From: Desulfovibrio sp. G11
GTDB lineage: Bacteria; Desulfobacterota; Desulfovibrionia; Desulfovibrionales; Desulfovibrionaceae
Assembly: GCF_900243745.1 (NCBI RefSeq)
Contig: NZ_LT984798.1
Coordinates: forward strand, 1,482,501-1,546,500
Length of the DNA: 64,000 bases
Direction: 5' to 3'
The notes below the pieces were generated by a model. The model saw nothing but the letters and a program-made list of their open reading frames with translations, did not search any database and was not told the origin of the DNA. Of this stretch, positions 1-64,000 are shown piece by piece. Numbering within the stretch: the stretch's first letter is position 1; each line of letters opens with the position of its first letter. The translations under genes and the position numbers were made by a program.

Positions 1-318
1 CTGCTGGCGGCGGAATGTTCTCAGGGTATCGGTGATGACAGATACGAAAACTACGTGAGCTGCTTTGCAAACCACGAAACCCTATTGCGCGACTTTGCCC
101 GGCAGGAATTCAAAATGGGCGCACACAAGGCTTTTCTGTTTTCCCGTGTTGCGGCCTCACATGAGCTTGTGCTGCATACCGCCCTTTCCGATACAGATGT
201 AGCTCGCTGCCTACTGCAAAAGGGAGACGCGCAGGCCACGCTGGACAGATGGGTTGAAAAGAATCCGGCTGCAAAGGTAGCAATTCTTACTCACGCCAAC
301 TCCATGTTTTTTTTATGA
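1..318 (+). CDS. larA: LarA-family nickel-dependent lactate racemase, C-terminal part (partial)
   Basis: The reading frame is open from base 1 and ends in TGA at 316-318; the 5' end lies outside the window. About 105 residues are visible. They contain the AECSQGIGDDRYENY and FKMGAHKAFLFSRV stretches typical of the C-terminal domain of the LarA/DUF2088 family, and finish with a region resembling the usual last strand (VAILTHANSMFFL). LarA interconverts L- and D-lactate, or related 2-hydroxyacids in other family members, using a nickel-pincer nucleotide cofactor. A larB gene for that cofactor lies 3.2 kb downstream, which supports the call. The substrate cannot be judged from this fragment, since most catalytic residues lie upstream. 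Confidence 0.75.
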   Translation: MLAAECSQGIGDDRYENYVSCFANHETLLRDFARQEFKMGAHKAFLFSRVAASHELVLHTALSDTDVARCLLQKGDAQATLDRWVEKNPAAKVAILTHANSMFFL

Positions 319-443
319 AGAAGAATAAGCTGCCAGCTATATGACGCCAGTTAAACGCATCAGACACTGCCGTATTTTTTCCATGTCTGGTGTCACTGCC
401 CAGAAAACCACATGCTGATAACCGCGTCTGAAAAGGACAAAAA

Positions 444-1122
444 ATGCGCTACGCCATCAACAGCAGTTTTTCCCGGCCACATCCTTCCATCATTGCCCAG
501 TACAGGGATCTGCCCGTGGCCGACATCTGCGATGCCCTGGGCCGCAATGCCGCCCTGCCAGCGGCCCTGCGTCCTCTGGGTGCGGCCCGTATGCTGGGCA
601 CGGCCTATACCGTCAACCTGCCGGCCAGCCAGAACCTGCTGCTCTATTACGCTGTGGACAATGCCCGGCCGGGCGATGTGCTGGTTGTTTCATGCGCGGC
701 GTACGAAGATCGTGCCGTATGCGGCGAAATCATGGCCCATCTGGCGCTCAGGAGCGGCCTGGCGGGCTTTGTCATCGATGGGGCCGTACGCGATTGCCCG
801 CGCCCTGAGCGAACTGTCCTTTCCGGTCTACGCCCGCGCCGTAACTCCCAACGGGCCGTACAAAGACGCCTGCGGCGAAGTAAATGTTCCTGTAGGTATG
901 GGCAATGTGGTCATAACCCCCGGAGACATCATCGTGGCTGACGACGACGGCCTCGTGGCCGTGCGGGCCGCAGAAGCGGAAACCGTGGCCGCCCGGGCGA
1001 AGAAAATCACAGATGAAGGGATGAAAAAACTCCGCCGGATTGAAGAAAACGGCACTCTGGATTTTTCCTGGCTGTATGAAAAGCTCGACAGATCCGGTTG
1101 CGCTATTCGCGGCGGCCGCTGA
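444..1122 (+). pseudogene. RraA-like protein (aldolase/decarboxylase fold), frameshifted
   Basis: A good ribosome site (AAAAGGACAAAAA) precedes ATG 444. The first ~115 residues (positions 444 to about 785) read as an RraA/HMG-aldolase family protein: PVADICDALGR near the start, then a conserved GFVIDGAVRD stretch containing the Arg-Asp of the metal and substrate site. Immediately afterwards the frame shifts by one: the expected continuation (IARALSELSFPVYARAV, then GDIIVADDDGLVAV) lies in the frame that ends at 1122. The change falls at about 785-795 and is equivalent to one extra base or two missing bases. Family members include 4-hydroxy-4-methyl-2-oxoglutarate aldolases, oxaloacetate decarboxylases and RNase E inhibitors, so a specific activity is not assigned. 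It is either a recent pseudogene or a sequencing error. Confidence 0.75.
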
Positions 1123-1828
1123 TCTTACAGCGCCTCGCAGGGTACAGGCCCTCGAACACGCCTGCCCGCCAAGAGTGCGTCGCACCCCTCCGGAGACCGT
1201 GAAGTCACCTGTGCCGCTGCCAGCCGCAGCGGCACAAACACGCTCAGACGTTCTTCAAATGTTTACGCCTGAAGACCGCGCCCGCATGCATGTGCTGTAC
1301 ACGCGCTGATGAACGGCTAACAGCTTTGAAAAGAGGTATTTCCCCAAAGGCCGCATGCGCTGAAACCCATGCGGATACTGCAAAAAATCTGCGCAGCATC
1401 TTGGAAAACCACCTCAGGATATTGCCACAACCGGACACAGGGCTGCACAACCCCAGTCCGGCATAATAAATATCCCCCGACAGAGCCGGGGGGGCATATG
1501 CGCCCATAAGGCTCTGTTACTGGCCGCGTGAGGCGGAGTGTAAAAAAGCCATGCCGGGTCAACCCTTGTACGGGTCGAGCCTGCACGGCTTTTTGCCTAA
1601 CTGCTTCTGAAAAACGCATGTAGCCGTTGCCATAAAAGCGGCAACGGCTACATAAGGATAACCCGGATATGCTATACTGATGCCTGCGCGGACAGGCATG
1701 GGCCGCGAGGGCGCAAATACGATGTATCTGCGCGGGTCACCGCCGAAATGAACGCCCTGAAACCTTGAGAATCTGTATCCTCAAGCCCAAAGCGCTCTCC
1801 ACAGGCAAGGCGATGCCTCAGACGCCAA
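1123..1828. other. Noncoding interval with two hairpins
   Basis: No convincing gene is seen between the RraA-like remnant and the 3' end of the sigma-54 regulator. The short open frames here lack ribosome sites and recognisable protein features. The interval holds a 12-bp inverted repeat at 1620-1651 (listed separately) and a 7-bp hairpin, ATGCCTG/CAGGCAT, at 1680-1699. Confidence 0.6.
1604..1651 (-). terminator. Candidate terminator for the leftward sigma-54 regulator
   Basis: GTAGCCGTTGCC (1620-1631) pairs perfectly with GGCAACGGCTAC (1640-1651) across an 8-nt loop. Read leftward, the stem is followed after a few bases by a run of T (the A-run near 1609-1614 on the plus strand). It sits about 180 bp past the stop of the leftward gene. 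The T-run is not immediately adjacent, so confidence is moderate. Confidence 0.45.
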
Positions 1829-3346
1829 TCAGTCTACAGGGTGGCCGGCAGCGCGGTATTCGTTGAGCTTGTTGCGCAGGGTCCGCACAGAAATGCCAAG
1901 AAGGTCGGCGGCCTGTGTGCGATTTCCGGATGTTGCTTCAAGCCCCTTGAGGATCATGATCCGCTCCATCTCATGCAGGGGGATAACCGCACCGGGCATA
2001 CCACCGGCTGAAGGCAACACCGCAGGCCCACCACCAGCGGCGGCACTTCGCGGCGACGTGTCTGCGGCAAGCGCCACTCCACCGGAAAAGTCCGGCACAG
2101 CCGCGGCCCCGGAATGTTCGGGGGCAAAGTCCGCGCTGTCATCCTCAAACAGCGGCCAGTCGTCATCTTCCAGCAGAAAATGGCGCGGCTCTACAGGTCG
2201 GCCATTGGCAAGCAGGACAGCGCGTTCCATCAGATTCTGCAGTTCACGCACGTTGCCGGGAAAATCATACTCGCGCAGCCAGTCTATGGCGCTTTGCGAA
2301 AGCACTGTCGAAGCAAGCTGGTATTCGCGTATGTACATGTCCATAAAAAATCCGGCCAGCTCCAGAACATCATCGCCACGTTCCCGCAATGAAGGCAGGC
2401 GCAAAGGAATAACATTGAGCCTGAAATACAGGTCCTGACGAAATTTTCCCTGCTTTACCCAGTCTTCAAGGTTCCGGTTGGTGGTGGCCAGCACACGCAC
2501 ATTAACCTTGAGCGGTTCTGTGCCGCCCACTCGGTCCACCTCACCCTCCTGCAGGACGCGCAAAAGCTTGGCCTGAAGGGAAAGGTCCATTTCTGAAATT
2601 TCGTCCAGCAGCAGTGTGCCGCCGTCAGCAAGCTCGAATTTACCCGGCTTGCGGGCAATGGCGCCGGTAAACGCGCCTTTTTCATGCCCGAAAAGTTCGC
2701 TTTCAAGAAGGTGCTCCGGCAGGGCGGCGCAGTTGACGGCCACAAAGGCCCCGTCACCACGTTTGCTCATGGCGTGCAGATACCGGGCAAACATTTCCTT
2801 GCCCGTGCCTGATTCGCCGGTAATCAGTACCGTTGCCCGCGAACCGGCCACCTGACGCGCCAGATGCAAAACTCTGCCCATGGCCGGATGTTTGCCCACA
2901 ATGCGCGGCCCGGCGCCCTCTCCATAATGGGCCTTGCGCCCTCCAAGGGTAGAGGTGGCAGGCGCAGCCGCCTTGCGCTGCCCGGCCCCGTTGCCCAGCG
3001 ACCGCGCCACGGCCATGATGCGCTCTACATCCAGCGGTTCAAGCCAGTAATCCTGTGCTCCGAGACTCATGAGGCGTTCGGCCTCATCGGCGGTTCCCCT
3101 GTCCGTAATGACAATAACCGGGGGAAAAGCAGGGTCTTCAGCCCCTACAGCCAGAAGATCCTCAACGCGAAAACCAGGCAGGCTGGGCCGCGCAAAAATG
3201 ATGCCCGGTCCGGACTTGCGAATGAAGACGGAGGCGCCCTTGAGATTTTCCGCAATGCCAAGTTCATATCCGGCATCACGCAGGGCAGGAAAGACCGAGG
3301 TCACGGCCTGAGCGGGGGTGAGAAATAGCAGACGGCGCGTCAACAT
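1829..3346 (-). CDS. Sigma-54-dependent transcriptional activator with degenerate receiver domain
   Basis: The 505-residue protein has three parts. Residues 1-110 have a receiver fold but lack the phosphorylation chemistry: the strand that should end in Asp reads IIFARPSLPG with Arg at 53, there is no acidic pair after the first strand, and the conserved Lys is Glu103 in LEPLD. Residues ~145-385 are a complete AAA+ domain with GESGTGKE (Walker A, 177-184), GAFTGA (224-229, sigma-54 contact) and LLLDEI (Walker B). The last ~45 residues are a Fis-type helix-turn-helix (NRTQAADLLGISVRTLRNKL). It should activate sigma-54 promoters, probably without phosphorylation, as FleQ-like regulators do. Its targets are unknown; larB is divergent at 3540, with 193 bp between. 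Confidence 0.9.
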   Translation of the reverse strand: MLTRRLLFLTPAQAVTSVFPALRDAGYELGIAENLKGASVFIRKSGPGIIFARPSLPGFRVEDLLAVGAEDPAFPPVIVITDRGTADEAERLMSLGAQDYWLEPLDVERIMAVARSLGNGAGQRKAAAPATSTLGGRKAHYGEGAGPRIVGKHPAMGRVLHLARQVAGSRATVLITGESGTGKEMFARYLHAMSKRGDGAFVAVNCAALPEHLLESELFGHEKGAFTGAIARKPGKFELADGGTLLLDEISEMDLSLQAKLLRVLQEGEVDRVGGTEPLKVNVRVLATTNRNLEDWVKQGKFRQDLYFRLNVIPLRLPSLRERGDDVLELAGFFMDMYIREYQLASTVLSQSAIDWLREYDFPGNVRELQNLMERAVLLANGRPVEPRHFLLEDDDWPLFEDDSADFAPEHSGAAAVPDFSGGVALAADTSPRSAAAGGGPAVLPSAGGMPGAVIPLHEMERIMILKGLEATSGNRTQAADLLGISVRTLRNKLNEYRAAGHPVD

Positions 3347-3539
3347 GAAATTTTCTTACCGTGTCAGGCGATACAATGCAACCAACGGATGTTGAAATAC
3401 ACTGGAACAGGAGCTTTTTACGCCATAAAACGACCAGTTGGCCCATATGGCATGGAAAACATGTTTTCACGGCCGTATCCGGCGGCGTTTACCGGCTTGC
3501 CCCTGCTGACAAACATGCCTGCCTGCCGTATAAAAAGGC

Positions 3540-4328
3540 ATGTCCAATCCTCATCTCCTACACATCCTTTCTGAAATTGCCGAAGGCCGCATGCAGCCCG
3601 AAACAGCTCTTGAACTTCTGGGTTCGCAAACAGTGTGCGATACCCTGAACGGCCTGACCCTGGATACACAGCGAGGGCTGCGCACCGGCCTTGGCGAAGT
3701 TGTTCTGGCTCAGGGCAAAAGCGATCAGGCGCTGGTGGCCGCTGTTGGCGCCCTTGCCAGGCACGGTGCTGTTCTGGCGAGCAGAGTCGACCAGGCACAG
3801 GCCACCCTGCTGGAAAAACATTTTCCCACTGGCCGATACTGGCCTTTGCCGCGGCTGTTTTCAGTGGGCGGCGCACCGGATTTTGCGCAGGCCATGCAGG
3901 CCCCCTGGCCGCAAAGAGGCGAAGCGCTGGTGGTCACTGCCGGGGCAGCGGATATCTCCGTAGCTCTTGAGGCTTACGCCACCCTGGCTTTCTGGGGCAA
4001 AAACTGTGGTCTTGTTACCGACGTGGGCGTTGCAGGCCTGCACAGGCTCGCCCCCCATACAGAAGCGTTGCGCGCCGCCAGAGTGATCATTGCCGTGGCA
4101 GGCATGGAAGGGGCGTTGCCCGGTGTGCTGGCTGGTCTTGTGTCCTGCCCCGTACTGGCCGTTCCTGCCTCTGTGGGCTACGGCATCGGATCAGGCGGTT
4201 TTGCGGCCCTTGCCACCATGCTTGCCACCTGCGTGCCGGGCGTGGCTGTTCTTAATATCGACAACGGCTTTGGTGCCGCCGCGTTTGCAGCAAAAATGCT
4301 GCGCCGGGAACAGCCCGAACAAGGCTGA
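3540..4328 (+). CDS. larB: Nickel-pincer cofactor biosynthesis protein LarB
   Basis: The 262-residue protein has the LarB layout: a helical N-terminal region and a PurE/AIR-carboxylase-like C-terminal domain. Recognisable stretches include VVTAGAADISVALEA, ITVAV-type strand IIAVAGMEGALPGVLAGL, and VPASVGYGIGSGG, with NIDNGFGAA near the end. LarB carboxylates the pyridinium ring of nicotinate adenine dinucleotide and releases AMP, the first step in making the nickel-pincer nucleotide used by LarA. It is separated from larA by the RraA-like remnant and the regulator, so the lar genes are not a simple operon here. larC and larE are not in the window. A strong terminator follows at 4353. Confidence 0.92.
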   Translation: MSNPHLLHILSEIAEGRMQPETALELLGSQTVCDTLNGLTLDTQRGLRTGLGEVVLAQGKSDQALVAAVGALARHGAVLASRVDQAQATLLEKHFPTGRYWPLPRLFSVGGAPDFAQAMQAPWPQRGEALVVTAGAADISVALEAYATLAFWGKNCGLVTDVGVAGLHRLAPHTEALRAARVIIAVAGMEGALPGVLAGLVSCPVLAVPASVGYGIGSGGFAALATMLATCVPGVAVLNIDNGFGAAAFAAKMLRREQPEQG

Positions 4329-4352
4329 GCACGAAATAAACATGCCACCCTG

Positions 4353-4391
4353 AAAAATACATGCCGCGGAAACGGCGGCATGTATTTTTTG
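4353..4391 (+). terminator. Rho-independent terminator after larB
   Basis: A perfect 15-bp stem (4353-4367 with 4375-4389) closes a 7-nt loop and ends in a T-run. It begins 25 bp after the larB stop. Confidence 0.9.
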
Positions 4392-4456
4392 CGGCTGCCC
4401 GGGAAAACATTTTTGTTCCTTTCTTTATTAACATATTTAAATATATTGTTTTTTTA

Positions 4457-4476
4457 GTAACAAAACTCTTTGTTAC
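4457..4476. promoter_or_regulatory. Operator-like palindrome GTAACAAA-N4-TTTGTTAC
   Basis: Perfect 8-bp arms (4457-4464 and 4469-4476) flank ACTC and lie at the edge of an AT-rich tract. The size and symmetry suit a dimeric regulator. No rightward gene starts nearby, so the target is unclear. Confidence 0.35.
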
Positions 4477-4752
4477 CACGCCTGTACACAGAGCAGAAAG
4501 AGAATCAGCCAGCGACCTGTCCTGTCCATGCCTCGGGTCGCCACGGCTGCTCGGGCCTGATTGCGTACCTGCCCCAAATGCGGGCACAAACGCAGCAGCC
4601 GTGCAGGGCTTTCAGGCGGTCCCTTCAGTCAAAACAGGCAAAACGGCCCCAGAGCGTGACACTCACTCTCACCATATTGCCATGCTCACTGTGCGGAATC
4701 ACAGGGCAGACGGCCTTACCCTCAACGCCGGAACAGCTTCGCCTTAGCGCTG

Positions 4753-4800
4753 CTCGAAAAATAACATACGGGCAAGCTGCAATGCGCTTGCCCGTATGTT
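4753..4800 (-). terminator. Terminator for the leftward M23 peptidase pair
   Basis: A perfect 15-bp stem (4763-4777 with 4786-4800, 8-nt loop) is followed in the leftward direction by a short A/T run (ATTTTT). It lies 46 bp past the stop of the small gene at 4847-5071. Confidence 0.85.
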
Positions 4801-4846
4801 GACATAACTGTGGTATATAACGGGTTCAAACAAAAGAGTGCGGGCC

Positions 4847-5071
4847 TTATGCCCACCCTCCGGTAACAGCCCCGATCCCCAGCATGTTGGCGGCTGCCAT
4901 GCGCCACTGCGTCTGCATGAACGAACTGGCGCTGTCCGCAGACTGAAGCTGGTCAATGGCGGCAGTAATGTCATTGATGACAGAGGGAAGGTAAGCAATG
5001 ACATCCGTAGTATCGGGCGGAGTATTCTGGGCGACCAGAGCAATGCCCGAAAGTGGCTGAAAGTACATCAT
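4847..5071 (-). CDS. Small protein of unknown function
   Basis: This 74-residue protein has a very good ribosome site (AAGGAGG, about 8 nt before ATG-ATG). It starts 30 bp after the stop of the M23 peptidase gene and is followed by a strong terminator, so it looks like the last gene of a two-gene unit. I do not recognise the family. The sequence is mildly hydrophobic (SGIALVAQ near the start, AAANMLGIGAVTGG near the end) with an acidic, threonine-rich middle. There is no clear signal peptide or cysteine motif. The expression signals, rather than homology, support it. Confidence 0.65.
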   Translation of the reverse strand: MMYFQPLSGIALVAQNTPPDTTDVIAYLPSVINDITAAIDQLQSADSASSFMQTQWRMAAANMLGIGAVTGGWA

Positions 5072-5101
5072 GACGGCCCTCCTTGCGAGAGCGGCGTTAC
5101 T

Positions 5102-6607
5102 TCAGCGCCGCCCTTTTTTGGCGGGTTTGCTTTTTTCTTTTTCCGCGGGTTTTTCAGGCGCGGGAATGGGCTTATCAGGCACGATACTGCCCGGCTCATA
5201 TTCAGAGAGGGGTTTTTCTCCGTTAAGATACGCCAGCTCAAGAGCCACGATTTTTTCAAATTCAGCCATGGCCTTTTTGGACACCGGCTCACCGCGCGGG
5301 TTGATGGCCTTGGCCGGGTCAATAAACTTGCCGTTCTGGCGCAGACGAAAATCCAGGTGCGGGCCGGTAGCCAGACCGGTACTGCCCACAAAACCGATAA
5401 CCTGCCCCTGGCGTACACGCTGCCCCTTGGCAAGGCCGCGCGCATACCCTGAAAGGTGCGCGTACATGGATTCCAGCCCGGCAGTATGCTTGACGATAAT
5501 CTGGTTGCCGTAGCCTCCGGCCCAGGAGCGCTGTGTCACGACCCCATCACCCACAGCTTTGACCGGAGTACCTGTAGGCGCGGCATAGTCCACACCGTGA
5601 TGGGCGCGTCTGTAATTCAATATGGGGTGCAAACGGCTGTTTGTAAAGCGCGAGGTGATGCGCGTAAAGGCTAGAGGGGCCTGCAGCAGGGTTTTGCGCA
5701 GGCTTTCGCCCTTGCGGTTATAATATTCAGCCCTTTTGCCGTCCTTGAAAATATAGGCTTCGTAGGTTTTACCCTTATTGGTGAAGTGCGCGGCAATAAT
5801 ACGGCCATAGCCCTTGTACTCGCCCTCCCGGTAGCGTTTTTCCACCAGCACGGCAAAAGAATCGCCCTGTTGCAGGTCACGGATAAAGTTTATTTCCGCA
5901 CCGAAAAGGTCTGCCAGCTTGAGGGCCATTTGCGGGCTTTCGCCCATATCGGCCACAGCCTGAAAAAGATTGTCGTTGATGGTTCCGGCAACAGAATCCA
6001 GCAGCACGACATACTCAATGGGTTCCAGCCTGGCGGCAGGGGCATCCGTACCCTCGACGACAAGCCGGTGATGGCTGTCTATCTCGTATTCAAAACGTTT
6101 TACCTTGCCGGATTCCGTATCGGTAACCACAACATAGGGCTGTCCTTCACGAAAGGAGCGCATGGAAAAAACCTGACGCGCCGCACTGACATACTGATGT
6201 GTTCCCTGCCCGCCGGAATTTTCAAGAACCTTGCTTACGGTGTCACCCCGTTCAAAAGTACCGCGTACTACAGCCTCACCGGGCGCTGCCCCGGCATCCG
6301 CCGCATCTGCGGCTGCGTCAGCGGCCAGATCTGCATGATCTGCATTGGTTGAATCACTGGAAGGAGAAGAAGCGGAGGAAGAATCTGGTTCGCCGGAGCC
6401 GGCGGGATTGTTTTCTGGGTTCTGGAGCGATGGATTGCCCTGGGAGCCGTCATGTTCCTGCGTTTGTTCGCTGTTCGGAACTGCAGCCTGCTCCTGCGCG
6501 GATTCCGGCCCGCTAACGGCCGAAAGACCGGGCAATCCCGCATGGCGGGCCACAACAAAACCCAGCACCGCCAACAGCAAGACCCCTGCCAACCATAGTC
6601 TTTTCAT
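5102..6607 (-). CDS. M23 family metallopeptidase, membrane-anchored
   Basis: Start chosen at ATG 6607 (MKRLWLAGVL), which places an uncleaved anchor or signal segment at the N-terminus; the frame extends to GTG 6673 but those residues look non-natural. Numbered from MKRL, there is an anchor at 4-20, a low-complexity Ser/Asp/Ala linker to ~115, an OapA/LysM-like region, and a C-terminal M23 domain. The domain has HHGVD (H336, D340) and MYAHLS (H384). The usual HxH motif reads GPHLDF, with Asp419 in the place of a zinc-ligand His. Such enzymes cut peptidoglycan cross-links during cell-wall growth or division. The C-terminus is Lys/Pro-rich. The gene is divergent from dnaA across the putative origin. 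Confidence 0.9.
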   Translation of the reverse strand: MKRLWLAGVLLLAVLGFVVARHAGLPGLSAVSGPESAQEQAAVPNSEQTQEHDGSQGNPSLQNPENNPAGSGEPDSSSASSPSSDSTNADHADLAADAAADAADAGAAPGEAVVRGTFERGDTVSKVLENSGGQGTHQYVSAARQVFSMRSFREGQPYVVVTDTESGKVKRFEYEIDSHHRLVVEGTDAPAARLEPIEYVVLLDSVAGTINDNLFQAVADMGESPQMALKLADLFGAEINFIRDLQQGDSFAVLVEKRYREGEYKGYGRIIAAHFTNKGKTYEAYIFKDGKRAEYYNRKGESLRKTLLQAPLAFTRITSRFTNSRLHPILNYRRAHHGVDYAAPTGTPVKAVGDGVVTQRSWAGGYGNQIIVKHTAGLESMYAHLSGYARGLAKGQRVRQGQVIGFVGSTGLATGPHLDFRLRQNGKFIDPAKAINPRGEPVSKKAMAEFEKIVALELAYLNGEKPLSEYEPGSIVPDKPIPAPEKPAEKEKSKPAKKGRR

Positions 6608-6902
6608 CTTTGATCCCATGAGGAGCTTATACGCATGGGCAAGGGCCTTGTCCAGTTCAACGGGCAGGCCCACAGTCAGGGCCGCATTACTGCACGTTTT
6701 TTTCCTGTTCCCAAATCGGTTCGGACATCATGCCCCTGTGGCTGCCTGCCGCATGTGCCGGATGAAATGAAAATACAGCTGAACCCGGCAGGGTACAGGC
6801 CGCGGCGAAAGCAGGACAGGGGCAGGCCCGTGCCGTCACATGCCTTATGGGCACAAAATTGCCCGCATATTACGCCCCAAAAAAACAGACGGCGGCACAG
6901 CC

Positions 6903-6911
6903 TTTTCCACA
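6903..6911 (+). promoter_or_regulatory. DnaA box-like 9-mer (TTTTCCACA)
   Basis: One mismatch to TTATCCACA. A weaker copy (ACATCCACA, two mismatches) follows at 6913-6921 in the same orientation. Confidence 0.45.
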
Positions 6912-7050
6912 GACATCCACAGCAAGCAGTATTTGCGGGCAATGGCGGCCCTCTTGTTTGAAATCAACTTTTATGCTACGAGTATCCCTTGTTCCTGTGC
7001 GGCCGGGGCCGCGAAAATCGAGCCTCACGCCGAACCTGCGGGCAGAGCCT

Positions 7051-7059
7051 TTATCCACA
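7051..7059 (+). promoter_or_regulatory. Consensus DnaA box (TTATCCACA)
   Basis: Exact match to the consensus, 33 bp upstream of the dnaA start. It may serve in origin firing, dnaA autoregulation, or both. Confidence 0.65.
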
Positions 7060-7092
7060 GGGCGCGCCTGCGAGGCCAATGAATCGTATATT

Positions 7093-8466
7093 ATGCTGAA
7101 AAAAGAATTGCGGGAAATACTGGCGGAGAATCGGGCCACAGCGGGAGAAACCTGGCTGGAGAGCCTTACCCTGCGCCAGGAAAAAGACACCCTGAGGGTG
7201 ATTTTTCCGCACATGTATTTTGCAGACTGGTTCAGCCTGCACCGACGCGCTGCCTTTGAAGATGCACTGCGCAGACATTTTACACGGCTGCACGAAGATT
7301 CCGTGCCCAGGATCGTCTACGAAAGCGCCGCTCCCGGCGCTTTTGCCGCCAGAACTCTGCCGCAGCCCGTCAGCCCGCCCCCCGGACCTGACTGCCGCAG
7401 CAACACAATGGCTGAAGCGGAAGACCCCTTTGCAGACTTCATCTGCAATGACAAAAACGCTTTTCCTCTGGCAACGGCCAGAGATCTGGCCGCCGACACC
7501 ACATCCACGGCCTATAACCCTTTTCTGGTCTGCGGGCGTAGCGGCACAGGAAAAAGCCGCCTTCTTCAGGCCATGACATGCGTGATGTCCCGCACCGCCG
7601 ATCCCGCCCGCATGATATGCTCCAGCGCCGCCCGTTTCTGCTCTGAACATCTTGTGTGGGCCAGAAGGCCGGAACTGTTCTGGCTGCGCTATGACGTGCT
7701 TGTTCTGGACGACATTCAGGACCTTGCCGGGCATGACGCCTGGCAACGCAAGCTTGTAACCATTATAGACACCTGCCCCGGCAGACAGAAAAACTTGCCG
7801 GGTATCCCCTCCGGGGAAGATATCCCGCCTGCGGGCGAGCAGATACACAGAGCCGCCCCACGTATGATCTTTGCCTGCTCCGGCCAGCCGCAGGCCCTGA
7901 AAGCGCTTGACGAGCGCCTGCGTTCGCGCCTTGAAAGCGGCCTTGTGGTGGAACTTATGGAACCGGACCTGGATGTCCGGCTGCGCTACCTGCAGGTCAT
8001 ATGCAAGGAACGGCGCCTGCCGCTCACACGTGAACAGCTGCTTTTTCTAGCCCAGCGCTGTTCGCAGTTCCGGCTTTTACAAGGCCTCATGCTCAAGGTG
8101 GGTGCGTATTGCGCTGTAAAGGGTAATAACCTCACGCAGTCTGATATGGAAAATATCGTGCGCACCGGAGTTGCGGAAAAAATGCCCGGTTGCCGGGAAA
8201 TTCTGGGCGAAGTAGCCAGAAGGCTCAACCTGAGGCCCGAAGATGTACTGGGCGCCAAACGGCGGCCGGACCTGGTACTGGCACGGCAGGTATCCATGTA
8301 TATATGCCGCCGGAAACTGGGGCTTTCCTACCCGGAACTTGGCCGCGCCTTTGGCGGACGTGACCATAGCACGGTCATATATGCCATTAATAAGATTAAG
8401 AAATTGATGGTTAGTAACAAAAGTGTACACCAACTGGTAACAGAGATTGAAATGAAAACACCCTGA
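7093..8466 (+). CDS. dnaA: Chromosomal replication initiator protein DnaA, divergent
   Basis: Start chosen at ATG 7093 (MLKKELREIL), which begins a normal domain I; residues encoded upstream in the same open frame do not look like protein. Length is 457 residues. Domain I is 1-65 and domain II is a short Pro-rich linker. Domain III has Walker A GRSGTGKS (148-155), Walker B VLVLDDIQD (202-210) and LRSRLESGL (arginine-finger region, ~276-284). Domain IV ends in the signature GRDHSTV (422-428). Residues ~226-256 form a Pro/Gly-rich segment between Walker B and sensor I that ordinary DnaA proteins lack, and sensor I reads ACSGQP rather than the usual SDRxP. No clear Shine-Dalgarno sequence precedes the start. 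It binds DnaA boxes and opens oriC. Confidence 0.93.
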   Translation: MLKKELREILAENRATAGETWLESLTLRQEKDTLRVIFPHMYFADWFSLHRRAAFEDALRRHFTRLHEDSVPRIVYESAAPGAFAARTLPQPVSPPPGPDCRSNTMAEAEDPFADFICNDKNAFPLATARDLAADTTSTAYNPFLVCGRSGTGKSRLLQAMTCVMSRTADPARMICSSAARFCSEHLVWARRPELFWLRYDVLVLDDIQDLAGHDAWQRKLVTIIDTCPGRQKNLPGIPSGEDIPPAGEQIHRAAPRMIFACSGQPQALKALDERLRSRLESGLVVELMEPDLDVRLRYLQVICKERRLPLTREQLLFLAQRCSQFRLLQGLMLKVGAYCAVKGNNLTQSDMENIVRTGVAEKMPGCREILGEVARRLNLRPEDVLGAKRRPDLVLARQVSMYICRRKLGLSYPELGRAFGGRDHSTVIYAINKIKKLMVSNKSVHQLVTEIEMKTP

Positions 8467-8614
8467 CCCCGTAAATCAGGGTAAAGGCTTTTGGGCTGTT
8501 ACCGGTGTTCTCATAAAACACGTCGGGCTGTTCCATAAAAAATTCAATCTTTACAAGGCGTTTAAGCCGATACGAACATAGAAACACTGCCAATAATAGT
8601 TAAGGAAAGAATGT

Positions 8615-12174
<3,560 letters not shown>

Positions 12175-12438
12175 GAAGGTTTTTTGGGCAAAGCAGGGGG
12201 GGAGCCTTCAGCTCTGCTGTTCGCTTGGCGGCCGCCTTGCGGTCAGGAAAGCGCCCTGCCGGAGAGTGCCGCACGGCAGTCTGAAAAGAACCCTTTCCCG
12301 GGGTATCCCAAAAAACTTTTATAGGGAGTGGCATGAACAGTTAGGGCAGTTCCGTACGGAACTTCGGGGGGCACAGCGTCCCTGAACCGCCGCAGACAGT
12401 TCGCATCCACCCAACATCATTACTTAGCGAGGCCAGCA
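12175..12438. other. gyrB-gyrA intergenic region
   Basis: No gene is seen in this 264-bp gap. AAGGTTTTTTGGG just after gyrB (about 12176-12188) and CCCAAAAAACTT near 12308-12319 are an imperfect long-range inverted repeat that could fold the interval into one large stem-loop. Confidence 0.4.
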
Positions 12439-15006
12439 GTGGCAGAAATGCAGCAGCCGCAGATAAGCATAGAAACTGAACTCCGCAAGTCGTACCTGGA
12501 GTATTCCCTTTCGGTCATCATCGGCCGCGCCATTCCTGACGCCCGTGACGGTCTCAAGCCCGTTCACAGGCGCATCATGTTTGCGCAGTACGAGCTTGCC
12601 AACAACTATAACCGTCCGCACAAAAAGTCCGCCCGCATCGTCGGTGACGTGATCGGTAAATATCACCCGCACGGCGACTCGGCTGTGTATGATGCCCTGG
12701 TGCGTCTGGCGCAGGATTTTTCCATGCGCGACCCCCTGGTGGACGGGCAGGGAAACTTCGGCTCCATCGACGGTGACGCCCCGGCGGCAATGCGTTACAC
12801 CGAAGTACGCATGTCTAGGCTGGCCCAGGAATTTCTGGGCGATCTGGACAAGAACACGGTGGATTTTCGCCCCAACTACGACAATACCTTGCAGGAACCC
12901 ACGGTTATGCCCAGCAAGGTTCCCAACCTGCTGCTCAACGGCAGCTCGGGTATTGCCGTGGGCATGGCCACCAATATTCCGCCCCATAATCTTGGCGAAC
13001 TGTGCGATGCCCTGCAACTGCTTCTGGATGATCCCCAGTGCAGCATTGATGACCTTATGGAGCATGTGAAAGGCCCGGACTTCCCCACCAGCGGCTATGT
13101 TTACGCGGGCAAGGGGCTGTACGACGCCTACCACACCGGACGCGGCACGGTGAAAGTGCGCGGCCGCATGGAAATCGAAGACCGCAAGAAAAGCGCACAG
13201 TCCATCGTCATCAGGGAAATCCCCTATGGGCTGAACAAGTCTTCTCTGGTAGAAAAGATCGCGGCTCTGGTCAATGACCGCAAGATTGACGGCATTACCG
13301 ACCTGCGTGACGAATCCGACCGCAGGGGCATCCGCGTGGTCATCGATCTCAAGCGGGGAACCATTCCCGAGATCGTCATCAACGCGCTTTACAAATTCAC
13401 GCCGCTGGAATCGAGCTTCGGCATCAATATGCTGGCCGTGGTGGACAACCGTCCGCAGCTTTTGAACCTTAAAAGCGCGCTTACCTGCTTTGTGGACCAC
13501 AGGCGTGAGGTGGTTATCCGCCGCACCCGCTATGATCTTGAAAAAGCCGAGGCCCGCGCCCATATTCTTGAAGGCCTGCGCGTTGCCATCGACAATATTG
13601 ATGAAGTTGTGGCTCTTATCCGTGCTTCGGCCAGCCCGGACGAAGCGCGCGCTGCCCTCATGAAGCGCTTTGAGCTTTCCGAACTTCAGGCCAAGGCCAT
13701 TCTTGAAATGCGTTTGCAGCGTCTTACGGGCCTGCAGCGTGAAGAACTCATGGCCGAGTACAAGGACCTTCTGCAAAAGATCGAATTCTACCGTTCGATT
13801 CTTGAAAATACCGAAGTGCTGCGCGGCGAACTCAAGCGCGAGATACGCGAAATCCGCGAAACGTTCGCCACGCCGCGCCGCACAGAAGTGCTGCGCGAAG
13901 CTCTTACCGACATTGACATTGAAGACCTCATTCCTGATGAAGACGTGGTCATCACCCTGTCGCGTCGCGGCTATATGAAGCGCACCGGGCTTGAAAACTA
14001 CCAGCAGCAGAAGCGCGGGGGCAAGGGTATCGCCGCCCTGTATACCTCTGACGATGACTATGTTCAGGAGTTTTTGAGCACTACCAACCATCAGTTCCTG
14101 TGCCTCTTCACCAACAAGGGCCGCATGCACCAGCTCAAGGTGCATCAGGTTCCTGAAGGCAGCCGCACGGCCAAGGGCGTACACATCAACAACCTGCTGC
14201 CTCTTGAAGACGGTGAATGGGTCACAACCGTGCTTGCCCTGCGCGAATTTGCCGAGGACAAGTACTTCCTCTTTGTGACCAAGCGCGGCATGGTCAAGCG
14301 CTCTTCGGCCTCTCTGTACGCCCGTTGCCGCAAGACCGGACTTATGGCCGTGGGCCTGCGCGAAGACGACGAGCTTGTGGTGGTGCGCCCCATACGCAAC
14401 GACAGCCATATTGTACTGGCTACGGCCGACGGCATAGCCATACGTTTTTCCTGCAAGGATGTGCGCCCCATGGGCCGTGTGGCCACGGGCGTCAAGGGCA
14501 TTGCCCTGCGCAGGCAGGACTTTGTGGTGGCCGGGGTCATTGTGAAGGAAACGGACCAGACCACCGAAATCATGTCCATTTCCGCCAACGGCTTCGGCAA
14601 GCGTACCAGCATCGAGCTGTATCGCCTGCAGTCGCGCGGGGGCAAGGGCATCATCAACTTCAAGGTTACCGGCAAGACCGGGCCTGTGGTGGGCGCCATG
14701 CCCGTGCGTGATGATGACAGCCTGATCCTGCTCACTTCGGCCAACAAGATTGTGCGCATAGGTCTGGATGAAGTACGCAGCAAGGGCCGCGCCACAATGG
14801 GCGTGATGCTCGTGCGACTGGACGAGGGCGCGCATGTGGTGGGCTTTGACCGCGTGGATGAAGGCGGCCAGACCGGCCGTGACCTGAGCGAAGATATGGA
14901 CGAGGACGCCGTGCCGGAAGGCAGCGCGCCCGCGGCTCAGGACGCGCCCTCTTCCGCCCCTGCAGACAGGGGGGCAGGTGAAGGCGGGACAGGCGAAGAC
15001 GCCTGA
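12439..15006 (+). CDS. gyrA: DNA gyrase subunit A
   Basis: The 855-residue protein opens at GTG 12439 ([15 protein letters not shown]); ATG 12448 is possible. It has the breakage-reunion region with [14 protein letters not shown], the quinolone-pocket region [17 protein letters not shown], and the catalytic tyrosine in [13 protein letters not shown]. The C-terminal beta-pinwheel carries the GyrA box QRRGGKG-type sequence ([11 protein letters not shown]). The C-terminal tail is acidic and Ala/Pro-rich and looks disordered. It forms the A2B2 gyrase with GyrB. The conserved serine and acidic positions of the quinolone pocket appear as the usual Ser and Asp. Confidence 0.98.
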
Positions 15007-15137
15007 GATGGATCTGCATAATGTTTTTCACTGCTGAAAAACGTGGTTTCAGGGGGGCACTGCCCCCCTGTCCACCTGAAGGACGGCAACGTCCCTCGGG
15101 CGGACGCGGTTTTTTTCTTTTTCCGCTGGGCGGCAGT

Positions 15138-15935
15138 GTGCGCGGACTTGCGCTGGCCGTGGCTTTTTGTTTCTGTCTTGGCCTTGCAGGCTGCGACAAC
15201 CCGGTATTGCAGGGCGACGATCTTTCCCAGGCCAGGGAGGCTGTGGCGCAGCGCCAGTGGTCCCTTGCGGAAAGGCTGCTTGAGCGTTATCTGCGTGAGG
15301 CACAGGACAGCCAGAATGCGGACGACCGTTGGGAAGCCTGGCAGCAGTTGCTGCTGGTCGTCAATGCCGCGGGGCAGGAACCCCGCGCCAGCCTGGAATA
15401 TCTTGAAACCATGCTGGAAGAGTATATGGACGACGACGCCCGCAGCGCGGTCGTCCTGCGGCGCATGGCCGAGGTCAATGAAAGCCTGCATCGCCATGAG
15501 CGCGCCGTGGATTTATGGAACGCCTACATAGGGCTTGGCGGCCTCGGGCCGGAGCAGATACTTGAAGGACACCGGCGTCTGGCGGCCATGCAGTTCAGCC
15601 TGCGGCGTTTCGATGCCGGAGAGGACACGCTTCAGCAGTGCCTGGGCCTGCCCCTGCCGGACCATGACAAGATCATGTGCATGTATGATCTTGCTGACCA
15701 GAACATGGCCCGGGAGCGCTGGCAGGATGTGGCCGATCTTTCACAGCAGATACTGGACAGCGACCCTGACCAGAATCTGCGCGGGCTGGCCGGCTATCTG
15801 CTGGCCGATGCCCTGGAACAGCTGGGCAAGGGCACGGAAGCCCTGAAACAGTTTGAACTGGCGCGCGACGCATACCCCAATCCGTCGGTCATCGACAATC
15901 GCATTGCGCATTTGCGCAAAAAACTGAAGAAGTAA
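15138..15935 (+). CDS. TPR-repeat lipoprotein
   Basis: The frame opens at ATG 15021, but the first 39 residues come from a GC-rich palindromic stretch and resemble no signal sequence. Starting at GTG 15138 gives MRGLALAVAFCFCLGLAGC, a textbook lipoprotein signal with lipobox LAGC and Cys at 19. The mature protein is about 245 residues of helical repeats with TPR character (AEVNESLHRHERAVDLW; DALEQLGKGTEALKQFELA). It probably sits in a membrane as an assembly scaffold; no partner is evident. It starts just after gyrA and ends 5 bp before purF, so it may be co-transcribed with both. Confidence 0.8.
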   Translation: MRGLALAVAFCFCLGLAGCDNPVLQGDDLSQAREAVAQRQWSLAERLLERYLREAQDSQNADDRWEAWQQLLLVVNAAGQEPRASLEYLETMLEEYMDDDARSAVVLRRMAEVNESLHRHERAVDLWNAYIGLGGLGPEQILEGHRRLAAMQFSLRRFDAGEDTLQQCLGLPLPDHDKIMCMYDLADQNMARERWQDVADLSQQILDSDPDQNLRGLAGYLLADALEQLGKGTEALKQFELARDAYPNPSVIDNRIAHLRKKLKK

Positions 15936-15940
15936 GGCTT

Positions 15941-17344
15941 ATGATTAAGCACGAATGCGGTGTTTTCGGCATTTATGACCATGACGATGCTGCCCGTCTG
16001 GCCTATTTCGGCCTTTATGCCCAGCAGCACCGGGGACAGGAAAGCGCGGGCATAGTCACTTTTGACGGCAAGGCCGTCAATGAACACAGGGGTATGGGCC
16101 TTGTACCCGACGTGTTTTCCGAAGCTGACCTCCAGCGTCTTGTGGGGCGTCACGCTGTGGGGCATGTGCGCTACTCCACCACAGGCAGTTCGTCCAGCGG
16201 CAACGCCCAGCCTTTTCTTGCCAATTACAAGGGCAGGGCCATTGCGCTGGCCCATAACGGCAACCTGGTCAACGCCGCCCAACTGCGCGAAGACCTGGAA
16301 AACGAAGGGGCCATTTTTTCTACCAGCAATGACACTGAAGTGTTCATGCACCTTCTGGTACGCGCCCTGCGCCACAATGATCTGCCTGGGGCCGTCAAGG
16401 AAGCCTGTTACAGGGTGCAGGGGGCCTATTGCCTTCTGGTCATGGCTGACGGCGTGATGGTAGCCGTGCGCGACCCCCACGGTTTTCATCCGCTTGCCTT
16501 CGGCCGCATGAACGGCAGCCCTGTCTTTGCCTCTGAAACCTGTGCCTTTGACCTGCTTGAAGCCGAATTCGTGCGTACGGTTGAACCGGGCGAAGTGGTT
16601 GTGGTGGAAGGCAACAGCGTGCGCAGCGAGCGCCTCATAGGTCCCATGCCCGAAAAGCCCGCCCAGTGCATTTTTGAGCTGATCTATTTTGCCCGGCCGG
16701 ACTCGTATGTTTTTGACGAACAGGTGTATCAATGCCGTAAAAAAATGGGCTGGAACCTGGCGATGGAATCCGCGCCGGATGTGGATTTTGTCATGCCTTT
16801 TCCTGACTCGGGTATTTACCCGGCCCTGGGGTTCGCGCAGCGTTCCGGCCTGCACTACGAGCATGCCATGATACGCAACCACTATGTTGGGCGCACGTTT
16901 ATCCAGCCTTCGCAGAGCATGCGCAGCTTCGGCGTACGGGTAAAGATCAATCCCGTGCGTGAAATGATAGAAGGAAAGCGCATCTGCATTATCGACGACA
17001 GTATTGTACGCGGCACAACCATGATGACCCGTGTAAAAAAACTGCGCGAGCTGGGGGCAAAAGAGGTGCACATACGTATTTCTTCGCCGCCGGTCATGTC
17101 ACCCTGTCACTACGGCATCGACTTCTCATCGCGGGGAGAGCTTATTGCCGCGCAACACAGCCTGGAAGAGATACAGCGCAAACTGGATGTGGATTCCCTG
17201 CATTATCTGAGTATTGAAGGGCTCATGGGGTCTGTGAGTAAACCGCAGCACTACTGTATGGCCTGCTTTACCGGAGAGTACCCCGTGCCTTGCGAGGAAT
17301 GCGGCGACAAGTTTAAGCTTGAAGGCTCCTGCGGTTCACGCTAA
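15941..17344 (+). CDS. purF: Amidophosphoribosyltransferase
   Basis: The enzyme makes phosphoribosylamine from PRPP and glutamine, the first step of purine synthesis. The 467-residue protein has an N-terminal glutamine amidotransferase domain whose Cys nucleophile follows a five-residue propeptide (MIKHE-CGVFG), with YAQQHRGQESAG. The C-terminal phosphoribosyltransferase domain has the PRPP loop IIDDSIVRGTT. Cysteines in CIFELIYFARPDS, SPCHYGIDF and YCMACFTGEYP match the positions used for the 4Fe-4S cluster in the Bacillus-type enzymes, so an oxygen-sensitive Fe-S form is likely. Confidence 0.97.
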   Translation: MIKHECGVFGIYDHDDAARLAYFGLYAQQHRGQESAGIVTFDGKAVNEHRGMGLVPDVFSEADLQRLVGRHAVGHVRYSTTGSSSSGNAQPFLANYKGRAIALAHNGNLVNAAQLREDLENEGAIFSTSNDTEVFMHLLVRALRHNDLPGAVKEACYRVQGAYCLLVMADGVMVAVRDPHGFHPLAFGRMNGSPVFASETCAFDLLEAEFVRTVEPGEVVVVEGNSVRSERLIGPMPEKPAQCIFELIYFARPDSYVFDEQVYQCRKKMGWNLAMESAPDVDFVMPFPDSGIYPALGFAQRSGLHYEHAMIRNHYVGRTFIQPSQSMRSFGVRVKINPVREMIEGKRICIIDDSIVRGTTMMTRVKKLRELGAKEVHIRISSPPVMSPCHYGIDFSSRGELIAAQHSLEEIQRKLDVDSLHYLSIEGLMGSVSKPQHYCMACFTGEYPVPCEECGDKFKLEGSCGSR

Positions 17345-17588
17345 TTTCTGGCCCCGGGCCGAAATTCAGGGCCGGGAGCGCCGGAACATTTTAGTTTTGG
17401 GATGTATATGCTCAAAGAATTACGGCGCTCGCTGTGGCCTTGACAGCGCAGATACACAGTGCTGCCGCCTTTATCCGTACACCTTTCGGCAACGGCTGAA
17501 GCTGCGCACCTTGCAAAGACGTCTGCCTGTGCAGCGTCAGGGCAATGTTAAGGCGAAATTTTCTTATTGCGCCACTATTGAGGACGAC
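17345..17588. other. purF-hisS intergenic region
   Basis: The hisS frame stays open through this gap, but the encoded sequence does not resemble HisRS. GGCCCCGGGCC...GGGCCGGG just after purF could form a GC-rich hairpin without a clear T-run. No other feature is recognised. Confidence 0.4.
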
Positions 17589-18839
17589 ATGAGTATTGCA
17601 CGTATCAAGGGCTTTGCGGACATGTTTCCGCCGGACAGCGACATCTTTACCCGCATGGAAAACACCGCGCGGGATATTTTCGGCCGCTACGGCTTTGTGG
17701 AACTGCGTACGCCCATAGTGGAGTTTACCGAGCTTTTTCAGCGCTCCATCGGTGAAGAAACCGATGTGGTGCAAAAAGAAATGTATACCTTTCCCGACCG
17801 CAAGGACAGGTCGCTTACCCTGCGGCCGGAGGCTACGGCGGGCGTTATGCGTGCCTACATTGAAAGCGGCCTTGCCAACAGGGAAGCGGTCAGCCGTCTG
17901 TTCACCACAGGTCCCATGTTCCGCTACGAGAGGCCGCAAAAGGGCCGCATGCGGCAGTTCCACCAGATCAACTGCGAGTGCCTGGGTTCGCACAGCCCGT
18001 ACGCCGATGCCGACCTTATCAGCATGCTGCTGCGTTTTCTTGATGCCCTGGGGCTTGAAGATCTGACCCTCAAGGTCAACTCCCTGGGCTGTTCGCAGTG
18101 TCGTCCAAAGTTCAAGGACGCACTGCTGGCCTATCTTGAAACCGTGGACAGTGCCGCCCTTTGCGCGGACTGCGCCCGCAGGGTGCACACCAATCCCTTG
18201 CGTGTGCTGGACTGCAAACAGCCCGGCTGCCGGGCCATCACCGATGCGGCCCCGAAACTGCTGGATTATAACTGTCCGGAGTGCAGGGCGCATTTTGATA
18301 CGGTGCTCGGCCTGCTTAACGGTGAAAAGCTGCCCTTTGAGCTTGACCACAGGCTCGTGCGCGGGCTTGACTACTATTGCCGCACCACCTTTGAGGTGGT
18401 AAGCGGCAGTATTGGCGCACAGGCGGCGGTGGCGGGCGGCGGCCGTTATGACGGGCTTATCAAGAGCCTCGGCGGTCCTGATGCCCCTGGCGTGGGCTTT
18501 GCCGCCGGTATGGAGCGCCTGGCCCTTATGATGGGTGCCGGGGCGGCTGTTCCGGCTGATTTTTACCTTGTGGGCATGGATGCGCAGAGCAGGGCGCAGG
18601 GTTACGCCCTGGCGCAAAACCTGCGCGCCGCCGGCCTGCGGGGCGAGATGAATTTCAGTGAGGCGGGCTTTAAAAGTCTTATGCGGCAGGCCGGAAAATC
18701 CGGTGCGCGGTATTGCCTCATCATGGGACCGGACGAAGCGGCCCAGAACACTGTGGTTGTAAAAAATCTGGAAAGCGGAGAACAGACCACTGTGCCGCAA
18801 GCCCAGGCACTACACATTTTGCAAACGGGAACCAACTGA
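17589..18839 (+). CDS. hisS: Histidyl-tRNA synthetase
   Basis: Start chosen at ATG 17589 ([16 protein letters not shown]), 6 nt after GAGGA; this gives 416 residues, a normal bacterial HisRS length. Class II motif 2 is in [17 protein letters not shown] and motif 3 in [13 protein letters not shown]. The histidine-specific signature [15 protein letters not shown] is present, as is [11 protein letters not shown]-terminal anticodon-binding domain follows. The stop is one base before aspS, so the two genes are translated from one message. Confidence 0.97.
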
Positions 18840-18840
18840 C

Positions 18841-20742
18841 ATGACTGAAGAAAGCCAGATGGCGGAGCAGACGGCCCAGGCGGTCGCGCAGGGCCAGGAC
18901 GTACAGCAGGAACACCAGAAGTATATCACCGGTCTTGGCGACTGGCACCGCAGCCAGACCTGCGGTGAACTGACCCTTGCCAATAACGGGCAGGAAGTCT
19001 GCCTGATGGGCTGGGTGCAGTACCGGCGCGACCACGGCGGCCTTATTTTTGTAGACCTGCGCGACCGTTCGGGGCTTACCCAGGTGGTCTTCAGCCCTGA
19101 TGCCGCCCCGGAAGCCCATAAAAACGCGCATATCCTGCGTTCGGAATACGTGCTGGCCATAAAGGGTCTGGTGCGCCCGCGCCCCGAGGGCATGGTGAAT
19201 CCCAACATGGTCACCGGCGAAATCGAGGTTGTGGTGACGGAATGGAAGTTGCTCAATACTTCCAAAACCCCGCCCTTTACCATTGAAAACCGTTGTGATG
19301 CGGGCGAGAACCTGCGCCTTGCCTGGCGTTATCTTGATCTGCGGCGCCCGCGCATGCAGGACAACCTGCGCCTGCGCCACAAGGTGGCCCAGTGCATACG
19401 CCGGCATCTGGACGAAGACGGTTTTGTGGAAGTGGAAACACCCGTGCTTACCAAGTCCACGCCTGAGGGCGCACGCGATTTTCTGGTTCCCAGCCGTCTG
19501 AATACGGGCGAATTTTACGCCTTGCCGCAATCGCCGCAGCTTTTCAAGCAGTTGCTCATGGTGGCGGGCATGGACCGCTATTTCCAGATAGTGCGCTGCT
19601 TCCGGGATGAAGATCTGCGCGCCGACCGCCAGCCCGAGTTCACCCAGGTGGACATCGAAATGAGCTTCGCGGACGAAGAAACAGTTATGGGCATGGCAGA
19701 AAAGCTCATGGCCCGGGTATTCAGGGACGTTATGGGCAAAGAACTTTCCCTGCCGTTCCCGCGTATGCCCTGGGACGAGGCCATGGCCCGCTACGGTGTG
19801 GACAAGCCCGACACCCGTTTTGGTCTGGAGCTTGTGGACATCACCGAAATTGTGCGCGGCTCGGGCTTCAAGCTTTTTGCCACGGCTCCGCTGGTCAAGG
19901 GCATGAGGGTTCCCGGCGGCGAAAGTATGACCCGAAAGGAAATAGACGCCTTTACCGAATTTGTGAAAATCTACGGTGCGCAGGGTCTGGCCTGGATCAA
20001 GATCAAGGCCGACGAATGGCAGTCACCCATTGCCAAATTTCTTTCCGACGAGGAGCGCAAGGGCATTGCCGCGGCGCTGGATCTTCAGGTGGGCGACATT
20101 GTCTTTTTCCAGGCGGGCGAACCGGGCATGGTCAATGCGGCACTGGGCAACCTGCGCGTGCACCTGGCGGACCATATGAACCTCATACCCGAAAACACCT
20201 TTAACTTCCTTTGGGTTACAGACTTTCCCCTGTACGAATACGATGAGGAAGAAAAGCGCTACGTGGCCTGCCATCACCCCTTTACCTCTCCGGCCCCCGG
20301 GCATATGGAGCTGATGACCAGCGACCCCGCCCGCGCCCGTGCCCGTGCCTATGACATGGTGCTCAACGGAAGTGAGGTGGGCGGCGGCTCCATCCGCATC
20401 CATTCCGGTGAGGTGCAGCGCCGCATGTTTGAAGCTCTGGGCTTCACGCCCGAGCAGGCCGAAAGCCAGTTCGGCTTCCTTATCCAGGCGTTGGAGCACG
20501 GCGCTCCGCCGCACGGCGGCCTTGCTTTCGGGCTTGACCGCCTTATCATGTTACTGGCAGGGGCCAGCAGCATCCGCGACGTCATTGCCTTCCCCAAAAC
20601 GCAAAAAGCCACCTGCCTCATGACGGACGCGCCTTCGCCCGTGGCGGCCAAACAGTTGCGTGAGCTTGGGTTGCGCCTGCGTGAGCAGCCCGGCGAAAAA
20701 GGCAAGACCGACAAGCCCGGCGAGGCGGAAAAGGCGGAATAA
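18841..20742 (+). CDS. aspS: Aspartyl-tRNA synthetase, probably non-discriminating
   Basis: The 633-residue bacterial-type AspRS has an OB-fold anticodon domain, class II motif 2 [18 protein letters not shown], a GAD insertion, and motif 3 [13 protein letters not shown]. The N-terminus carries about 25 extra Gln/Glu-rich residues; MAEQ at residue 7 is an alternative start. In the anticodon domain the sequence is [10 protein letters not shown] with His65; enzymes that also charge tRNA-Asn usually have His here, where Asp-only enzymes have Leu. That suggests mischarged Asp-tRNA-Asn repaired by GatCAB, which is not in this window. The C-terminal tail is Lys/Glu-rich. Confidence 0.96.
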
Positions 20743-20783
20743 AATCCGCCCGGCCGGAAGGCCTTGAGCACAAGGAAGCAGCT

Positions 20784-21302
20784 ATGATTCTTGATATTGT
20801 TACCTATCCTGATCCGCGCCTCAAAGAGGTGTGCGAGCCTGTTGCGGAAGTGACGGACGAAATCCGCCAGCTTGCCGCTGACATGCTCGAAACCATGTAT
20901 GAGGCCCCCGGCGTGGGACTTGCCGCGCCTCAGGTGGGGCGCAATATACGCATGCTGGTTATGGACCCTTCTGCCCAGAAAGATGAACGCAACCCCCGTG
21001 TGCTTATCAACCCTGTGCTGACGCTCTCTGGCGAAGAGATCATCAGTGAACAGGAAGGATGCCTTTCCGTGCCCATGAACTACCGGGCAGACGTGAAGCG
21101 CATGAGCAGGGTGCACCTGAGCGCCACCGACCTTGACGGCAATGCCATTGAGGAAGATCTGGAAGACTTTGACGCCATTGTCATGCAGCACGAATACGAT
21201 CATCTTGACGGCATACTCTTTATTGACAAGGTCAGCCGCCTGCGGCGCAGCCTGTACGACAGCAAGGTAAAAAAATGGCTCAAGAGAAAGACTGCCGTAT
21301 AG
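20784..21302 (+). CDS. def: Peptide deformylase
   Basis: The 172-residue enzyme removes the formyl group from new N-terminal methionine. All three motifs are present: GVGLAAPQ, EGCLS and the metal site HEYDHLDG. The ribosome site AAGGAAG lies 6 nt before ATG 20784. The C-terminus is basic. It overlaps fmt by 28 bp, so the formylation and deformylation enzymes are coupled. Confidence 0.98.
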   Translation: MILDIVTYPDPRLKEVCEPVAEVTDEIRQLAADMLETMYEAPGVGLAAPQVGRNIRMLVMDPSAQKDERNPRVLINPVLTLSGEEIISEQEGCLSVPMNYRADVKRMSRVHLSATDLDGNAIEEDLEDFDAIVMQHEYDHLDGILFIDKVSRLRRSLYDSKVKKWLKRKTAV

Positions 21303-22288
21303 TGTTTATGGGTACTCCCGGTTTTGCGGCCGCCAGTCTGAGGAGACTGGCGGCCTGGCCGCGTGCCCATATTGTCGCTGTATATACGCAGCCTGACCGT
21401 CCGGCGGGGCGCGGCCAAAAGCTCGCCATGTCCGCCGTGAAAAAACTTGCGCTGGAACTGGGCATTCCCGTCTGTCAGCCCGCCAGCCTTAAAGGCGCCG
21501 AAGCCCAGGCAGAGCTGGCGGCTTTCAGGCCCGATGTGCTGGCTGTGGCCGCGTACGGGCTTATTCTGCCTGATGCCGTGCTGGACATGCCTCGCCTTGC
21601 GCCGGTCAACGTGCATGCCTCCATCCTGCCGGGCCTGCGCGGCGCGGCTCCCATACAGCGCGCAGTTATGGAAGGCTGGCAGCCTGGAGCCAGGGCGGGT
21701 ATATCCATAATGCGTATAGGCAGCCGGCTTGATGCAGGGCCTGTATATGCCATGGGCGATACTCCTATCGGCGAGCACACTTCGGGCAGCCTGCATGACG
21801 CCCTGGCGGAACTGGGCGCGGAGATGCTTGTTACCGTTCTGGACGACCTGATGGAGGGCAGGGCGGTGGCTGTGGAACAGGATGAAAGCCTTGCCACCCA
21901 TGCGGCCAAGCTGGGCAAGCGCGACGGCTATATAAACTGGACGCGCAGCGCGGCCGAGGCCCATGCGCAGATACGCGGGGTTACCCCCAGGCCCGGCGCG
22001 CGCACGGTACTGCATCTGGATGCAGGAACAGACTTTGAAGCCCGGAGCATGCCGCTTATTGTTTCACCTGGAACAATCGGAGAAACCGCCGCAGGTACCG
22101 CGCCGGGAAGTGTACGGCATGATGGGCAGGACATCAGCATTGCCTGCGGCGACTGCTGGTATACCCTGGGCATGGTGCGGCCTGAAGGCCGCAAGGACAT
22201 GCCGGTGCGTGACCTGCTCAACGGCAGTTTGAAAAATCTGCCGCAGGGTGTGTGCGGGGAGGCCCGATTGCCGGAAGAGTCGTTGTAG
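21275..22288 (+). CDS. fmt: Methionyl-tRNA formyltransferase
   Basis: The 337-residue enzyme formylates initiator Met-tRNA using 10-formyl-tetrahydrofolate. The N-terminal formyltransferase fold has MGTPGFAAASL, the catalytic region VNVHASILPGLRGAAPI and DAGPVYA. A C-terminal OB-like domain is present. A parS-like 16-mer falls inside the gene (22060-22075, listed separately). Confidence 0.97.
   Translation: MAQEKDCRIVFMGTPGFAAASLRRLAAWPRAHIVAVYTQPDRPAGRGQKLAMSAVKKLALELGIPVCQPASLKGAEAQAELAAFRPDVLAVAAYGLILPDAVLDMPRLAPVNVHASILPGLRGAAPIQRAVMEGWQPGARAGISIMRIGSRLDAGPVYAMGDTPIGEHTSGSLHDALAELGAEMLVTVLDDLMEGRAVAVEQDESLATHAAKLGKRDGYINWTRSAAEAHAQIRGVTPRPGARTVLHLDAGTDFEARSMPLIVSPGTIGETAAGTAPGSVRHDGQDISIACGDCWYTLGMVRPEGRKDMPVRDLLNGSLKNLPQGVCGEARLPEESL
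22060..22075. promoter_or_regulatory. parS-like 16-mer inside fmt
   Basis: TGTTTCACCTGGAACA differs from the parS consensus TGTTTCACGTGAAACA at two positions. It lies 3.7 kb from parB. Chance occurrence cannot be excluded. Confidence 0.35.
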
Positions 22289-22658
22289 CGGGTGTCGTCA
22301 GCATATTTTATTATTGAAATTTCTTGTGGGAAAGACTCTCTTGCCAAAGGGCCTCCCCCTTCCACGTCACAGTCTCAAAAATCTTTTTTCTTGTTTTTGT
22401 CTGTGCCAGGGGTTCTCCTGTTCTGAAGCGGAGGAGACCGGAGCCGGACCTTCAGGTCACGCCGCTGCCTCAAAGTTGATCTGCCTCGGTGAGGCTCATT
22501 TGGGCCTCTTTTTTTTCTTTTTCGCATGGTGGGAAGGGTAAAGGCTCTTTATTGCGCCTGACCCTTGTGAGGCGTAAAAAAAGCCATATGCCCATTTTTA
22601 TTCAATCCGGGCCTTTTTATCGGCCTTTTTCATGCCCGCTATGCTCCCCCGAGGTTTC
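22289..22658. other. Noncoding interval between fmt and DUF116
   Basis: No gene is recognised. The right half has pyrimidine-rich runs and a hairpin with a long T-run (22491-22519). The stretch before it (about 22420-22490) could fold into further hairpins, so a small RNA ending at that terminator is possible but unproven. Confidence 0.4.
22491..22519 (+). terminator. Rho-independent terminator
   Basis: GAGGC and GCCTC close an 8-nt loop and are followed directly by eight T. It lies about 200 bp past the fmt stop. Confidence 0.7.
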
Positions 22659-23534
22659 ATGAAGCTGCGTAAATCCCCCTTCTCGCTGCCGCCCGAACAA
22701 TATGGAGGCGCACGCAAGCGCATCTTTATCGGACTCATGCTGGCGTCCTGTCTGGTGGTCTGTCTTGGGCTGGCTGTTTTTCTCATCCTGCCCTGGTCCG
22801 ACCTGCTGGACGGCATGGTCTGGCTTGAGCGCCTCAGCATTACTGTGGGCCTTGTGAGTATAGGGGGGCTCATGTGGCTGTGCCTCATGCTGGTGTTTCA
22901 CATCTATACCGGCAAAGCCCTGCCCGGCGCGCGCAGTGTGCGCCATATCACCATCCGTCTGTTTTTTCCGCTTATGGAGCTGCTGGCGAAATTTGTGGGC
23001 ATAGAACGCGGCAAGGTGCGCCGCAGTTTCATCAAGGTCAACAACGAGCTGGTACTTTCCTGCCGCAGGGCGGTGCAGCCCGGAGAACTGCTTTTGCTGC
23101 TGCCCCATTGTGTGCAGCGTTCGTCATGCCCGCACCGCTTGGTGCACAATGCCGACCTGTGCCGTCGTTGCGGGCAGTGCCCTGTGGGGGATCTGCTGCA
23201 CCTGCGTGACAGGTACGGCATACGGCTTGCCATAGCCACCGGCGGAACCATCGCACGTCGCATCGTGGTGCAGACCAGACCGCGCTGCATCATTGCCGTG
23301 GCCTGCGAGCGCGATCTTACCTCGGGCATACAGGACAGCTATCCCTTGCCGGTTTTTGGCGTGCTGAACATGCGGCCCAACGGTCCCTGTCTGGATACCC
23401 TTGTTCCGCTGGCGGCTCTCGAGGATGCCGTGCGGCTGTTTCTTGGGCTTGAACATATGGCGGCACACGGACAGGCAGGCGAAAAATGCCCGTCTGTCGA
23501 TGCGGTAATACCTGATGGAGAGGGCCGAGCATGA
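22659..23534 (+). CDS. DUF116 family membrane protein
   Basis: Start chosen at ATG 22659 (MKLRKSPFSL), preceded by a GAGG; ATG 22632 is the longest option. Two hydrophobic segments near the N-terminus (about 25-50 and 65-90) anchor it. The soluble part carries the DUF116 signature: cysteines in LPHCVQRSSCPHR, LCRRCGQCPVGDL, then IAVACERDL. The spacing suggests metal or Fe-S binding. The function of DUF116 is not established. It overlaps rsmB by 4 bp (ATGA), and sits with fmt, so a link to translation or rRNA modification is possible but only contextual. Confidence 0.85.
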   Translation: MKLRKSPFSLPPEQYGGARKRIFIGLMLASCLVVCLGLAVFLILPWSDLLDGMVWLERLSITVGLVSIGGLMWLCLMLVFHIYTGKALPGARSVRHITIRLFFPLMELLAKFVGIERGKVRRSFIKVNNELVLSCRRAVQPGELLLLLPHCVQRSSCPHRLVHNADLCRRCGQCPVGDLLHLRDRYGIRLAIATGGTIARRIVVQTRPRCIIAVACERDLTSGIQDSYPLPVFGVLNMRPNGPCLDTLVPLAALEDAVRLFLGLEHMAAHGQAGEKCPSVDAVIPDGEGRA

Positions 23535-25105
23535 GCAGGAACATATCGTTGCGTAAGCTGTCGTGTAACGGCCGCACGGCTGCCCTGCGGGCGCTGTTGC
23601 TGGTTGATGACGGGCTGAGCGCCCAGCAGGCCCTTGCATCTGTTCTGGACGCCCCTGTGGCGCACGGGGCTTCAGGCAACTCGCGCGAAAAGAGCCACAC
23701 CGCAAATGCCGGCAGATGCCAGGGGCTTTCAGCGCAGGACAGGGCGCTGTGCACCGAGCTTGTATATGGCTGCCTGCGTACCGAACTGCGCCTGAATTTT
23801 CTGTTGGGCAGGGTTTTGCCACGGCCCCAGGGTCTGCCGCGGCCCATGCAGATACTGCTGGCGCTGGCAGTATACGGCCTGCTGTTTCAGGACAAGGTTC
23901 CGTCCCATGCTGTGGTTTATGAAGCCGTGGAACAGGCAAGAGCACTTTTTGGCCAGGGGCTGGCCCGGGTCGCCAACGGCGCATTGCGATCTTTGCAGCG
24001 CATGGGGGAAGAACCGGCGCAGCCATCCTTTTATGCGGGGCAGTCGGGTGTAAAAAAATACCGGCATGGCGCGGGCGGCACAGACAGTTTTTTGGGAAAA
24101 TGTATCTTTTATTCCATCCCCTTGTGGATTGGTGAGCTTTGGCGTTCCGCCTATGGTGACGAGGCGGCCTTGAGGCTTATGCAACGCTCTTTTGAACGTC
24201 CCTGGGCCGCATTGCGGATCAATGCCCGCCATACCGATGGTGCAGCTCTGCACGCGGTTTTGGCGGCTCCGCAGGCGGAAGGGCGCGCATCTGCGATAGC
24301 CGGATTATCCGGCGCGGCCACAGAAAGCGGTGCTACAGAACAAGATTCTTTACAATATCATACTGATATTGCAGATAGAGTAGATAAGAATGAAAATAAT
24401 GAGGGTCAGGGCAACGGCCATAAGCCCGTTGCCATTGGGCAGTGGGGTCTTGCCTTCGCACCCGGAACCATGCCGCGCGAGGCCCTTGGCCTTGACCTGA
24501 GGCAATGGCTGGCACGGGGCGCATTAAGCTGGCAATCAGCCGGGTCTCAGCAGGCTTTGCTCGCTCTTGGGCTGGACCGCTGGCATGAACCTGTGTGGGA
24601 TGCCTGCGCCGGGCATGGCGGCAAAAGCACGGCCCTGATGGAGTGGGGTGTGCCGGTGAGTTTGTGTACAGACCGTTCTTTTGCGCGTTTGCGGGGGCTG
24701 CCCACCCAGTGCGCAACACTGGGATTGCCAGTGCCGCCGCACTGCCTGGCTGATGCCATCCGACCTCCGGTAGGGCAATGGCCCGGCCATATCCTGGTGG
24801 ACGCGCCCTGTTCCGGTCTGGGAGTGCTGGGCCGAAGGCCGGATATCCGCAGGCGGGAACCGCAACATCTTGCTGAACTTGAAGTCCTGCAACAAAACAT
24901 GCTGCGCGTGCTTGCCGACATATTGCAGCCCGGCCGGGAACTGGCCTATATAACCTGTACCCTCAATCCGGCTGAAAACGAACGTGCTGTGGACCAACTG
25001 CTTGAAAATAATTCTGATCTGACAATTGAACGCCAGTGGCAGACAGGGCACAGCCATCCCTGGCTTGAGGGAATGTTTGGCGCTGTACTGCGCAAAAAAG
25101 GCTGA
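23531..25105 (+). CDS. rsmB: 16S rRNA (cytosine-C5)-methyltransferase, RsmB type
   Basis: The 524-residue protein has an N-terminal NusB-like RNA-binding domain (to ~170) and a C-terminal SAM methyltransferase. Motif I is VWDACAGHGGKSTAL, motif IV has the catalytic VDAPCSGLGVLGRRPD, and the second catalytic Cys is in ITCTLNPAENE. RsmB methylates C967 of 16S rRNA in E. coli. The linker around residues 265-300 is unusual: the DNA at about 24340-24410 is AT-rich, encodes a Gln/Asp/Asn/Glu-rich stretch, and contains a perfect CAATATCA/TGATATTG hairpin, unlike the GC-rich remainder. A very strong terminator follows at 25191. Confidence 0.92.
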   Translation: MSRNISLRKLSCNGRTAALRALLLVDDGLSAQQALASVLDAPVAHGASGNSREKSHTANAGRCQGLSAQDRALCTELVYGCLRTELRLNFLLGRVLPRPQGLPRPMQILLALAVYGLLFQDKVPSHAVVYEAVEQARALFGQGLARVANGALRSLQRMGEEPAQPSFYAGQSGVKKYRHGAGGTDSFLGKCIFYSIPLWIGELWRSAYGDEAALRLMQRSFERPWAALRINARHTDGAALHAVLAAPQAEGRASAIAGLSGAATESGATEQDSLQYHTDIADRVDKNENNEGQGNGHKPVAIGQWGLAFAPGTMPREALGLDLRQWLARGALSWQSAGSQQALLALGLDRWHEPVWDACAGHGGKSTALMEWGVPVSLCTDRSFARLRGLPTQCATLGLPVPPHCLADAIRPPVGQWPGHILVDAPCSGLGVLGRRPDIRRREPQHLAELEVLQQNMLRVLADILQPGRELAYITCTLNPAENERAVDQLLENNSDLTIERQWQTGHSHPWLEGMFGAVLRKKG

Positions 25106-25190
25106 AAGGTAAAAATGGGGCAGGGCATTCGGGCTGTTACAAAAAACGTAAGGCGGATTGTGCTATAAGCCATAACTGGCGTAGGTATAT

Positions 25191-25243
25191 GGCAAAAAAC
25201 AGGCTCCTTCCGGGATTGTCCCGGAAGGAGCCTGTTTTTTGCC
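25191..25243. terminator. Strong bidirectional terminator
   Basis: The arms 25191-25215 and 25219-25243 match perfectly over 25 bp around a 3-nt loop, with A6 and T6 runs inside the outer stem. It can stop rsmB rightward and parB leftward transcription. Confidence 0.92.
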
Positions 25244-25823
25244 ATGCGCAATGCGGTTTTTGAGTATATTTCAGGGGATGTTGGCGCAATGCGTTTACCG
25301 TCTTCTTTTTGATCCGCCTCTGCGGTCGAGGGGGCAGGCTTGGAGCCGGTATTCTAGATGTACTTGCCTGGCTTGGTTTTGGCCGCCCGCCGTGCAGGCG
25401 GCAGAGGGTCAAGGGCTGCGCCCCTGCGCGGCAGATTAGCACTCCCCGGGCTAGCCCGGGGTAGCCGGTTATCTTGTGGTCGTGGGGGCCGTGCGGCTTT
25501 TGCCGCGGGAGCTTCCTTCTTCGCCTGCTGATTGCCGCTGCGCCGCACAACGTCATCCGCCGCTTTCGTCTTGCATGAAAAATTCAGGGCCTTTTGTCCC
25601 ATCCGCCCGTGTACAGATTACATCAGCATTTTTACGGGCAACCTGCTGTCCGCAGCGCAGAAGTCCTCTTCTCAAGGGGCAAGCATTTTCTTAGCCCGGC
25701 GCACAGGAGTTTATCCATTTATGAGGCCAGATAAGCCGTAAAATAGTGTCCGGGCAAGCTGTGCATATTCTTGTAATGCCACCAGCGTGTGGGGAGACAG
25801 CGCCAGTTCAAAGTGCGTTTGCG
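25244..25823. other. Noncoding interval between rsmB and parB
   Basis: Several short frames cross this stretch but none has a convincing start or protein signature. It contains a perfect 18-nt palindrome, CCCCGGGCTAGCCCGGGG, at 25444-25461. No other element is recognised. Confidence 0.5.
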
Positions 25824-26738
25824 CTATTGCCCCTCAAGAGCCACACCAAATTTTTCCAGCAATGCGTCCAGCTCCTGCTTGTTAGCGTAATTCAATGAAA
25901 TGCGCCCGCCGTTTTCGTCGCCGCTTATTTTGGCAGCGCAGCCCAGGGCGCTGCTCAGGTCTTTTTGCAGTACCTTGAATGCCGGGCTTTTCTTGCGTGA
26001 AATTTTTTGCGGCGCGGGCTTGCGGTCCTGTTTTTCCTCTTCCAGCCAGGGGAGGGCAGAGTTGCCGCGCCAGAAGGCCGCGGCGTCTTCAGCCTCGCGC
26101 ACGGTCATGCCGTGGCTTTGTATGCGCAGGCGCAGGGCTTCGGCAGCGGCAGGCTCGTCAATGCCAAGAAGGCAGCGGGCATGTCCGGCGCTGATACGCC
26201 CGGTCTGAAGGTCTTCCCGCGCGGCGGCGCTTAACTGCAATAGGCGCAATGCGTTGGCAACGGCCGGGCGGCTTTTGCCAAGACGTGCCGCCAGTTCTTC
26301 CTGCGTCAGGTCCAGGGCCTCGCGCAGGGCCTGAAGGGCCTCGGCTTCTTCAATGGGGTTGAGATCTTCGCGCTGCAGGTTTTCAATAAGCGCGGCGGCC
26401 ATAACCTCTTTATCGCTCAATTCACGAATATATACAGGTACATTGTCAAGACCGGCCATCTGCGCGGCACGCCAGCGGCGCTCGCCGGCCACTATCTGGT
26501 AGGTTTCGCCTCCTGCGAGGGGGCGTACCAGCAGGGGCTGGATAATACCCTGAGCCTTGATGGAGGCCGCCAGTTCGCGCAGGGCGACCTCGTCAAAGTG
26601 TCTGCGGGGCTGACCCGGGTTGGGGCGCAAAGAAGAAACGGGCAGGCTGCTGCTTGCCGCTTCCTGTTCACGTTTGGGTTCAGAACCGCCAAAAAGCGCG
26701 TCCAGACCTCTTCCCAATCCCTTCTTGTTGCCGCTCAT
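25824..26738 (-). CDS. parB: Chromosome partitioning protein ParB
   Basis: Start chosen at ATG 26738 (MSGNKKGLGRGLDALF), preceded by GAGGTGAT. The 304-residue protein has the N-terminal ParA-interacting motif GLGRGLDALFG, the CTP-binding ParB/Srx domain (PNPGQPRRHF; IVAGERRWRAA; ALIENLQREDLNPIEEA), a helix-turn-helix (TQEELAARLGKSRPAVANALRLL) and a dimerisation tail. It loads on parS, spreads using CTP, and works with ParA to segregate origins. parA lies 757 bp upstream on the same strand, with a gene of opposite strand between them. Confidence 0.96.
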   Translation of the reverse strand: MSGNKKGLGRGLDALFGGSEPKREQEAASSSLPVSSLRPNPGQPRRHFDEVALRELAASIKAQGIIQPLLVRPLAGGETYQIVAGERRWRAAQMAGLDNVPVYIRELSDKEVMAAALIENLQREDLNPIEEAEALQALREALDLTQEELAARLGKSRPAVANALRLLQLSAAAREDLQTGRISAGHARCLLGIDEPAAAEALRLRIQSHGMTVREAEDAAAFWRGNSALPWLEEEKQDRKPAPQKISRKKSPAFKVLQKDLSSALGCAAKISGDENGGRISLNYANKQELDALLEKFGVALEGQ

Positions 26739-26973
26739 ATGTATCACCTCATATGTTCTCGCGCCCGGATGCGGGCGCTTTCAGTTGCTGTTTCATCATG
26801 AAAAGTGCTTTGCCCGGCCGTGAGCCTTGACAAGGCCGTCCGCGACACGGCAACCTGCGGCATGCCACGGTCATAATAGTTTCCCGGCGTGAGCCGCCGG
26901 GGCATCCAGCCGCATGTATTGCGGCCCCAAGCCCGCGCCCGGCCGTGCCGCAGGCAAGCAAAAGGACAGGTCA

Positions 26974-27381
26974 ATGTTTGAACATCCCGAGCTACGCTAT
27001 GTCACTGACGCCAAAGGCAATGTGGAAGCTGTGCAGCTTTCATACAAACTTTGGGAACAGATCGAGCCAAAGATCCGCAGCCATATAAGCTGCCAGCCAG
27101 CAGACAAGCCCCTTGTGCAGGCAGAAGCGCCTCTTAAAGGTTTTGAACAGCTTTTGCAGTACTGGGACTTTAAATATCCCTACACACCTGACGTGGCCTG
27201 TCCCCATTGCGGTGCAAAAACTGACGACTGGCGGACAGACCCTGCGCAGCCTTTTTTGCTGACTAACGCCAATATCGGCGGACTGCTTGTTTTTCTTTGC
27301 AAATGCTGTCGCACGACAATCAGGAAAAAACACTTTCATAAGCATGTGGCGGTGGAGCATACCACGCCCAGGGCGGAGTAG
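26974..27381 (+). CDS. Uncharacterised zinc-ribbon-like protein between parB and parA
   Basis: Start chosen at ATG 26974 (MFEHPELRYV), with AAGGACAGG before it; this gives 135 residues. The N-terminal part (DAKGNVEAVQLSYKLWEQI) resembles an antitoxin-like or regulatory strand-helix unit. The C-terminal part has CPHC and CKCC, which could form a zinc ribbon, and ends in a His-rich KKHFHKHVAVEH. I do not recognise a named family. It is transcribed opposite to both flanking par genes and has its own terminator, so it is probably not part of the par operon. Confidence 0.75.
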   Translation: MFEHPELRYVTDAKGNVEAVQLSYKLWEQIEPKIRSHISCQPADKPLVQAEAPLKGFEQLLQYWDFKYPYTPDVACPHCGAKTDDWRTDPAQPFLLTNANIGGLLVFLCKCCRTTIRKKHFHKHVAVEHTTPRAE

Positions 27382-27426
27382 ACCCCATTTCACCATAAGG
27401 ATCTGTCGATATTCATTTCCGACTGC

Positions 27427-27466
27427 CAGGACCCGCATGTGTCAAACCTGCGGGCCCTGCTTTTTT
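27427..27466 (+). terminator. Rho-independent terminator after the zinc-ribbon gene
   Basis: CAGGACCCGCA and TGCGGGCCCTG pair with one mismatch across an 11-nt loop, followed by C and six T. Confidence 0.8.
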
Positions 27467-27495
27467 GCTCTCAATGCCGTAAGCGCTGTGAGAAT

Positions 27496-28284
27496 CTATT
27501 GCAGCACAGTGCTTTTTTTTGAAGGCCGCCGCAGCACCACTTCTTTTGACAGTCCAAGGTAGGCGTCCGCGCCCTTGGATTTAATGTCGTAGTGGATGAT
27601 GGACTTGCCGTGGCTCGGCGCTTCGGACAAGCGCACGTTGCGCGGAATGACCGTTTCAAAAAGATGGTCGGGAAAGCAGCGCCGCACTTCATTTTTTACT
27701 TCGCGCGTAAGGCGGTTGCGCGTGTCATACATGGTCAGCACCACGCCCAGCAGCGAAAGTTCCGGATTCAGCCGTTTTTTTACCTGTTCGTAGGTCTGCA
27801 GCAGTTTGACAATGCCTTCGAGCGCAAAAAATTCACACTGCAGAGGAATAAGCAGCTCCCTGGAGGCGCACAGGGCATTGAGGGTAAGCAGGCCCAACGA
27901 AGGAGGGCAGTCGAGTATTATGTACTCATAATCTTTCTGAACGGCCTTGAGGCATTCGTCCAGGTAAAATTCGCGCGCCATCTTGTCTACCAGTTCCAGT
28001 TCAACGGCGACAAGGTTTGTGCTGGCAGGCAGGATGTCCAAAAACGGTGATCGGCTTTTGGCTATATTTTGACGTACCTGTTCCGGCTCATAAAACGTGT
28101 TGTACAGGTCGCCGTGCAGGTTTTCCTGTTGCAGGCCAAGTCCGCTGGTGCTGTTGGCCTGTGGGTCACAGTCAACAAGCAGAACTTTTTTTTCCATAAC
28201 GGCCAGCGCCGCGGACAGGTTGATGGCCGTGGTGGTTTTGCCCACGCCGCCTTTTTGGTTGGCAATGGAAATAATGCGAGCCAT
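27496..28284 (-). CDS. parA: Chromosome partitioning ATPase ParA
   Basis: Start chosen at ATG 28284 (MARIISIANQKGG), 6 nt after GGAGG; the longer open frame includes DNA containing a parS site. The 262-residue P-loop ATPase has the deviant Walker A KGGVGKTTTAINLS, LLVDCDPQANSTSG, and LDCPPSLGLLTLNAL. It lacks an N-terminal DNA-binding domain, so it is of the Soj type. It binds DNA non-specifically and is stimulated by ParB to move origins apart. Confidence 0.97.
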   Translation of the reverse strand: MARIISIANQKGGVGKTTTAINLSAALAVMEKKVLLVDCDPQANSTSGLGLQQENLHGDLYNTFYEPEQVRQNIAKSRSPFLDILPASTNLVAVELELVDKMAREFYLDECLKAVQKDYEYIILDCPPSLGLLTLNALCASRELLIPLQCEFFALEGIVKLLQTYEQVKKRLNPELSLLGVVLTMYDTRNRLTREVKNEVRRCFPDHLFETVIPRNVRLSEAPSHGKSIIHYDIKSKGADAYLGLSKEVVLRRPSKKSTVLQ

Positions 28285-28377
28285 GAAAGCCTCCCCGCCG
28301 AAAGGGCAGTGGTGTAAAGTTGCCGTCTGCCGGTCTCTGCGGGCAAACAGGCCATGTGACGCGTTTGTTTTTTTGAA

Positions 28378-28393
28378 CGTTTCACATGAAACA
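28378..28393. promoter_or_regulatory. parS: parS centromere-like site
   Basis: CGTTTCACATGAAACA matches the consensus TGTTTCACGTGAAACA at 14 of 16 positions, including both full GTTTCA/TGAAAC arms. It sits 94 bp upstream of the parA start. Confidence 0.8.
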
Positions 28394-28580
28394 TTTGTAA
28401 AAAACACGTCAGCACATTGTGTAGTTATTAAAAGAGAGCGCGTGTACCGTCAAGGTATAAAAAAATAAACTGCAAAGCTAAAAAAGATAAAATTTTTATG
28501 GCCGGAGCCTTGCCCCCCAACGTGTTTGCAGGGTAAAATAAGGACGTTTCTGAACATACTGAACATGATGGTAGGCGTGT

Positions 28581-28988
28581 ATGGGGTTTAAAAAGATCCT
28601 TCTGGTTGATGACGAGGAAGAAGTCACACGCATCCTGGCCAAACGGCTGGGCCGCAGGGGCTACGAATGCGCCACGGCCGCGAATGGGCAACTGGCCCTG
28701 AACGCGATGGAAGACACGGCGTATCATGTTGTTATCATGGATGTGAAAATGCCTGTTATGGACGGCATGAGCGCCCTGCAAAAAATCCACAGGCTCTGGC
28801 CGTGTACGCAGGTCATTCTTCTTTCCGGACATGCAGATATGCAGTTGGCCGTGCAGGCCATGAGCGAAGGGGCTTTCGGCTATCTGATGAAGCCCGTTGA
28901 CCTCGATGAGCTGCTGTTTAAAATCGAAGATGCCGCAACGCAATGCCGCCTTGAGGCGGAGCAGGGTGGCGCCAATAATCCGTCTTGA
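28581..28988 (+). CDS. Single-domain response regulator
   Basis: The 135-residue protein is a receiver with no output domain. Key residues are intact: acidic pair in LLVDDEEE, phospho-acceptor Asp in VVIMDVKMP, the Thr/Ser position in LLSGH, and Lys in LMKPVDLDE. A short tail follows. It probably relays phosphate or controls a partner by protein contact, as CheY- or DivK-like proteins do. No histidine kinase is nearby. The next gene (DsbA-like) starts 22 bp later, so the two may share a transcript. Confidence 0.9.
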   Translation: MGFKKILLVDDEEEVTRILAKRLGRRGYECATAANGQLALNAMEDTAYHVVIMDVKMPVMDGMSALQKIHRLWPCTQVILLSGHADMQLAVQAMSEGAFGYLMKPVDLDELLFKIEDAATQCRLEAEQGGANNPS

Positions 28989-29009
28989 TAGACGTTGACA
29001 GGATGTTTT

Positions 29010-29840
29010 ATGACAGTATTTAAAAAAGCAGGGGCCGTAGCCCTTTTGGGCTTGATGACTTTTGGGGGTTGGGCGCTGCTGGCGCAGCAAGGTGCACGGG
29101 CCGCTTCTGTTCAGGTGACGGAAGAAAACCTGCCGCAAATGCTGGAAAAACTTTTTCAGGAGCGGCCGGATCTTGTTATGGACGTGCTGCGCAAACATAG
29201 CGAAGCCGTGCTTGATATTGCGCAGCAGGGTTCAAACCTGCGCCGCCAGCGCAGCCTTGAAGCGCAATGGAACCAGGAAATGAAAACGCCCAAGCCCGTC
29301 AAGGTGGAGGGGCGCCCCGTGCTTGGGGCAAAAAACGCCAAGGTGCGTATAGTGGCGTTTTCTGACTTTACCTGCCATTTCTGCCAGCAGGCCGCGGGCA
29401 CAGTGAGCGGCATCATGAAAGAATATGGCAAGGACGTGAGCCTGGTATTCAAAAACCTGCCGCTGGACGAAAAGGGTCCGGCCAGTATCGCGTCCAGATA
29501 TTTTCTTGCTGTAGCCCAGCAGAGCGAAGAAAAAGCCTGGAAATTTCATGACGCGCTTTTTGCTGACAGAAACCGGCTCGTCACCGAAGGCGAAACTTTT
29601 TTGAAAAAGACCGTCCAGGACCTCGGCGTAGATATGAAACGCCTTGCCAAAGACGTACACAGCAAAAAAGTTTCTGATATTATGGACGAAGATCAGCAGG
29701 ACGCGCAAAAACTGGGCGTGGAAGGAACACCGTATTTCTTGGTCAACGACCTCGTGGTACGGGGAGCGCTGCCGCCCGATCTTTTCAAAAGAGCGGTGGA
29801 TATGGCTAAAAATCAGGCAGACAACAAGTCCGCAAAATAA
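29010..29840 (+). CDS. DsbA-family periplasmic thiol oxidoreductase
   Basis: Start chosen at ATG 29010 (MTVFKKAGAVALLGLM), with AGGATG upstream; this gives a signal peptide ending near AARA-A (about residues 25-32) and 276 residues in total. The N-terminal mature part is helical. The thioredoxin-fold domain has the redox motif CHFC in DFTCHFCQQA and the cis-Pro loop GTPYFLVN. It should form or shuffle disulfides in exported proteins; the family also includes isomerases and ScsC-like copper-resistance proteins. A terminator follows at 30016. Confidence 0.9.
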   Translation: MTVFKKAGAVALLGLMTFGGWALLAQQGARAASVQVTEENLPQMLEKLFQERPDLVMDVLRKHSEAVLDIAQQGSNLRRQRSLEAQWNQEMKTPKPVKVEGRPVLGAKNAKVRIVAFSDFTCHFCQQAAGTVSGIMKEYGKDVSLVFKNLPLDEKGPASIASRYFLAVAQQSEEKAWKFHDALFADRNRLVTEGETFLKKTVQDLGVDMKRLAKDVHSKKVSDIMDEDQQDAQKLGVEGTPYFLVNDLVVRGALPPDLFKRAVDMAKNQADNKSAK

Positions 29841-30411
29841 AGCACAGAGCTGCTTGTCAATATGTCATGATGTTCCGGATAATTTTGTTTTTTGCTCAAA
29901 GAAGAGCAGAGCGGGATAGAGCGGGCATAAAGCCGGGTAGGCGTGACCAGCTCATATCTGATGCAGGCGCTTGGCGCAAACGCCTGGTACAAGCAAAAAG
30001 ACATCGGCTCTTCATAAAGGCCCTTCGCAGAAATGCGTGGGGCCTTTGTTTTTTGGCGGCGTGCAAGATGTCTGTGAGCTGCCCGATACGACATCGGGGG
30101 CGTTGAAGTCTCAGGGATGCGGAAAAACCGTTTGGCCCAATACTGTTGCTGCCCGTTTTGGCTGCGGAAGGCTGAAGTTTGTGTCCTGTCCTTGTTTCCG
30201 GGTACTGTCACGGAGTGCCCCGAGGTGCTTGCTGTGCTTGTGCAGATTTGTGCGGCGCGCCTGGCTTGCGGCAAGGCCGGAGAATGCCCCACGGCGCGAA
30301 TGCCGGCGTGAAGGATGATCGCCTGTCCGGCAGTGGGGTCCTCGTGAGGAACGGGTAACAGAATGGCGGAGTTATGAAGGCGCGTTTTCGCCTTCACTGT
30401 GCGTCAGGTAT
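29841..30411. other. Gene-poor interval left of the IS element
   Basis: No convincing gene. It contains the terminator at 30016-30054 and a small CAGGCG/CGCCTG hairpin at 29964-29986. A leftward frame at 29813-30397 has no ribosome site and a composition unlike real proteins. Confidence 0.5.
30016..30054 (+). terminator. Terminator downstream of the DsbA-like gene
   Basis: AAAGGCC and GGCCTTT form the outer stem, CGCA/TGCG an inner stem around GAAA, and a T-rich tail follows. It lies 175 bp past the stop. Confidence 0.75.
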
Positions 30412-30420
30412 AGAGCGCAT
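30412..30420. repeat. Target-site duplication, left copy (AGAGCGCAT)
   Basis: Directly abuts the left end of the IS element. The identical 9-mer recurs at 31681-31689. Confidence 0.9.
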
Positions 30421-31680
30421 CATTGCTGTCCGGCTAAGGGGTAACAAAAAAGTCCAAAATCTCAGCAGTATGTGGTATAAGAAGTTACCACAACAACTTG
30501 CCACACAAGGAGATTTTGGACTTGAGCCATCATACTACACTCTTCTCTCAACTGCTATCCCTGATACCGGGACATGTTTTTGAAAAACTCGAACGCAAGC
30601 ACAAAACTGGCCGCTCTTCACGCCAATTTGGATTCAAGGAGCAATTCACCGTCATGGCCTTTATCCAACTCGCTGCAAGGCGCTCTTTACGCGATGGGCT
30701 TCGCGCCTTGGAGGCGGCCAAGAGACGGCTGTATCACCTCGGCTTGAAATCAGTAGCGCGTTCCACGGTTGCCGATGCCAACAATTCAAGGCCTGTGGAA
30801 TTTTTCAAAGACCTGTTCGCTGAAATGTATGGCCTGTGCCATCTTCGTGCGCCTCGTCACAAATTCCGCTTCAAGTGCAAGCTGTACAGCATGGACGCCA
30901 CCACCATCAGCCTATGCCTGTCCATCTTTCCCTGGGCGTCGTTCCGGCGGAACAAGGCTGGCGTGAAAGTAAATACCGTGCTTGACCACGATGGCTACAT
31001 TCCCGCTTTTCTCGATATCAACAATGCCAAAACCCACGAAAGCCGCATGGCCAAAAGTCTTTCATTGCCAAAGGGTTCCATCGTCACCTTCGATAAAGGC
31101 TATATCTGCTATTCCTGGTTTCGCATGTTGACCGCGAAGGGCATTTTCTTCGTAACCCGACTGAAGAGCAATGCTGCCTATAAGCTCGTTGATCGCCGCG
31201 CCGTAGACCGGAAAACCGGGGTCACGTCCGATCACATCATTGACGTGAGCAGCCGGGGAAAAACCACTCGTCTACGCAGAATCGGCTATCGCGATGCGAA
31301 AACCGGCAAACGGTACGAATTTTTGACCAACCATTTCCGCCTGTCCGCCAAGACAATTGCTGATATCTATAAAGAACGCTGGCAAATTGAAATATTCTTC
31401 CGCGAAGTCAAACAAAATCTGCATATTAAAAGCTTTGTCGGGCGCTCGGAGAATGCGGTGCACATCCAGATTTATACGGCCCTGACCGTGTATTTACTCC
31501 TGGCCTATCAGAAATTCCTGAGCAAGCTTGGGCTGTCGGTGCAACAACTCTCCGAGCTCATTTGCTTGAATCTGTTCGGCAAGGATTCTCTGGAAGAACT
31601 TCTGAATCCACGAAGACGAAAAACTATAAACACCTATAGTTATAGCCTGTTAGCTATGGGTGCTTAACCGGACAACATTG
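30421..31680 (+). mobile_element. Complete IS4-type insertion sequence, 1260 bp
   Basis: The boundaries are set by imperfect terminal inverted repeats: CATTGCTGTCCGGCTAAGG at the left and, read inward from the right, CAATGTTGTCCGGTTAAGC (15 of 19 identical). Both are bounded by a perfect 9-bp direct repeat, AGAGCGCAT. The element carries one intact DDE transposase. It lies in a gene-poor stretch and interrupts no recognisable gene. The clean duplication suggests relatively recent insertion. Confidence 0.95.
30522..31667 (+). CDS. IS4-family DDE transposase
   Basis: Start chosen at TTG 30522 (LSHHTTLFSQLL as MSHH), 9 nt after AAGGAG; the frame extends 8 codons further upstream. The 381-residue protein has an N-terminal DNA-binding region (GRSSRQFGFKEQFTVMAF) and the RNase-H-like catalytic core. 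The first Asp is in YSMDATTISL and the second in VTFDKGY. The Glu lies in the IS4 signature YKERWQIEIFFREVKQ (Y-R-E-K). It should carry out cut-and-paste transposition. No frameshift or stop interrupts it. Confidence 0.95.
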   Translation: MSHHTTLFSQLLSLIPGHVFEKLERKHKTGRSSRQFGFKEQFTVMAFIQLAARRSLRDGLRALEAAKRRLYHLGLKSVARSTVADANNSRPVEFFKDLFAEMYGLCHLRAPRHKFRFKCKLYSMDATTISLCLSIFPWASFRRNKAGVKVNTVLDHDGYIPAFLDINNAKTHESRMAKSLSLPKGSIVTFDKGYICYSWFRMLTAKGIFFVTRLKSNAAYKLVDRRAVDRKTGVTSDHIIDVSSRGKTTRLRRIGYRDAKTGKRYEFLTNHFRLSAKTIADIYKERWQIEIFFREVKQNLHIKSFVGRSENAVHIQIYTALTVYLLLAYQKFLSKLGLSVQQLSELICLNLFGKDSLEELLNPRRRKTINTYSYSLLAMGA

Positions 31681-31689
31681 AGAGCGCAT
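31681..31689. repeat. Target-site duplication, right copy (AGAGCGCAT)
   Basis: Directly follows the right inverted repeat and is identical to 30412-30420. Confidence 0.9.
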
Positions 31690-32062
31690 AAGGGGATGGT
31701 CGGGAGCGCGAGCTTGCCCCTGTTGCGCTGCATCCAATACGGTTTGGCAGAACAGGATTCACGGTGCCATGTACAGGATTTATCGCTTGCTGCCTCTGTT
31801 TGTGTTGCCCGTGTGGCAGGGGATGGCGCGGTATGGCTTTTCATGTGTCGCTGACCGGGGGCAGAGAAGAGGAGCATGTTGCGCACAGTGTCCGTAGAAA
31901 CGCAAGGCGCACTGTCACACCCGCTTTGAAACAGTGCGGTACCGGCACAGCGGGCAAATGGTGGGGAGTCGGCTAAGCGGGGGGCGGTGTTCATTGCACA
32001 TGGGCCGGGCTTGTTGCGGGGCCTGTGGCATATGGGCTGTAGCGGGATTTGCCTCTGGTCAG
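31690..32062. other. Noncoding interval right of the IS element
   Basis: I see no gene, hairpin with T-run, or other element in this stretch. The open frames are short and lack ribosome sites. Confidence 0.5.
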
Positions 32063-32710
32063 TTATGACTGTCCGGAACCGGAAGCGGCTTTTCCCTGCT
32101 TCAACGATGGTTCTGTGGCATCAGCCGGGTTTTCCGCAGCGCCTTTGCTGCGGATTATGCGTCCCATCCATTGCCGTAACTGTTCAAGGTCAGCCTGTTG
32201 CGTTTTTTCAGATGAGTGGAGTAAAAGGCGCAGGGTATCAAGTTCTTGTCGCAAATCCGCATTTTGTCCGGAAGCTCCGGGAGCAGTCTGGCCCGCCTGC
32301 GCAGGCAGACGTTCCACAACGGCGTGCAGCAATTGCGCAATCCCTTCCAGCGCTGTGGTTTGCCGTTCCATCAACTGCAATGCTGCTGAGGGAAAAAAAT
32401 CCTGGGCGGGCGGCTGAACAGCCTGAAGCGGGGCATTGCCCGCAAGAGCCACAGCATTACGCGGAAAACGCGCCAGAAGGGCGTCTTCCACAGCGGCCGC
32501 CGTGCGGGATTTTTGCATCTGCTCAAGTATGGCGGCGATAACTTCAAGCGTTTCGGGGCGGTAGCGCCGTCTTCTGCCTTCGCCCACACTGGGAATAAAG
32601 GCGGCAAAGCGCTTGCAGTAATAGCGGGTTGTGGATTCCGGGAGAGAAAAATGGCGGGATATGTCCGCAATGCTCAGCAGACTTTCACTAATAGCAGTTT
32701 TGCGCGCCAT
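32063..32710 (-). CDS. MerR-type helix-turn-helix regulator with coiled coil
   Basis: Start chosen at ATG 32710 (MARKTAISESLLS), preceded by AGGAGG; this gives 215 residues. Residues ~10-75 are a winged helix of MerR type (SIADISRHFSLPESTTRYYCKRF, then GRRRRYRPETLEVIAAI). The rest contains a long helical region (LRQELDTLRLLLHSSEKTQQADLEQLRQWMG) likely to be a coiled coil for dimerisation. There is no cysteine or obvious ligand-binding domain. The target is unknown; a palindrome with an extra half-site about 200 bp upstream (32911-32936) is a candidate operator. Confidence 0.8.
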   Translation of the reverse strand: MARKTAISESLLSIADISRHFSLPESTTRYYCKRFAAFIPSVGEGRRRRYRPETLEVIAAILEQMQKSRTAAAVEDALLARFPRNAVALAGNAPLQAVQPPAQDFFPSAALQLMERQTTALEGIAQLLHAVVERLPAQAGQTAPGASGQNADLRQELDTLRLLLHSSEKTQQADLEQLRQWMGRIIRSKGAAENPADATEPSLKQGKAASGSGQS

Positions 32711-32910
32711 GTTTCCTCCTGTGCGAAGCGTGAACTTACATATTGTTGCGTTGTTGCCCGGACCCATAAGGAAGTGTGCTTGAAAAAGAGCAGGGCCGCA
32801 GGAGACGTCATAACCGCAACAAGGAAACTACGCTGCGCATTTTCTCACGGGTTACGCGAAAACAATAATAATGGCAAGCAAAAGCGGTAAAAAAGAGAGG
32901 TGCTGGCAGG

Positions 32911-32936
32911 GATATTGCGCAATATCGATATTGCGC
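32911..32936. promoter_or_regulatory. Perfect palindrome plus third half-site (GATATTGCGC)
   Basis: GATATTGCGCAATATC (32911-32926) is a perfect 16-bp palindrome and is followed at once by another GATATTGCGC (32927-32936). This looks like a multi-dimer operator. It lies 200 bp upstream of the MerR-type gene. Confidence 0.45.
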
Positions 32937-33535
32937 GAGTGAAAAACTGTCGCCGGTGCACTGCCATGTGTCGAATTTGACGCAGTAGTTGCCGCAAAAA
33001 AGGAATGGCAACACGCATGAAACTGTAGGAAAAAGAAGCTAAAAATAGCCGCAAGCCGCGAAAAGATGACGTATTGCATATCGGAATTGCCTGACAGCGG
33101 TCCCTGACGGCAGACGTGCATGCAGCTGTGGCTCACCGGCTTTGCATGCAGGTACCTGCGGAAAAAAACGATACTGTCTGGCACTGCGGTACTGGCAATA
33201 ACAGGGTGCTGCGTAAGGCAGTCTGTTTGCCGTACCCCATAGTCAGGCGGAAGGGACTGAGAACCGCAATATCAGTTGCGGCATTGCGCAGTGTGAGCGG
33301 TCGGTTGTTGTGTTCCATATCGCCGGATGGGAATCTCTGGCAAACGGGCATCTCTGATAGGCTGGCTGGCCGGTGTCGCGCTCCGGTAGAGCAGGGGAAT
33401 GCAAGCAGCACCGGGATCAGTGTATGGCACCACAGGTGTTGGGAGCAGGGGCTGGGAGAGATCAGATTTCTGGTCGTGCATACCCACGGTCAGTGCCGTT
33501 GACTGCTCACCGCCGCATGTGAGGCGGCTGGGGAG

Positions 33536-33566
33536 GCAGGCCGCCTGCTAGGGGCTTGCGGCCTGC
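33536..33566 (-). repeat. Inverted repeat after the NlpC/P60 gene
   Basis: Nine-bp arms (33536-33544 and 33558-33566) with a 13-nt loop, 26 bp past the leftward stop. There is no T-run, so it could aid Rho-dependent termination or protect the 3' end. Confidence 0.4.
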
Positions 33567-33592
33567 ATTCATAGACCTCGCCAGTCGGGCCG

Positions 33593-34090
33593 TCAGCGCA
33601 CCACACGGCGCACGGCGATGAGCTTGCTGCGCCAGTAGGGGATGGTTATGCTTTCCATACGCACCTTTTCACCCCGGCGCGGGCTGTGGATAAAGCTGTC
33701 GCCCCCGGCGTAGATGCCGGTATGCAGGCCGCGCGGGCTTGAGCCGGTACGGAAGACAACGATGTCTCCGGGCCGCGCCTGATCCTTGGGCACGGCATAC
33801 CCGGTCTTGGCCTGGTCCACGGTAATGCGGGGAACCTTGTAGCCGTTCTGTTTGTAGACCCACCAGATGAGTCCGGAGCAGTCAAAACCCTTTTGCGGCG
33901 AGGCGCCGCCGGAACGGTATTTTTTCCCCATCTGGCTGTAGGCCGTGCGCACTACCTTGTGGGCGGACTCCGGAGCTGGACCGGGATCTACCGGACGTTG
34001 CAGGCCGCACCCGGCAAGCAGAAAAAAAGCGAGCATGAGCAGCGCAGCCCACGGCTTTGAAAAAATATGTATGTCGGTCATTCCTTTCAT
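33593..34090 (-). CDS. NlpC/P60 family cell-wall hydrolase lipoprotein
   Basis: Start chosen at ATG 34090 (MKGMTDIHIFSKPW), with GAGG 7 nt upstream; ATG 34081 is possible. The 165-residue protein has a lipoprotein signal ending in LLAGC. The NlpC/P60 domain shows the catalytic Cys in KGFDCSGLIWW and His in GLHTGIYAG, with a further polar residue in FIHSPRRG. Such enzymes cut D-Glu-diamino acid bonds in peptidoglycan stems. The gene is isolated, with long noncoding stretches on both sides. Confidence 0.92.
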   Translation of the reverse strand: MKGMTDIHIFSKPWAALLMLAFFLLAGCGLQRPVDPGPAPESAHKVVRTAYSQMGKKYRSGGASPQKGFDCSGLIWWVYKQNGYKVPRITVDQAKTGYAVPKDQARPGDIVVFRTGSSPRGLHTGIYAGGDSFIHSPRRGEKVRMESITIPYWRSKLIAVRRVVR

Positions 34091-34861
34091 GGCAGCCTCA
34101 TGCACAGAGACCCTTGCGGGCAGGTGGTTTTCTGTGCAACCCATGCCTTTTATGGCAACAGGGCAAAATACTTGATAACCCGCAATGTTACCCAAGCATA
34201 ATGCGTGCCAGACGGTTTTGGGGCAGCAAAAGGGATGCTATTTCAACTGGTAGAAATTGTTTAGAAATATCAAATTGTTTCGGCAGCAGCTTCTGCCGGG
34301 CCTTGTGTCTGCATTCTGACGCGGCCCCTGTACAGGCAATCCCCATGCGGTCTGTGTACAGTACGCCCTGCGGCAACGGAGAAAAAATCCGGATTTTTGT
34401 CCGTAACTATGGGTTTGCACTGCCAGGCCAGCTGCGTAATATCTTTTAGCGCAAGTAACGCTTCGACTGATTGCTTGACGGTCGGCAAAACCGCCTTACC
34501 GGCTGGCTACAAGGATTCGGAGGCAAACCCTTGTAGAGCACTTTTAGCTGCTCTGACCGCCACGTGAACAGCCGCCCCCGGACGGTATATGCGCAATTCG
34601 GTTACACCGTTAGATGCCGTAACGAGCGCTCTTTCAACCTTGAAAATACATGTTCTCAAGGCTGAAATATTCTTATGCGGTACAAGAGTGCGGAGCGCCG
34701 TTGGTAATATCTACGTTATTACCTGTGAAACAGGACAATGATCAGTAAAGATATTGCCAGTTCGTTGGGCGCAAAAGTTCAGGCAGACATCAAGGATTGT
34801 TTCAAGGTTCGCTTACCCTGCATCTCTATATTTTTAATGCCAAACTACGTCAGTTTCCGGC
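34091..34861. other. Structured noncoding interval, possibly with a gene remnant
   Basis: The interval contains a perfect palindrome AAAAATCCGGATTTTT (34383-34398), a hairpin CTACAAGG/CCTTGTAG (34507-34536), an overlapping AGAGCA/TGCTCT hairpin (34535-34554), and GGTAATA-N7-TATTACC (34701-34721). From ATG 34738, after AGGA, about 23 codons (MISKDIASSLGAKVQADIKD) look protein-like before the frame degenerates, so a truncated gene may lie here. I do not recognise any of this as a known RNA. Confidence 0.4.
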
Positions 34862-37800
34862 TCAGGATTTGCCCCTTGGTTTTTCCTCCGGCCCTGGCGG
34901 CAGCAGGGAAAGGGAGCGCACAAGCGTCTGCCTGTGCGGGGTCAGGACGCTCTGGCGGCAGCAATGGCGTATCTGCTCAAGAAAGGGCGAAGGCGGCAGG
35001 GCAAGGCTTTTTCCGTACAGGGTGCGCCTGGCGCTGTGACTCACAAAAAGCGCGCGGGCGGCACGGGTCAGGGCCACATAAAGCAGGCGGCGTTCTTCAT
35101 CTTCCTGTTCCGGGGCCTCATACTCGTTTGCGGCAGGCCCGGCGTCAGTGCGTGCGGTGTCAGCTACGGTCGGGGCGATGGCATCAGCGGTGTCGGCGTT
35201 GCTGTTGCCCGTATTCCTTGCCGCCCCCGTGATCGTATCCGTGGCCGGGCCGAAAAGCATATCACGGCGCAAAGGCAGCAGGCCGTCCTCAAGGCCGGGC
35301 AAAAAGACTGCCTGGAATTCAAGTCCTTTGGATGCGTGCATGGTCATGATCTGCACATGCTCGGCCTTGTTGCGCACCATCTCTGTTTCCTGCAGCCATG
35401 CCAGATGGTGCAAAAATTCCTGCCAGCTTTCCTGTTCTTTCCAGCTTCGTTTCAGTTCGCGCCAGGCCCGCCCGGTAAGCAGTACCTCGCCTGCCCAGTT
35501 TTGTCCGGCCAGCCAGCTTTCCAGATCGCCCGGGGGGGGCAGGGGACCGGCAGCGGCAAAGGGATTGTCTGTCGCGGTATCCAGATCTTTTTGCAAGCTT
35601 TGCTGCGGCGTGGCTGCATCAAATACCTGTGCCAGCCCGGAAAAACCACAATGCACCGCGGCCAGTGCAAGCAGCCGGGCGCAGGCGGCATCCTGCCAGA
35701 AGGCTTCTTCGACCGGGGCCGAACAAGGAATGCCAGCCTGCTCCAGCGCGACCTTCAGCGGGGGTATCTGTGCGCGCAGGCGCACAAGAACGGCAATATC
35801 GCCGGGGGCAAGCGTTCCGTCCAGTTCGTGCGCTTCGGCGCTGTTCTGCTGCTGATCCAGCAGAGTATGGCCTGTGGCCCCAAGCAGGGCCTGCACCCGG
35901 CGGCTTATCCAGCGCAGTTCGGCTTGCTGGTCCGGTGCGGAAAACAGGCGCAACTGCGCATTGAGGCTCTGTGCCGCGGTGAGGGGGCCGCATTGCCCTT
36001 TGTGGAGCAGCAGGCTGTGCGCCATGTTCAGCACTGCCTGGCTGGAGCGGAAGCTGCGGCCGAGGCAGTAAACAGACAGCCCGGGCCATATGGAGCGCAA
36101 GCTGGCCTCGCTTTGTCCCGACACGCCGCGAAAGCCGTAAATGGCCTGATCCGGATCGCCGATGCCGAAAAAACCGGAACCGTCAGGCGGCAGCATGCCT
36201 CGTATGATATCAAGCTGCACGGGTGAAAGGTCCTGCACTTCGTCCACCAGCACATGTTGCGGCAGCATGTCGCGCGGCAGGTCATCCAGATGGTCCAGCC
36301 ACCAGTCCAGCAGGTCTGCGTAGTCGACATAGCGAAAGTCCGGCTGTTCGGCCTTGCGGGCCGTATAGCGGGCGGCAGCCAGCTCAAGCGCGGCATGCCC
36401 TGCGTGCAGGGTGTGACGTGTTTCGCGCGCCAGAGAAAGCTGGCGCCACAGTTCGCGCGCCTCGCGTGCCTGCAGTTGCGGGTTGGCAGCCATGAAAAAA
36501 CGCAGGGCGGCGTCTTCGCCAAGCAGCAGGCATTCTTGCCCCTGAGCCTGGGTGACAGCGCGCATTCGGCCCCATGCCAGGCCGTGCAGGGTGTCGCAGC
36601 AGGGCAGGTCCTGCATGTGCGGCAAGGCAGCGGCAAGGCGCTGGCGCATTTCATTGGCGGCGCGGCGCGTAAAGGTAACGGCAAGCAGTTTGTGCGGCGC
36701 TGTACCCTGATCAAGCAGGTGCTGGATGCGGCCCACAAGCACACGTGTTTTACCCGCGCCGGGACCGGCCTGCACCAGCACCGGACCGGGTCCGGCCACA
36801 AGGGCCTGATACTGTTCTTCGCTGAAGGACCCTGTGCCGCCTGATGCTGGCGTGCCGTGCCCCGGCTGGCCGGCTTGGGAGGGCGAGGCTGCGGCGGGCC
36901 GTTCTTTCATGAGGTCCAGCATGTTCACCGAGGCTGCCCTGGTCCGGCGCATTTTGACTGCTGGGGCTGTACCGGTGGCACTGTCGCCGGTGATTTTGGC
37001 GGCGTCAGCCGCGCTCGGCCCGGCCTTGCGGCTTTTGACAGGGGCAAGGCCGGGCAGGGCGCCGCGCCCAGCGCCACGCCAGGTATTGCGTATGTCGTCC
37101 AGTTCTTCAGGCGTAAAAACACGCACCACACCGTATTCGCCGTCGTATCCGCCCTGGCGGAAGACCTGCCCCCGGCGCATGCGGGCCACGGCTTCGCCCA
37201 GCGGCTCCCAGTGGTCGCGTATTTCCTGCTCGGGCATGCGGCAAAGAATGTCCAGCTCCGGGCCAAGCTCGCGCAGCAGGCTGCCATAGCGCTCCTGCAC
37301 CCTGCGTGATGCGATGCCCACGCCCAGAATTTCTCCCACCACTTCGGGCAGAGGTATAAGCGGCCGGGCTTCAGGTTCATGCGGAAGCTGGGGTGACTCT
37401 TCCCTGTCGGCCAGTTCCCATACGCGGTGCAGCACGCCCACAGTGAGCGGTTTGCCGCATACAGGGCAGATATTGCCGAGCTTGCGTGATTCTCTGGGTT
37501 CCAGAACCACGTTGCAGGCGCGGTGGCCGTCCAGATGGTATTTGCCTTCGTCCGGGTAGAATTCCATTGTGCCGAGAAAGCGGCAGTCCAGGGCATCCTG
37601 CGGCTGACGGCGAGCCGCCGTGCGTAACGCTTCAAACATGCCGGCATAGGAGGGACGCCCCGCAAAAAGATTGGCCTCGCGGCCCAGGTTGGCTCCGGAA
37701 TGCGCATCTGAATTGGATACAAGGGCGTAGCCATCGAGCTGACTGACCAGGCGGTTCATCTCCGGGTCGGAAGAAAGGCCGGTTTCAAGGGCAAAAATAT

Positions 37801-38386
37801 GTTCCGAAAGGTCGCCGTAGCAGTCGGTCAGGCGGTCAAAGCCGGACTTGGAGCCAAAAAGCGCGAACCAGGGGGTCCATATATGGGCGGGAATCATCAC
37901 GGAGTCTTCGGCGCATTCCAGCATGATCTCCAGCAGGTCGCGCGAGTCAAGGCCGAGAATGGGCCTTCCGTCCGAGTGCAGGTTGCCGATCTGCTCGAGG
38001 CGCAGCGAAAGCCTTTCGGCATCTTCAAGCGTGCGTACGAAAATGAGATTATGTACCTTGCGCACCTTGCCGTGCCGTTTGTAGATGGAGCTGATCTCGG
38101 CCTGAAGCATGAAAAGCGGCTTTTCGGCACTGCCGTCGCCCATATGCCCGCCGGCCATGACATCAAGCTCTTCCGGCTCTCCTTTGAGGCGGTACAGGCC
38201 GCTGGATTCGTCCAGCTCAAGCTGCTCTGAAAGTTCCGCCCGCCACTGCGGATGGGTGAAGTCGCCCGTGCCAAGAACGCCGATGCCTTTGCAGCGCGCC
38301 CACGCGGCCAGATGGCGGGCATTGAGGGCCTTGCTGGTGGCACGGGAAAAACGGGAATGGATGTGCAGGTCGGCTATGAAATTCAT
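34862..38386 (-). CDS. EndoQ-like PHP nuclease fused to a UvrD/Rep-type helicase
   Basis: Start chosen at ATG 38386 (MNFIADLHIHS), 13 bp after the upstream stop; the earlier ATG 38434 would overlap that gene. Of 1174 residues, 1-430 match the EndoQ/TIGR00375 pattern: PHP metal motifs DLHIHS (6-11), GTGDFTH (39-45), AHIWTPW (167-173) and SNSDAHSG (224-231), zinc-binding Cys at 291, 307 and 310 (ICPVCGKPLTVG), and the closing GGYDGEYGVVRVF. A Pro/Ala-rich linker (~440-520) leads to a superfamily 1 helicase: QAGPGAGKT (539-547), LVDEVQDLS, GIGDPDQAIYGFRG, MTMHASKGLEFQ, YVALTRA. EndoQ nicks DNA 5' to deaminated bases, so the fusion probably joins nicking to unwinding. This coupling is inferred. 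It ends a four-gene operon. Confidence 0.88.
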   Translation of the reverse strand: MNFIADLHIHSRFSRATSKALNARHLAAWARCKGIGVLGTGDFTHPQWRAELSEQLELDESSGLYRLKGEPEELDVMAGGHMGDGSAEKPLFMLQAEISSIYKRHGKVRKVHNLIFVRTLEDAERLSLRLEQIGNLHSDGRPILGLDSRDLLEIMLECAEDSVMIPAHIWTPWFALFGSKSGFDRLTDCYGDLSEHIFALETGLSSDPEMNRLVSQLDGYALVSNSDAHSGANLGREANLFAGRPSYAGMFEALRTAARRQPQDALDCRFLGTMEFYPDEGKYHLDGHRACNVVLEPRESRKLGNICPVCGKPLTVGVLHRVWELADREESPQLPHEPEARPLIPLPEVVGEILGVGIASRRVQERYGSLLRELGPELDILCRMPEQEIRDHWEPLGEAVARMRRGQVFRQGGYDGEYGVVRVFTPEELDDIRNTWRGAGRGALPGLAPVKSRKAGPSAADAAKITGDSATGTAPAVKMRRTRAASVNMLDLMKERPAAASPSQAGQPGHGTPASGGTGSFSEEQYQALVAGPGPVLVQAGPGAGKTRVLVGRIQHLLDQGTAPHKLLAVTFTRRAANEMRQRLAAALPHMQDLPCCDTLHGLAWGRMRAVTQAQGQECLLLGEDAALRFFMAANPQLQAREARELWRQLSLARETRHTLHAGHAALELAAARYTARKAEQPDFRYVDYADLLDWWLDHLDDLPRDMLPQHVLVDEVQDLSPVQLDIIRGMLPPDGSGFFGIGDPDQAIYGFRGVSGQSEASLRSIWPGLSVYCLGRSFRSSQAVLNMAHSLLLHKGQCGPLTAAQSLNAQLRLFSAPDQQAELRWISRRVQALLGATGHTLLDQQQNSAEAHELDGTLAPGDIAVLVRLRAQIPPLKVALEQAGIPCSAPVEEAFWQDAACARLLALAAVHCGFSGLAQVFDAATPQQSLQKDLDTATDNPFAAAGPLPPPGDLESWLAGQNWAGEVLLTGRAWRELKRSWKEQESWQEFLHHLAWLQETEMVRNKAEHVQIMTMHASKGLEFQAVFLPGLEDGLLPLRRDMLFGPATDTITGAARNTGNSNADTADAIAPTVADTARTDAGPAANEYEAPEQEDEERRLLYVALTRAARALFVSHSARRTLYGKSLALPPSPFLEQIRHCCRQSVLTPHRQTLVRSLSLLPPGPEEKPRGKS

Positions 38387-38399
38387 ATGCGGTTCTCTG

Positions 38400-39491
38400 T
38401 CATGATGCGGTGAAAAGAGCACTGTCGCCGGCATCGTTCCGGCTCAGCCAGGGGCAAAAGCGCAGCGCTTCGGCTGTCCACAGCGGCTTGGCATCGGGAG
38501 AATCGCCGTGCAGGCACAATGGTGCTTCAAGTACCGTGTCGTGGACCGCATTTTTGCGTGATTCTACCAATATTCGCAGGGCAGGGCCGCCCGCGCGGGC
38601 ATGCACGGGCAGAATACGCCTGATCCCAAAGCGGGCCGCCTGCATGGCGGCGCACAGCTGCGGCAGGGCGCGAGCGTCATGAATACAGAAGAAATATCCC
38701 TGATGGCGCAACAGCATGGCGGCGGCACGGCAGAATGTATCCAGCACCTTTTCTCCGCCAGCGGTGTTGCCGTTTCCGCGCAGGGCGCGCTCTCGCATGG
38801 CCCGGGGCGAAGGGCGGCCCCCGGTATCGTACGGGGGGTTGGCCATGACGATGTGCTGGTTTCCGGCCAGTCGTCTTGCGCCCGCCGGGCTGGCTTGCGT
38901 ATGCGGTAGCGCAGGAACGGCAAGGGCGGCCAGAGCTGACCTGTCGGCGATGTCCAGCATGGCAAAGCGCGCTTGCCCGGACGGAGCGGTCACCCCGTCA
39001 AGCCCGTCCAGACTCGCCGTCATATCTGGCAGATCGGATACATCGGGCAGGCCGACATGGCCGGACAAGCCCAACAGGCGAGCATTGCGCCGCGCCGCCT
39101 GTACCAGCGGCTCTTCACGCTCAAGACCCAGCCCCGCCACCTGCGGGCAGCGCAGGGCCAGGGCCAGCAAGGCCGCGCCACAGCCGCTGCCAAGCTCCGC
39201 AACAGGCACAGGGGTCAGTCCGGGAGACCGCGCAAGGGATCCGCCAGCCGCGTATCTGTGTTTTTTTGCTTCCAGATGCCGCGTAACAAAGGCTGCCAGC
39301 AACAGCGCGTCCGCACCAAAGCGAAGGCTGCCCTCGGGCTGTTCCAGCCCGGCCGGAAAGCGCGCCCGGGCGCTCATGACATCATGTGGCGCGGCATATT
39401 GCGTCATCGTCACTGTGTGCCGCCGTGTTGCGGACGTACCTTGTGTTGCGCGCCGGGCAGCGGCCTTTGCTGCCGCCCGGGCATATTCCAT
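38400..39491 (-). CDS. N6-adenine-type methyltransferase, TrmN6-like
   Basis: The 363-residue frame starts 5 bp after the U32 gene stop. The first ~35 Ala/Arg-rich residues may not be native; ATG 39407 or 39380 are alternatives, since family homology begins near FPAGLEQPEGSLRFGADALL. The SAM motif is VAELGSGCGAALLALAL and the catalytic motif is NPPY (IVMANPPYDTGG), typical of N6-adenine methyltransferases. The fold and spacing resemble TrmN6/YfiC, which methylates A37 of tRNA-Val. A loop around residues 150-200 is enlarged and Ala/Pro-rich. Substrate is inferred from family only. Confidence 0.8.
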   Translation of the reverse strand: MEYARAAAKAAARRATQGTSATRRHTVTMTQYAAPHDVMSARARFPAGLEQPEGSLRFGADALLLAAFVTRHLEAKKHRYAAGGSLARSPGLTPVPVAELGSGCGAALLALALRCPQVAGLGLEREEPLVQAARRNARLLGLSGHVGLPDVSDLPDMTASLDGLDGVTAPSGQARFAMLDIADRSALAALAVPALPHTQASPAGARRLAGNQHIVMANPPYDTGGRPSPRAMRERALRGNGNTAGGEKVLDTFCRAAAMLLRHQGYFFCIHDARALPQLCAAMQAARFGIRRILPVHARAGGPALRILVESRKNAVHDTVLEAPLCLHGDSPDAKPLWTAEALRFCPWLSRNDAGDSALFTAS

Positions 39492-39496
39492 ATTGC

Positions 39497-41761
39497 TTAC
39501 AGCAATGAGCCGTCCCAGTTGAACAGGCTTTCGCGCCGCATGTCGGGCAGGCTGGCTGGCGGGTTTTCCTGCATGTGCGCAAAAAATCCGTAGCCCGCGG
39601 CGGCCATTTCCTGCCTTTTGGCGGTGAGGTCAAGAGGCCAGCCGGGATATATCCAGATATTGCCGCCGTACTGCCGCGCCCAGAAAGGCTCGCCCTTGGG
39701 ACTCAGGAACGGCTCGTTGGTCTTGACGCCAAGCAGGCCGAAACGGCTCAGTCCCACAGGCCAGAAGCCGGAAAGCACCGCGCCAAGGGGCAAGGGGCTT
39801 TGGCGGGGCAGGGCCAGCATTTCTTCACGCGGCAGTTCCGGGCTTACAAACGCTCCTGTAAAGCCCATGCCTGCCAGTATGCCCAGGGCAGGGGCATTGG
39901 CCGCGTTGCAGAACGGCCCCACCAGCAGATCGGCGTTTTCGTCCAGACTGTCGGGGAACAGGCCGCGCTGCCACGGCTCGTTACAGACAAAGTGACGCGC
40001 ACCGTCACGCCAGAGGTGCGCAACGCTGCGGCGCAGGGTTTCTTCTTCGCCGGGCCAGACCACGGGCGGCAGCCACCAGCAGATGCGCTGCACCACCGTG
40101 CGCGAGATGTCGGCGCTGCGGGGCGAAAGCCAGAGGGCCTGCAACTGGTTTTTACCGCCGCGCATGTCTTTGCCCTGCGGAATGCTGGAGCGGACGTACA
40201 TGTCCGGGCGGGGTCTCGGCCTGACGGGTGCAGGCATACGCGGGCTGGATTCCACGGCCTTGCTCTGGCGGCCGGGAAACTGGTCAAGGCGTGCCTGCCA
40301 GCTTTTGAGAATGCGCATAAGCTCCGGCTCGCGCCGGTCAATAAGAAAAACGGACGTGCCCGCTTTGGGCGTTTTGTGCTTGGGCAGGCGCATGATGAGG
40401 CTGCCGCCTTTGGGAATACGCCTTGTCACGGGCAGGGTGGCATGCCAGCGCTCGTCTTCCACGCCCACGCGCAGGTAGTCCTGCGGCAGCAGTTCCAGGT
40501 GGGGTTTCAGCACCACGCTGCCGTCCTGCTCGATGCGCAGTTTGCCCGCCAGAAGGCCGGAACTGGTCTGGCCGTCGGGCGTGGTAGGCACGGTATTGTC
40601 TTTCTGCGGCAAAAAACGTGCCCGGGTGGCCGGACGGCCCAGGGCCATCTGAAGGATTTCTTCAGCGGTCTTGCGGGCCTTGGGGTCGCCGGGATTATCA
40701 CGCAGCATGCGATAGGCCGTGACCACATGATAAACGTAGTGCGGCCCTTTCTTGCGTCCTTCAATCTTCCAGGAAACGAGGTGGGGGATGTCCAGCAGTG
40801 TTTTGGCAAGCACGTCAAGGGAAAGGTCAAGGCAGGAAAACCAGCGCCCGCTGTGTTCCTTGCGGCCGGGACCGCGCATGCTTCCCTGCCGGCCGGAGCG
40901 CCCCCGGCCATGGGCAAGGGCGGCGGCTTCATTGCGGTCATGTCGTCCATCACGGCGGCCGTCGCCACGGTCGCGGGTGTCACGTGAACCCCGGCGATCC
41001 TTGCGCGCGATATCCATGCGGGACTGTTCCTGCCGGGCGCGGTCCATTTCTTCCCGTTCCGCATTGCGGACAAGGGCCAGCGCAGCGGGGCCGCCCTGGC
41101 GGTAGACGCGGCGGCAAGGCTGCACACAACGGCCGCGCAGGCCACTTTTGCCGCCCATATAGCTGGACCAGTAGCAACGGCCGGAAACGCAATAGCACAA
41201 AGCACCGTGCACAAAGCACTCAAGGTCAAGCCCTTCGGGGCAGGCTTCGCCCATGAGGCGTATTTCGTCAATGGAAAGCTCACGCGGCAGGATAACGCGG
41301 CTGGCCCCAAGCTTTTTTGCTTCCACAAGGGCGTCGGGATGCGTGAGGTTGGCGAGGGTGGAAAGAAAAATGCCGCCCTCAAAACCGGCCTGGCGCGCCA
41401 GATCGAGTATGGCAAGATCCTGCACGATAAGGCCGTCCGGGCGCACCTGGGTTGCCAGCCGCTTGGTGAGGCGGTAGGCGGCGGCAGGCTCGTCCGGCTT
41501 GATAAGCGTATTCATGGCCACATAAACGCGGGCATTTTCGGCATGGGCCAGGTCGGTCAGGCGTGAAAGTTCGGTCAGGCCGAAGTTTTCGGCCTGCATG
41601 CGCGCCGAAAAATGCTTGAGGCCCAGATAGATGGCGTCTGCCCCGGCAGCCAGTGCTGCCAGAAAAGACGGAGTGTCTCCTGCAGGGGCCAGAATTTCCG
41701 GCCGGGCCGGAGTGGGAACAGTAACAGCGCCAGACGCCGGAATAATTGAAGAATCACTCAT
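39497..41761 (-). CDS. U32 family protein (RlhA/TrhP-type RNA hydroxylation) with Arg/Asp-rich insert
   Basis: The 754-residue protein begins with the U32 core (EILAPAGDTPSFLAALAAGADAIYLG in several conserved blocks). Cysteines at 182, 189, 191, 196, 212 and 216 (CFVHGALCYCVSGRC, then RCVQPCR) match the Fe-S ligands of RlhA/TrhP proteins, which hydroxylate rRNA or tRNA using prephenate. Residues ~223-305 are an insertion rich in Arg, Asp and Gly (RRGSRDTRDRGDGRRDGR) that splits the core just after the cysteine cluster. The core resumes at WKIEGRKKGPHYVYHVV. It overlaps the epimerase gene by 4 bp. Older annotations call this a collagenase-like peptidase. Confidence 0.87.
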   Translation of the reverse strand: MSDSSIIPASGAVTVPTPARPEILAPAGDTPSFLAALAAGADAIYLGLKHFSARMQAENFGLTELSRLTDLAHAENARVYVAMNTLIKPDEPAAAYRLTKRLATQVRPDGLIVQDLAILDLARQAGFEGGIFLSTLANLTHPDALVEAKKLGASRVILPRELSIDEIRLMGEACPEGLDLECFVHGALCYCVSGRCYWSSYMGGKSGLRGRCVQPCRRVYRQGGPAALALVRNAEREEMDRARQEQSRMDIARKDRRGSRDTRDRGDGRRDGRHDRNEAAALAHGRGRSGRQGSMRGPGRKEHSGRWFSCLDLSLDVLAKTLLDIPHLVSWKIEGRKKGPHYVYHVVTAYRMLRDNPGDPKARKTAEEILQMALGRPATRARFLPQKDNTVPTTPDGQTSSGLLAGKLRIEQDGSVVLKPHLELLPQDYLRVGVEDERWHATLPVTRRIPKGGSLIMRLPKHKTPKAGTSVFLIDRREPELMRILKSWQARLDQFPGRQSKAVESSPRMPAPVRPRPRPDMYVRSSIPQGKDMRGGKNQLQALWLSPRSADISRTVVQRICWWLPPVVWPGEEETLRRSVAHLWRDGARHFVCNEPWQRGLFPDSLDENADLLVGPFCNAANAPALGILAGMGFTGAFVSPELPREEMLALPRQSPLPLGAVLSGFWPVGLSRFGLLGVKTNEPFLSPKGEPFWARQYGGNIWIYPGWPLDLTAKRQEMAAAGYGFFAHMQENPPASLPDMRRESLFNWDGSLL

Positions 41762-42774
41762 ATTTTATAATACTCTTTATACCATTCCACAAAGCGGGCG
41801 ATGCCCTCGCGCAAGGGCGTCGACGGGGCAAAACCCGTAAGGGCGGTGAGGTCGTTGATGTCGGCCCAGGTGGCCTTTACGTCGCCGGGCTGCATGGGCA
41901 GCATGTCCTTGCGGGCTTTCATGCCCAGCGCGTCTTCAAGGGTGGCGATAAAATCGTTGAGTTCCACCGTATTGTTATTGCCGATATTATAAATGCGCCA
42001 GGGCGCGGAACTGGAAGCCGGGTCGGGCGCTGCCGGGTCAAAGGCCGGGTCTGGGCCGGGGGCCAGGGGCAGCAGGCGTACAATGCCTTCCACTATGTCG
42101 TCAATATAGGTGAAGTCGCGGCGCATGCGGCCTTCGTTAAAGACCTTGATGGGTTCGCCGCGCACAATGGCGGTGGTAAAAAGGTGCAGGGCCATGTCCG
42201 GCCTGCCCCACGGGCCGTATACGGTGAAGAAACGCAGCCCGGTGCAGGGGATGCCGTAGAGATGGCTGTAGGAATGGGCCATAAGCTCGTTGCTTTTTTT
42301 GGTGGCCGCATACAGGCTAACCGGATGGTCCACATTGTGCCGTACAGAGTAGGGTTGGGCCGCGTTGAGCCCGTAGACCGAAGAAGATGAGGCAAAAAGC
42401 AGGTGGCCGACCTTGTTGTGGCGGCAGCCTTCAAGCACATGACCAAAGCCTGTCAGGTTGGAGCTGAGATAGGATTCTGGATTGACGAGGCTGTAGCGCA
42501 CCCCGGCCTGCGCGGCCAGATTCACAACATGGCTGAAACCTTCGCGCGCGAAAAGGGCGGACATGCCCGGCCCGTCGGCCAGGTCCAGCGGTTCGAAACG
42601 AAAGCACGAGGCCTGGGGCAAGGCGGCCAGTTGCGCCAGGCGGTCTTTTTTCAACTGCACGTCGTAGTAATCGTTGCAATTGTCAATGCCTACCACGCTG
42701 TGCCCGTCGTCCAGCAGCCGTGCAGCCAGGTGATAGCCGATGAATCCTGCCGCGCCGGTTACCAGAACGTGCAT
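41758..42774 (-). CDS. NAD-dependent nucleotide-sugar epimerase, UDP-glucuronate 4-epimerase type
   Basis: Start chosen at ATG 42774 (MHVLVTGAAGFIGYH), 9 nt after GGAGG; this gives 338 residues. The Rossmann motif is GAAGFIG, the SDR catalytic residues are Ser in SSSSVYG and the Tyr-Lys pair in YAATKKSNE, and RFFTVYGPWGRPDMA is typical of CapI/GAE-type epimerases. It probably makes UDP-galacturonate for surface polysaccharide. A Pro/Ala/Asp-rich insert (GPDPAFDPAAPDPASSS) interrupts the C-terminal part. It is the first gene of the operon ending in the EndoQ-helicase, which is an odd partner. Confidence 0.9.
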   Translation of the reverse strand: MHVLVTGAAGFIGYHLAARLLDDGHSVVGIDNCNDYYDVQLKKDRLAQLAALPQASCFRFEPLDLADGPGMSALFAREGFSHVVNLAAQAGVRYSLVNPESYLSSNLTGFGHVLEGCRHNKVGHLLFASSSSVYGLNAAQPYSVRHNVDHPVSLYAATKKSNELMAHSYSHLYGIPCTGLRFFTVYGPWGRPDMALHLFTTAIVRGEPIKVFNEGRMRRDFTYIDDIVEGIVRLLPLAPGPDPAFDPAAPDPASSSAPWRIYNIGNNNTVELNDFIATLEDALGMKARKDMLPMQPGDVKATWADINDLTALTGFAPSTPLREGIARFVEWYKEYYKI

Positions 42775-42951
42775 ATGATTTTCCTCCAGTTGTGCATGCA
42801 GGCAAGGTAAGCCAGATGCCGTCCGTGAGCAAGCAAAGGCCGCAGGCCCGGGATGGCTTTGATGAAAATCTGCCGCGCCCGGCCGTCCGGAACGGGTCTG
42901 GGGCTTGCGGGATGGCCCGTGGCAAAGTATGCTGCGCAGCCAGAGGTGAGC

Positions 42952-44046
42952 ATGCACATATCCGACAAGAAAGAGCGCCGCGCCCCGGCCGGCAGTGCTG
43001 ATGGAGCGGGCGCGGAACGCCCGGCTGACGACCGCAAGCCCGCCGGAAAGCCCGGTGAAGGCGCTTCCTCCGCCAGGGCGGGCAAAAGCTCAGCGGGGCG
43101 TCCGGCTTCCGTGGCCGCGCAACCCTGGTACGCCGGGCAGCACAAAGACGCCCTTTTATACCTCATGATAGCCATTTTCTTTGTGGAACTGGCCGTGGGC
43201 GGCGTGGCATTTTTTTATGGAGTCATGCATGCCGCGCCGGAAGTGCCGGGCGGGCCGCCCATGGCGCGCTTTCCCTGGCTTGGCTGGGTGCTGGCCGCCA
43301 TTCTGGCCCCGGTGGGCCTCATACTTATCGTGCACCTTGCCGGAACCTGGGTTTCGCGCTTTCTCGGGCGTGAAGCCGGGGATGTGGCTGCATCCGGCGG
43401 AGGCGGCCATGCTGCCGATGCCGATCAGGTACCTGAACGGTTGCAGCGTTTTTACGCCATCATCCGCAATGCGCCCACGGTGGTGGTGCTGCTGGGCATT
43501 CTGCTGCTCGGGGCCGCGCTTTTTTTTGTGGACGGGGCATTCACGGCCCTTGTGGCTCTGGGCAGTTCCCTTGTTCCCTATATTCCCTGGATCGCGGGCA
43601 GCGTGGCGGCCATGATTGCCGTGTGCTACCTTGTGCACCGCCTGTTTATCTATCGCCATCACCGCATGCAGCAGGAGTTTGCCTACCGCCGCGAAGTGCT
43701 GGAGCGCACGGGCATAGTGCTGGTGGACAAAAACTGTATTCCGCTGCCGCAGACGGAAGAACAGCGCCTGGCGCTGGGTGAGGCCCGCATTGTGGACGCC
43801 CGGGCAGCCTTGCCGCCGGCGGACGGTGCGCCGCCTACGGAAAACCGGGAAACCCGGGAAGCCGGGAAACACGAAGAGTATGGTCAGAAGGGCCGCAATG
43901 CTTCGGGCAGTGAGGGTTTTTCATCTGCCGGAAACGCTGAAGACGAGATTACGGATGCTGAAATAATCTCGCCCGAAATATCCGCCGAAGTTCCTGCAGA
44001 TACCGGAGACAATGAGGCCAAAAGCCGGTCAGCCGGAAAGGTCTGA
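42952..44046 (+). CDS. Four-helix membrane protein of unknown function
   Basis: Start chosen at ATG 42952 (MHISDKKERRAPAG), after GAGGTG; this gives 364 residues. A basic Ala/Gly/Pro-rich cytoplasmic N-terminus of ~65 residues precedes four membrane segments (about 68-92, 103-130, 177-203 and 208-235). A hydrophilic region with a conserved-looking strand (GIVLVDKNCIPLPQTEEQR) and a low-complexity acidic tail follow. No enzymatic motif or known family is recognised. It is divergent from the epimerase gene and converges on cbiC, so it is probably a single-gene unit. Confidence 0.8.
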   Translation: MHISDKKERRAPAGSADGAGAERPADDRKPAGKPGEGASSARAGKSSAGRPASVAAQPWYAGQHKDALLYLMIAIFFVELAVGGVAFFYGVMHAAPEVPGGPPMARFPWLGWVLAAILAPVGLILIVHLAGTWVSRFLGREAGDVAASGGGGHAADADQVPERLQRFYAIIRNAPTVVVLLGILLLGAALFFVDGAFTALVALGSSLVPYIPWIAGSVAAMIAVCYLVHRLFIYRHHRMQQEFAYRREVLERTGIVLVDKNCIPLPQTEEQRLALGEARIVDARAALPPADGAPPTENRETREAGKHEEYGQKGRNASGSEGFSSAGNAEDEITDAEIISPEISAEVPADTGDNEAKSRSAGKV

Positions 44047-44070
44047 GCAAACGCAGTTTGACAAAGCAGG

Positions 44071-44763
44071 TTATAGTGCCGCCGCCTGCGTCAGGCCGCG
44101 CCGTGCCAGCGCAATATCTGCCAGGGCGTTGACGCAGGCCGCCGCCACCGCCGAGCCGCCCTTGCGCCCCAGCAGGGTAAAGTGGGGCCACGCAGTGCGG
44201 CGGAGCAGTTCTTTGGACTGCGCCGCATTAACAAAACCTACGGGCATGCCCACAATAAGGGCCGGGGGCGGCGCGCCCTGTTCCAGCACGTCCAGCAGGC
44301 CGAGCAGGGCTGTGGGCGCGTTGCCGATGACCATGATATGTCCCTGCATCTGCGCGGCGAGGGATTCCAGCCCCGCGCGGGAGCGTGTGGTTTTTTTTGC
44401 CCGCGCAAGCGCATCAAGCCCGGGCAGGGCCATGATGGGCGTAACGGTAACGCCAAGGGGTGTCAGCCGCCGCAGGGGCAATCCTGCCGCAGCCATGCGT
44501 GTGTCGGTGTACACAGTGCAGCCCGCCAGCAGGGCGTTTACGCCCGCTTCAAGGGCAGTCTGGCTCAGACACAGGTCATGCACAATTTCTGTATCGCCCA
44601 GTGTATGCACGCAGCGGCGCGCCACCTGCCACAAAAGCCCTTCAAAAAGGCGCGGGGGCGGCATTTCTTTATCAATAATGGCAAAAGAGCGCTCTTCGAT
44701 GGTCTGGGGGGTGCAGGCCGGGTCCAGTTCTACGGAATGTTCCGGCGCAGGAATATACGTCAT
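44071..44763 (-). CDS. cbiC: Precorrin-8X / cobalt-precorrin-8 methylmutase
   Basis: Start chosen at ATG 44763 (MTYIPAPEHSVELD), with GAGG 9 nt upstream; ATG 44817 is a longer option overlapping cbiA. The 230-residue enzyme moves a methyl group from C-11 to C-12 of the corrin ring. The catalytic His lies in GDTEIVHDLCLS, and the substrate-binding blocks IEERSFAIIDKE and ALIVGMPVGFVNAAQSKE are conserved. It follows cbiA on the same strand. In an anaerobe the cobalt-early pathway is more likely, hence cbiC rather than cobH. Confidence 0.94.
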   Translation of the reverse strand: MTYIPAPEHSVELDPACTPQTIEERSFAIIDKEMPPPRLFEGLLWQVARRCVHTLGDTEIVHDLCLSQTALEAGVNALLAGCTVYTDTRMAAAGLPLRRLTPLGVTVTPIMALPGLDALARAKKTTRSRAGLESLAAQMQGHIMVIGNAPTALLGLLDVLEQGAPPPALIVGMPVGFVNAAQSKELLRRTAWPHFTLLGRKGGSAVAAACVNALADIALARRGLTQAAAL

Positions 44764-44800
44764 GGGTAAGCCTCGGTTGGTCGTGTGTGCGCTCGCGGCG

Positions 44801-46555
44801 TTACATCGTTCTGCCATTGTTTTTTACCGCTGCTTCGAGCCATGTACGCCAGAAGCGTCGGGATCCCTCAGGATAGCAGTGCAGCCATGTTCCGGCCACG
44901 GAGCCGTGGCGGCAGCCCTCCTGCCGTAAAAAAATTCCCTTGCTGTCATACAGGTTCCACAATGGCGCGCAGTGTGCGGGCAAAGGGGAATCGTCTTCAC
45001 GGGCATAGTGAAATTCGTGTCCCCGTACCCAGATGGGGGCAGGGCGGCTGCATTCTGCGCCTGCCCCGGTTTTGGCGCGGTCCTGGGGCCGGTCTTGCGG
45101 CCAGCCCGGCAGGGCCAGAGCGGCCCGGTAGCCCAGGGCTGCACGCTCCTGCCCCAGGGTGCAGTGTATGGGTAAAAGACCGGCCATGGGATGTTCTGTT
45201 GCTCTGTCCGCCCCGTCATGCGTCTTCAGGCGCAGGGAGTGCATAAGGTAGATGTAGCCCCCGCACTCACCATATATGGGAAGGCCGTTCCGGGCCAGTG
45301 CGCGCAGGGCGTCAAGCATGCGGACGTTGGTTGACAGTTGCGGGGCATGCAGTTCTGGGTAGCCGCCGGGAAAGTACAGGGCGGAACAGCCGGGCGGCGG
45401 CGCGGCATCGCGCAGCGGTGAAAAGAAAACAAGCTCTGCGCCCAGTTCTGCGAGCAGGGGGGGCAGGTCGGCATAGCAGAAACTGAAGGCCGCATCCCAG
45501 GCCATGCCCACACGGGGGCGGCGGGTGCGTTTGGGGGTGGAAGTTTTTTGGGGGGCAGCGGGAGCGTCGTGCTGCCCCATTCCCGCACCGTCAACAGCAT
45601 TTTGAAGAACATGCCGGCCACCGGGCGGGCGCGGCATAAAAAAGCGCGCGGCCCAGGCTGTTTCCTCTGTGGCAGGGCTGCCTTTCTCCGCATTTGCCAT
45701 AAAAAAAGCGGCCGCATCTGGCGTATTGTGCAGACTGTCTGCTGTTCCCACCAGACGCAGCAGGGCATCCAGGCGGCAATTTTCTTCAAACCAGTGTGCC
45801 AGCGCGGGGCGATCCAGGGCGGACAGGGCCTCCCGTGCTTCCACAAGGCCAAGATGGCGGGACTTGAGGGCAGGTGCTCCAGCGCGGGGCAACAGCCCCA
45901 GCAGGGGCAGGCCGTCTGTTTTTTGCAGCGGCTTCAGGGCATCTTCAATAATTTCTGCATGGCGCGGACTGCCCACATGTGTGCAGATAACGCCCAGAAA
46001 GCGCGGGGTTGGACCGTGGACGGACAACCAGTGCGGCTTGTGGCGGACATAGCCTTCCACCAGCGGCGCCACTGACTGTCCAAGCCCTGCCGCACTGCAT
46101 ATGAGCAGAATGGGTAGGTCCAGCAGGGCCGCCAGCTGTGCCGTGCTGCCCGCGCCGCCATGTCCGCCGTCATACAGGCCCATGGCTCCTTCAACCACAA
46201 GAAGGGCAGGGGCGGGCGTGCCGAAGGAATGTTTTTGAGAGTTTTCAGGCCCGGCCATGCGGCCAAAGACGCTGCGCAGACCCCTGGGCAGGCGTTTTTT
46301 TGAAGTCAGCGGGCTTTCTCCGGCTTTGGGCGGAGTTTCGCGACACATCCACGTGTCAAGATTGGCGGCGGGCAGACCTGTGATGGCGGCGTGAAAAGCG
46401 GCGTCTATATAGTCGGGACCGGTTTTGGCGGCGCGCACGGGAATGCCGCGGGCAGCCAGGGCGCAAAGCAGGGCCAGGGTGGCCGTGGTCTTGCCCGTAT
46501 TGCTGCCTGTGCCGGCGATGATGATGCCGGGAATGCGCGGCTGTTCGGTGTGCAT
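44801..46555 (-). CDS. cbiA: Cobyrinate a,c-diamide synthase
   Basis: The 584-residue enzyme uses glutamine and ATP to amidate two side chains of cobyrinate. The N-terminal dethiobiotin-synthetase-like domain has IIAGTGSNTGKTT and VVEGAMGLYDG; the C-terminal amidotransferase domain has the nucleophile in YGECGGYIYLM and the His region GTWLHCYPEGS. It is longer than usual because of a low-complexity linker (~330-365) and another insert near 80-110. A ribosome site GGAG lies 7 nt before ATG 46555. Confidence 0.94.
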   Translation of the reverse strand: MHTEQPRIPGIIIAGTGSNTGKTTATLALLCALAARGIPVRAAKTGPDYIDAAFHAAITGLPAANLDTWMCRETPPKAGESPLTSKKRLPRGLRSVFGRMAGPENSQKHSFGTPAPALLVVEGAMGLYDGGHGGAGSTAQLAALLDLPILLICSAAGLGQSVAPLVEGYVRHKPHWLSVHGPTPRFLGVICTHVGSPRHAEIIEDALKPLQKTDGLPLLGLLPRAGAPALKSRHLGLVEAREALSALDRPALAHWFEENCRLDALLRLVGTADSLHNTPDAAAFFMANAEKGSPATEETAWAARFFMPRPPGGRHVLQNAVDGAGMGQHDAPAAPQKTSTPKRTRRPRVGMAWDAAFSFCYADLPPLLAELGAELVFFSPLRDAAPPPGCSALYFPGGYPELHAPQLSTNVRMLDALRALARNGLPIYGECGGYIYLMHSLRLKTHDGADRATEHPMAGLLPIHCTLGQERAALGYRAALALPGWPQDRPQDRAKTGAGAECSRPAPIWVRGHEFHYAREDDSPLPAHCAPLWNLYDSKGIFLRQEGCRHGSVAGTWLHCYPEGSRRFWRTWLEAAVKNNGRTM

Positions 46556-46866
46556 GACGTCTCCGGCGGATCAGGGGGTTCCAGACGGAAGCAGCTTCTG
46601 CATCCAGCTTTTCACTTTTACGAGATGTTTTGCCACATGTCAGCGTTGAGCATACGTATTTTCAACGCGTATACGGCGCTTGTTGCGATTTTTGTCCAAC
46701 CAGGGAGTAGCCGTGCTTTGCCGTGTTCAACGCTTGCCCTATAAATACCAGAAAGGCGTAAAAATAAAAGTTTTTGAGGGGATGGGGGGCTGGGGGCAGG
46801 GGAACTTTTTACAAAAAGTTCCCCTGCCCCCAGAAAAGCCTTCTGCCTCCCTGCCTCACCATCACC
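46556..46866. other. Noncoding interval with long perfect hairpin
   Basis: No gene is seen. A G-rich run (about 46776-46802) leads into a 21-bp perfect inverted repeat (listed separately). Confidence 0.55.
46790..46833. repeat. 21-bp perfect inverted repeat with 2-nt loop
   Basis: 46790-46810 pairs exactly with 46813-46833. The arms combine a G-rich block, CTGGGGGCAGGGG, with AACTTTTT. No T-run follows outside the stem. It sits between two leftward genes and may attenuate read-through into cbiA, or be one copy of a dispersed intergenic repeat. Confidence 0.7.
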
Positions 46867-47103
46867 CTACCGTTGCCGCAGGGCCTCGGCGATGATGGCG
46901 GCATCCTCCCGGGGCCGGGCCTTGAGGCCCAGCTCGGCGTGGCCGCCGGAGCAGATAAAGCCCTGGGGACCAAGCTCCAGAAAGCCCGCGGAAAGCACCT
47001 GGCCGTAGGGCAGTTGTTCGCGCATGTCGCTGTGGTCAACGCGGCGGGGAAAGACAAAGGGGACGGGCTGGCCGGAAAAATCTTCAACGATGAGGTATTT
47101 CAC
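46867..47103 (-). CDS. Small uncharacterised protein downstream of mltG
   Basis: The 78-residue protein starts at GTG 47103 (MKYLIVEDFSGQPV), 6 nt after AAGGAGG and 9 bp past the mltG stop. It has no membrane segment or signal. It reads FPRRVDHSDMREQLPYG in the middle and ends GGHAELGLKARPREDAAII. The family is not known to me. The strong ribosome site and tight spacing support a real gene that ends this translation-coupled group. Confidence 0.72.
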   Translation of the reverse strand: MKYLIVEDFSGQPVPFVFPRRVDHSDMREQLPYGQVLSAGFLELGPQGFICSGGHAELGLKARPREDAAIIAEALRQR

Positions 47104-47112
47104 GGGGCCTCC

Positions 47113-48162
47113 TTAGCGGCTCTGCTGGGCTTTGCGCCTGTTTTGCAGGTACTGGCGCACGGCCTTGTTATGGTCCGCAAGATTGGTGGAAAACGCATGT
47201 TCACCGCCGTCAGTGACGGCCACAAAATAGAGAAAGTCATGTTTTTCCGGATTGATGGCCGCCTTGAGCGCCGCCATGCCGAACGAGCATATGGGACCGG
47301 GCGGCAGCCCCGGCCGCTGGTAGGTATTGTACAGGTTGTTGGGATCGTCCAGGTGATTGCGGCGCAGATTGCCGTCAAAGCCGGGACCAAGGCCGTAGAT
47401 GACCGTGGGGTCGGCCTGAAGGATCATGTTACGGGCCAGGCGATTCTGATACACCCCGGCCACACGCGGGCGCTCGGCGTCGATGCCTGTTTCCTTTTCC
47501 ACCACCGAGGCCAGGATCATCCAGGTTTTCAGTTGGTCCACGGCGGGTTTTCTGCCATCGGGCCACACAGGGGCAGCCTTGCGCCAAAAATTGTCCACCA
47601 TACGCCCGGCAACGCTGCGGGCCTGAGCCATATCCGGCTCGTCAGCTTTTTTCAGCAGATAGGTATCCGGCATGAGAAAACCCTCGGCCGTGGCAAAGGG
47701 GATGCCATAGTGGCGCAGAAAGGCCGGGTCCGTGACGACCTGACGGAAATCGTCAAAGCGCACAAGTCCGGCTTCTTCCAGCAGTTTGCCGGTCTGCCAC
47801 CAGGTGAGTCCTTCGGGGACAGTAATGCGGAAAAGCACTGGCTGGCCGTTGACGAGCGTGTCCAGCACCTTTTCGGGCAGCCAGCCGGAATTGAGGGCAA
47901 AGCGCCCGGCCTGAAGGCGGCTGTCCCATTCCTTATAGCGGGCGAGCAGGGCGAACCTGCGGGCGTCGGTGATAATGCCTTTCTGCTCAAGCCCTGCCGC
48001 CACCTGGGCAAAGCGCGCGCCGGGCGGCACATCAAAAAAAACATTCTGCCCCTCGCTTTGCGCCGGGGTATTCAGGAAGGTATGAGCCTCGTAAGCAAGC
48101 CAGCCGCCACCGGCCAGGGCCAGCAGTAACAGCAGTCCGAGCAGGCGCAGCAGTGTTTTCAT
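47113..48162 (-). CDS. mltG: Endolytic murein transglycosylase MltG
   Basis: The 349-residue protein has an N-terminal membrane anchor (LLRLLGLLLLLALAGGGWLAYEA), a LysM-like region and the YceG domain. The catalytic Glu lies in ILASVVEKETG, followed by AGVYQNRLARNMILQADPTV and LPPGPICSFGMAALKAA. It cuts nascent glycan strands at the inner membrane and helps set their length. It overlaps ruvX by 4 bp (ATGA). Confidence 0.95.
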   Translation of the reverse strand: MKTLLRLLGLLLLLALAGGGWLAYEAHTFLNTPAQSEGQNVFFDVPPGARFAQVAAGLEQKGIITDARRFALLARYKEWDSRLQAGRFALNSGWLPEKVLDTLVNGQPVLFRITVPEGLTWWQTGKLLEEAGLVRFDDFRQVVTDPAFLRHYGIPFATAEGFLMPDTYLLKKADEPDMAQARSVAGRMVDNFWRKAAPVWPDGRKPAVDQLKTWMILASVVEKETGIDAERPRVAGVYQNRLARNMILQADPTVIYGLGPGFDGNLRRNHLDDPNNLYNTYQRPGLPPGPICSFGMAALKAAINPEKHDFLYFVAVTDGGEHAFSTNLADHNKAVRQYLQNRRKAQQSR

Positions 48163-48596
48163 GCGGGACTCCGCTCTTGCGGGGCAAGGGCTAGAAAGGA
48201 CGAAAGAATGCGCACGGCAGCCTGCTGGTCAAGTACGGCCTTGCGCTTGCGCATTTTGAGCCCGGCCTCGCGCAGGTCAGCCCAGGCTTCTTCAGAACTC
48301 AGCTCTTCAACCATATAGTAAAAGGGCAGGGGGATACGGCGCTTGAGGCGCTGGGTAACATTGCGCACCTGCCTTGTGGTCAGGCTTTCTTTTCCGTCCT
48401 GCGTGAGGGGCAGGCCCACCACAACCGCTTCGGCCCCTGCTTCAATGATTTTTTCCGCCAGGGCGGCGAGAAAGAGCTTGCGGTCAGTGTAGTCCTGCAG
48501 GCGCACGGTCGCCAGGGGGAAAGCCATGCGCCCGTCAGGGTCTGACACGGCCAGGCCCGTGCGGGCCAGGCCGTAATCCACACTTACAAATTTCAA
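48159..48596 (-). CDS. ruvX: RuvX/YqgF-type Holliday junction resolvase-like protein
   Basis: The 145-residue protein has the RNase-H-like YqgF fold: KFVSVDYGLARTGLAVSD at the start, VVVGLPLTQDG, and VEELSSEEA, then a final helix beginning DQQAAVRIL. The start is TTG 48596, immediately after the TAG of trpS (TAGTTG), with GGGGGTG inside the trpS end as ribosome site. Members process pre-16S rRNA ends or junction DNA; which applies here is not clear. Confidence 0.92.
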   Translation of the reverse strand: MKFVSVDYGLARTGLAVSDPDGRMAFPLATVRLQDYTDRKLFLAALAEKIIEAGAEAVVVGLPLTQDGKESLTTRQVRNVTQRLKRRIPLPFYYMVEELSSEEAWADLREAGLKMRKRKAVLDQQAAVRILSSFLALAPQERSPA

Positions 48597-49586
48597 CTAC
48601 ACCCCCATTTTTTCGCGTACCAGGCTCATGGTCTGGCAGGCAAAGGCGCGGGCGCACTCATTGCCGTGGGCAAGAATTTCATCCACCCGGGCGGGGTTGG
48701 CATCAAGCACGGCGCGGCGTTCCTGAAGAGGCGTCAGGAATGCTTCAAGATTCCTGAGGAATATTTTTTTGCAGTCCACACAGCCCAGGGTCGCGCCGGT
48801 GCAGCCCTGGCGGATCTCTGCCTGCTCTTCGGCGCTGCTCAGGAGCACGTGGTAGGGAAAGAGATTACAGACATCGGGATTGCCGGGGTCGGACTTGCGC
48901 AGGCGGGCTTTGTCGGTAAACATTCCGCGCACTTTTTCCTGAATATCCGCCATGTTGTCGGAAAGGAAAATGCCGTTGTTGTAGCTTTTCGACATTTTGC
49001 GCCCGTCAAGGCCGGGGCATTTGGCTGCCGGGGTGAGCATGGCCTTGGGTTCGGGCAACAGGTCGCCGCCGTAAAGATAGTTGAAGCGCCGGGCTATTTC
49101 GCGGGTCAGCTCCATATGGGGCAACTGGTCTTCGCCCACAGGCACGCCGTGGGGGCGGTACATGAGAATATCCGCCGCCATGAGCACAGGATAGCACAAA
49201 AAGCCCGCATTGCCGAGATCCTTGTTGCTGATCTGCTGCTGCTGTTCCTTGTAGGTGGGGTTGCGCTCAAGCCAGGATACGGGCGTGATCATGGAGAGCA
49301 GCAGCGAAAGTTCGGCATGTTCCTTCACCGCAGACTGGCGGAAGATCACGCAGTCTTCGGGGTTGAGGCCCGCGCCCACCCAGTCCTTGACCATTTCGCG
49401 GATATTCTGGCCGACTTTGGACGGGTCGGCGTAGTCGCTGGTGAGGGCATGCCAGTCTGCCACAAAAAAGTATGCCTCTTCTGTGTGTTGCAGTTCAACC
49501 CAGTTTTTCAGCACGCCGAAGTAATGGCCGAGGTGCAGGGGGCCGGTGGGCCGCATGCCGGAAACAGTGCGCAGTTCTTTGTTCAT
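48597..49586 (-). CDS. trpS: Tryptophanyl-tRNA synthetase
   Basis: Start chosen at ATG 49586 (MNKELRTVSGMRPTG), with AAAGGA upstream; this gives 329 residues, normal for bacterial TrpRS. Class I signatures are PLHLGHYFG (HIGH-type) and GRKMSKSYNN (KMSKS). MITPVSWLERNPTYKEQ and DILMYRPHGVPVGEDQ are characteristic of TrpRS. It is in the same leftward cluster as the M50 protease and ruvX. Confidence 0.97.
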   Translation of the reverse strand: MNKELRTVSGMRPTGPLHLGHYFGVLKNWVELQHTEEAYFFVADWHALTSDYADPSKVGQNIREMVKDWVGAGLNPEDCVIFRQSAVKEHAELSLLLSMITPVSWLERNPTYKEQQQQISNKDLGNAGFLCYPVLMAADILMYRPHGVPVGEDQLPHMELTREIARRFNYLYGGDLLPEPKAMLTPAAKCPGLDGRKMSKSYNNGIFLSDNMADIQEKVRGMFTDKARLRKSDPGNPDVCNLFPYHVLLSSAEEQAEIRQGCTGATLGCVDCKKIFLRNLEAFLTPLQERRAVLDANPARVDEILAHGNECARAFACQTMSLVREKMGV

Positions 49587-49605
49587 GAAAAACAGTCCTT
49601 TGAAA

Positions 49606-50280
49606 TTATAAAATGCCCAGCAGAGACAGCAGGCCACGGGCGCTGCCGCTCACCAGCGGACCCAGTACCATGCCCAGCAGGCCGGTAAACAGCAGGCCAA
49701 GCAGGATGATAAAGCCGAAGCGTTCGACGCTCAGGTAGCGCAAGGCCGCATTGAATGGCAGAAAATAGGCTACAACCTTGCTGCCGTCCAGCGGTGGAAT
49801 GGGCAGCAGGTTAAGCCAGCCCAGGCCGAAATTGATGATGACCCCCGCCTGCATGGATTTGAGGGCAAAGATGTAGACATTGCTGTACTGCCACTCAATG
49901 GGCGGAAAAAAGTTCAGTGTCAGCCGCAGCAGCACGCCGAAAATCCCCGCCAGAATAAAGTTGGTCAGAGGACCCGCCAGAGCCACCAGCATCATGCCCT
50001 TGGCCGGATCGCGAAAATAGCGCGGATTGACGGGCACGGGTTTGGCCCAGCCGAAAACAAAGGAGCCGCTGAGGCTTGTCAGTCCGAAGACCATAAGCCC
50101 CATAGGGTCAATGTGCGGCAGCGGGTTGAGGGTCAGCCGCCCCATCATGCGGGCTGTGGGGTCGCCGCAGCGGGCGGCAACCCAGCCGTGGGCCACTTCG
50201 TGCAGAATGATGCCCAGCAGGGCGGGAACCGCCGCGATGGACAGGGTGTTCAGGGCCTGGGATATATCTATATTAAACAT
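49606..50280 (-). CDS. Site-2-protease-like M50 membrane metallopeptidase
   Basis: Start chosen at ATG 50280 (MFNIDISQALNTL); upstream residues in the frame do not fit. The 224-residue protein is mostly hydrophobic with about five to six membrane segments. The zinc site is HEVAHG (ILHEVAHGWVAARCGD) and the third ligand region is NLLPIPPLDGSK, an intramembrane metalloprotease signature. It is the short form without PDZ or CBS domains. The substrate is not known. It lies 19 bp upstream of trpS and is probably co-transcribed with it. Confidence 0.93.
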   Translation of the reverse strand: MFNIDISQALNTLSIAAVPALLGIILHEVAHGWVAARCGDPTARMMGRLTLNPLPHIDPMGLMVFGLTSLSGSFVFGWAKPVPVNPRYFRDPAKGMMLVALAGPLTNFILAGIFGVLLRLTLNFFPPIEWQYSNVYIFALKSMQAGVIINFGLGWLNLLPIPPLDGSKVVAYFLPFNAALRYLSVERFGFIILLGLLFTGLLGMVLGPLVSGSARGLLSLLGIL

Positions 50281-50345
50281 GGCTGGCGGGTACCATTTTC
50301 CCTGCGGCGCAGCAAGCGGGGCTGCGCCGGTGAAGGTTGGGCGGG

Positions 50346-50651
50346 TTAGCCGGAAGACGCCACCTTGCGCACCAGCACCTGGTCGCCGGGCCATATGCGC
50401 CTGTCGGGTGTGAGCAACTGGCCGTCACGGGCCACAAGGGCGGTTTCTTCCGCAAGCCCCAGCGCCGCAAGCAGCTGGCGCGAAGTTTTTGGTCTGGGCA
50501 GGGAGAGATGTTTTTCTTCAGGCTGTAAAAGCACAACGATGCGGGCGCCCGTATGTTCGGGCTTGACGACCTGGCAATGGGCGGGAATTTCCACCGGGGC
50601 GCGTTCGTAGCGGCGGCCTTCGTCTTGCGGTTTTGCGGATGCTTCTGTCAT
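50346..50651 (-). CDS. Small beta-grasp (ThiS/MoaD-like) protein
   Basis: Start chosen at ATG 50651 (MTEASAKPQDEG), preceded by AAGGAG; this gives 101 residues. The C-terminal ~65 residues have the strand-helix-strand pattern of ubiquitin-like sulfur carriers (KTSRQLLAALGLAEET, then VARDGQLLTPDRRIWPGDQVLV). The C-terminus ends VASSG instead of the Gly-Gly needed for thiocarboxylation, so a sulfur-carrier role is doubtful and a regulatory or structural role is possible. No ThiF/MoeB-type activating enzyme is adjacent. Confidence 0.65.
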   Translation of the reverse strand: MTEASAKPQDEGRRYERAPVEIPAHCQVVKPEHTGARIVVLLQPEEKHLSLPRPKTSRQLLAALGLAEETALVARDGQLLTPDRRIWPGDQVLVRKVASSG

Positions 50652-50674
50652 GGGAACTCCTTGTGCCCGTAGTC

Positions 50675-51139
50675 TTAAAGATATTCTTCCAGCAGGCCGC
50701 AGGCGGCGCAGACCAGCGGAGCGCATACTGTGGTAAAAAGATCCTTTTCCATAATAAGGGTGCGCTCTTCAGGTATGGTAAGGTCGTACCCCAGTATCTC
50801 CCGGCAAAGAAGACCGCCGTGGGAACCGGCAAAGGCCGTTATGAAGGCGTCGCGGCGGGAGTAGAGATTCCGTTTGCGCTCGCGTGAGCACGGGCCTGCA
50901 CATCCGTGCGCCAGGCCAAGGACCATGAGGGCGCCGGTAACACAGCCGCAGGTGGCGGCTTGCCCCATGCCCGAACCGAAGCAGGCCGCTGTGCGCATGG
51001 CCTCTTCGGGTTGCAGGCCAAACCGCCCGGAAAAATGGGCAAAGACCTGCTGGGCACAGATAATGCCCATACCGAAGTTTTCCTGTGCCTCGGCAAGCTC
51101 CATGTGTTCATGTGCGTGCTGTTCCATCAATATACCCAT
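50675..51139 (-). CDS. C-GCAxxG-C-C family redox protein
   Basis: Start taken at ATG 51139 (MGILMEQHAHEHM); ATG 51127 is equally possible, and neither has a clear ribosome site. The ~154-residue protein has a His/Glu-rich N-terminus, then the family pattern: Cys in IICAQQVF, Cys in TAACFGSGMG, TCGCVTGALMVLGLAHG, and further Cys in GLLCREILG and TVCAPLVCAACGLLEE. The family is thought to bind a metal or Fe-S cluster and is common in anaerobes. It lies 26 bp after the gate-domain membrane protein stop, a common pairing for transport accessory genes. Confidence 0.82.
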   Translation of the reverse strand: MGILMEQHAHEHMELAEAQENFGMGIICAQQVFAHFSGRFGLQPEEAMRTAACFGSGMGQAATCGCVTGALMVLGLAHGCAGPCSRERKRNLYSRRDAFITAFAGSHGGLLCREILGYDLTIPEERTLIMEKDLFTTVCAPLVCAACGLLEEYL

Positions 51140-51165
51140 ACGCGGTGTTGCCGTGCAATCCGGGA

Positions 51166-52155
51166 TCAGGCCCCGGCATAATAATAGAGCGCGGTGACAG
51201 CTGCCATGCTGGCTGCCCGCAGCCCCTGGTTGGCCAGGATAAGCCGCAGGGCCAGCGCCGGGCGGAAAAAGCCGGAATAGGACGGCAGCTGATGGCGTAT
51301 GGCACGCATGGGTGTGGAAAGGATATTGCCCACCATAAGGGCCAGCACCACATCGCGGGCGGAAAGGCCGCCCGTCTGCAATACGCTGCCTGCCGCGCCC
51401 AGCGCTGCGCCCAGTTCCGCCGCCAGGTGCAGTACAATAATGCCCATAGCCTGCGGCTTCAAGAAGGAAAGCCATGCCATATGCTGCGAAAGCCACTGTT
51501 CGGCCAGGGCGAAGTATCCGAACTGCTGCAACAGATACATAAGCACGTAGATGGGTGCGGTAAAGTAGACGAGTTTGGGCAGGCGGCGGGTAAACCGCTT
51601 CCACGCCTTGTGCATGGCCGCGGCCCAGTCGGTTTTTTCGTTGTTGTCGGCCTTGCAGGCCGCACAGCCCGGCGGCGGGGGCGGGAGCAGACGCCGGGCC
51701 AGCACCACGGTAAAGGCCGTGCGCCCCACGGCGGCCAGCAGGGTAAGCCCCACATAGATAATGGCGGGCGTACCCAGCACAGGCCATGTAAGCAGAAAAA
51801 TGGTGGGGGTGTGCACCATATAGGCGGGTAGGCTGTTGAAAAGATTCGCCAGCATAAGTTCCCTGTCTGACAGTTCACCCATGTTATGGCTGTCGGACAA
51901 AAGGCCGTTGGCCGCCGCAGGAGAAACAAACGCCAGGGAAAATCCGGCTCCGGCCACTTCGCGCAGGTGGGCCAGCCGTGCCAGAGGGGCCGCCAGCCGT
52001 GCCAGATGGCGCGTCCAGCGCAGAGCCTCCAGCACGTTGGCGATGAGCAGGCCGGCGGCCATGCCCAAGAGCAGGCGTAAAAGCGGCCAGCCCAGGGCAT
52101 GCCAGAGGGCTGCCAGGGAAAAGGCGTTTTCTGCGGCGGAAGGACTTACGGGCAT
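51166..52155 (-). CDS. Nucleoside-recognition (gate) domain membrane protein
   Basis: The 329-residue protein has about eight hydrophobic segments, with two gate-type halves. Conserved blocks are FVSPAAANGLLSD, LFNSLPAYMVH, and LKPQAMGIIVLHLAAELG, the last resembling the gate motif of spore maturation proteins SpmA/SpmB and nucleoside transporters. A Pro-rich loop with CAACKADN joins the halves. The transported substrate is unknown; members include putative nucleoside, metal or drug exporters. Confidence 0.82.
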   Translation of the reverse strand: MPVSPSAAENAFSLAALWHALGWPLLRLLLGMAAGLLIANVLEALRWTRHLARLAAPLARLAHLREVAGAGFSLAFVSPAAANGLLSDSHNMGELSDRELMLANLFNSLPAYMVHTPTIFLLTWPVLGTPAIIYVGLTLLAAVGRTAFTVVLARRLLPPPPPGCAACKADNNEKTDWAAAMHKAWKRFTRRLPKLVYFTAPIYVLMYLLQQFGYFALAEQWLSQHMAWLSFLKPQAMGIIVLHLAAELGAALGAAGSVLQTGGLSARDVVLALMVGNILSTPMRAIRHQLPSYSGFFRPALALRLILANQGLRAASMAAVTALYYYAGA

Positions 52156-52225
52156 GATATTGCGGTTTTGCGGCTTATGCCCGGAGCGCGGCGGCAGGCC
52201 TGCACCCGGACACGGTGGTTATCTG

Positions 52226-52696
52226 TCAGGGTTTATAGCCTGTATCCGGGGGGAGGTCACGGCGGCTTGCCTGGGCGCGGGCCAGAACGTCACAGCGTTC
52301 GTTTTCGGGATGCCCGGCGTGTCCTTTCAGCCAGTGAAAATTTACCTTGTGCTGGCGCAGGAGGGGCAGCATGCGCTGCCACAGGTCTACATTGAGCACA
52401 GGTTTTTTGTCGGACTTGATCCAGTTTTTTTTCACCCATCCCCACAGCCAGCCCTTGCTCACGCTGTCGCACACGTAGCGTGAGTCTGTGTACAGGTCCA
52501 CGGTACAGGGGCTTTTGAGCAGGGCCAGGGCCTCAATGACGGCCAGCATTTCCATACGGTTATTGGTGGTCAGGGCGTACCCGCCGGAAAATTCCTTGCG
52601 GTGGTCGCCCTCGTCCAGCCTGAGGATGGCGGCCCAGCCGCCGGGGCCGGGATTGCCGAGACAGGAGCCGTCAGTGTGAATGGTCACGTTTTGCAT
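52226..52696 (-). CDS. rnhA: Ribonuclease HI
   Basis: The 156-residue enzyme cleaves RNA in RNA-DNA hybrids. The acidic active site is complete: Asp in [15 protein letters not shown], Glu in [13 protein letters not shown], Asp in [10 protein letters not shown], and Asp in [11 protein letters not shown]. The basic handle region ([16 protein letters not shown]) is present. AAGGA lies 6 nt before ATG 52696. It appears to be first in the leftward cluster, just past the chemoreceptor terminator. Confidence 0.97.
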
Positions 52697-52873
52697 TGTA
52701 TTCCTTGAAAATCATGAATTGGCACACGCCGTTCCGGCCCCAGCACGGATGCGCCACAGTGTGAGGCGGGTAGCGCGGAGCAGGAGGTGTCAGCTTTATG
52801 GCGCGGGCACGGCACGGCGCAGCATACACGGCATGGGGGCGGGGGGCAATGCGCCTGCACGGCATCCGCAGCA

Positions 52874-52910
52874 CGAAAAACCGGCCTTTTCCTGTACAGG
52901 AAAAGGCCGG
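52874..52910 (-). terminator. Terminator for the chemoreceptor gene
   Basis: 52881-52910 is a perfect 30-nt palindrome (15-bp arms, no loop needed). In the leftward direction it is followed by TTTTTCG. It starts 29 bp past the stop. Confidence 0.88.
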
Positions 52911-52938
52911 GCTGTTTGGGGGCAGTGCGGCAGGCGAA

Positions 52939-54684
52939 TCAGGCCCGCTTGAGAGATTCGATTATCCTCGCCAGCTCCTGGGCCTGGGCTGCCAGGTCGG
53001 AAACGGCCTTGCTGGCTTCGCCCATGGCCTGGGCGGTTTCACCGGCAATGGTGTTGACGTGTTCCACAGAGCGGGCGATTTCTTCAGATGAGGCAGACTG
53101 CTGCTCGCTGGCCGTGGCGATGCTGCGTACCTGGTCAGCCGTCTGTTCGGCCAGACCGAGGATTTCTTTCAGTGCGTCTCCGCTGCGCAGGGAGAATTCC
53201 GTAGCCAGGTTTACCTTGTCCACCGCGGCATCCATACGGTGCACCCCGTCCCGGGAGCTTTCCTGGATGGCGCGGATGGCCCTGCCCACATCCTGGGTGG
53301 AGGCCATGGTTTTTTCGGCCAGTTTGCGCACTTCATCGGCCACCACGGCAAAGCCGCGCCCGGCATCTCCTGCTCTGGCCGCTTCAATGGCCGCATTGAG
53401 GGCCAGCAGGTTTGTCTGGTCCGCGATGTCGGAGATGACAGTCATGATTTCGTTGATGGCTTGCGCATGTCCAGAAAGCTCGTCCATGCCGGCTTTAAGC
53501 GCCATAGTGTCGTTTTGCACATCGCTGATGGCGGTCTGGCACTGGGAGGTTATCTGTTCGCCTTCACGGGCTTTCTGTTGTGTAGCGCCGGAAAGGTCCG
53601 CTCCGGACGAGGCGTTTCTGGCGACCTCAAGCACGGTGACATTCATTTCTTCCACTGCGGTGGCCGTGTCTGCAATGCGCCCTGCCTGCTGTGCCGCGCC
53701 GTGAGAAGACTGCTCGATCTGGGCCGAAAGCTCCTCAGAGGCGGAGGCAATGATGTTGACCACGCCCTCAAGCTGGGCTGCGGCGTCAAGCAGACCTTCG
53801 CGGCGGGCGTTTTCTGCCCTGGCCTGGGCTTCTTCAGCGGCATGCTGTGCTATCCCGGCCTTTTCAGCGGCATCCTGCGCCCTGATCGATTCTTCCTGCG
53901 CCCGTTCGATGTTTGACTTCAGGGCGCTGACCATGGCTACAATGGCCTTGTATACGCCTTCTTTGGCGTTTCCATCGTCCACATTATAGTCGCCCTGCAC
54001 AACGCGGTCGGCAATGCTGTTAAGTTCGCCCGGGTCTTTGCCCAGCTGTTTGTGTGTGCTCCGTATGATGAAGACCACGGTAAGCGTGCCGGCGATAAGT
54101 GCGGCCGCAAGCAGGATGATAATCAGTTTTTTTGACGTGGCGTACAGGTCATCGCATTCCTTGCTGGCCGCATTGCCGCCTTCGGTATTGATGCGCACCA
54201 GTGTCGCAAGGGATTCACGCCCCTGCTCATAAAGCGTGCGGGACTGTACACGGAAAAGCTGCAGGGCCTGATCCAGATTGCCGCTGTCGGCCAGTTGCAT
54301 GATGCGGCCGCTGAGGTCCGAATATTCCTTCCATTGCCGCGCAAAGGTTTCATATGCCTGGCGCTCCTGCGCTGAGCCGATAAGGGGCATGTACCGTGCG
54401 GCAACCGCAGAAAGGCTTTTCTGGGTGCTTTCCATGCGGGTTTTGTATACCTGCCGGTATTCATCCGTGGGGGGTGTTGTGATGAACAGGGCTTCGGCCA
54501 GCCGGTAATCAGAGGCGATGATATTGAAATCCATGGCACAACGTGTTGATGGCAGCCATTCGTAGCTCAGCTCTGTTGAACCGTCATTGATTTTTGACAT
54601 CTGCATGAGACTGAACGTACCAAGAATTGCAGTGAGCAGCAGTAGAAATGCAGACATCAGAGAAAGTTTTACTCCGAGCTTCAT
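52939..54684 (-). CDS. Methyl-accepting chemotaxis protein
   Basis: The 581-residue receptor has an N-terminal membrane helix (~7-28), a periplasmic four-helix-bundle sensor of ~155 residues, a second membrane helix (~188-210: [20 protein letters not shown]), a HAMP region, and the cytoplasmic signalling bundle. The hairpin tip is intact ([23 protein letters not shown] in conserved blocks; [16 protein letters not shown]). A coiled-coil stretch rich in Ala/Glu lies between HAMP and signalling domain. No C-terminal CheR pentapeptide is present. The ligand is unknown. The ribosome site is a G-rich GGGGGAAT. Confidence 0.96.
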
Positions 54685-55510
54685 TTATTCCCCCAAGTAA
54701 TGTGACGATTGGCTGTTTTTGTTTTATGTTTTGTATAAAAAAGAATAGTATAATTTTATTTTTCCATGCAATATTCTTTTTTATATGCCGATATTTTATT
54801 ATATTGACGATGCTCGCAGTATCTTTTGCGTGCTGCTTTTTATCATCTTTGTGTATTATCGGCATGAGTAATATCGACTTATGGGCTATAGCAATATAAA
54901 AAATTGTTTTCAAAAAACATTTTTTACTGCAATAGAATAATATAATATATTTATAAAAGTATTATTTCTTATGAATCAGCTATATAAATATAAAATTATT
55001 TAAAATAACAGTACAAGTATGTTTTTTGTCTGAAAAAAATTTCCGAAGATGTATGTCTCGTTCTGCCTGTACGGATAGATACAACATCGCAGTGATATTT
55101 TTTTCAAAATGGGTTCATGTTGCCGTCATTAACCATGCGCTGCTGTGTCATCCGTTTCCGGAAACTGTCCGGGAATGAAAAATGCGGCGTGCTGATAAAG
55201 GGGCGGGAGCGGAGAGAGGCGGGCGGAAAATAAAAATGGCCGGAGATACACTCCGGCCATTGTGTACAGGGGCGCGGCGGGCGGGCCGCCCCGTGCGTTC
55301 GCCAGTGGGTAGGTATGCTCCCCGCCATGGCGATTTTTTCAGGCACTCCGGCTTGCGGGCATGTTTCCTGACCGCAGTACGGCCAGGAAAACAGACAGCA
55401 GTGCCATGCTTGCAAGACGGACCTGATCCCGCCGTTACGGTGCATCAGGGTGCGGACGCAGACAGCAGAAGTGTCTCGCCGTCAGGCAGGCATTTCAGAG
55501 TGGGTATGTT
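54685..55510. other. AT-rich intergenic island
   Basis: From about 54700 to 55100 the sequence is strongly AT-rich, in sharp contrast to the GC-rich genes around it. Open frames here encode only Phe/Ile/Lys-rich strings and have no ribosome site. The right part (55101-55510) returns to normal composition and holds the ahcY terminator. The island probably contains the chemoreceptor promoter. Confidence 0.6.
55222..55261 (-). terminator. Terminator for ahcY
   Basis: AATGGCCGGAG (55235-55245) pairs with CTCCGGCCATT (55251-55261) across 5 nt. In the leftward direction it is followed by TTTATTTTCC. It lies about 250 bp past the ahcY stop. Confidence 0.8.
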
Positions 55511-56941
<1,431 letters not shown>

Positions 56942-57034
56942 CTATCCTTTGACATGGTATGTTTGTTTGCATTGTGTCCGGATGTGCGCCGGGCGCGCTT
57001 CTGCTGCCCGGAAAACCCCGCGGCCTTGCGGCGT

Positions 57035-57958
57035 TCAGCGGGCCTCGGCGGTAAGCAGGAACAGTGTCAGCCCACGGCCCACCGGCTGTTTTGCACAGGA
57101 AACCGTGCGAAAGCCCACGGCATCAAGGTCAGCGGCCAGACCGCCTTCTTCAAAGCCGAGCCAGCGGTCGCCATAACGGTTGCGCATGGTTTCATCAGTA
57201 TGGCGCAGAAAGTCCGCCACAAAAAGACGGCCGCCCGGAGCCATGATGCGGTGTATCTCGCGCAGGCCCTCAATGGGTTCTGAAAGATGGTGCAGCACAA
57301 GGTTGATACAGGCAAAGTCAGCCTCGTGGTCGCGCAGGGGCAGGTGGCTCAACTCGCCGATACGCAGGGAAACCCTGTCCGCCGAGAGGTCCTCGGGCGT
57401 AAAGCGGCGGCGGCAGATTTCGAGCATGCGGGCCGAGCCGTCCACACCGATGACGCCGCGCGCCAGCGGCAGCATGCGGGCCAGCACCGCGCCCGTGCCG
57501 CACCCGAGGTCCACGGCCATGCCGCAGTTCTCGGGGATGGCCGCGCACACGGCGTCGGGCAGGTCAAATGTGCCCAGAACCTCGCGGTTCAGCTCGTCCC
57601 AGTCTTCGGCAATGGCATTGAAAAACTGCCGGGTCTTCAGGGCGCGTTCTTCCAGCATCTGGGCGGCCATGTTCAGGTCTGCACGCATGGCTGCATCGGC
57701 CTGCACAAAAGGCATGGCCGCGCGCAGGAACTCCCTTTCTTCGCCCGAGCGGGGAACCGCATAAAAAACCCAGAGGCCGTCGCGCCGCGAGGTGAGCAGC
57801 CCGGCCTCGGTGAGGATTTTCAGGTGGCGGGATACGCGCGACTGGCCCATATCAAGGATGCGCACCAGTTCGTTGACCGATAGCTCGTAATGCAGCAAGA
57901 TGTGCACAAGGCGGAGCCGTGTTTCATCAGAAAGTGCCTTGAAGTAAAGAAGTGCCAT
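57035..57958 (-). CDS. sahR: ArsR-type regulator fused to a SAM-dependent methyltransferase domain (SahR type)
   Basis: The 307-residue protein joins a winged helix (1-~85: LSDETRLRLVHILLHYELSV, RVSRHLKILTEAGLLTSRRDG) to a class I methyltransferase fold (~105-300) with the SAM motif VDLGCGTGAVLARML. In Desulfovibrionales such proteins next to ahcY are SahR regulators, which sense S-adenosylhomocysteine and repress the SAH/methionine cycle genes. The methyltransferase fold is a plausible SAH-binding pocket; whether it is catalytic is unknown. A TGATACAAGTATCA palindrome lies 30 bp upstream of the start, as expected for autoregulation. Confidence 0.88.
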   Translation of the reverse strand: MALLYFKALSDETRLRLVHILLHYELSVNELVRILDMGQSRVSRHLKILTEAGLLTSRRDGLWVFYAVPRSGEEREFLRAAMPFVQADAAMRADLNMAAQMLEERALKTRQFFNAIAEDWDELNREVLGTFDLPDAVCAAIPENCGMAVDLGCGTGAVLARMLPLARGVIGVDGSARMLEICRRRFTPEDLSADRVSLRIGELSHLPLRDHEADFACINLVLHHLSEPIEGLREIHRIMAPGGRLFVADFLRHTDETMRNRYGDRWLGFEEGGLAADLDAVGFRTVSCAKQPVGRGLTLFLLTAEAR

Positions 57959-57987
57959 ATGTTTTTCCGTAGTAAATCAATTTATGC

Positions 57988-58001
57988 TGATACAAGTATC
58001 A
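57988..58001. promoter_or_regulatory. Candidate SahR operator
   Basis: TGATAC-AA-GTATCA has perfect 6-bp arms and lies between sahR and the divergent DciA-like gene. Assignment to SahR is inferred from position. Confidence 0.5.
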
Positions 58002-58100
58002 AGTTATCCGCATATAGTCAACAATGGCCATAGAGCCTGTGCGGATGTTGTTGAATGTATTTTCTATAAATAATCAAATATATTACAGTGATTTTTGCCT

Positions 58101-58631
58101 ATGTACCCCAGAGTTTTTCGCAAAAAAGACAAAAATGCCGAGCCGATAGCCGCAGGTGAGGTGCTTGCGTCGGTCTTGGCCGGGCTTGGCGTGGAGCCGG
58201 GGCAGGCGCAAGCCCGTCACCGTCTTGCCCACCTCTGGGAAAACTGGAGTATGGTGATGGGGCCGGATCTTGGTATGCTGGCGCGCCCCCTGGGCCACCA
58301 CAGGGATTTGCTGCTCATCGGGGCGGAGGATGCCATGCTGGCTCAGGAGCTGCACCTCATGAGCGGCGAACTGCTGGAGCGGGCCAATGCCTTTATGGAA
58401 GAGCCTTTTTTCGGCGGCGTAAAGGTTTCTTTGCTTATGGGTAAAGCCGGTCTGGATGTGACGGCACGTAAGCCCCTGCCCGAAGAAGAGCAGGGCTGGC
58501 GTGCTCCCCGGCGGCACATGCCCGAACCTGTGCACGCCAACGGTGCTTTTCTCGGGCGTATGGACCCGGCCTCTCCGGTGGCCCGAGCCTACGCGCGCTT
58601 TGCGGAAAAAGCAGGGCATAGCGGAGTTTGA
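58101..58631 (+). CDS. DUF721/DciA-like protein
   Basis: Start chosen at ATG 58101 (MYPRVFRKKDKNAEPI); a TTG two codons earlier is unlikely. The 176-residue protein has the DUF721 core: LAHLWENWSMVMGPDLGMLARPLGH, then LLLIGAEDAMLAQELHLMSGELLERAN and a final strand VKVSLLMGK. DciA members of this family help load the replicative helicase in bacteria without DnaC. Whether this one does so is unproven. The C-terminal tail is Pro/His-rich. It is divergent from sahR with 142 bp between. Confidence 0.75.
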   Translation: MYPRVFRKKDKNAEPIAAGEVLASVLAGLGVEPGQAQARHRLAHLWENWSMVMGPDLGMLARPLGHHRDLLLIGAEDAMLAQELHLMSGELLERANAFMEEPFFGGVKVSLLMGKAGLDVTARKPLPEEEQGWRAPRRHMPEPVHANGAFLGRMDPASPVARAYARFAEKAGHSGV

Positions 58632-59151
58632 TGCCTGTAATATTTTGTAAAAACAGATTGATACGGATATAACCGCAATGCGCACAACAGGGCTTGCGCC
58701 GTTGCAGCCACGCCGGACTGTATGCCGGGCGATGTTTATGCCCTGTGTTTCCCTGCCTTCCGGGGCCTTTGGGCTGCGGCTTTTTCTTTATCCCCCTTGC
58801 AGCAAGCTGTGTTTCTCGTCTGTCCGGCTCCGATTGTGCCGGTCGGACGTGCAGATTTTGTGCTTTGCAGCGCCCGCAGCCCGTCCCTGTTTTTTTGTTG
58901 CATCCGGCTTGTGCTGTTCAGGCAAGGCCTTGCACAAAGCTGTGGGGCGAACCGCAAGGCTGTTCTACAAAGCCATGTTGTATATTTTTCTTTTTATATC
59001 AGCATGATATAAGAAATATATGTTTTTTGTCCATGCGATTTTGTTGTTTACTTGCTGCTGTTATTGACAAGCATTTGTGTGCAATGCTAGCTTCCATAAA
59101 GCGCAGCCCTCTGGCGCGCATAGTAGCGGGCAAGAGCACGCGGAGGATGGA
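58632..59151. other. Noncoding interval upstream of the 125-residue protein
   Basis: No gene is supported. The sequence is T-rich and contains the palindrome TATATCA-GCA-TGATATA (58995-59011) and a possible -35 box TTGACA at 59064-59069, with a poor -10 (TAGCTT) 18 bp later. Confidence 0.45.
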
Positions 59152-59529
59152 ATGAACGTGCAGAAATCTATGGAAGACATTTGTCTGAAGCACGACAACG
59201 GCGGCGATTTCAGCTTTCGTGGTCGGCTTTTTTCTGAGTGCTCGTGGTATGACGAGGCTCTTGGCATGCTCACCCGTCAAAAGCTTTATGTGACCGACAC
59301 CAACGACCAGGTGTATTATATCGTGCGTTCCTCTGGTCAGGAGCGCAGCCGCCATGCGTACCGCCTTGCCGTGCGCGGCGACAATTGCATCATTCATAAC
59401 GGCATGGCCGAAATGTCTTTGCAGTTCGATATGCTAATGCTGGCTGTACGGGGTCTTTGCGGGCTTGAGGCGGGCGCAACGCCTACGCTCTCAATGGTGG
59501 AAGAAATGCTCAAGGCTGCCAATGCCTGA
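59152..59529 (+). CDS. Uncharacterised cytoplasmic protein, 125 residues
   Basis: Start chosen at ATG 59152 (MNVQKSMEDICLKH), 6 nt after GGAGG. The sequence reads like a globular domain with alternating strands (FRGRLFSECSWYDE; KLYVTDTNDQVYYIVRSSG; HAYRLAVRGDNCIIHNG) followed by helices (FDMLMLAVRGLCGLE; TLSMVEEMLKAA). I do not recognise the family. Good ribosome site, a plausible upstream promoter and an immediate terminator make it a well-formed single-gene unit. Confidence 0.78.
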   Translation: MNVQKSMEDICLKHDNGGDFSFRGRLFSECSWYDEALGMLTRQKLYVTDTNDQVYYIVRSSGQERSRHAYRLAVRGDNCIIHNGMAEMSLQFDMLMLAVRGLCGLEAGATPTLSMVEEMLKAANA

Positions 59530-59551
59530 GCAGGCAAACTCCCGATAAAGT

Positions 59552-59583
59552 AAAGGGCGGTCTTTTCAGGCCGCCCTTTTGCG
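59552..59583 (+). terminator. Rho-independent terminator
   Basis: AAAGGGCGGTC pairs with GGCCGCCCTTT (one G-T pair) and is followed by T. It lies 23 bp past the stop of the preceding gene. Confidence 0.85.
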
Positions 59584-60051
59584 TTCTTGTTGTCTGCCTT
59601 GCTGCGGCTGTACTTTTTCAGGCGGGGCGGGCTGCCGGGCCTATTGCTGTCCTGTGGACTGCCCTGTGCGCAATGGCGGCCTTGCGTCTTGCCATGCCTC
59701 CGTGGCGATGACCTCTGTAGCTGAAAACATCTGAAAACGGGCATTGCCGTACTCTCGGTGTGCAGCGACATCCCGGCGGCATCCCGGATTGCAGCAGGGC
59801 TGCTGTCCTAAAACTGCCTGCAAATTGCCTTTGGAGCAGTTGCCGCTTGCAATGGTTGCTTAACGGCGAATCATCGTTGCAGTCTTCGGCCGTGGCTTCC
59901 TTGGCGGAAGCTTCCGCGCTTCGTCCGGTGATTCCCGCCGTGCGCGTCATCGAGATGGGCCGGGAAGCTGGGGCCGGACAACGAAGACGCTGCCGGTGCG
60001 TTCCGTAAGCGTCACAGGCATGAACCAGAGGCTGTTTCAAGCGCCGGATGC
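59584..60051. other. Noncoding interval between convergent genes
   Basis: No gene or regulatory element is recognised. Open frames are present on both strands but have rare-looking compositions and no ribosome sites. Confidence 0.5.
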
Positions 60052-60957
60052 CTAGTCAGTGGTTTCTGGCAGGGCTGGCTGGCTTTGTTCCTGGGCGCCG
60101 TCAGGCGGTGGCGGTGGTGTAAAGTAGTTGGTTACCCAGGTAAGGGCCAGTACAAAAAATGCGGCAAAAAGGCCGATGACCGGACTCCACAGCGGGGCTG
60201 CGGAGAGGGCTAGGCGCATGAGCAGGGTGCCGATAACAAAGCCCGAGTTGCGGAACACCGCATGAAAGGCGGGCATGTAGCGTTGGGCAATAAGCACCAT
60301 GGTGATGTCTGAAAAGATCAGAATGGTGTACAGGGTTTCAAAAAAGTTCTGGTCGCCACCGGTGGTGACAAAAAGGACAAAATCGCGCAGTGCCGTACCC
60401 ATAAAGATGATAAAAAGGGCCAGCGCCAGCAGTTTTTTGCTCATGACATAGCGCATGCGCATGTCCGGCGACTGGATGAAATGCATGTGCCGACGTGCAA
60501 TGCGCTTGTACAGGCCGAGGCAAAGATAGACCAGCAGCGCGCCTGTGCCGGATATGGCGATATAGAGCACAGGCGTCATGTCGCCCGCAACACTGACCGG
60601 TTCCGGCAGATGGGCCAGCTCCTTGAAGGCGTTTCGCAGCAGGATGAGGGTGAGGATTTCAAACTGCTTGCCCATAGACTGGGACAGGGAGCTGGGGATG
60701 ATGAAAACAAGACTCATGACCTCCAGCACCAGTATGAGCGTGAAGGCCAGGTGTATGGCGTAAAAATGGCTGGTGGGCGTTACGCCGGCCAGCCAGGGCG
60801 GCAGCATTGCCTGACGGTTCAGTTCCACCCCCAGCAGGGCCAGCAGGTAGACCCAGAGAATAAGAAGCGCTACGCGCCGCTGGGTGGTGGCACGTTCCCA
60901 GCTATGGTGCAGCCAGTCAAAGACGTCTGTCAGCGGTTGTAGTTTTTCGATAAGCAT
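60052..60957 (-). CDS. Multi-spanning membrane protein of unknown function
   Basis: Start chosen at ATG 60957 (MLIEKLQPLTDVFDW); the frame extends 11 codons upstream. The 301-residue protein has about six membrane segments, beginning with VALLILWVYLLALLGVEL and ending with LWSPVIGLFAAFFVLALTWV. A short amphipathic region (HHSWERATTQRR) precedes the first. The C-terminus is Pro-rich (PPPPPDG). No transporter or enzyme signature is recognised. It stands alone and converges with the 59152 gene. Confidence 0.75.
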   Translation of the reverse strand: MLIEKLQPLTDVFDWLHHSWERATTQRRVALLILWVYLLALLGVELNRQAMLPPWLAGVTPTSHFYAIHLAFTLILVLEVMSLVFIIPSSLSQSMGKQFEILTLILLRNAFKELAHLPEPVSVAGDMTPVLYIAISGTGALLVYLCLGLYKRIARRHMHFIQSPDMRMRYVMSKKLLALALFIIFMGTALRDFVLFVTTGGDQNFFETLYTILIFSDITMVLIAQRYMPAFHAVFRNSGFVIGTLLMRLALSAAPLWSPVIGLFAAFFVLALTWVTNYFTPPPPPDGAQEQSQPALPETTD

Positions 60958-61482
60958 GCGTACAGCACTCCGTCGTGTGGCGGGGAGCAACTGTGCGCCC
61001 CGGCCGAAAAAGCATATCTACACATGGCCAAATGTCAAAGGCGGTCTTATGTCATATGGGTGACGGCACGACAACGTGACGGAGCAACTGCGCGTGCTTG
61101 CCGCAAACTGGTGGCATGAGGCCGCCGTTTTGTGTCTTGCCGTTGTGGTCGGCTGATGTTCCGCTCCGGTTCCGGGCAGCGCAGACAAGGAGGAGTGCCG
61201 TCTTTACATGCCGACCATTGCTCCAGGCATTGCTTCCGGTACTGGCGCTGTCCTGCGGTTTGGGCTGCGCTGTTCTCCGCCTGTTCAGGGGGTGTGCGGT
61301 AGCAGGCCCCGGTTTTTTATGCGGCTGTGCAGGGCCGGAGTATTCCGCTGAGACTGTGAAAGAGCGGCATTTTTCGTACCCCTTGCCTTCCGGGCATATT
61401 GAACGTAGAAAAAGGGCTTCCCATATAACCCGCTGTCTGTCATTGTAACAGATTACAACAGCGCTCATGAGGTTAGAACGCC
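60958..61482. other. Divergent promoter region before the FAD/Fe-S dehydrogenase
   Basis: No gene is supported. It holds a TTGTAA-N4-TTACAA palindrome (61443-61458) just upstream of the dehydrogenase start. Confidence 0.5.
61443..61458. promoter_or_regulatory. Operator-like palindrome TTGTAA-N4-TTACAA
   Basis: Perfect 6-bp arms around CAGA, ending 24 bp before the dehydrogenase start codon. The form suits a CRP/FNR-type or other dimeric regulator; the protein is unknown. Confidence 0.45.
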
Positions 61483-64000
61483 ATGCCCCATAAGGGTCCG
61501 CATATTTCCATTTCTCCTGACTATGTGGTGAATCGTATTCTGCGCATCAATATTGATGACTTTGCCGAATGGCCCGAGTCTGTGCGCAACCTTGCCATTG
61601 CCATCGCAGAAGAGCTTTTTCTGATGGCTTACAACCCCTTTATCGATGCGGATACCGTACGCAGCAGCGTACGTGACAGCTTCGAAAAGGAGTCTGTCTC
61701 TCTGGCGCATTATTATGCCACGGCCATCGGTGAAGGCATTACCATGTTCTGGTCGGCCCATGAGGCCGAAATGGAGTTCAGGGAAAAGCTCATCAGCGCT
61801 CTGGGCGACATCCTGCCTGCAGAGTGCATCCTGACCAATCCGGGCGCACTGGTGGAGTCCGCCACGGACGCCACGGACCTGCGCATGGAGCTGCCTCTTC
61901 TGGTGGTGGAGCCTGATACAACAGAGCAGGTGGCCGAGCTTGTCAAGCTTGCCAACGACATGAAATTTGCCCTCATCCCGCGCGGCGGGGGGTCGGGTAT
62001 GACCGGCGGGGCTGTACCCGCACGCAAGCGCACCCTTATAGTGAGCCTCACACGCCTTACCCGCGTGGGACCTATTGATATGGAAAACATGTCGGTCACC
62101 TGTGAGGCCGGAGCCATCACCCAGACCGTCATCAACGCCGTTGACGCCGCAGGAGCGCTTTTTTCCGTAGACCCGGCCTCCAAGCAGGCCTCGTCCATCG
62201 GCGGCAATATTTCTGAAAATGCGGGCGGGCCAATGGCCTTTGAATACGGAACCACGCTGGACAACCTGCTGTGGTGGCGCATGGTGACCCCTACGGGTGA
62301 GATCATCACCGTAGAGCGCGAAAACCACCCCCGCCACAAGATACTGCCCCATGAGACCGCTGTTTTTGTGGTCAAGGACGTCAGCGGCGGTGTACGCAAC
62401 GTGGTGCATCTGCGCGGTGACGAAATCCGCCTGCCGGGCCTTGGCAAGGACGTGACCAACAAGGCCCTTGGTGGTCTGCCCGGCATGCAGAAAGAAGGTG
62501 TGGACGGCATCATCACCGAAGCCGGTTTCATTGTTCATCCCAAACCCCGTCACAAGCGGGTGATGGTGCTGGAATTTTTCGGCCGTTCAATGCATCCGGC
62601 CGCCGTGGTGGTGCGCGAACTGGTGGCCCTGCGCAACCGTATCCGCGAAGAGGGCGATTACGCCCATCTTTCGGCTATGGAAGAATTCAACGCCAAGTAC
62701 GTGCAGGCCATCGAATACAAGCGTAAGTCCGAAAAGTACGACGGTGCGCCCATTTCCGTCATCATCCTTCAGGTGGACGGCGACGACCCCTATCTGCTGG
62801 ATACCTGTGTGGGCGACATCGTAAGCGTGGTCGAGCAGCAGGAAAACGTGGATATCATCGTGGCTGCTGATGACAAGGAAGGCGAGCGCTTCTGGGAAGA
62901 TCGCCACAAGCTTTCGGCCATCGCCAAGCGTACCTCCGGCTTCAAGCTCAATGAAGACGTGGTCATTCCCATGGACCGCATACCAGATTTTGCGCTTTTT
63001 CTTGAGCAGATAAACCTGGAATGCACAGCCGCATCCTACCGCCATGCCCTGCAGGAAGTGGGACGCCTGCCCGGCTTTCCTATGGAAGACAAGGACTTCA
63101 ACCGGGAGTTTTCGCAGGCGTCCAAGGCCGCTTCCGGCGATGTTGCCGCCGCGGATGTTTCGGATGTGGAAATGGCCGAGCGGGCCGAGGCGTTTCTTGA
63201 AGTCCTGAAAGAAAAATATTCGCACCTTGCAAAAAAAATCAGCAAGATACGCGATTATATGGAAGCCAGCCGCATTGTGGTCGCCAGCCATATGCACGCT
63301 GGCGACGGCAACTGCCATGTGAATATTCCTGTGAACTCCAACGATGCCCAGATGCTGGAAGAAGCCGAAGAGGTGGCGGCCCGCGTCATGGCTGAATGCC
63401 AGGAAATGGGCGGCGAGGTTTCGGGCGAGCACGGCATTGGCATTACCAAAATAGCCTTTTTCAGCAAGGAAAAAATGGACGCCCTGCGCGCGTTCAAAGA
63501 ACGTGTGGACCCGCGCGACGTCATGAACCCCGCCAAGCTCGTCTATCGCGACCTGCCCGTGCGCCCCTTCACGTTTTCATTCAACCGCCTTATCCGCGAT
63601 ATCCGCGAGAGCGGCCTGCCGGATAAGGACAAGCTCATCCACCTGCTCACCTCCATCCAGGTGTGTACGCGCTGCGGCAAGTGCAAGCAGGTATGCTCCA
63701 TGTGCTATCCCGAGCGCTCCATGCAGTATCACCCGCGCAACAAGAATATGGTGATGGGCATGCTGCTTGAGGCCGTTTATTACAGCCAGGTTAACAAGGG
63801 TCGTATTGATGACCGCCTGCTCAAGTGGATGCGCGATCTTGTGGAGCACTGCACGGCCTGTGGCCGCTGCATGGCCAACTGCCCGGTCAAGATTCCCTCT
63901 GGCGAGGTGGCGCTTACCTTGCGCGCCCTGCTGGAGCACGAAGGCGCCAGCGGGCATCCCATCAAGGGGCGCGCTCTGGAATGGCTTGTGCGCGATATTG
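61483..64000 (+). CDS. FAD-linked oxidase / 4Fe-4S fusion, lactate- or glycolate-dehydrogenase type (partial)
   Basis: Starts at ATG 61483 (MPHKGPHISISPDYV), after GAGG, and runs off the window; about 839 residues are visible. The order is: a short helical N-terminus, an FAD_binding_4 domain with IPRGGGSGMTGGAVP and SIGGNISENAGGP, a FAD-oxidase C-terminal domain with the HAGDGNCHVN and GGEVSGEHGIG blocks, and a ferredoxin-like domain with two cluster motifs (CTRCGKCKQVC and CTACGRCMANC). This combines GlcD- and GlcF-like units in one chain. It probably oxidises D-lactate or another 2-hydroxyacid and passes electrons to the membrane pool. The substrate is not certain. Confidence 0.92.
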   Translation, partial: MPHKGPHISISPDYVVNRILRINIDDFAEWPESVRNLAIAIAEELFLMAYNPFIDADTVRSSVRDSFEKESVSLAHYYATAIGEGITMFWSAHEAEMEFREKLISALGDILPAECILTNPGALVESATDATDLRMELPLLVVEPDTTEQVAELVKLANDMKFALIPRGGGSGMTGGAVPARKRTLIVSLTRLTRVGPIDMENMSVTCEAGAITQTVINAVDAAGALFSVDPASKQASSIGGNISENAGGPMAFEYGTTLDNLLWWRMVTPTGEIITVERENHPRHKILPHETAVFVVKDVSGGVRNVVHLRGDEIRLPGLGKDVTNKALGGLPGMQKEGVDGIITEAGFIVHPKPRHKRVMVLEFFGRSMHPAAVVVRELVALRNRIREEGDYAHLSAMEEFNAKYVQAIEYKRKSEKYDGAPISVIILQVDGDDPYLLDTCVGDIVSVVEQQENVDIIVAADDKEGERFWEDRHKLSAIAKRTSGFKLNEDVVIPMDRIPDFALFLEQINLECTAASYRHALQEVGRLPGFPMEDKDFNREFSQASKAASGDVAAADVSDVEMAERAEAFLEVLKEKYSHLAKKISKIRDYMEASRIVVASHMHAGDGNCHVNIPVNSNDAQMLEEAEEVAARVMAECQEMGGEVSGEHGIGITKIAFFSKEKMDALRAFKERVDPRDVMNPAKLVYRDLPVRPFTFSFNRLIRDIRESGLPDKDKLIHLLTSIQVCTRCGKCKQVCSMCYPERSMQYHPRNKNMVMGMLLEAVYYSQVNKGRIDDRLLKWMRDLVEHCTACGRCMANCPVKIPSGEVALTLRALLEHEGASGHPIKGRALEWLVRDI

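Follow-up and report, generated by a model that had tools for sequence, protein, structure and literature searches.

A predicted EndoQ-helicase fusion in Desulfovibrio sp. G11 and a possible glycosylase-independent route for repair of deaminated bases

Archaeal EndoQ cuts DNA directly 5' of a lesion and leaves a 3'-OH and a 5'-phosphate. The archaeal enzymes PfuEndoQ and TkoEndoQ (5zb8, 7k30-7k33) have a four-cysteine zinc site and a clamp-binding tail (PIP box), through which PCNA stimulates the enzyme (PMC4858679), and they carry no helicase. Bacterial EndoQ is already known as well: stand-alone forms, found in Bacillus and many Desulfobacterota, consist of the same module, unfused. A helicase step after EndoQ has been proposed earlier, in a model that combines EndoQ, EndoV and a helicase that removes a patch once EndoQ has cut; the portion of that paper available to us names no particular helicase (PMC4357722). 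In the literature that we searched, we found no description of an EndoQ-helicase partnership.

In the 64,000-nucleotide stretch of Desulfovibrio sp. G11 DNA analyzed here (the window), a single ORF encodes both an EndoQ-type module and a helicase module:

34862..38386, (-) strand: whole EndoQ-helicase fusion gene, from the ATG at 38386 to the stop codon, 1174 aa; start position common to relatives

The longest reading of this intact, open ORF runs from 38434 to 34862 on the (-) strand and comprises 1190 aa, and residue numbers throughout follow that version. The start at 38386, its residue 17 (MNFIADLHIHS), coincides in the alignment with the point where most relatives begin, and upstream of it lies an AGAGAA stretch; therefore, we prefer 34862-38386, as given in the preliminary description, over the 1190-aa reading. 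All motifs listed in that description were found, both those of the nuclease (DLHIHS, TGD, NSDAHS, CPVC, and GGYDGEYG) and those of an SF1 helicase (AGPGAGKT, DEVQD, GDPDQAIYGFRG, HASKGLEF, and VALTRA). Across 35 fused proteins from many families, identity is at least 90% at 199 residues, and chance is excluded as the source of the domain matches. An assembly or frameshift artefact was rejected, since an ORF of this architecture is likewise uninterrupted in many genomes. A conserved operon was likewise rejected, the upstream ORF and the U32 peptidase gene being retained in near relatives only.

The EndoQ-type module

The features of the nuclease part, all on the (-) strand, are as follows:

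37091..38386, (-) strand: EndoQ-type module, residues 17-448
38354..38371, (-) strand: PHP motif I, DLHIHS (D22, H24, H26), aligned to Pfu D6/H8/H10
38051..38053, (-) strand: H128, equivalent by residue mapping to the zinc ligand Pfu H84
37883..37885, (-) strand: H184, equivalent by residue mapping to Pfu H139, a zinc ligand and base-selection residue (PMC8307549)
37706..37708, (-) strand: D243, aligned with Pfu D193 (Asn at this position in PDB chain 7k31)
37457..37525, (-) strand: putative zinc-binding element, H304-x2-C307...C323-P-x-C326, with His replacing the first Cys of PfuEndoQ

The sequence match to PfuEndoQ (5zb8; E 7e-47) covers nearly the whole EndoQ length, at about 30% identity to the characterized archaeal enzyme, whereas identity to the stand-alone bacterial forms compared, those of Desulfobacterota, is roughly 42-55%. 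Consistent with this, the predicted model superposes on 5zb8 with a Z score of 45.9 and an rmsd of 2.2 over 386 of 398 residues (model residues 17..448), the match spanning the whole EndoQ chain including the zinc and C-terminal domains, and a second structure comparison with EndoQ gave a TM of 0.88 of target. Sequence, fold, and the mapped catalytic and base-discriminating residues thus agree with the earlier proposal that the N-terminal part is of EndoQ type, and another PHP family is ruled out by sequence and fold. Against TIGR00375, an NCBIfam equivalog-level model, the sequence scores 155.9 bits, below the curated cut-off of 326.6 bits. Because this cut-off is exceeded by none of 149 family genomes and none of 394 phylum genomes, we file the window protein as an EndoQ-type module outside TIGR00375.

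Residue roles were taken from a review, in which the catalytic residues are H84 and H139 and the selectivity residues H139, G169, and S171 (Pfu numbering), and in which Pfu H84A abolishes activity (PMC8307549). The corresponding residues of the window protein (H128, H184, G219, and S221) show no variation across 110 fused and 23 stand-alone proteins. H128, H184, D243, and H245, which align with the PHP-type metal site of PfuEndoQ, are invariant too, as is E113, which would correspond to Pfu E76, residues 57-80 of Pfu being absent from the sequence alignment. The DLHIHS residues are present in 99% of fused and in all stand-alone relatives. As far as they can be mapped by alignment, the published catalytic and base-selection residues of PfuEndoQ are therefore conserved. 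While the archaeal zinc site has four cysteines, the window protein has one histidine and three cysteines: CPVCG is present, and H304 stands in the first-Cys position, as in nearly all bacterial relatives examined (the His-x2-Cys element occurs in 23 of 23 stand-alone forms). Histidine is able to bind zinc.

The helicase module and clamp-type motifs

The second half of the protein comprises the following features:

36833..37069, (-) strand: disordered linker, residues 456-534 (pLDDT < 50); clamp motif absent in this family
34937..36835, (-) strand: UvrD-family SF1A helicase module, residues 534-1166
36746..36769, (-) strand: motif I (Walker A), AGPGAGKT, residues 556-563; G557, P558, G559, G561, K562, and T563 invariant
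36230..36244, (-) strand: motif II (Walker B), DEVQD, residues 731-735; D731, E732, Q734, and D735 invariant
36125..36160, (-) strand: motif III, GDPDQAIYGFRG, with Phe in place of the Trp of E. coli UvrD and Rep
34901..34918, (-) strand: degenerate C-terminal beta-clamp-type motif, RSLSLL (QISLF in two congeners)

The complete SF1 helicase described earlier for the C-terminal part is borne out, as one of SF1A type, by profile matches above the gathering cut-offs (PF00580, E 7e-35, 121 bits; UvrD_C, PF13361, E 7e-28, 98.5 bits), by the invariant motif residues, and by a Z score of 40.6 to D. radiodurans UvrD (4c30). It shares the fold, all SF1A motifs, and presumably the 3'-to-5' motor with UvrD, PcrA, and Rep, yet differs from them in its N-terminal EndoQ module, in the C-terminal clamp-type motif of most copies, and in motif III, where F768, invariant in 51 fused proteins, replaces the Trp of GDDDQSIYGWRGA in E. 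coli UvrD and GDDDQSIYSWRGA in Rep. In the profile search, its scores lie below the PcrA, UvrD, and Rep equivalog cut-offs (185/911, 164/1144, and 161/951 bits, respectively), and the EndoQ-associated helicases form one clade (support 97-99; 92 in the control tree) separate from all three. The genome encodes separate UvrD-type paralogs besides the fusion. AddA, RecB, and the Gabija protein GajB are likewise UvrD-superfamily motors paired with a nuclease, but their nucleases and roles differ and the similarity is weaker.

Motifs of the clamp-binding type are frequent among the relatives: they were counted at the C-terminus of 71 of 87 proteins, in the linker of 50 of 86, and, as a C-terminal QxxLF, in 18 of 20 stand-alone EndoQ proteins, against shuffle maxima of 10, 12, and 4, respectively. 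The linker now stands where EndoQ formerly carried its C-terminal clamp motif. In the window protein itself, the linker contains no such motif and the C-terminal SLSLL departs from the Q-x-x-[LMI]-F pattern; since its own motifs are degenerate, the clamp step proposed below is weakest for this protein.

Distribution and companion repair enzymes

How often the fusion occurs, a question raised in the preliminary description, can be answered from our survey: the gene was found in 120 of 121 near-complete genomes of its own family, the fusion is widespread in the phylum, and EndoQ and helicase are fused in one ORF at 78 of 80 loci from at least 14 bacterial phyla. The fusion is an old and widespread architecture that is not particular to this lineage. 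In the EndoQ tree, a quick tree with moderate branch supports, the fused proteins form one clade (support 95); stand-alone forms branch outside that clade, and three separations occurred afterwards, so that the fusion appears to have arisen once, out of stand-alone EndoQ. In a Nitrospirota MAG the two halves are encoded by adjacent, unfused genes. Phage-borne copies were rejected: a scan of viruses with the EndoQ module found none, and a scan with helicase patterns returned helicase matches only.

Of 14 genomes that have stand-alone EndoQ, 8 also encode an unfused helicase of the EndoQ-associated clade; of 20 EndoQ-negative genomes, none does (Fisher p 1.7e-4). These free copies are located away from EndoQ; in the flanks examined in sampled Desulfobacterota (blastp, 1e-5), no helicase gene lies beside stand-alone EndoQ. 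One genus has EndoQ without the helicase, which is thus dispensable there.

No Ung, EndoV (Nfi), or Nfo is recognizable in the genome of the window: UDG gave no match in this genome or 15 congeners, EndoV none in this genome or the congeners sampled, and Nfo was not detected in this genome. In general, however, EndoQ does not take the place of Ung. Outside the family, a UDG match was found in 240 of 244 EndoQ-positive genomes, a positive association; hence, EndoQ is not simply a UDG substitute, and its phylum-wide replacement of Ung was rejected.

A proposed mechanism and its alternatives

The protein probably combines two activities with which deaminated bases would be repaired independently of a glycosylase. 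From its conserved residues and predicted fold, the EndoQ module would flip out a lesion such as uracil or hypoxanthine and nick the lesion strand on the immediate 5' side, with a 3'-OH and a 5'-phosphate as the resulting ends. The tethered helicase would then load at the nick and, given a UvrD-type 3'-to-5' polarity, use the intact strand as its track, displacing the 5'-ended strand that starts with the lesion. This polarity is established for UvrD, PcrA, and Rep, and Rep and PcrA work similarly behind a rolling-circle nickase. A polymerase would fill the opened patch from the 3'-OH, and in most relatives the C-terminal QxxLF motif, often together with one in the linker, would tether the enzyme to the beta clamp; finally, a 5'-flap nuclease would remove the displaced lesion and a ligase would seal the strand. 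With neither UDG nor EndoV detectable in this genus, and Nfo likewise undetected in this genome, uracil repair there would be initiated mainly by the fusion. The preliminary description spoke of a self-contained excision machine that strips off the damaged strand. Nicking-type and unwinding modules do share one chain, but a polymerase, a 5'-flap nuclease, and a ligase would still be required, and the damaged strand would be stripped off only with the 3'-to-5' motor moving along the undamaged one. Patch removal by a helicase agrees with the earlier model for EndoQ (PMC4357722), except that in the window protein the helicase is part of the same chain and the genome has no detectable EndoV.

Other readings have to be weighed against this one. 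The helicase might act before the cut, translocating and exposing single-stranded DNA, for example at replication forks or transcription bubbles, so that the EndoQ module could locate and incise deaminated bases there. EndoQ does cut uracil and hypoxanthine in single-stranded DNA (PMC11354406), the clamp motifs would put the enzyme at forks, and the long flexible linker permits either order; however, EndoQ binds bent duplex DNA, the archaeal and stand-alone bacterial forms work without a helicase, and no sequence feature favors unwinding first, so that we regard this order of events as unlikely. Somewhat less probable still is that evolution has shifted the PHP module to some other activity (DNA-end or 3'-phosphate), which would make the protein a UvrD-like helicase of general repair with the nuclease as an accessory. 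Although PHP domains are functionally diverse and both the TIGR00375 score and the modest identity to the archaeal enzyme would fit such drift, the base-pocket and active-site residues of EndoQ are invariant and the structure matches EndoQ through to its C-terminal domains.

We consider it very unlikely that the protein serves in defence, destroying foreign DNA bearing uracil or other products of deamination, such as that of U-DNA phages or of phages whose DNA a deaminase has attacked, with the helicase powering the degradation. A review suggests that an antiviral role is possible for bacterial EndoQ, and GajB profiles of PADLOC hit the helicase half. These hits, however, reflect general UvrD similarity, while the EndoQ part matches no PADLOC model; a Gabija defence helicase was rejected on these grounds, the attached nuclease being of EndoQ type. 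Furthermore, near-universal presence in the family is unlike the patchy occurrence of defence genes, the EndoQ tree groups Desulfovibrionaceae with allied families in a single clade, and the neighboring genes, for a U32 peptidase and an epimerase, are not defence genes.

Returning to repair by excision, we see about an even chance that EndoQ and a dedicated SF1A helicase, each bearing clamp-type motifs and encountered repeatedly in fused, neighboring or separate form, constitute a previously undescribed bacterial pathway in which deaminated bases undergo glycosylase-free, helicase-assisted, clamp-coupled excision, and that it is the principal uracil-removal route in Desulfovibrio. What follows the EndoQ cut has been a question since the enzyme's discovery in 2015. 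For this step the helicase described here is a concrete candidate: it is fused to EndoQ, associated with it in genomes, and a subfamily to itself. Our survey also presents EndoQ as a broadly distributed bacterial family, not a mainly archaeal one with a few bacterial strays, and genera without recognizable Ung would allow a clean genetic test of glycosylase-independent uracil repair. Taken together, the spread of the fusion and the clamp tags of most copies point to a widespread mode of DNA repair independent of glycosylases.

Domain architecture and conserved residues

The fusion gene is a single minus-strand ORF that encodes 1190 aa from its first ATG, at 38434; residue numbers below follow this frame. 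As most relatives begin at the point corresponding to the ATG at 38386 in the alignment, and an AGAGAA stretch lies upstream of it, we consider this ATG, which yields 1174 aa, the better start. The protein comprises:

Residues 17–448, minus strand: EndoQ-type module; PfuEndoQ, a characterised archaeal EndoQ, is the best solved relative (E 7e-47)
Residues 456–534, minus strand: linker, pLDDT <50
Residues 534–1166, minus strand: SF1A helicase module (PF00580, 7e-35; UvrD_C, 7e-28)
Last 24 residues, minus strand: C-terminal tail, pLDDT <50

An AlphaFold2 model built with 51 fused relatives (mean pLDDT 81.8; pTM 0.57, the mutual placement of the two modules being unreliable) had UvrD structures and PfuEndoQ as its top Foldseek matches. 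The preliminary description had proposed an EndoQ-type module followed by a complete SF1 helicase, and VIA-align bears out both: model residues 17–448 superimpose on PfuEndoQ (PDB 5zb8; Z 45.9, rmsd 2.2, 386/398 residues) and residues 534–1165 on Deinococcus radiodurans UvrD (4c30; Z 40.6), consistent with a complete SF1A helicase. Residues 456–534 and the last 24 residues are probably disordered.

The catalytic zinc of PfuEndoQ is bound by E76, H84 and H139, whose alanine mutants are inactive, and H139, G169 and S171 keep T and A out of the pocket (reviewed in PMC8307549). Pfu H84, H139, G169 and S171 align with H128, H184, G219 and S221 of the window protein, none of which varies across 110 fused and 23 stand-alone proteins. 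E113, also invariant, would by its position correspond to Pfu E76, that Pfu stretch lying outside the sequence alignment. D243 matches Pfu D193, a position occupied by Asn in PDB chain 7k31. The zinc element reads H-x2-C...C-P-x-C, His replacing the first Cys in nearly all bacterial forms examined. Walker A, Walker B and the remaining SF1 motif residues are invariant in fused helicases.

An intact DDE transposase gene with DUF4372 (30498–31667) is separated from the fusion gene by about 3 kb. The stretch upstream of the fusion gene (38400–41761, same strand) holds a U32 peptidase gene and a methyltransferase-like ORF that matches no Pfam family; the order of the two is conserved only in near relatives.

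Distribution and descent of the fusion and its helicase clade

The preliminary description called for a survey of how often the fusion occurs; in a scan of genome contigs, 78 of 80 loci carried both modules in a single ORF. Judged by their record titles, these loci belong to Thermodesulfobacteriota, Bacillota, Actinomycetota, Bacteroidota, Planctomycetota, Gemmatimonadota, Chloroflexota, Spirochaetota, Elusimicrobiota, Melainabacteria, Binatota, KSB1, Latescibacterota and Pseudomonadota. MAGs account for several of them, and the isolates include Geobacter argillaceus, Moorella stamsii, Micromonospora, Salinispora, Propionispora and Desulfonema magnum. Matches were found in 120 of 121 near-complete Desulfovibrionaceae genomes, mostly in frames >1000 aa, and in 263 of 394 genomes of the phylum, where fused and stand-alone forms are intermixed. 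Viral contigs scanned with the EndoQ module yielded no EndoQ relative.

In an EndoQ tree rooted with PfuEndoQ, all fused proteins form one clade (support 95), outside which the stand-alone forms branch; later helicase separations within it affect G446, G262 and genus g40 of the window's family. Placed just outside is the EndoQ of a Nitrospirota MAG (L200, 5583–8816), where adjacent EndoQ and helicase genes lie ~10 bases apart, encoding 423 aa ending in GQGTLF and 650 aa ending in QMGLF, both clamp-type. Fused, adjacent and free helicases likewise group in a single clade that excludes UvrD, PcrA and Rep (support 97 and 99 in two trees, 92 in a control tree). The EndoQ and helicase trees were quick ones, with root position and deep order only moderately supported.

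Genus g40 (L124, L125, L126, L127) has lost the helicase half. An Oscillospiraceae MAG (L178:5515-8688), its EndoQ inside the fused clade, has the fusion divided into ORFs of 464 and 583 aa, 27 bases apart, reflecting either a recent split or a frameshift.

The partnership also occurs without fusion. Free helicases of the same clade (498–656 aa), most with a QxxLF-type ending, were found in 8 of 14 stand-alone-EndoQ genomes outside the Desulfovibrionaceae; the 30 helicases taken from 20 genomes of the phylum that lack EndoQ all fell outside this clade (8 of 14 against 0 of 20 genomes, Fisher p = 1.7e-4, an indicative value since the genomes are related).

The EndoQ and helicase parts are each of known kinds. 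Our search of the open-licence literature returned no account of the fusion, of a dedicated helicase clade co-occurring with EndoQ, or of the double motif. Some of these findings may have been seen earlier, because a 2015 paper (PMC4357722) draws domain structures of bacterial EndoQ homologs and mentions Desulfovibrio.

Clamp-type motifs

Archaeal EndoQ is stimulated by PCNA, and clamp motifs of bacterial EndoQ, with Bacillus subtilis and Desulfovibrio as named carriers, were already noted in 2016 (PMC4858679). Stand-alone EndoQ proteins have a Q-x-x-[LMI]-F-type ending in 18 of 20 cases (shuffle maximum 4 within 40 aa). Among fused proteins outside Desulfovibrionaceae and their nearest allies, a clamp-type motif occurs in the linker of 50 of 86 (shuffle maximum 12); 71 of 87 have one within their last 20 residues (shuffle maximum 10). 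Read most simply, the linker motif would be the old C-terminus of a stand-alone EndoQ and the terminal one the helicase's own, as L200 illustrates. Desulfovibrionaceae and allied families have lost the linker motif (0/24) but retain the C-terminal one in 17/24. The window protein's tail reads SLSLL (34901–34918), whereas two congeners (L110 and L111) have QISLF; with PLSLL at this site in L112, the difference points to recent decay of the tail inside one genus.

Repair context and proposed mechanism

No UDG-superfamily match was found in Desulfovibrio sp. G11 or 15 congeners, whereas 13 of 14 control genomes have one, as do 41 of 149 genomes of the family; EndoV was found in 2 of 119 genomes searched. 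The Nfo search of Desulfovibrio sp. G11 was empty; Xth is present. Within g40, UDG matches occur in a genome without EndoQ (G086) and one whose EndoQ frame has an internal TAG (G039), and two genomes with intact stand-alone EndoQ (G067 and G101) are not among the UDG-matching ones; a sample of four cannot prove that EndoQ has replaced UDG. Outside the family, counts taken from result tables gave 240 genomes with both EndoQ and UDG, 120 with UDG only, 4 with EndoQ only and 11 with neither; because the two co-occur there, EndoQ is no general Ung substitute.

Another family, f25 (G233, G278, G336, G374, G410, G426, G442, G521), has no EndoQ match; its UDG matches lie in frames of 611–741 aa, which suggests a UDG fused to another part.

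Both modules are complete and lie in one polypeptide, the catalytic and selectivity residues are conserved, and EndoQ and the helicase are associated across genomes. UvrD, PcrA and Rep translocate 3' to 5', and Rep and PcrA track on the intact strand alongside rolling-circle nickases. An EndoQ nick would leave a 3'-OH for synthesis and a downstream strand whose 5' end carries the lesion; by analogy, a 3'-to-5' helicase would displace the lesion strand only if it tracked on the intact strand, and a 5'-flap nuclease, then ligase, would finish the repair. EndoQ incises on the 5' side of U, Hx, Xan and AP sites (PMC4357722), and that 2015 paper already proposed that a helicase acts once EndoQ and EndoV have cut; in Desulfovibrio sp. 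G11 no EndoV is detectable and a helicase is attached. Although divergent enzymes may escape such searches, among the families searched the fusion would be the sole deaminated-base initiator in Desulfovibrio sp. G11.
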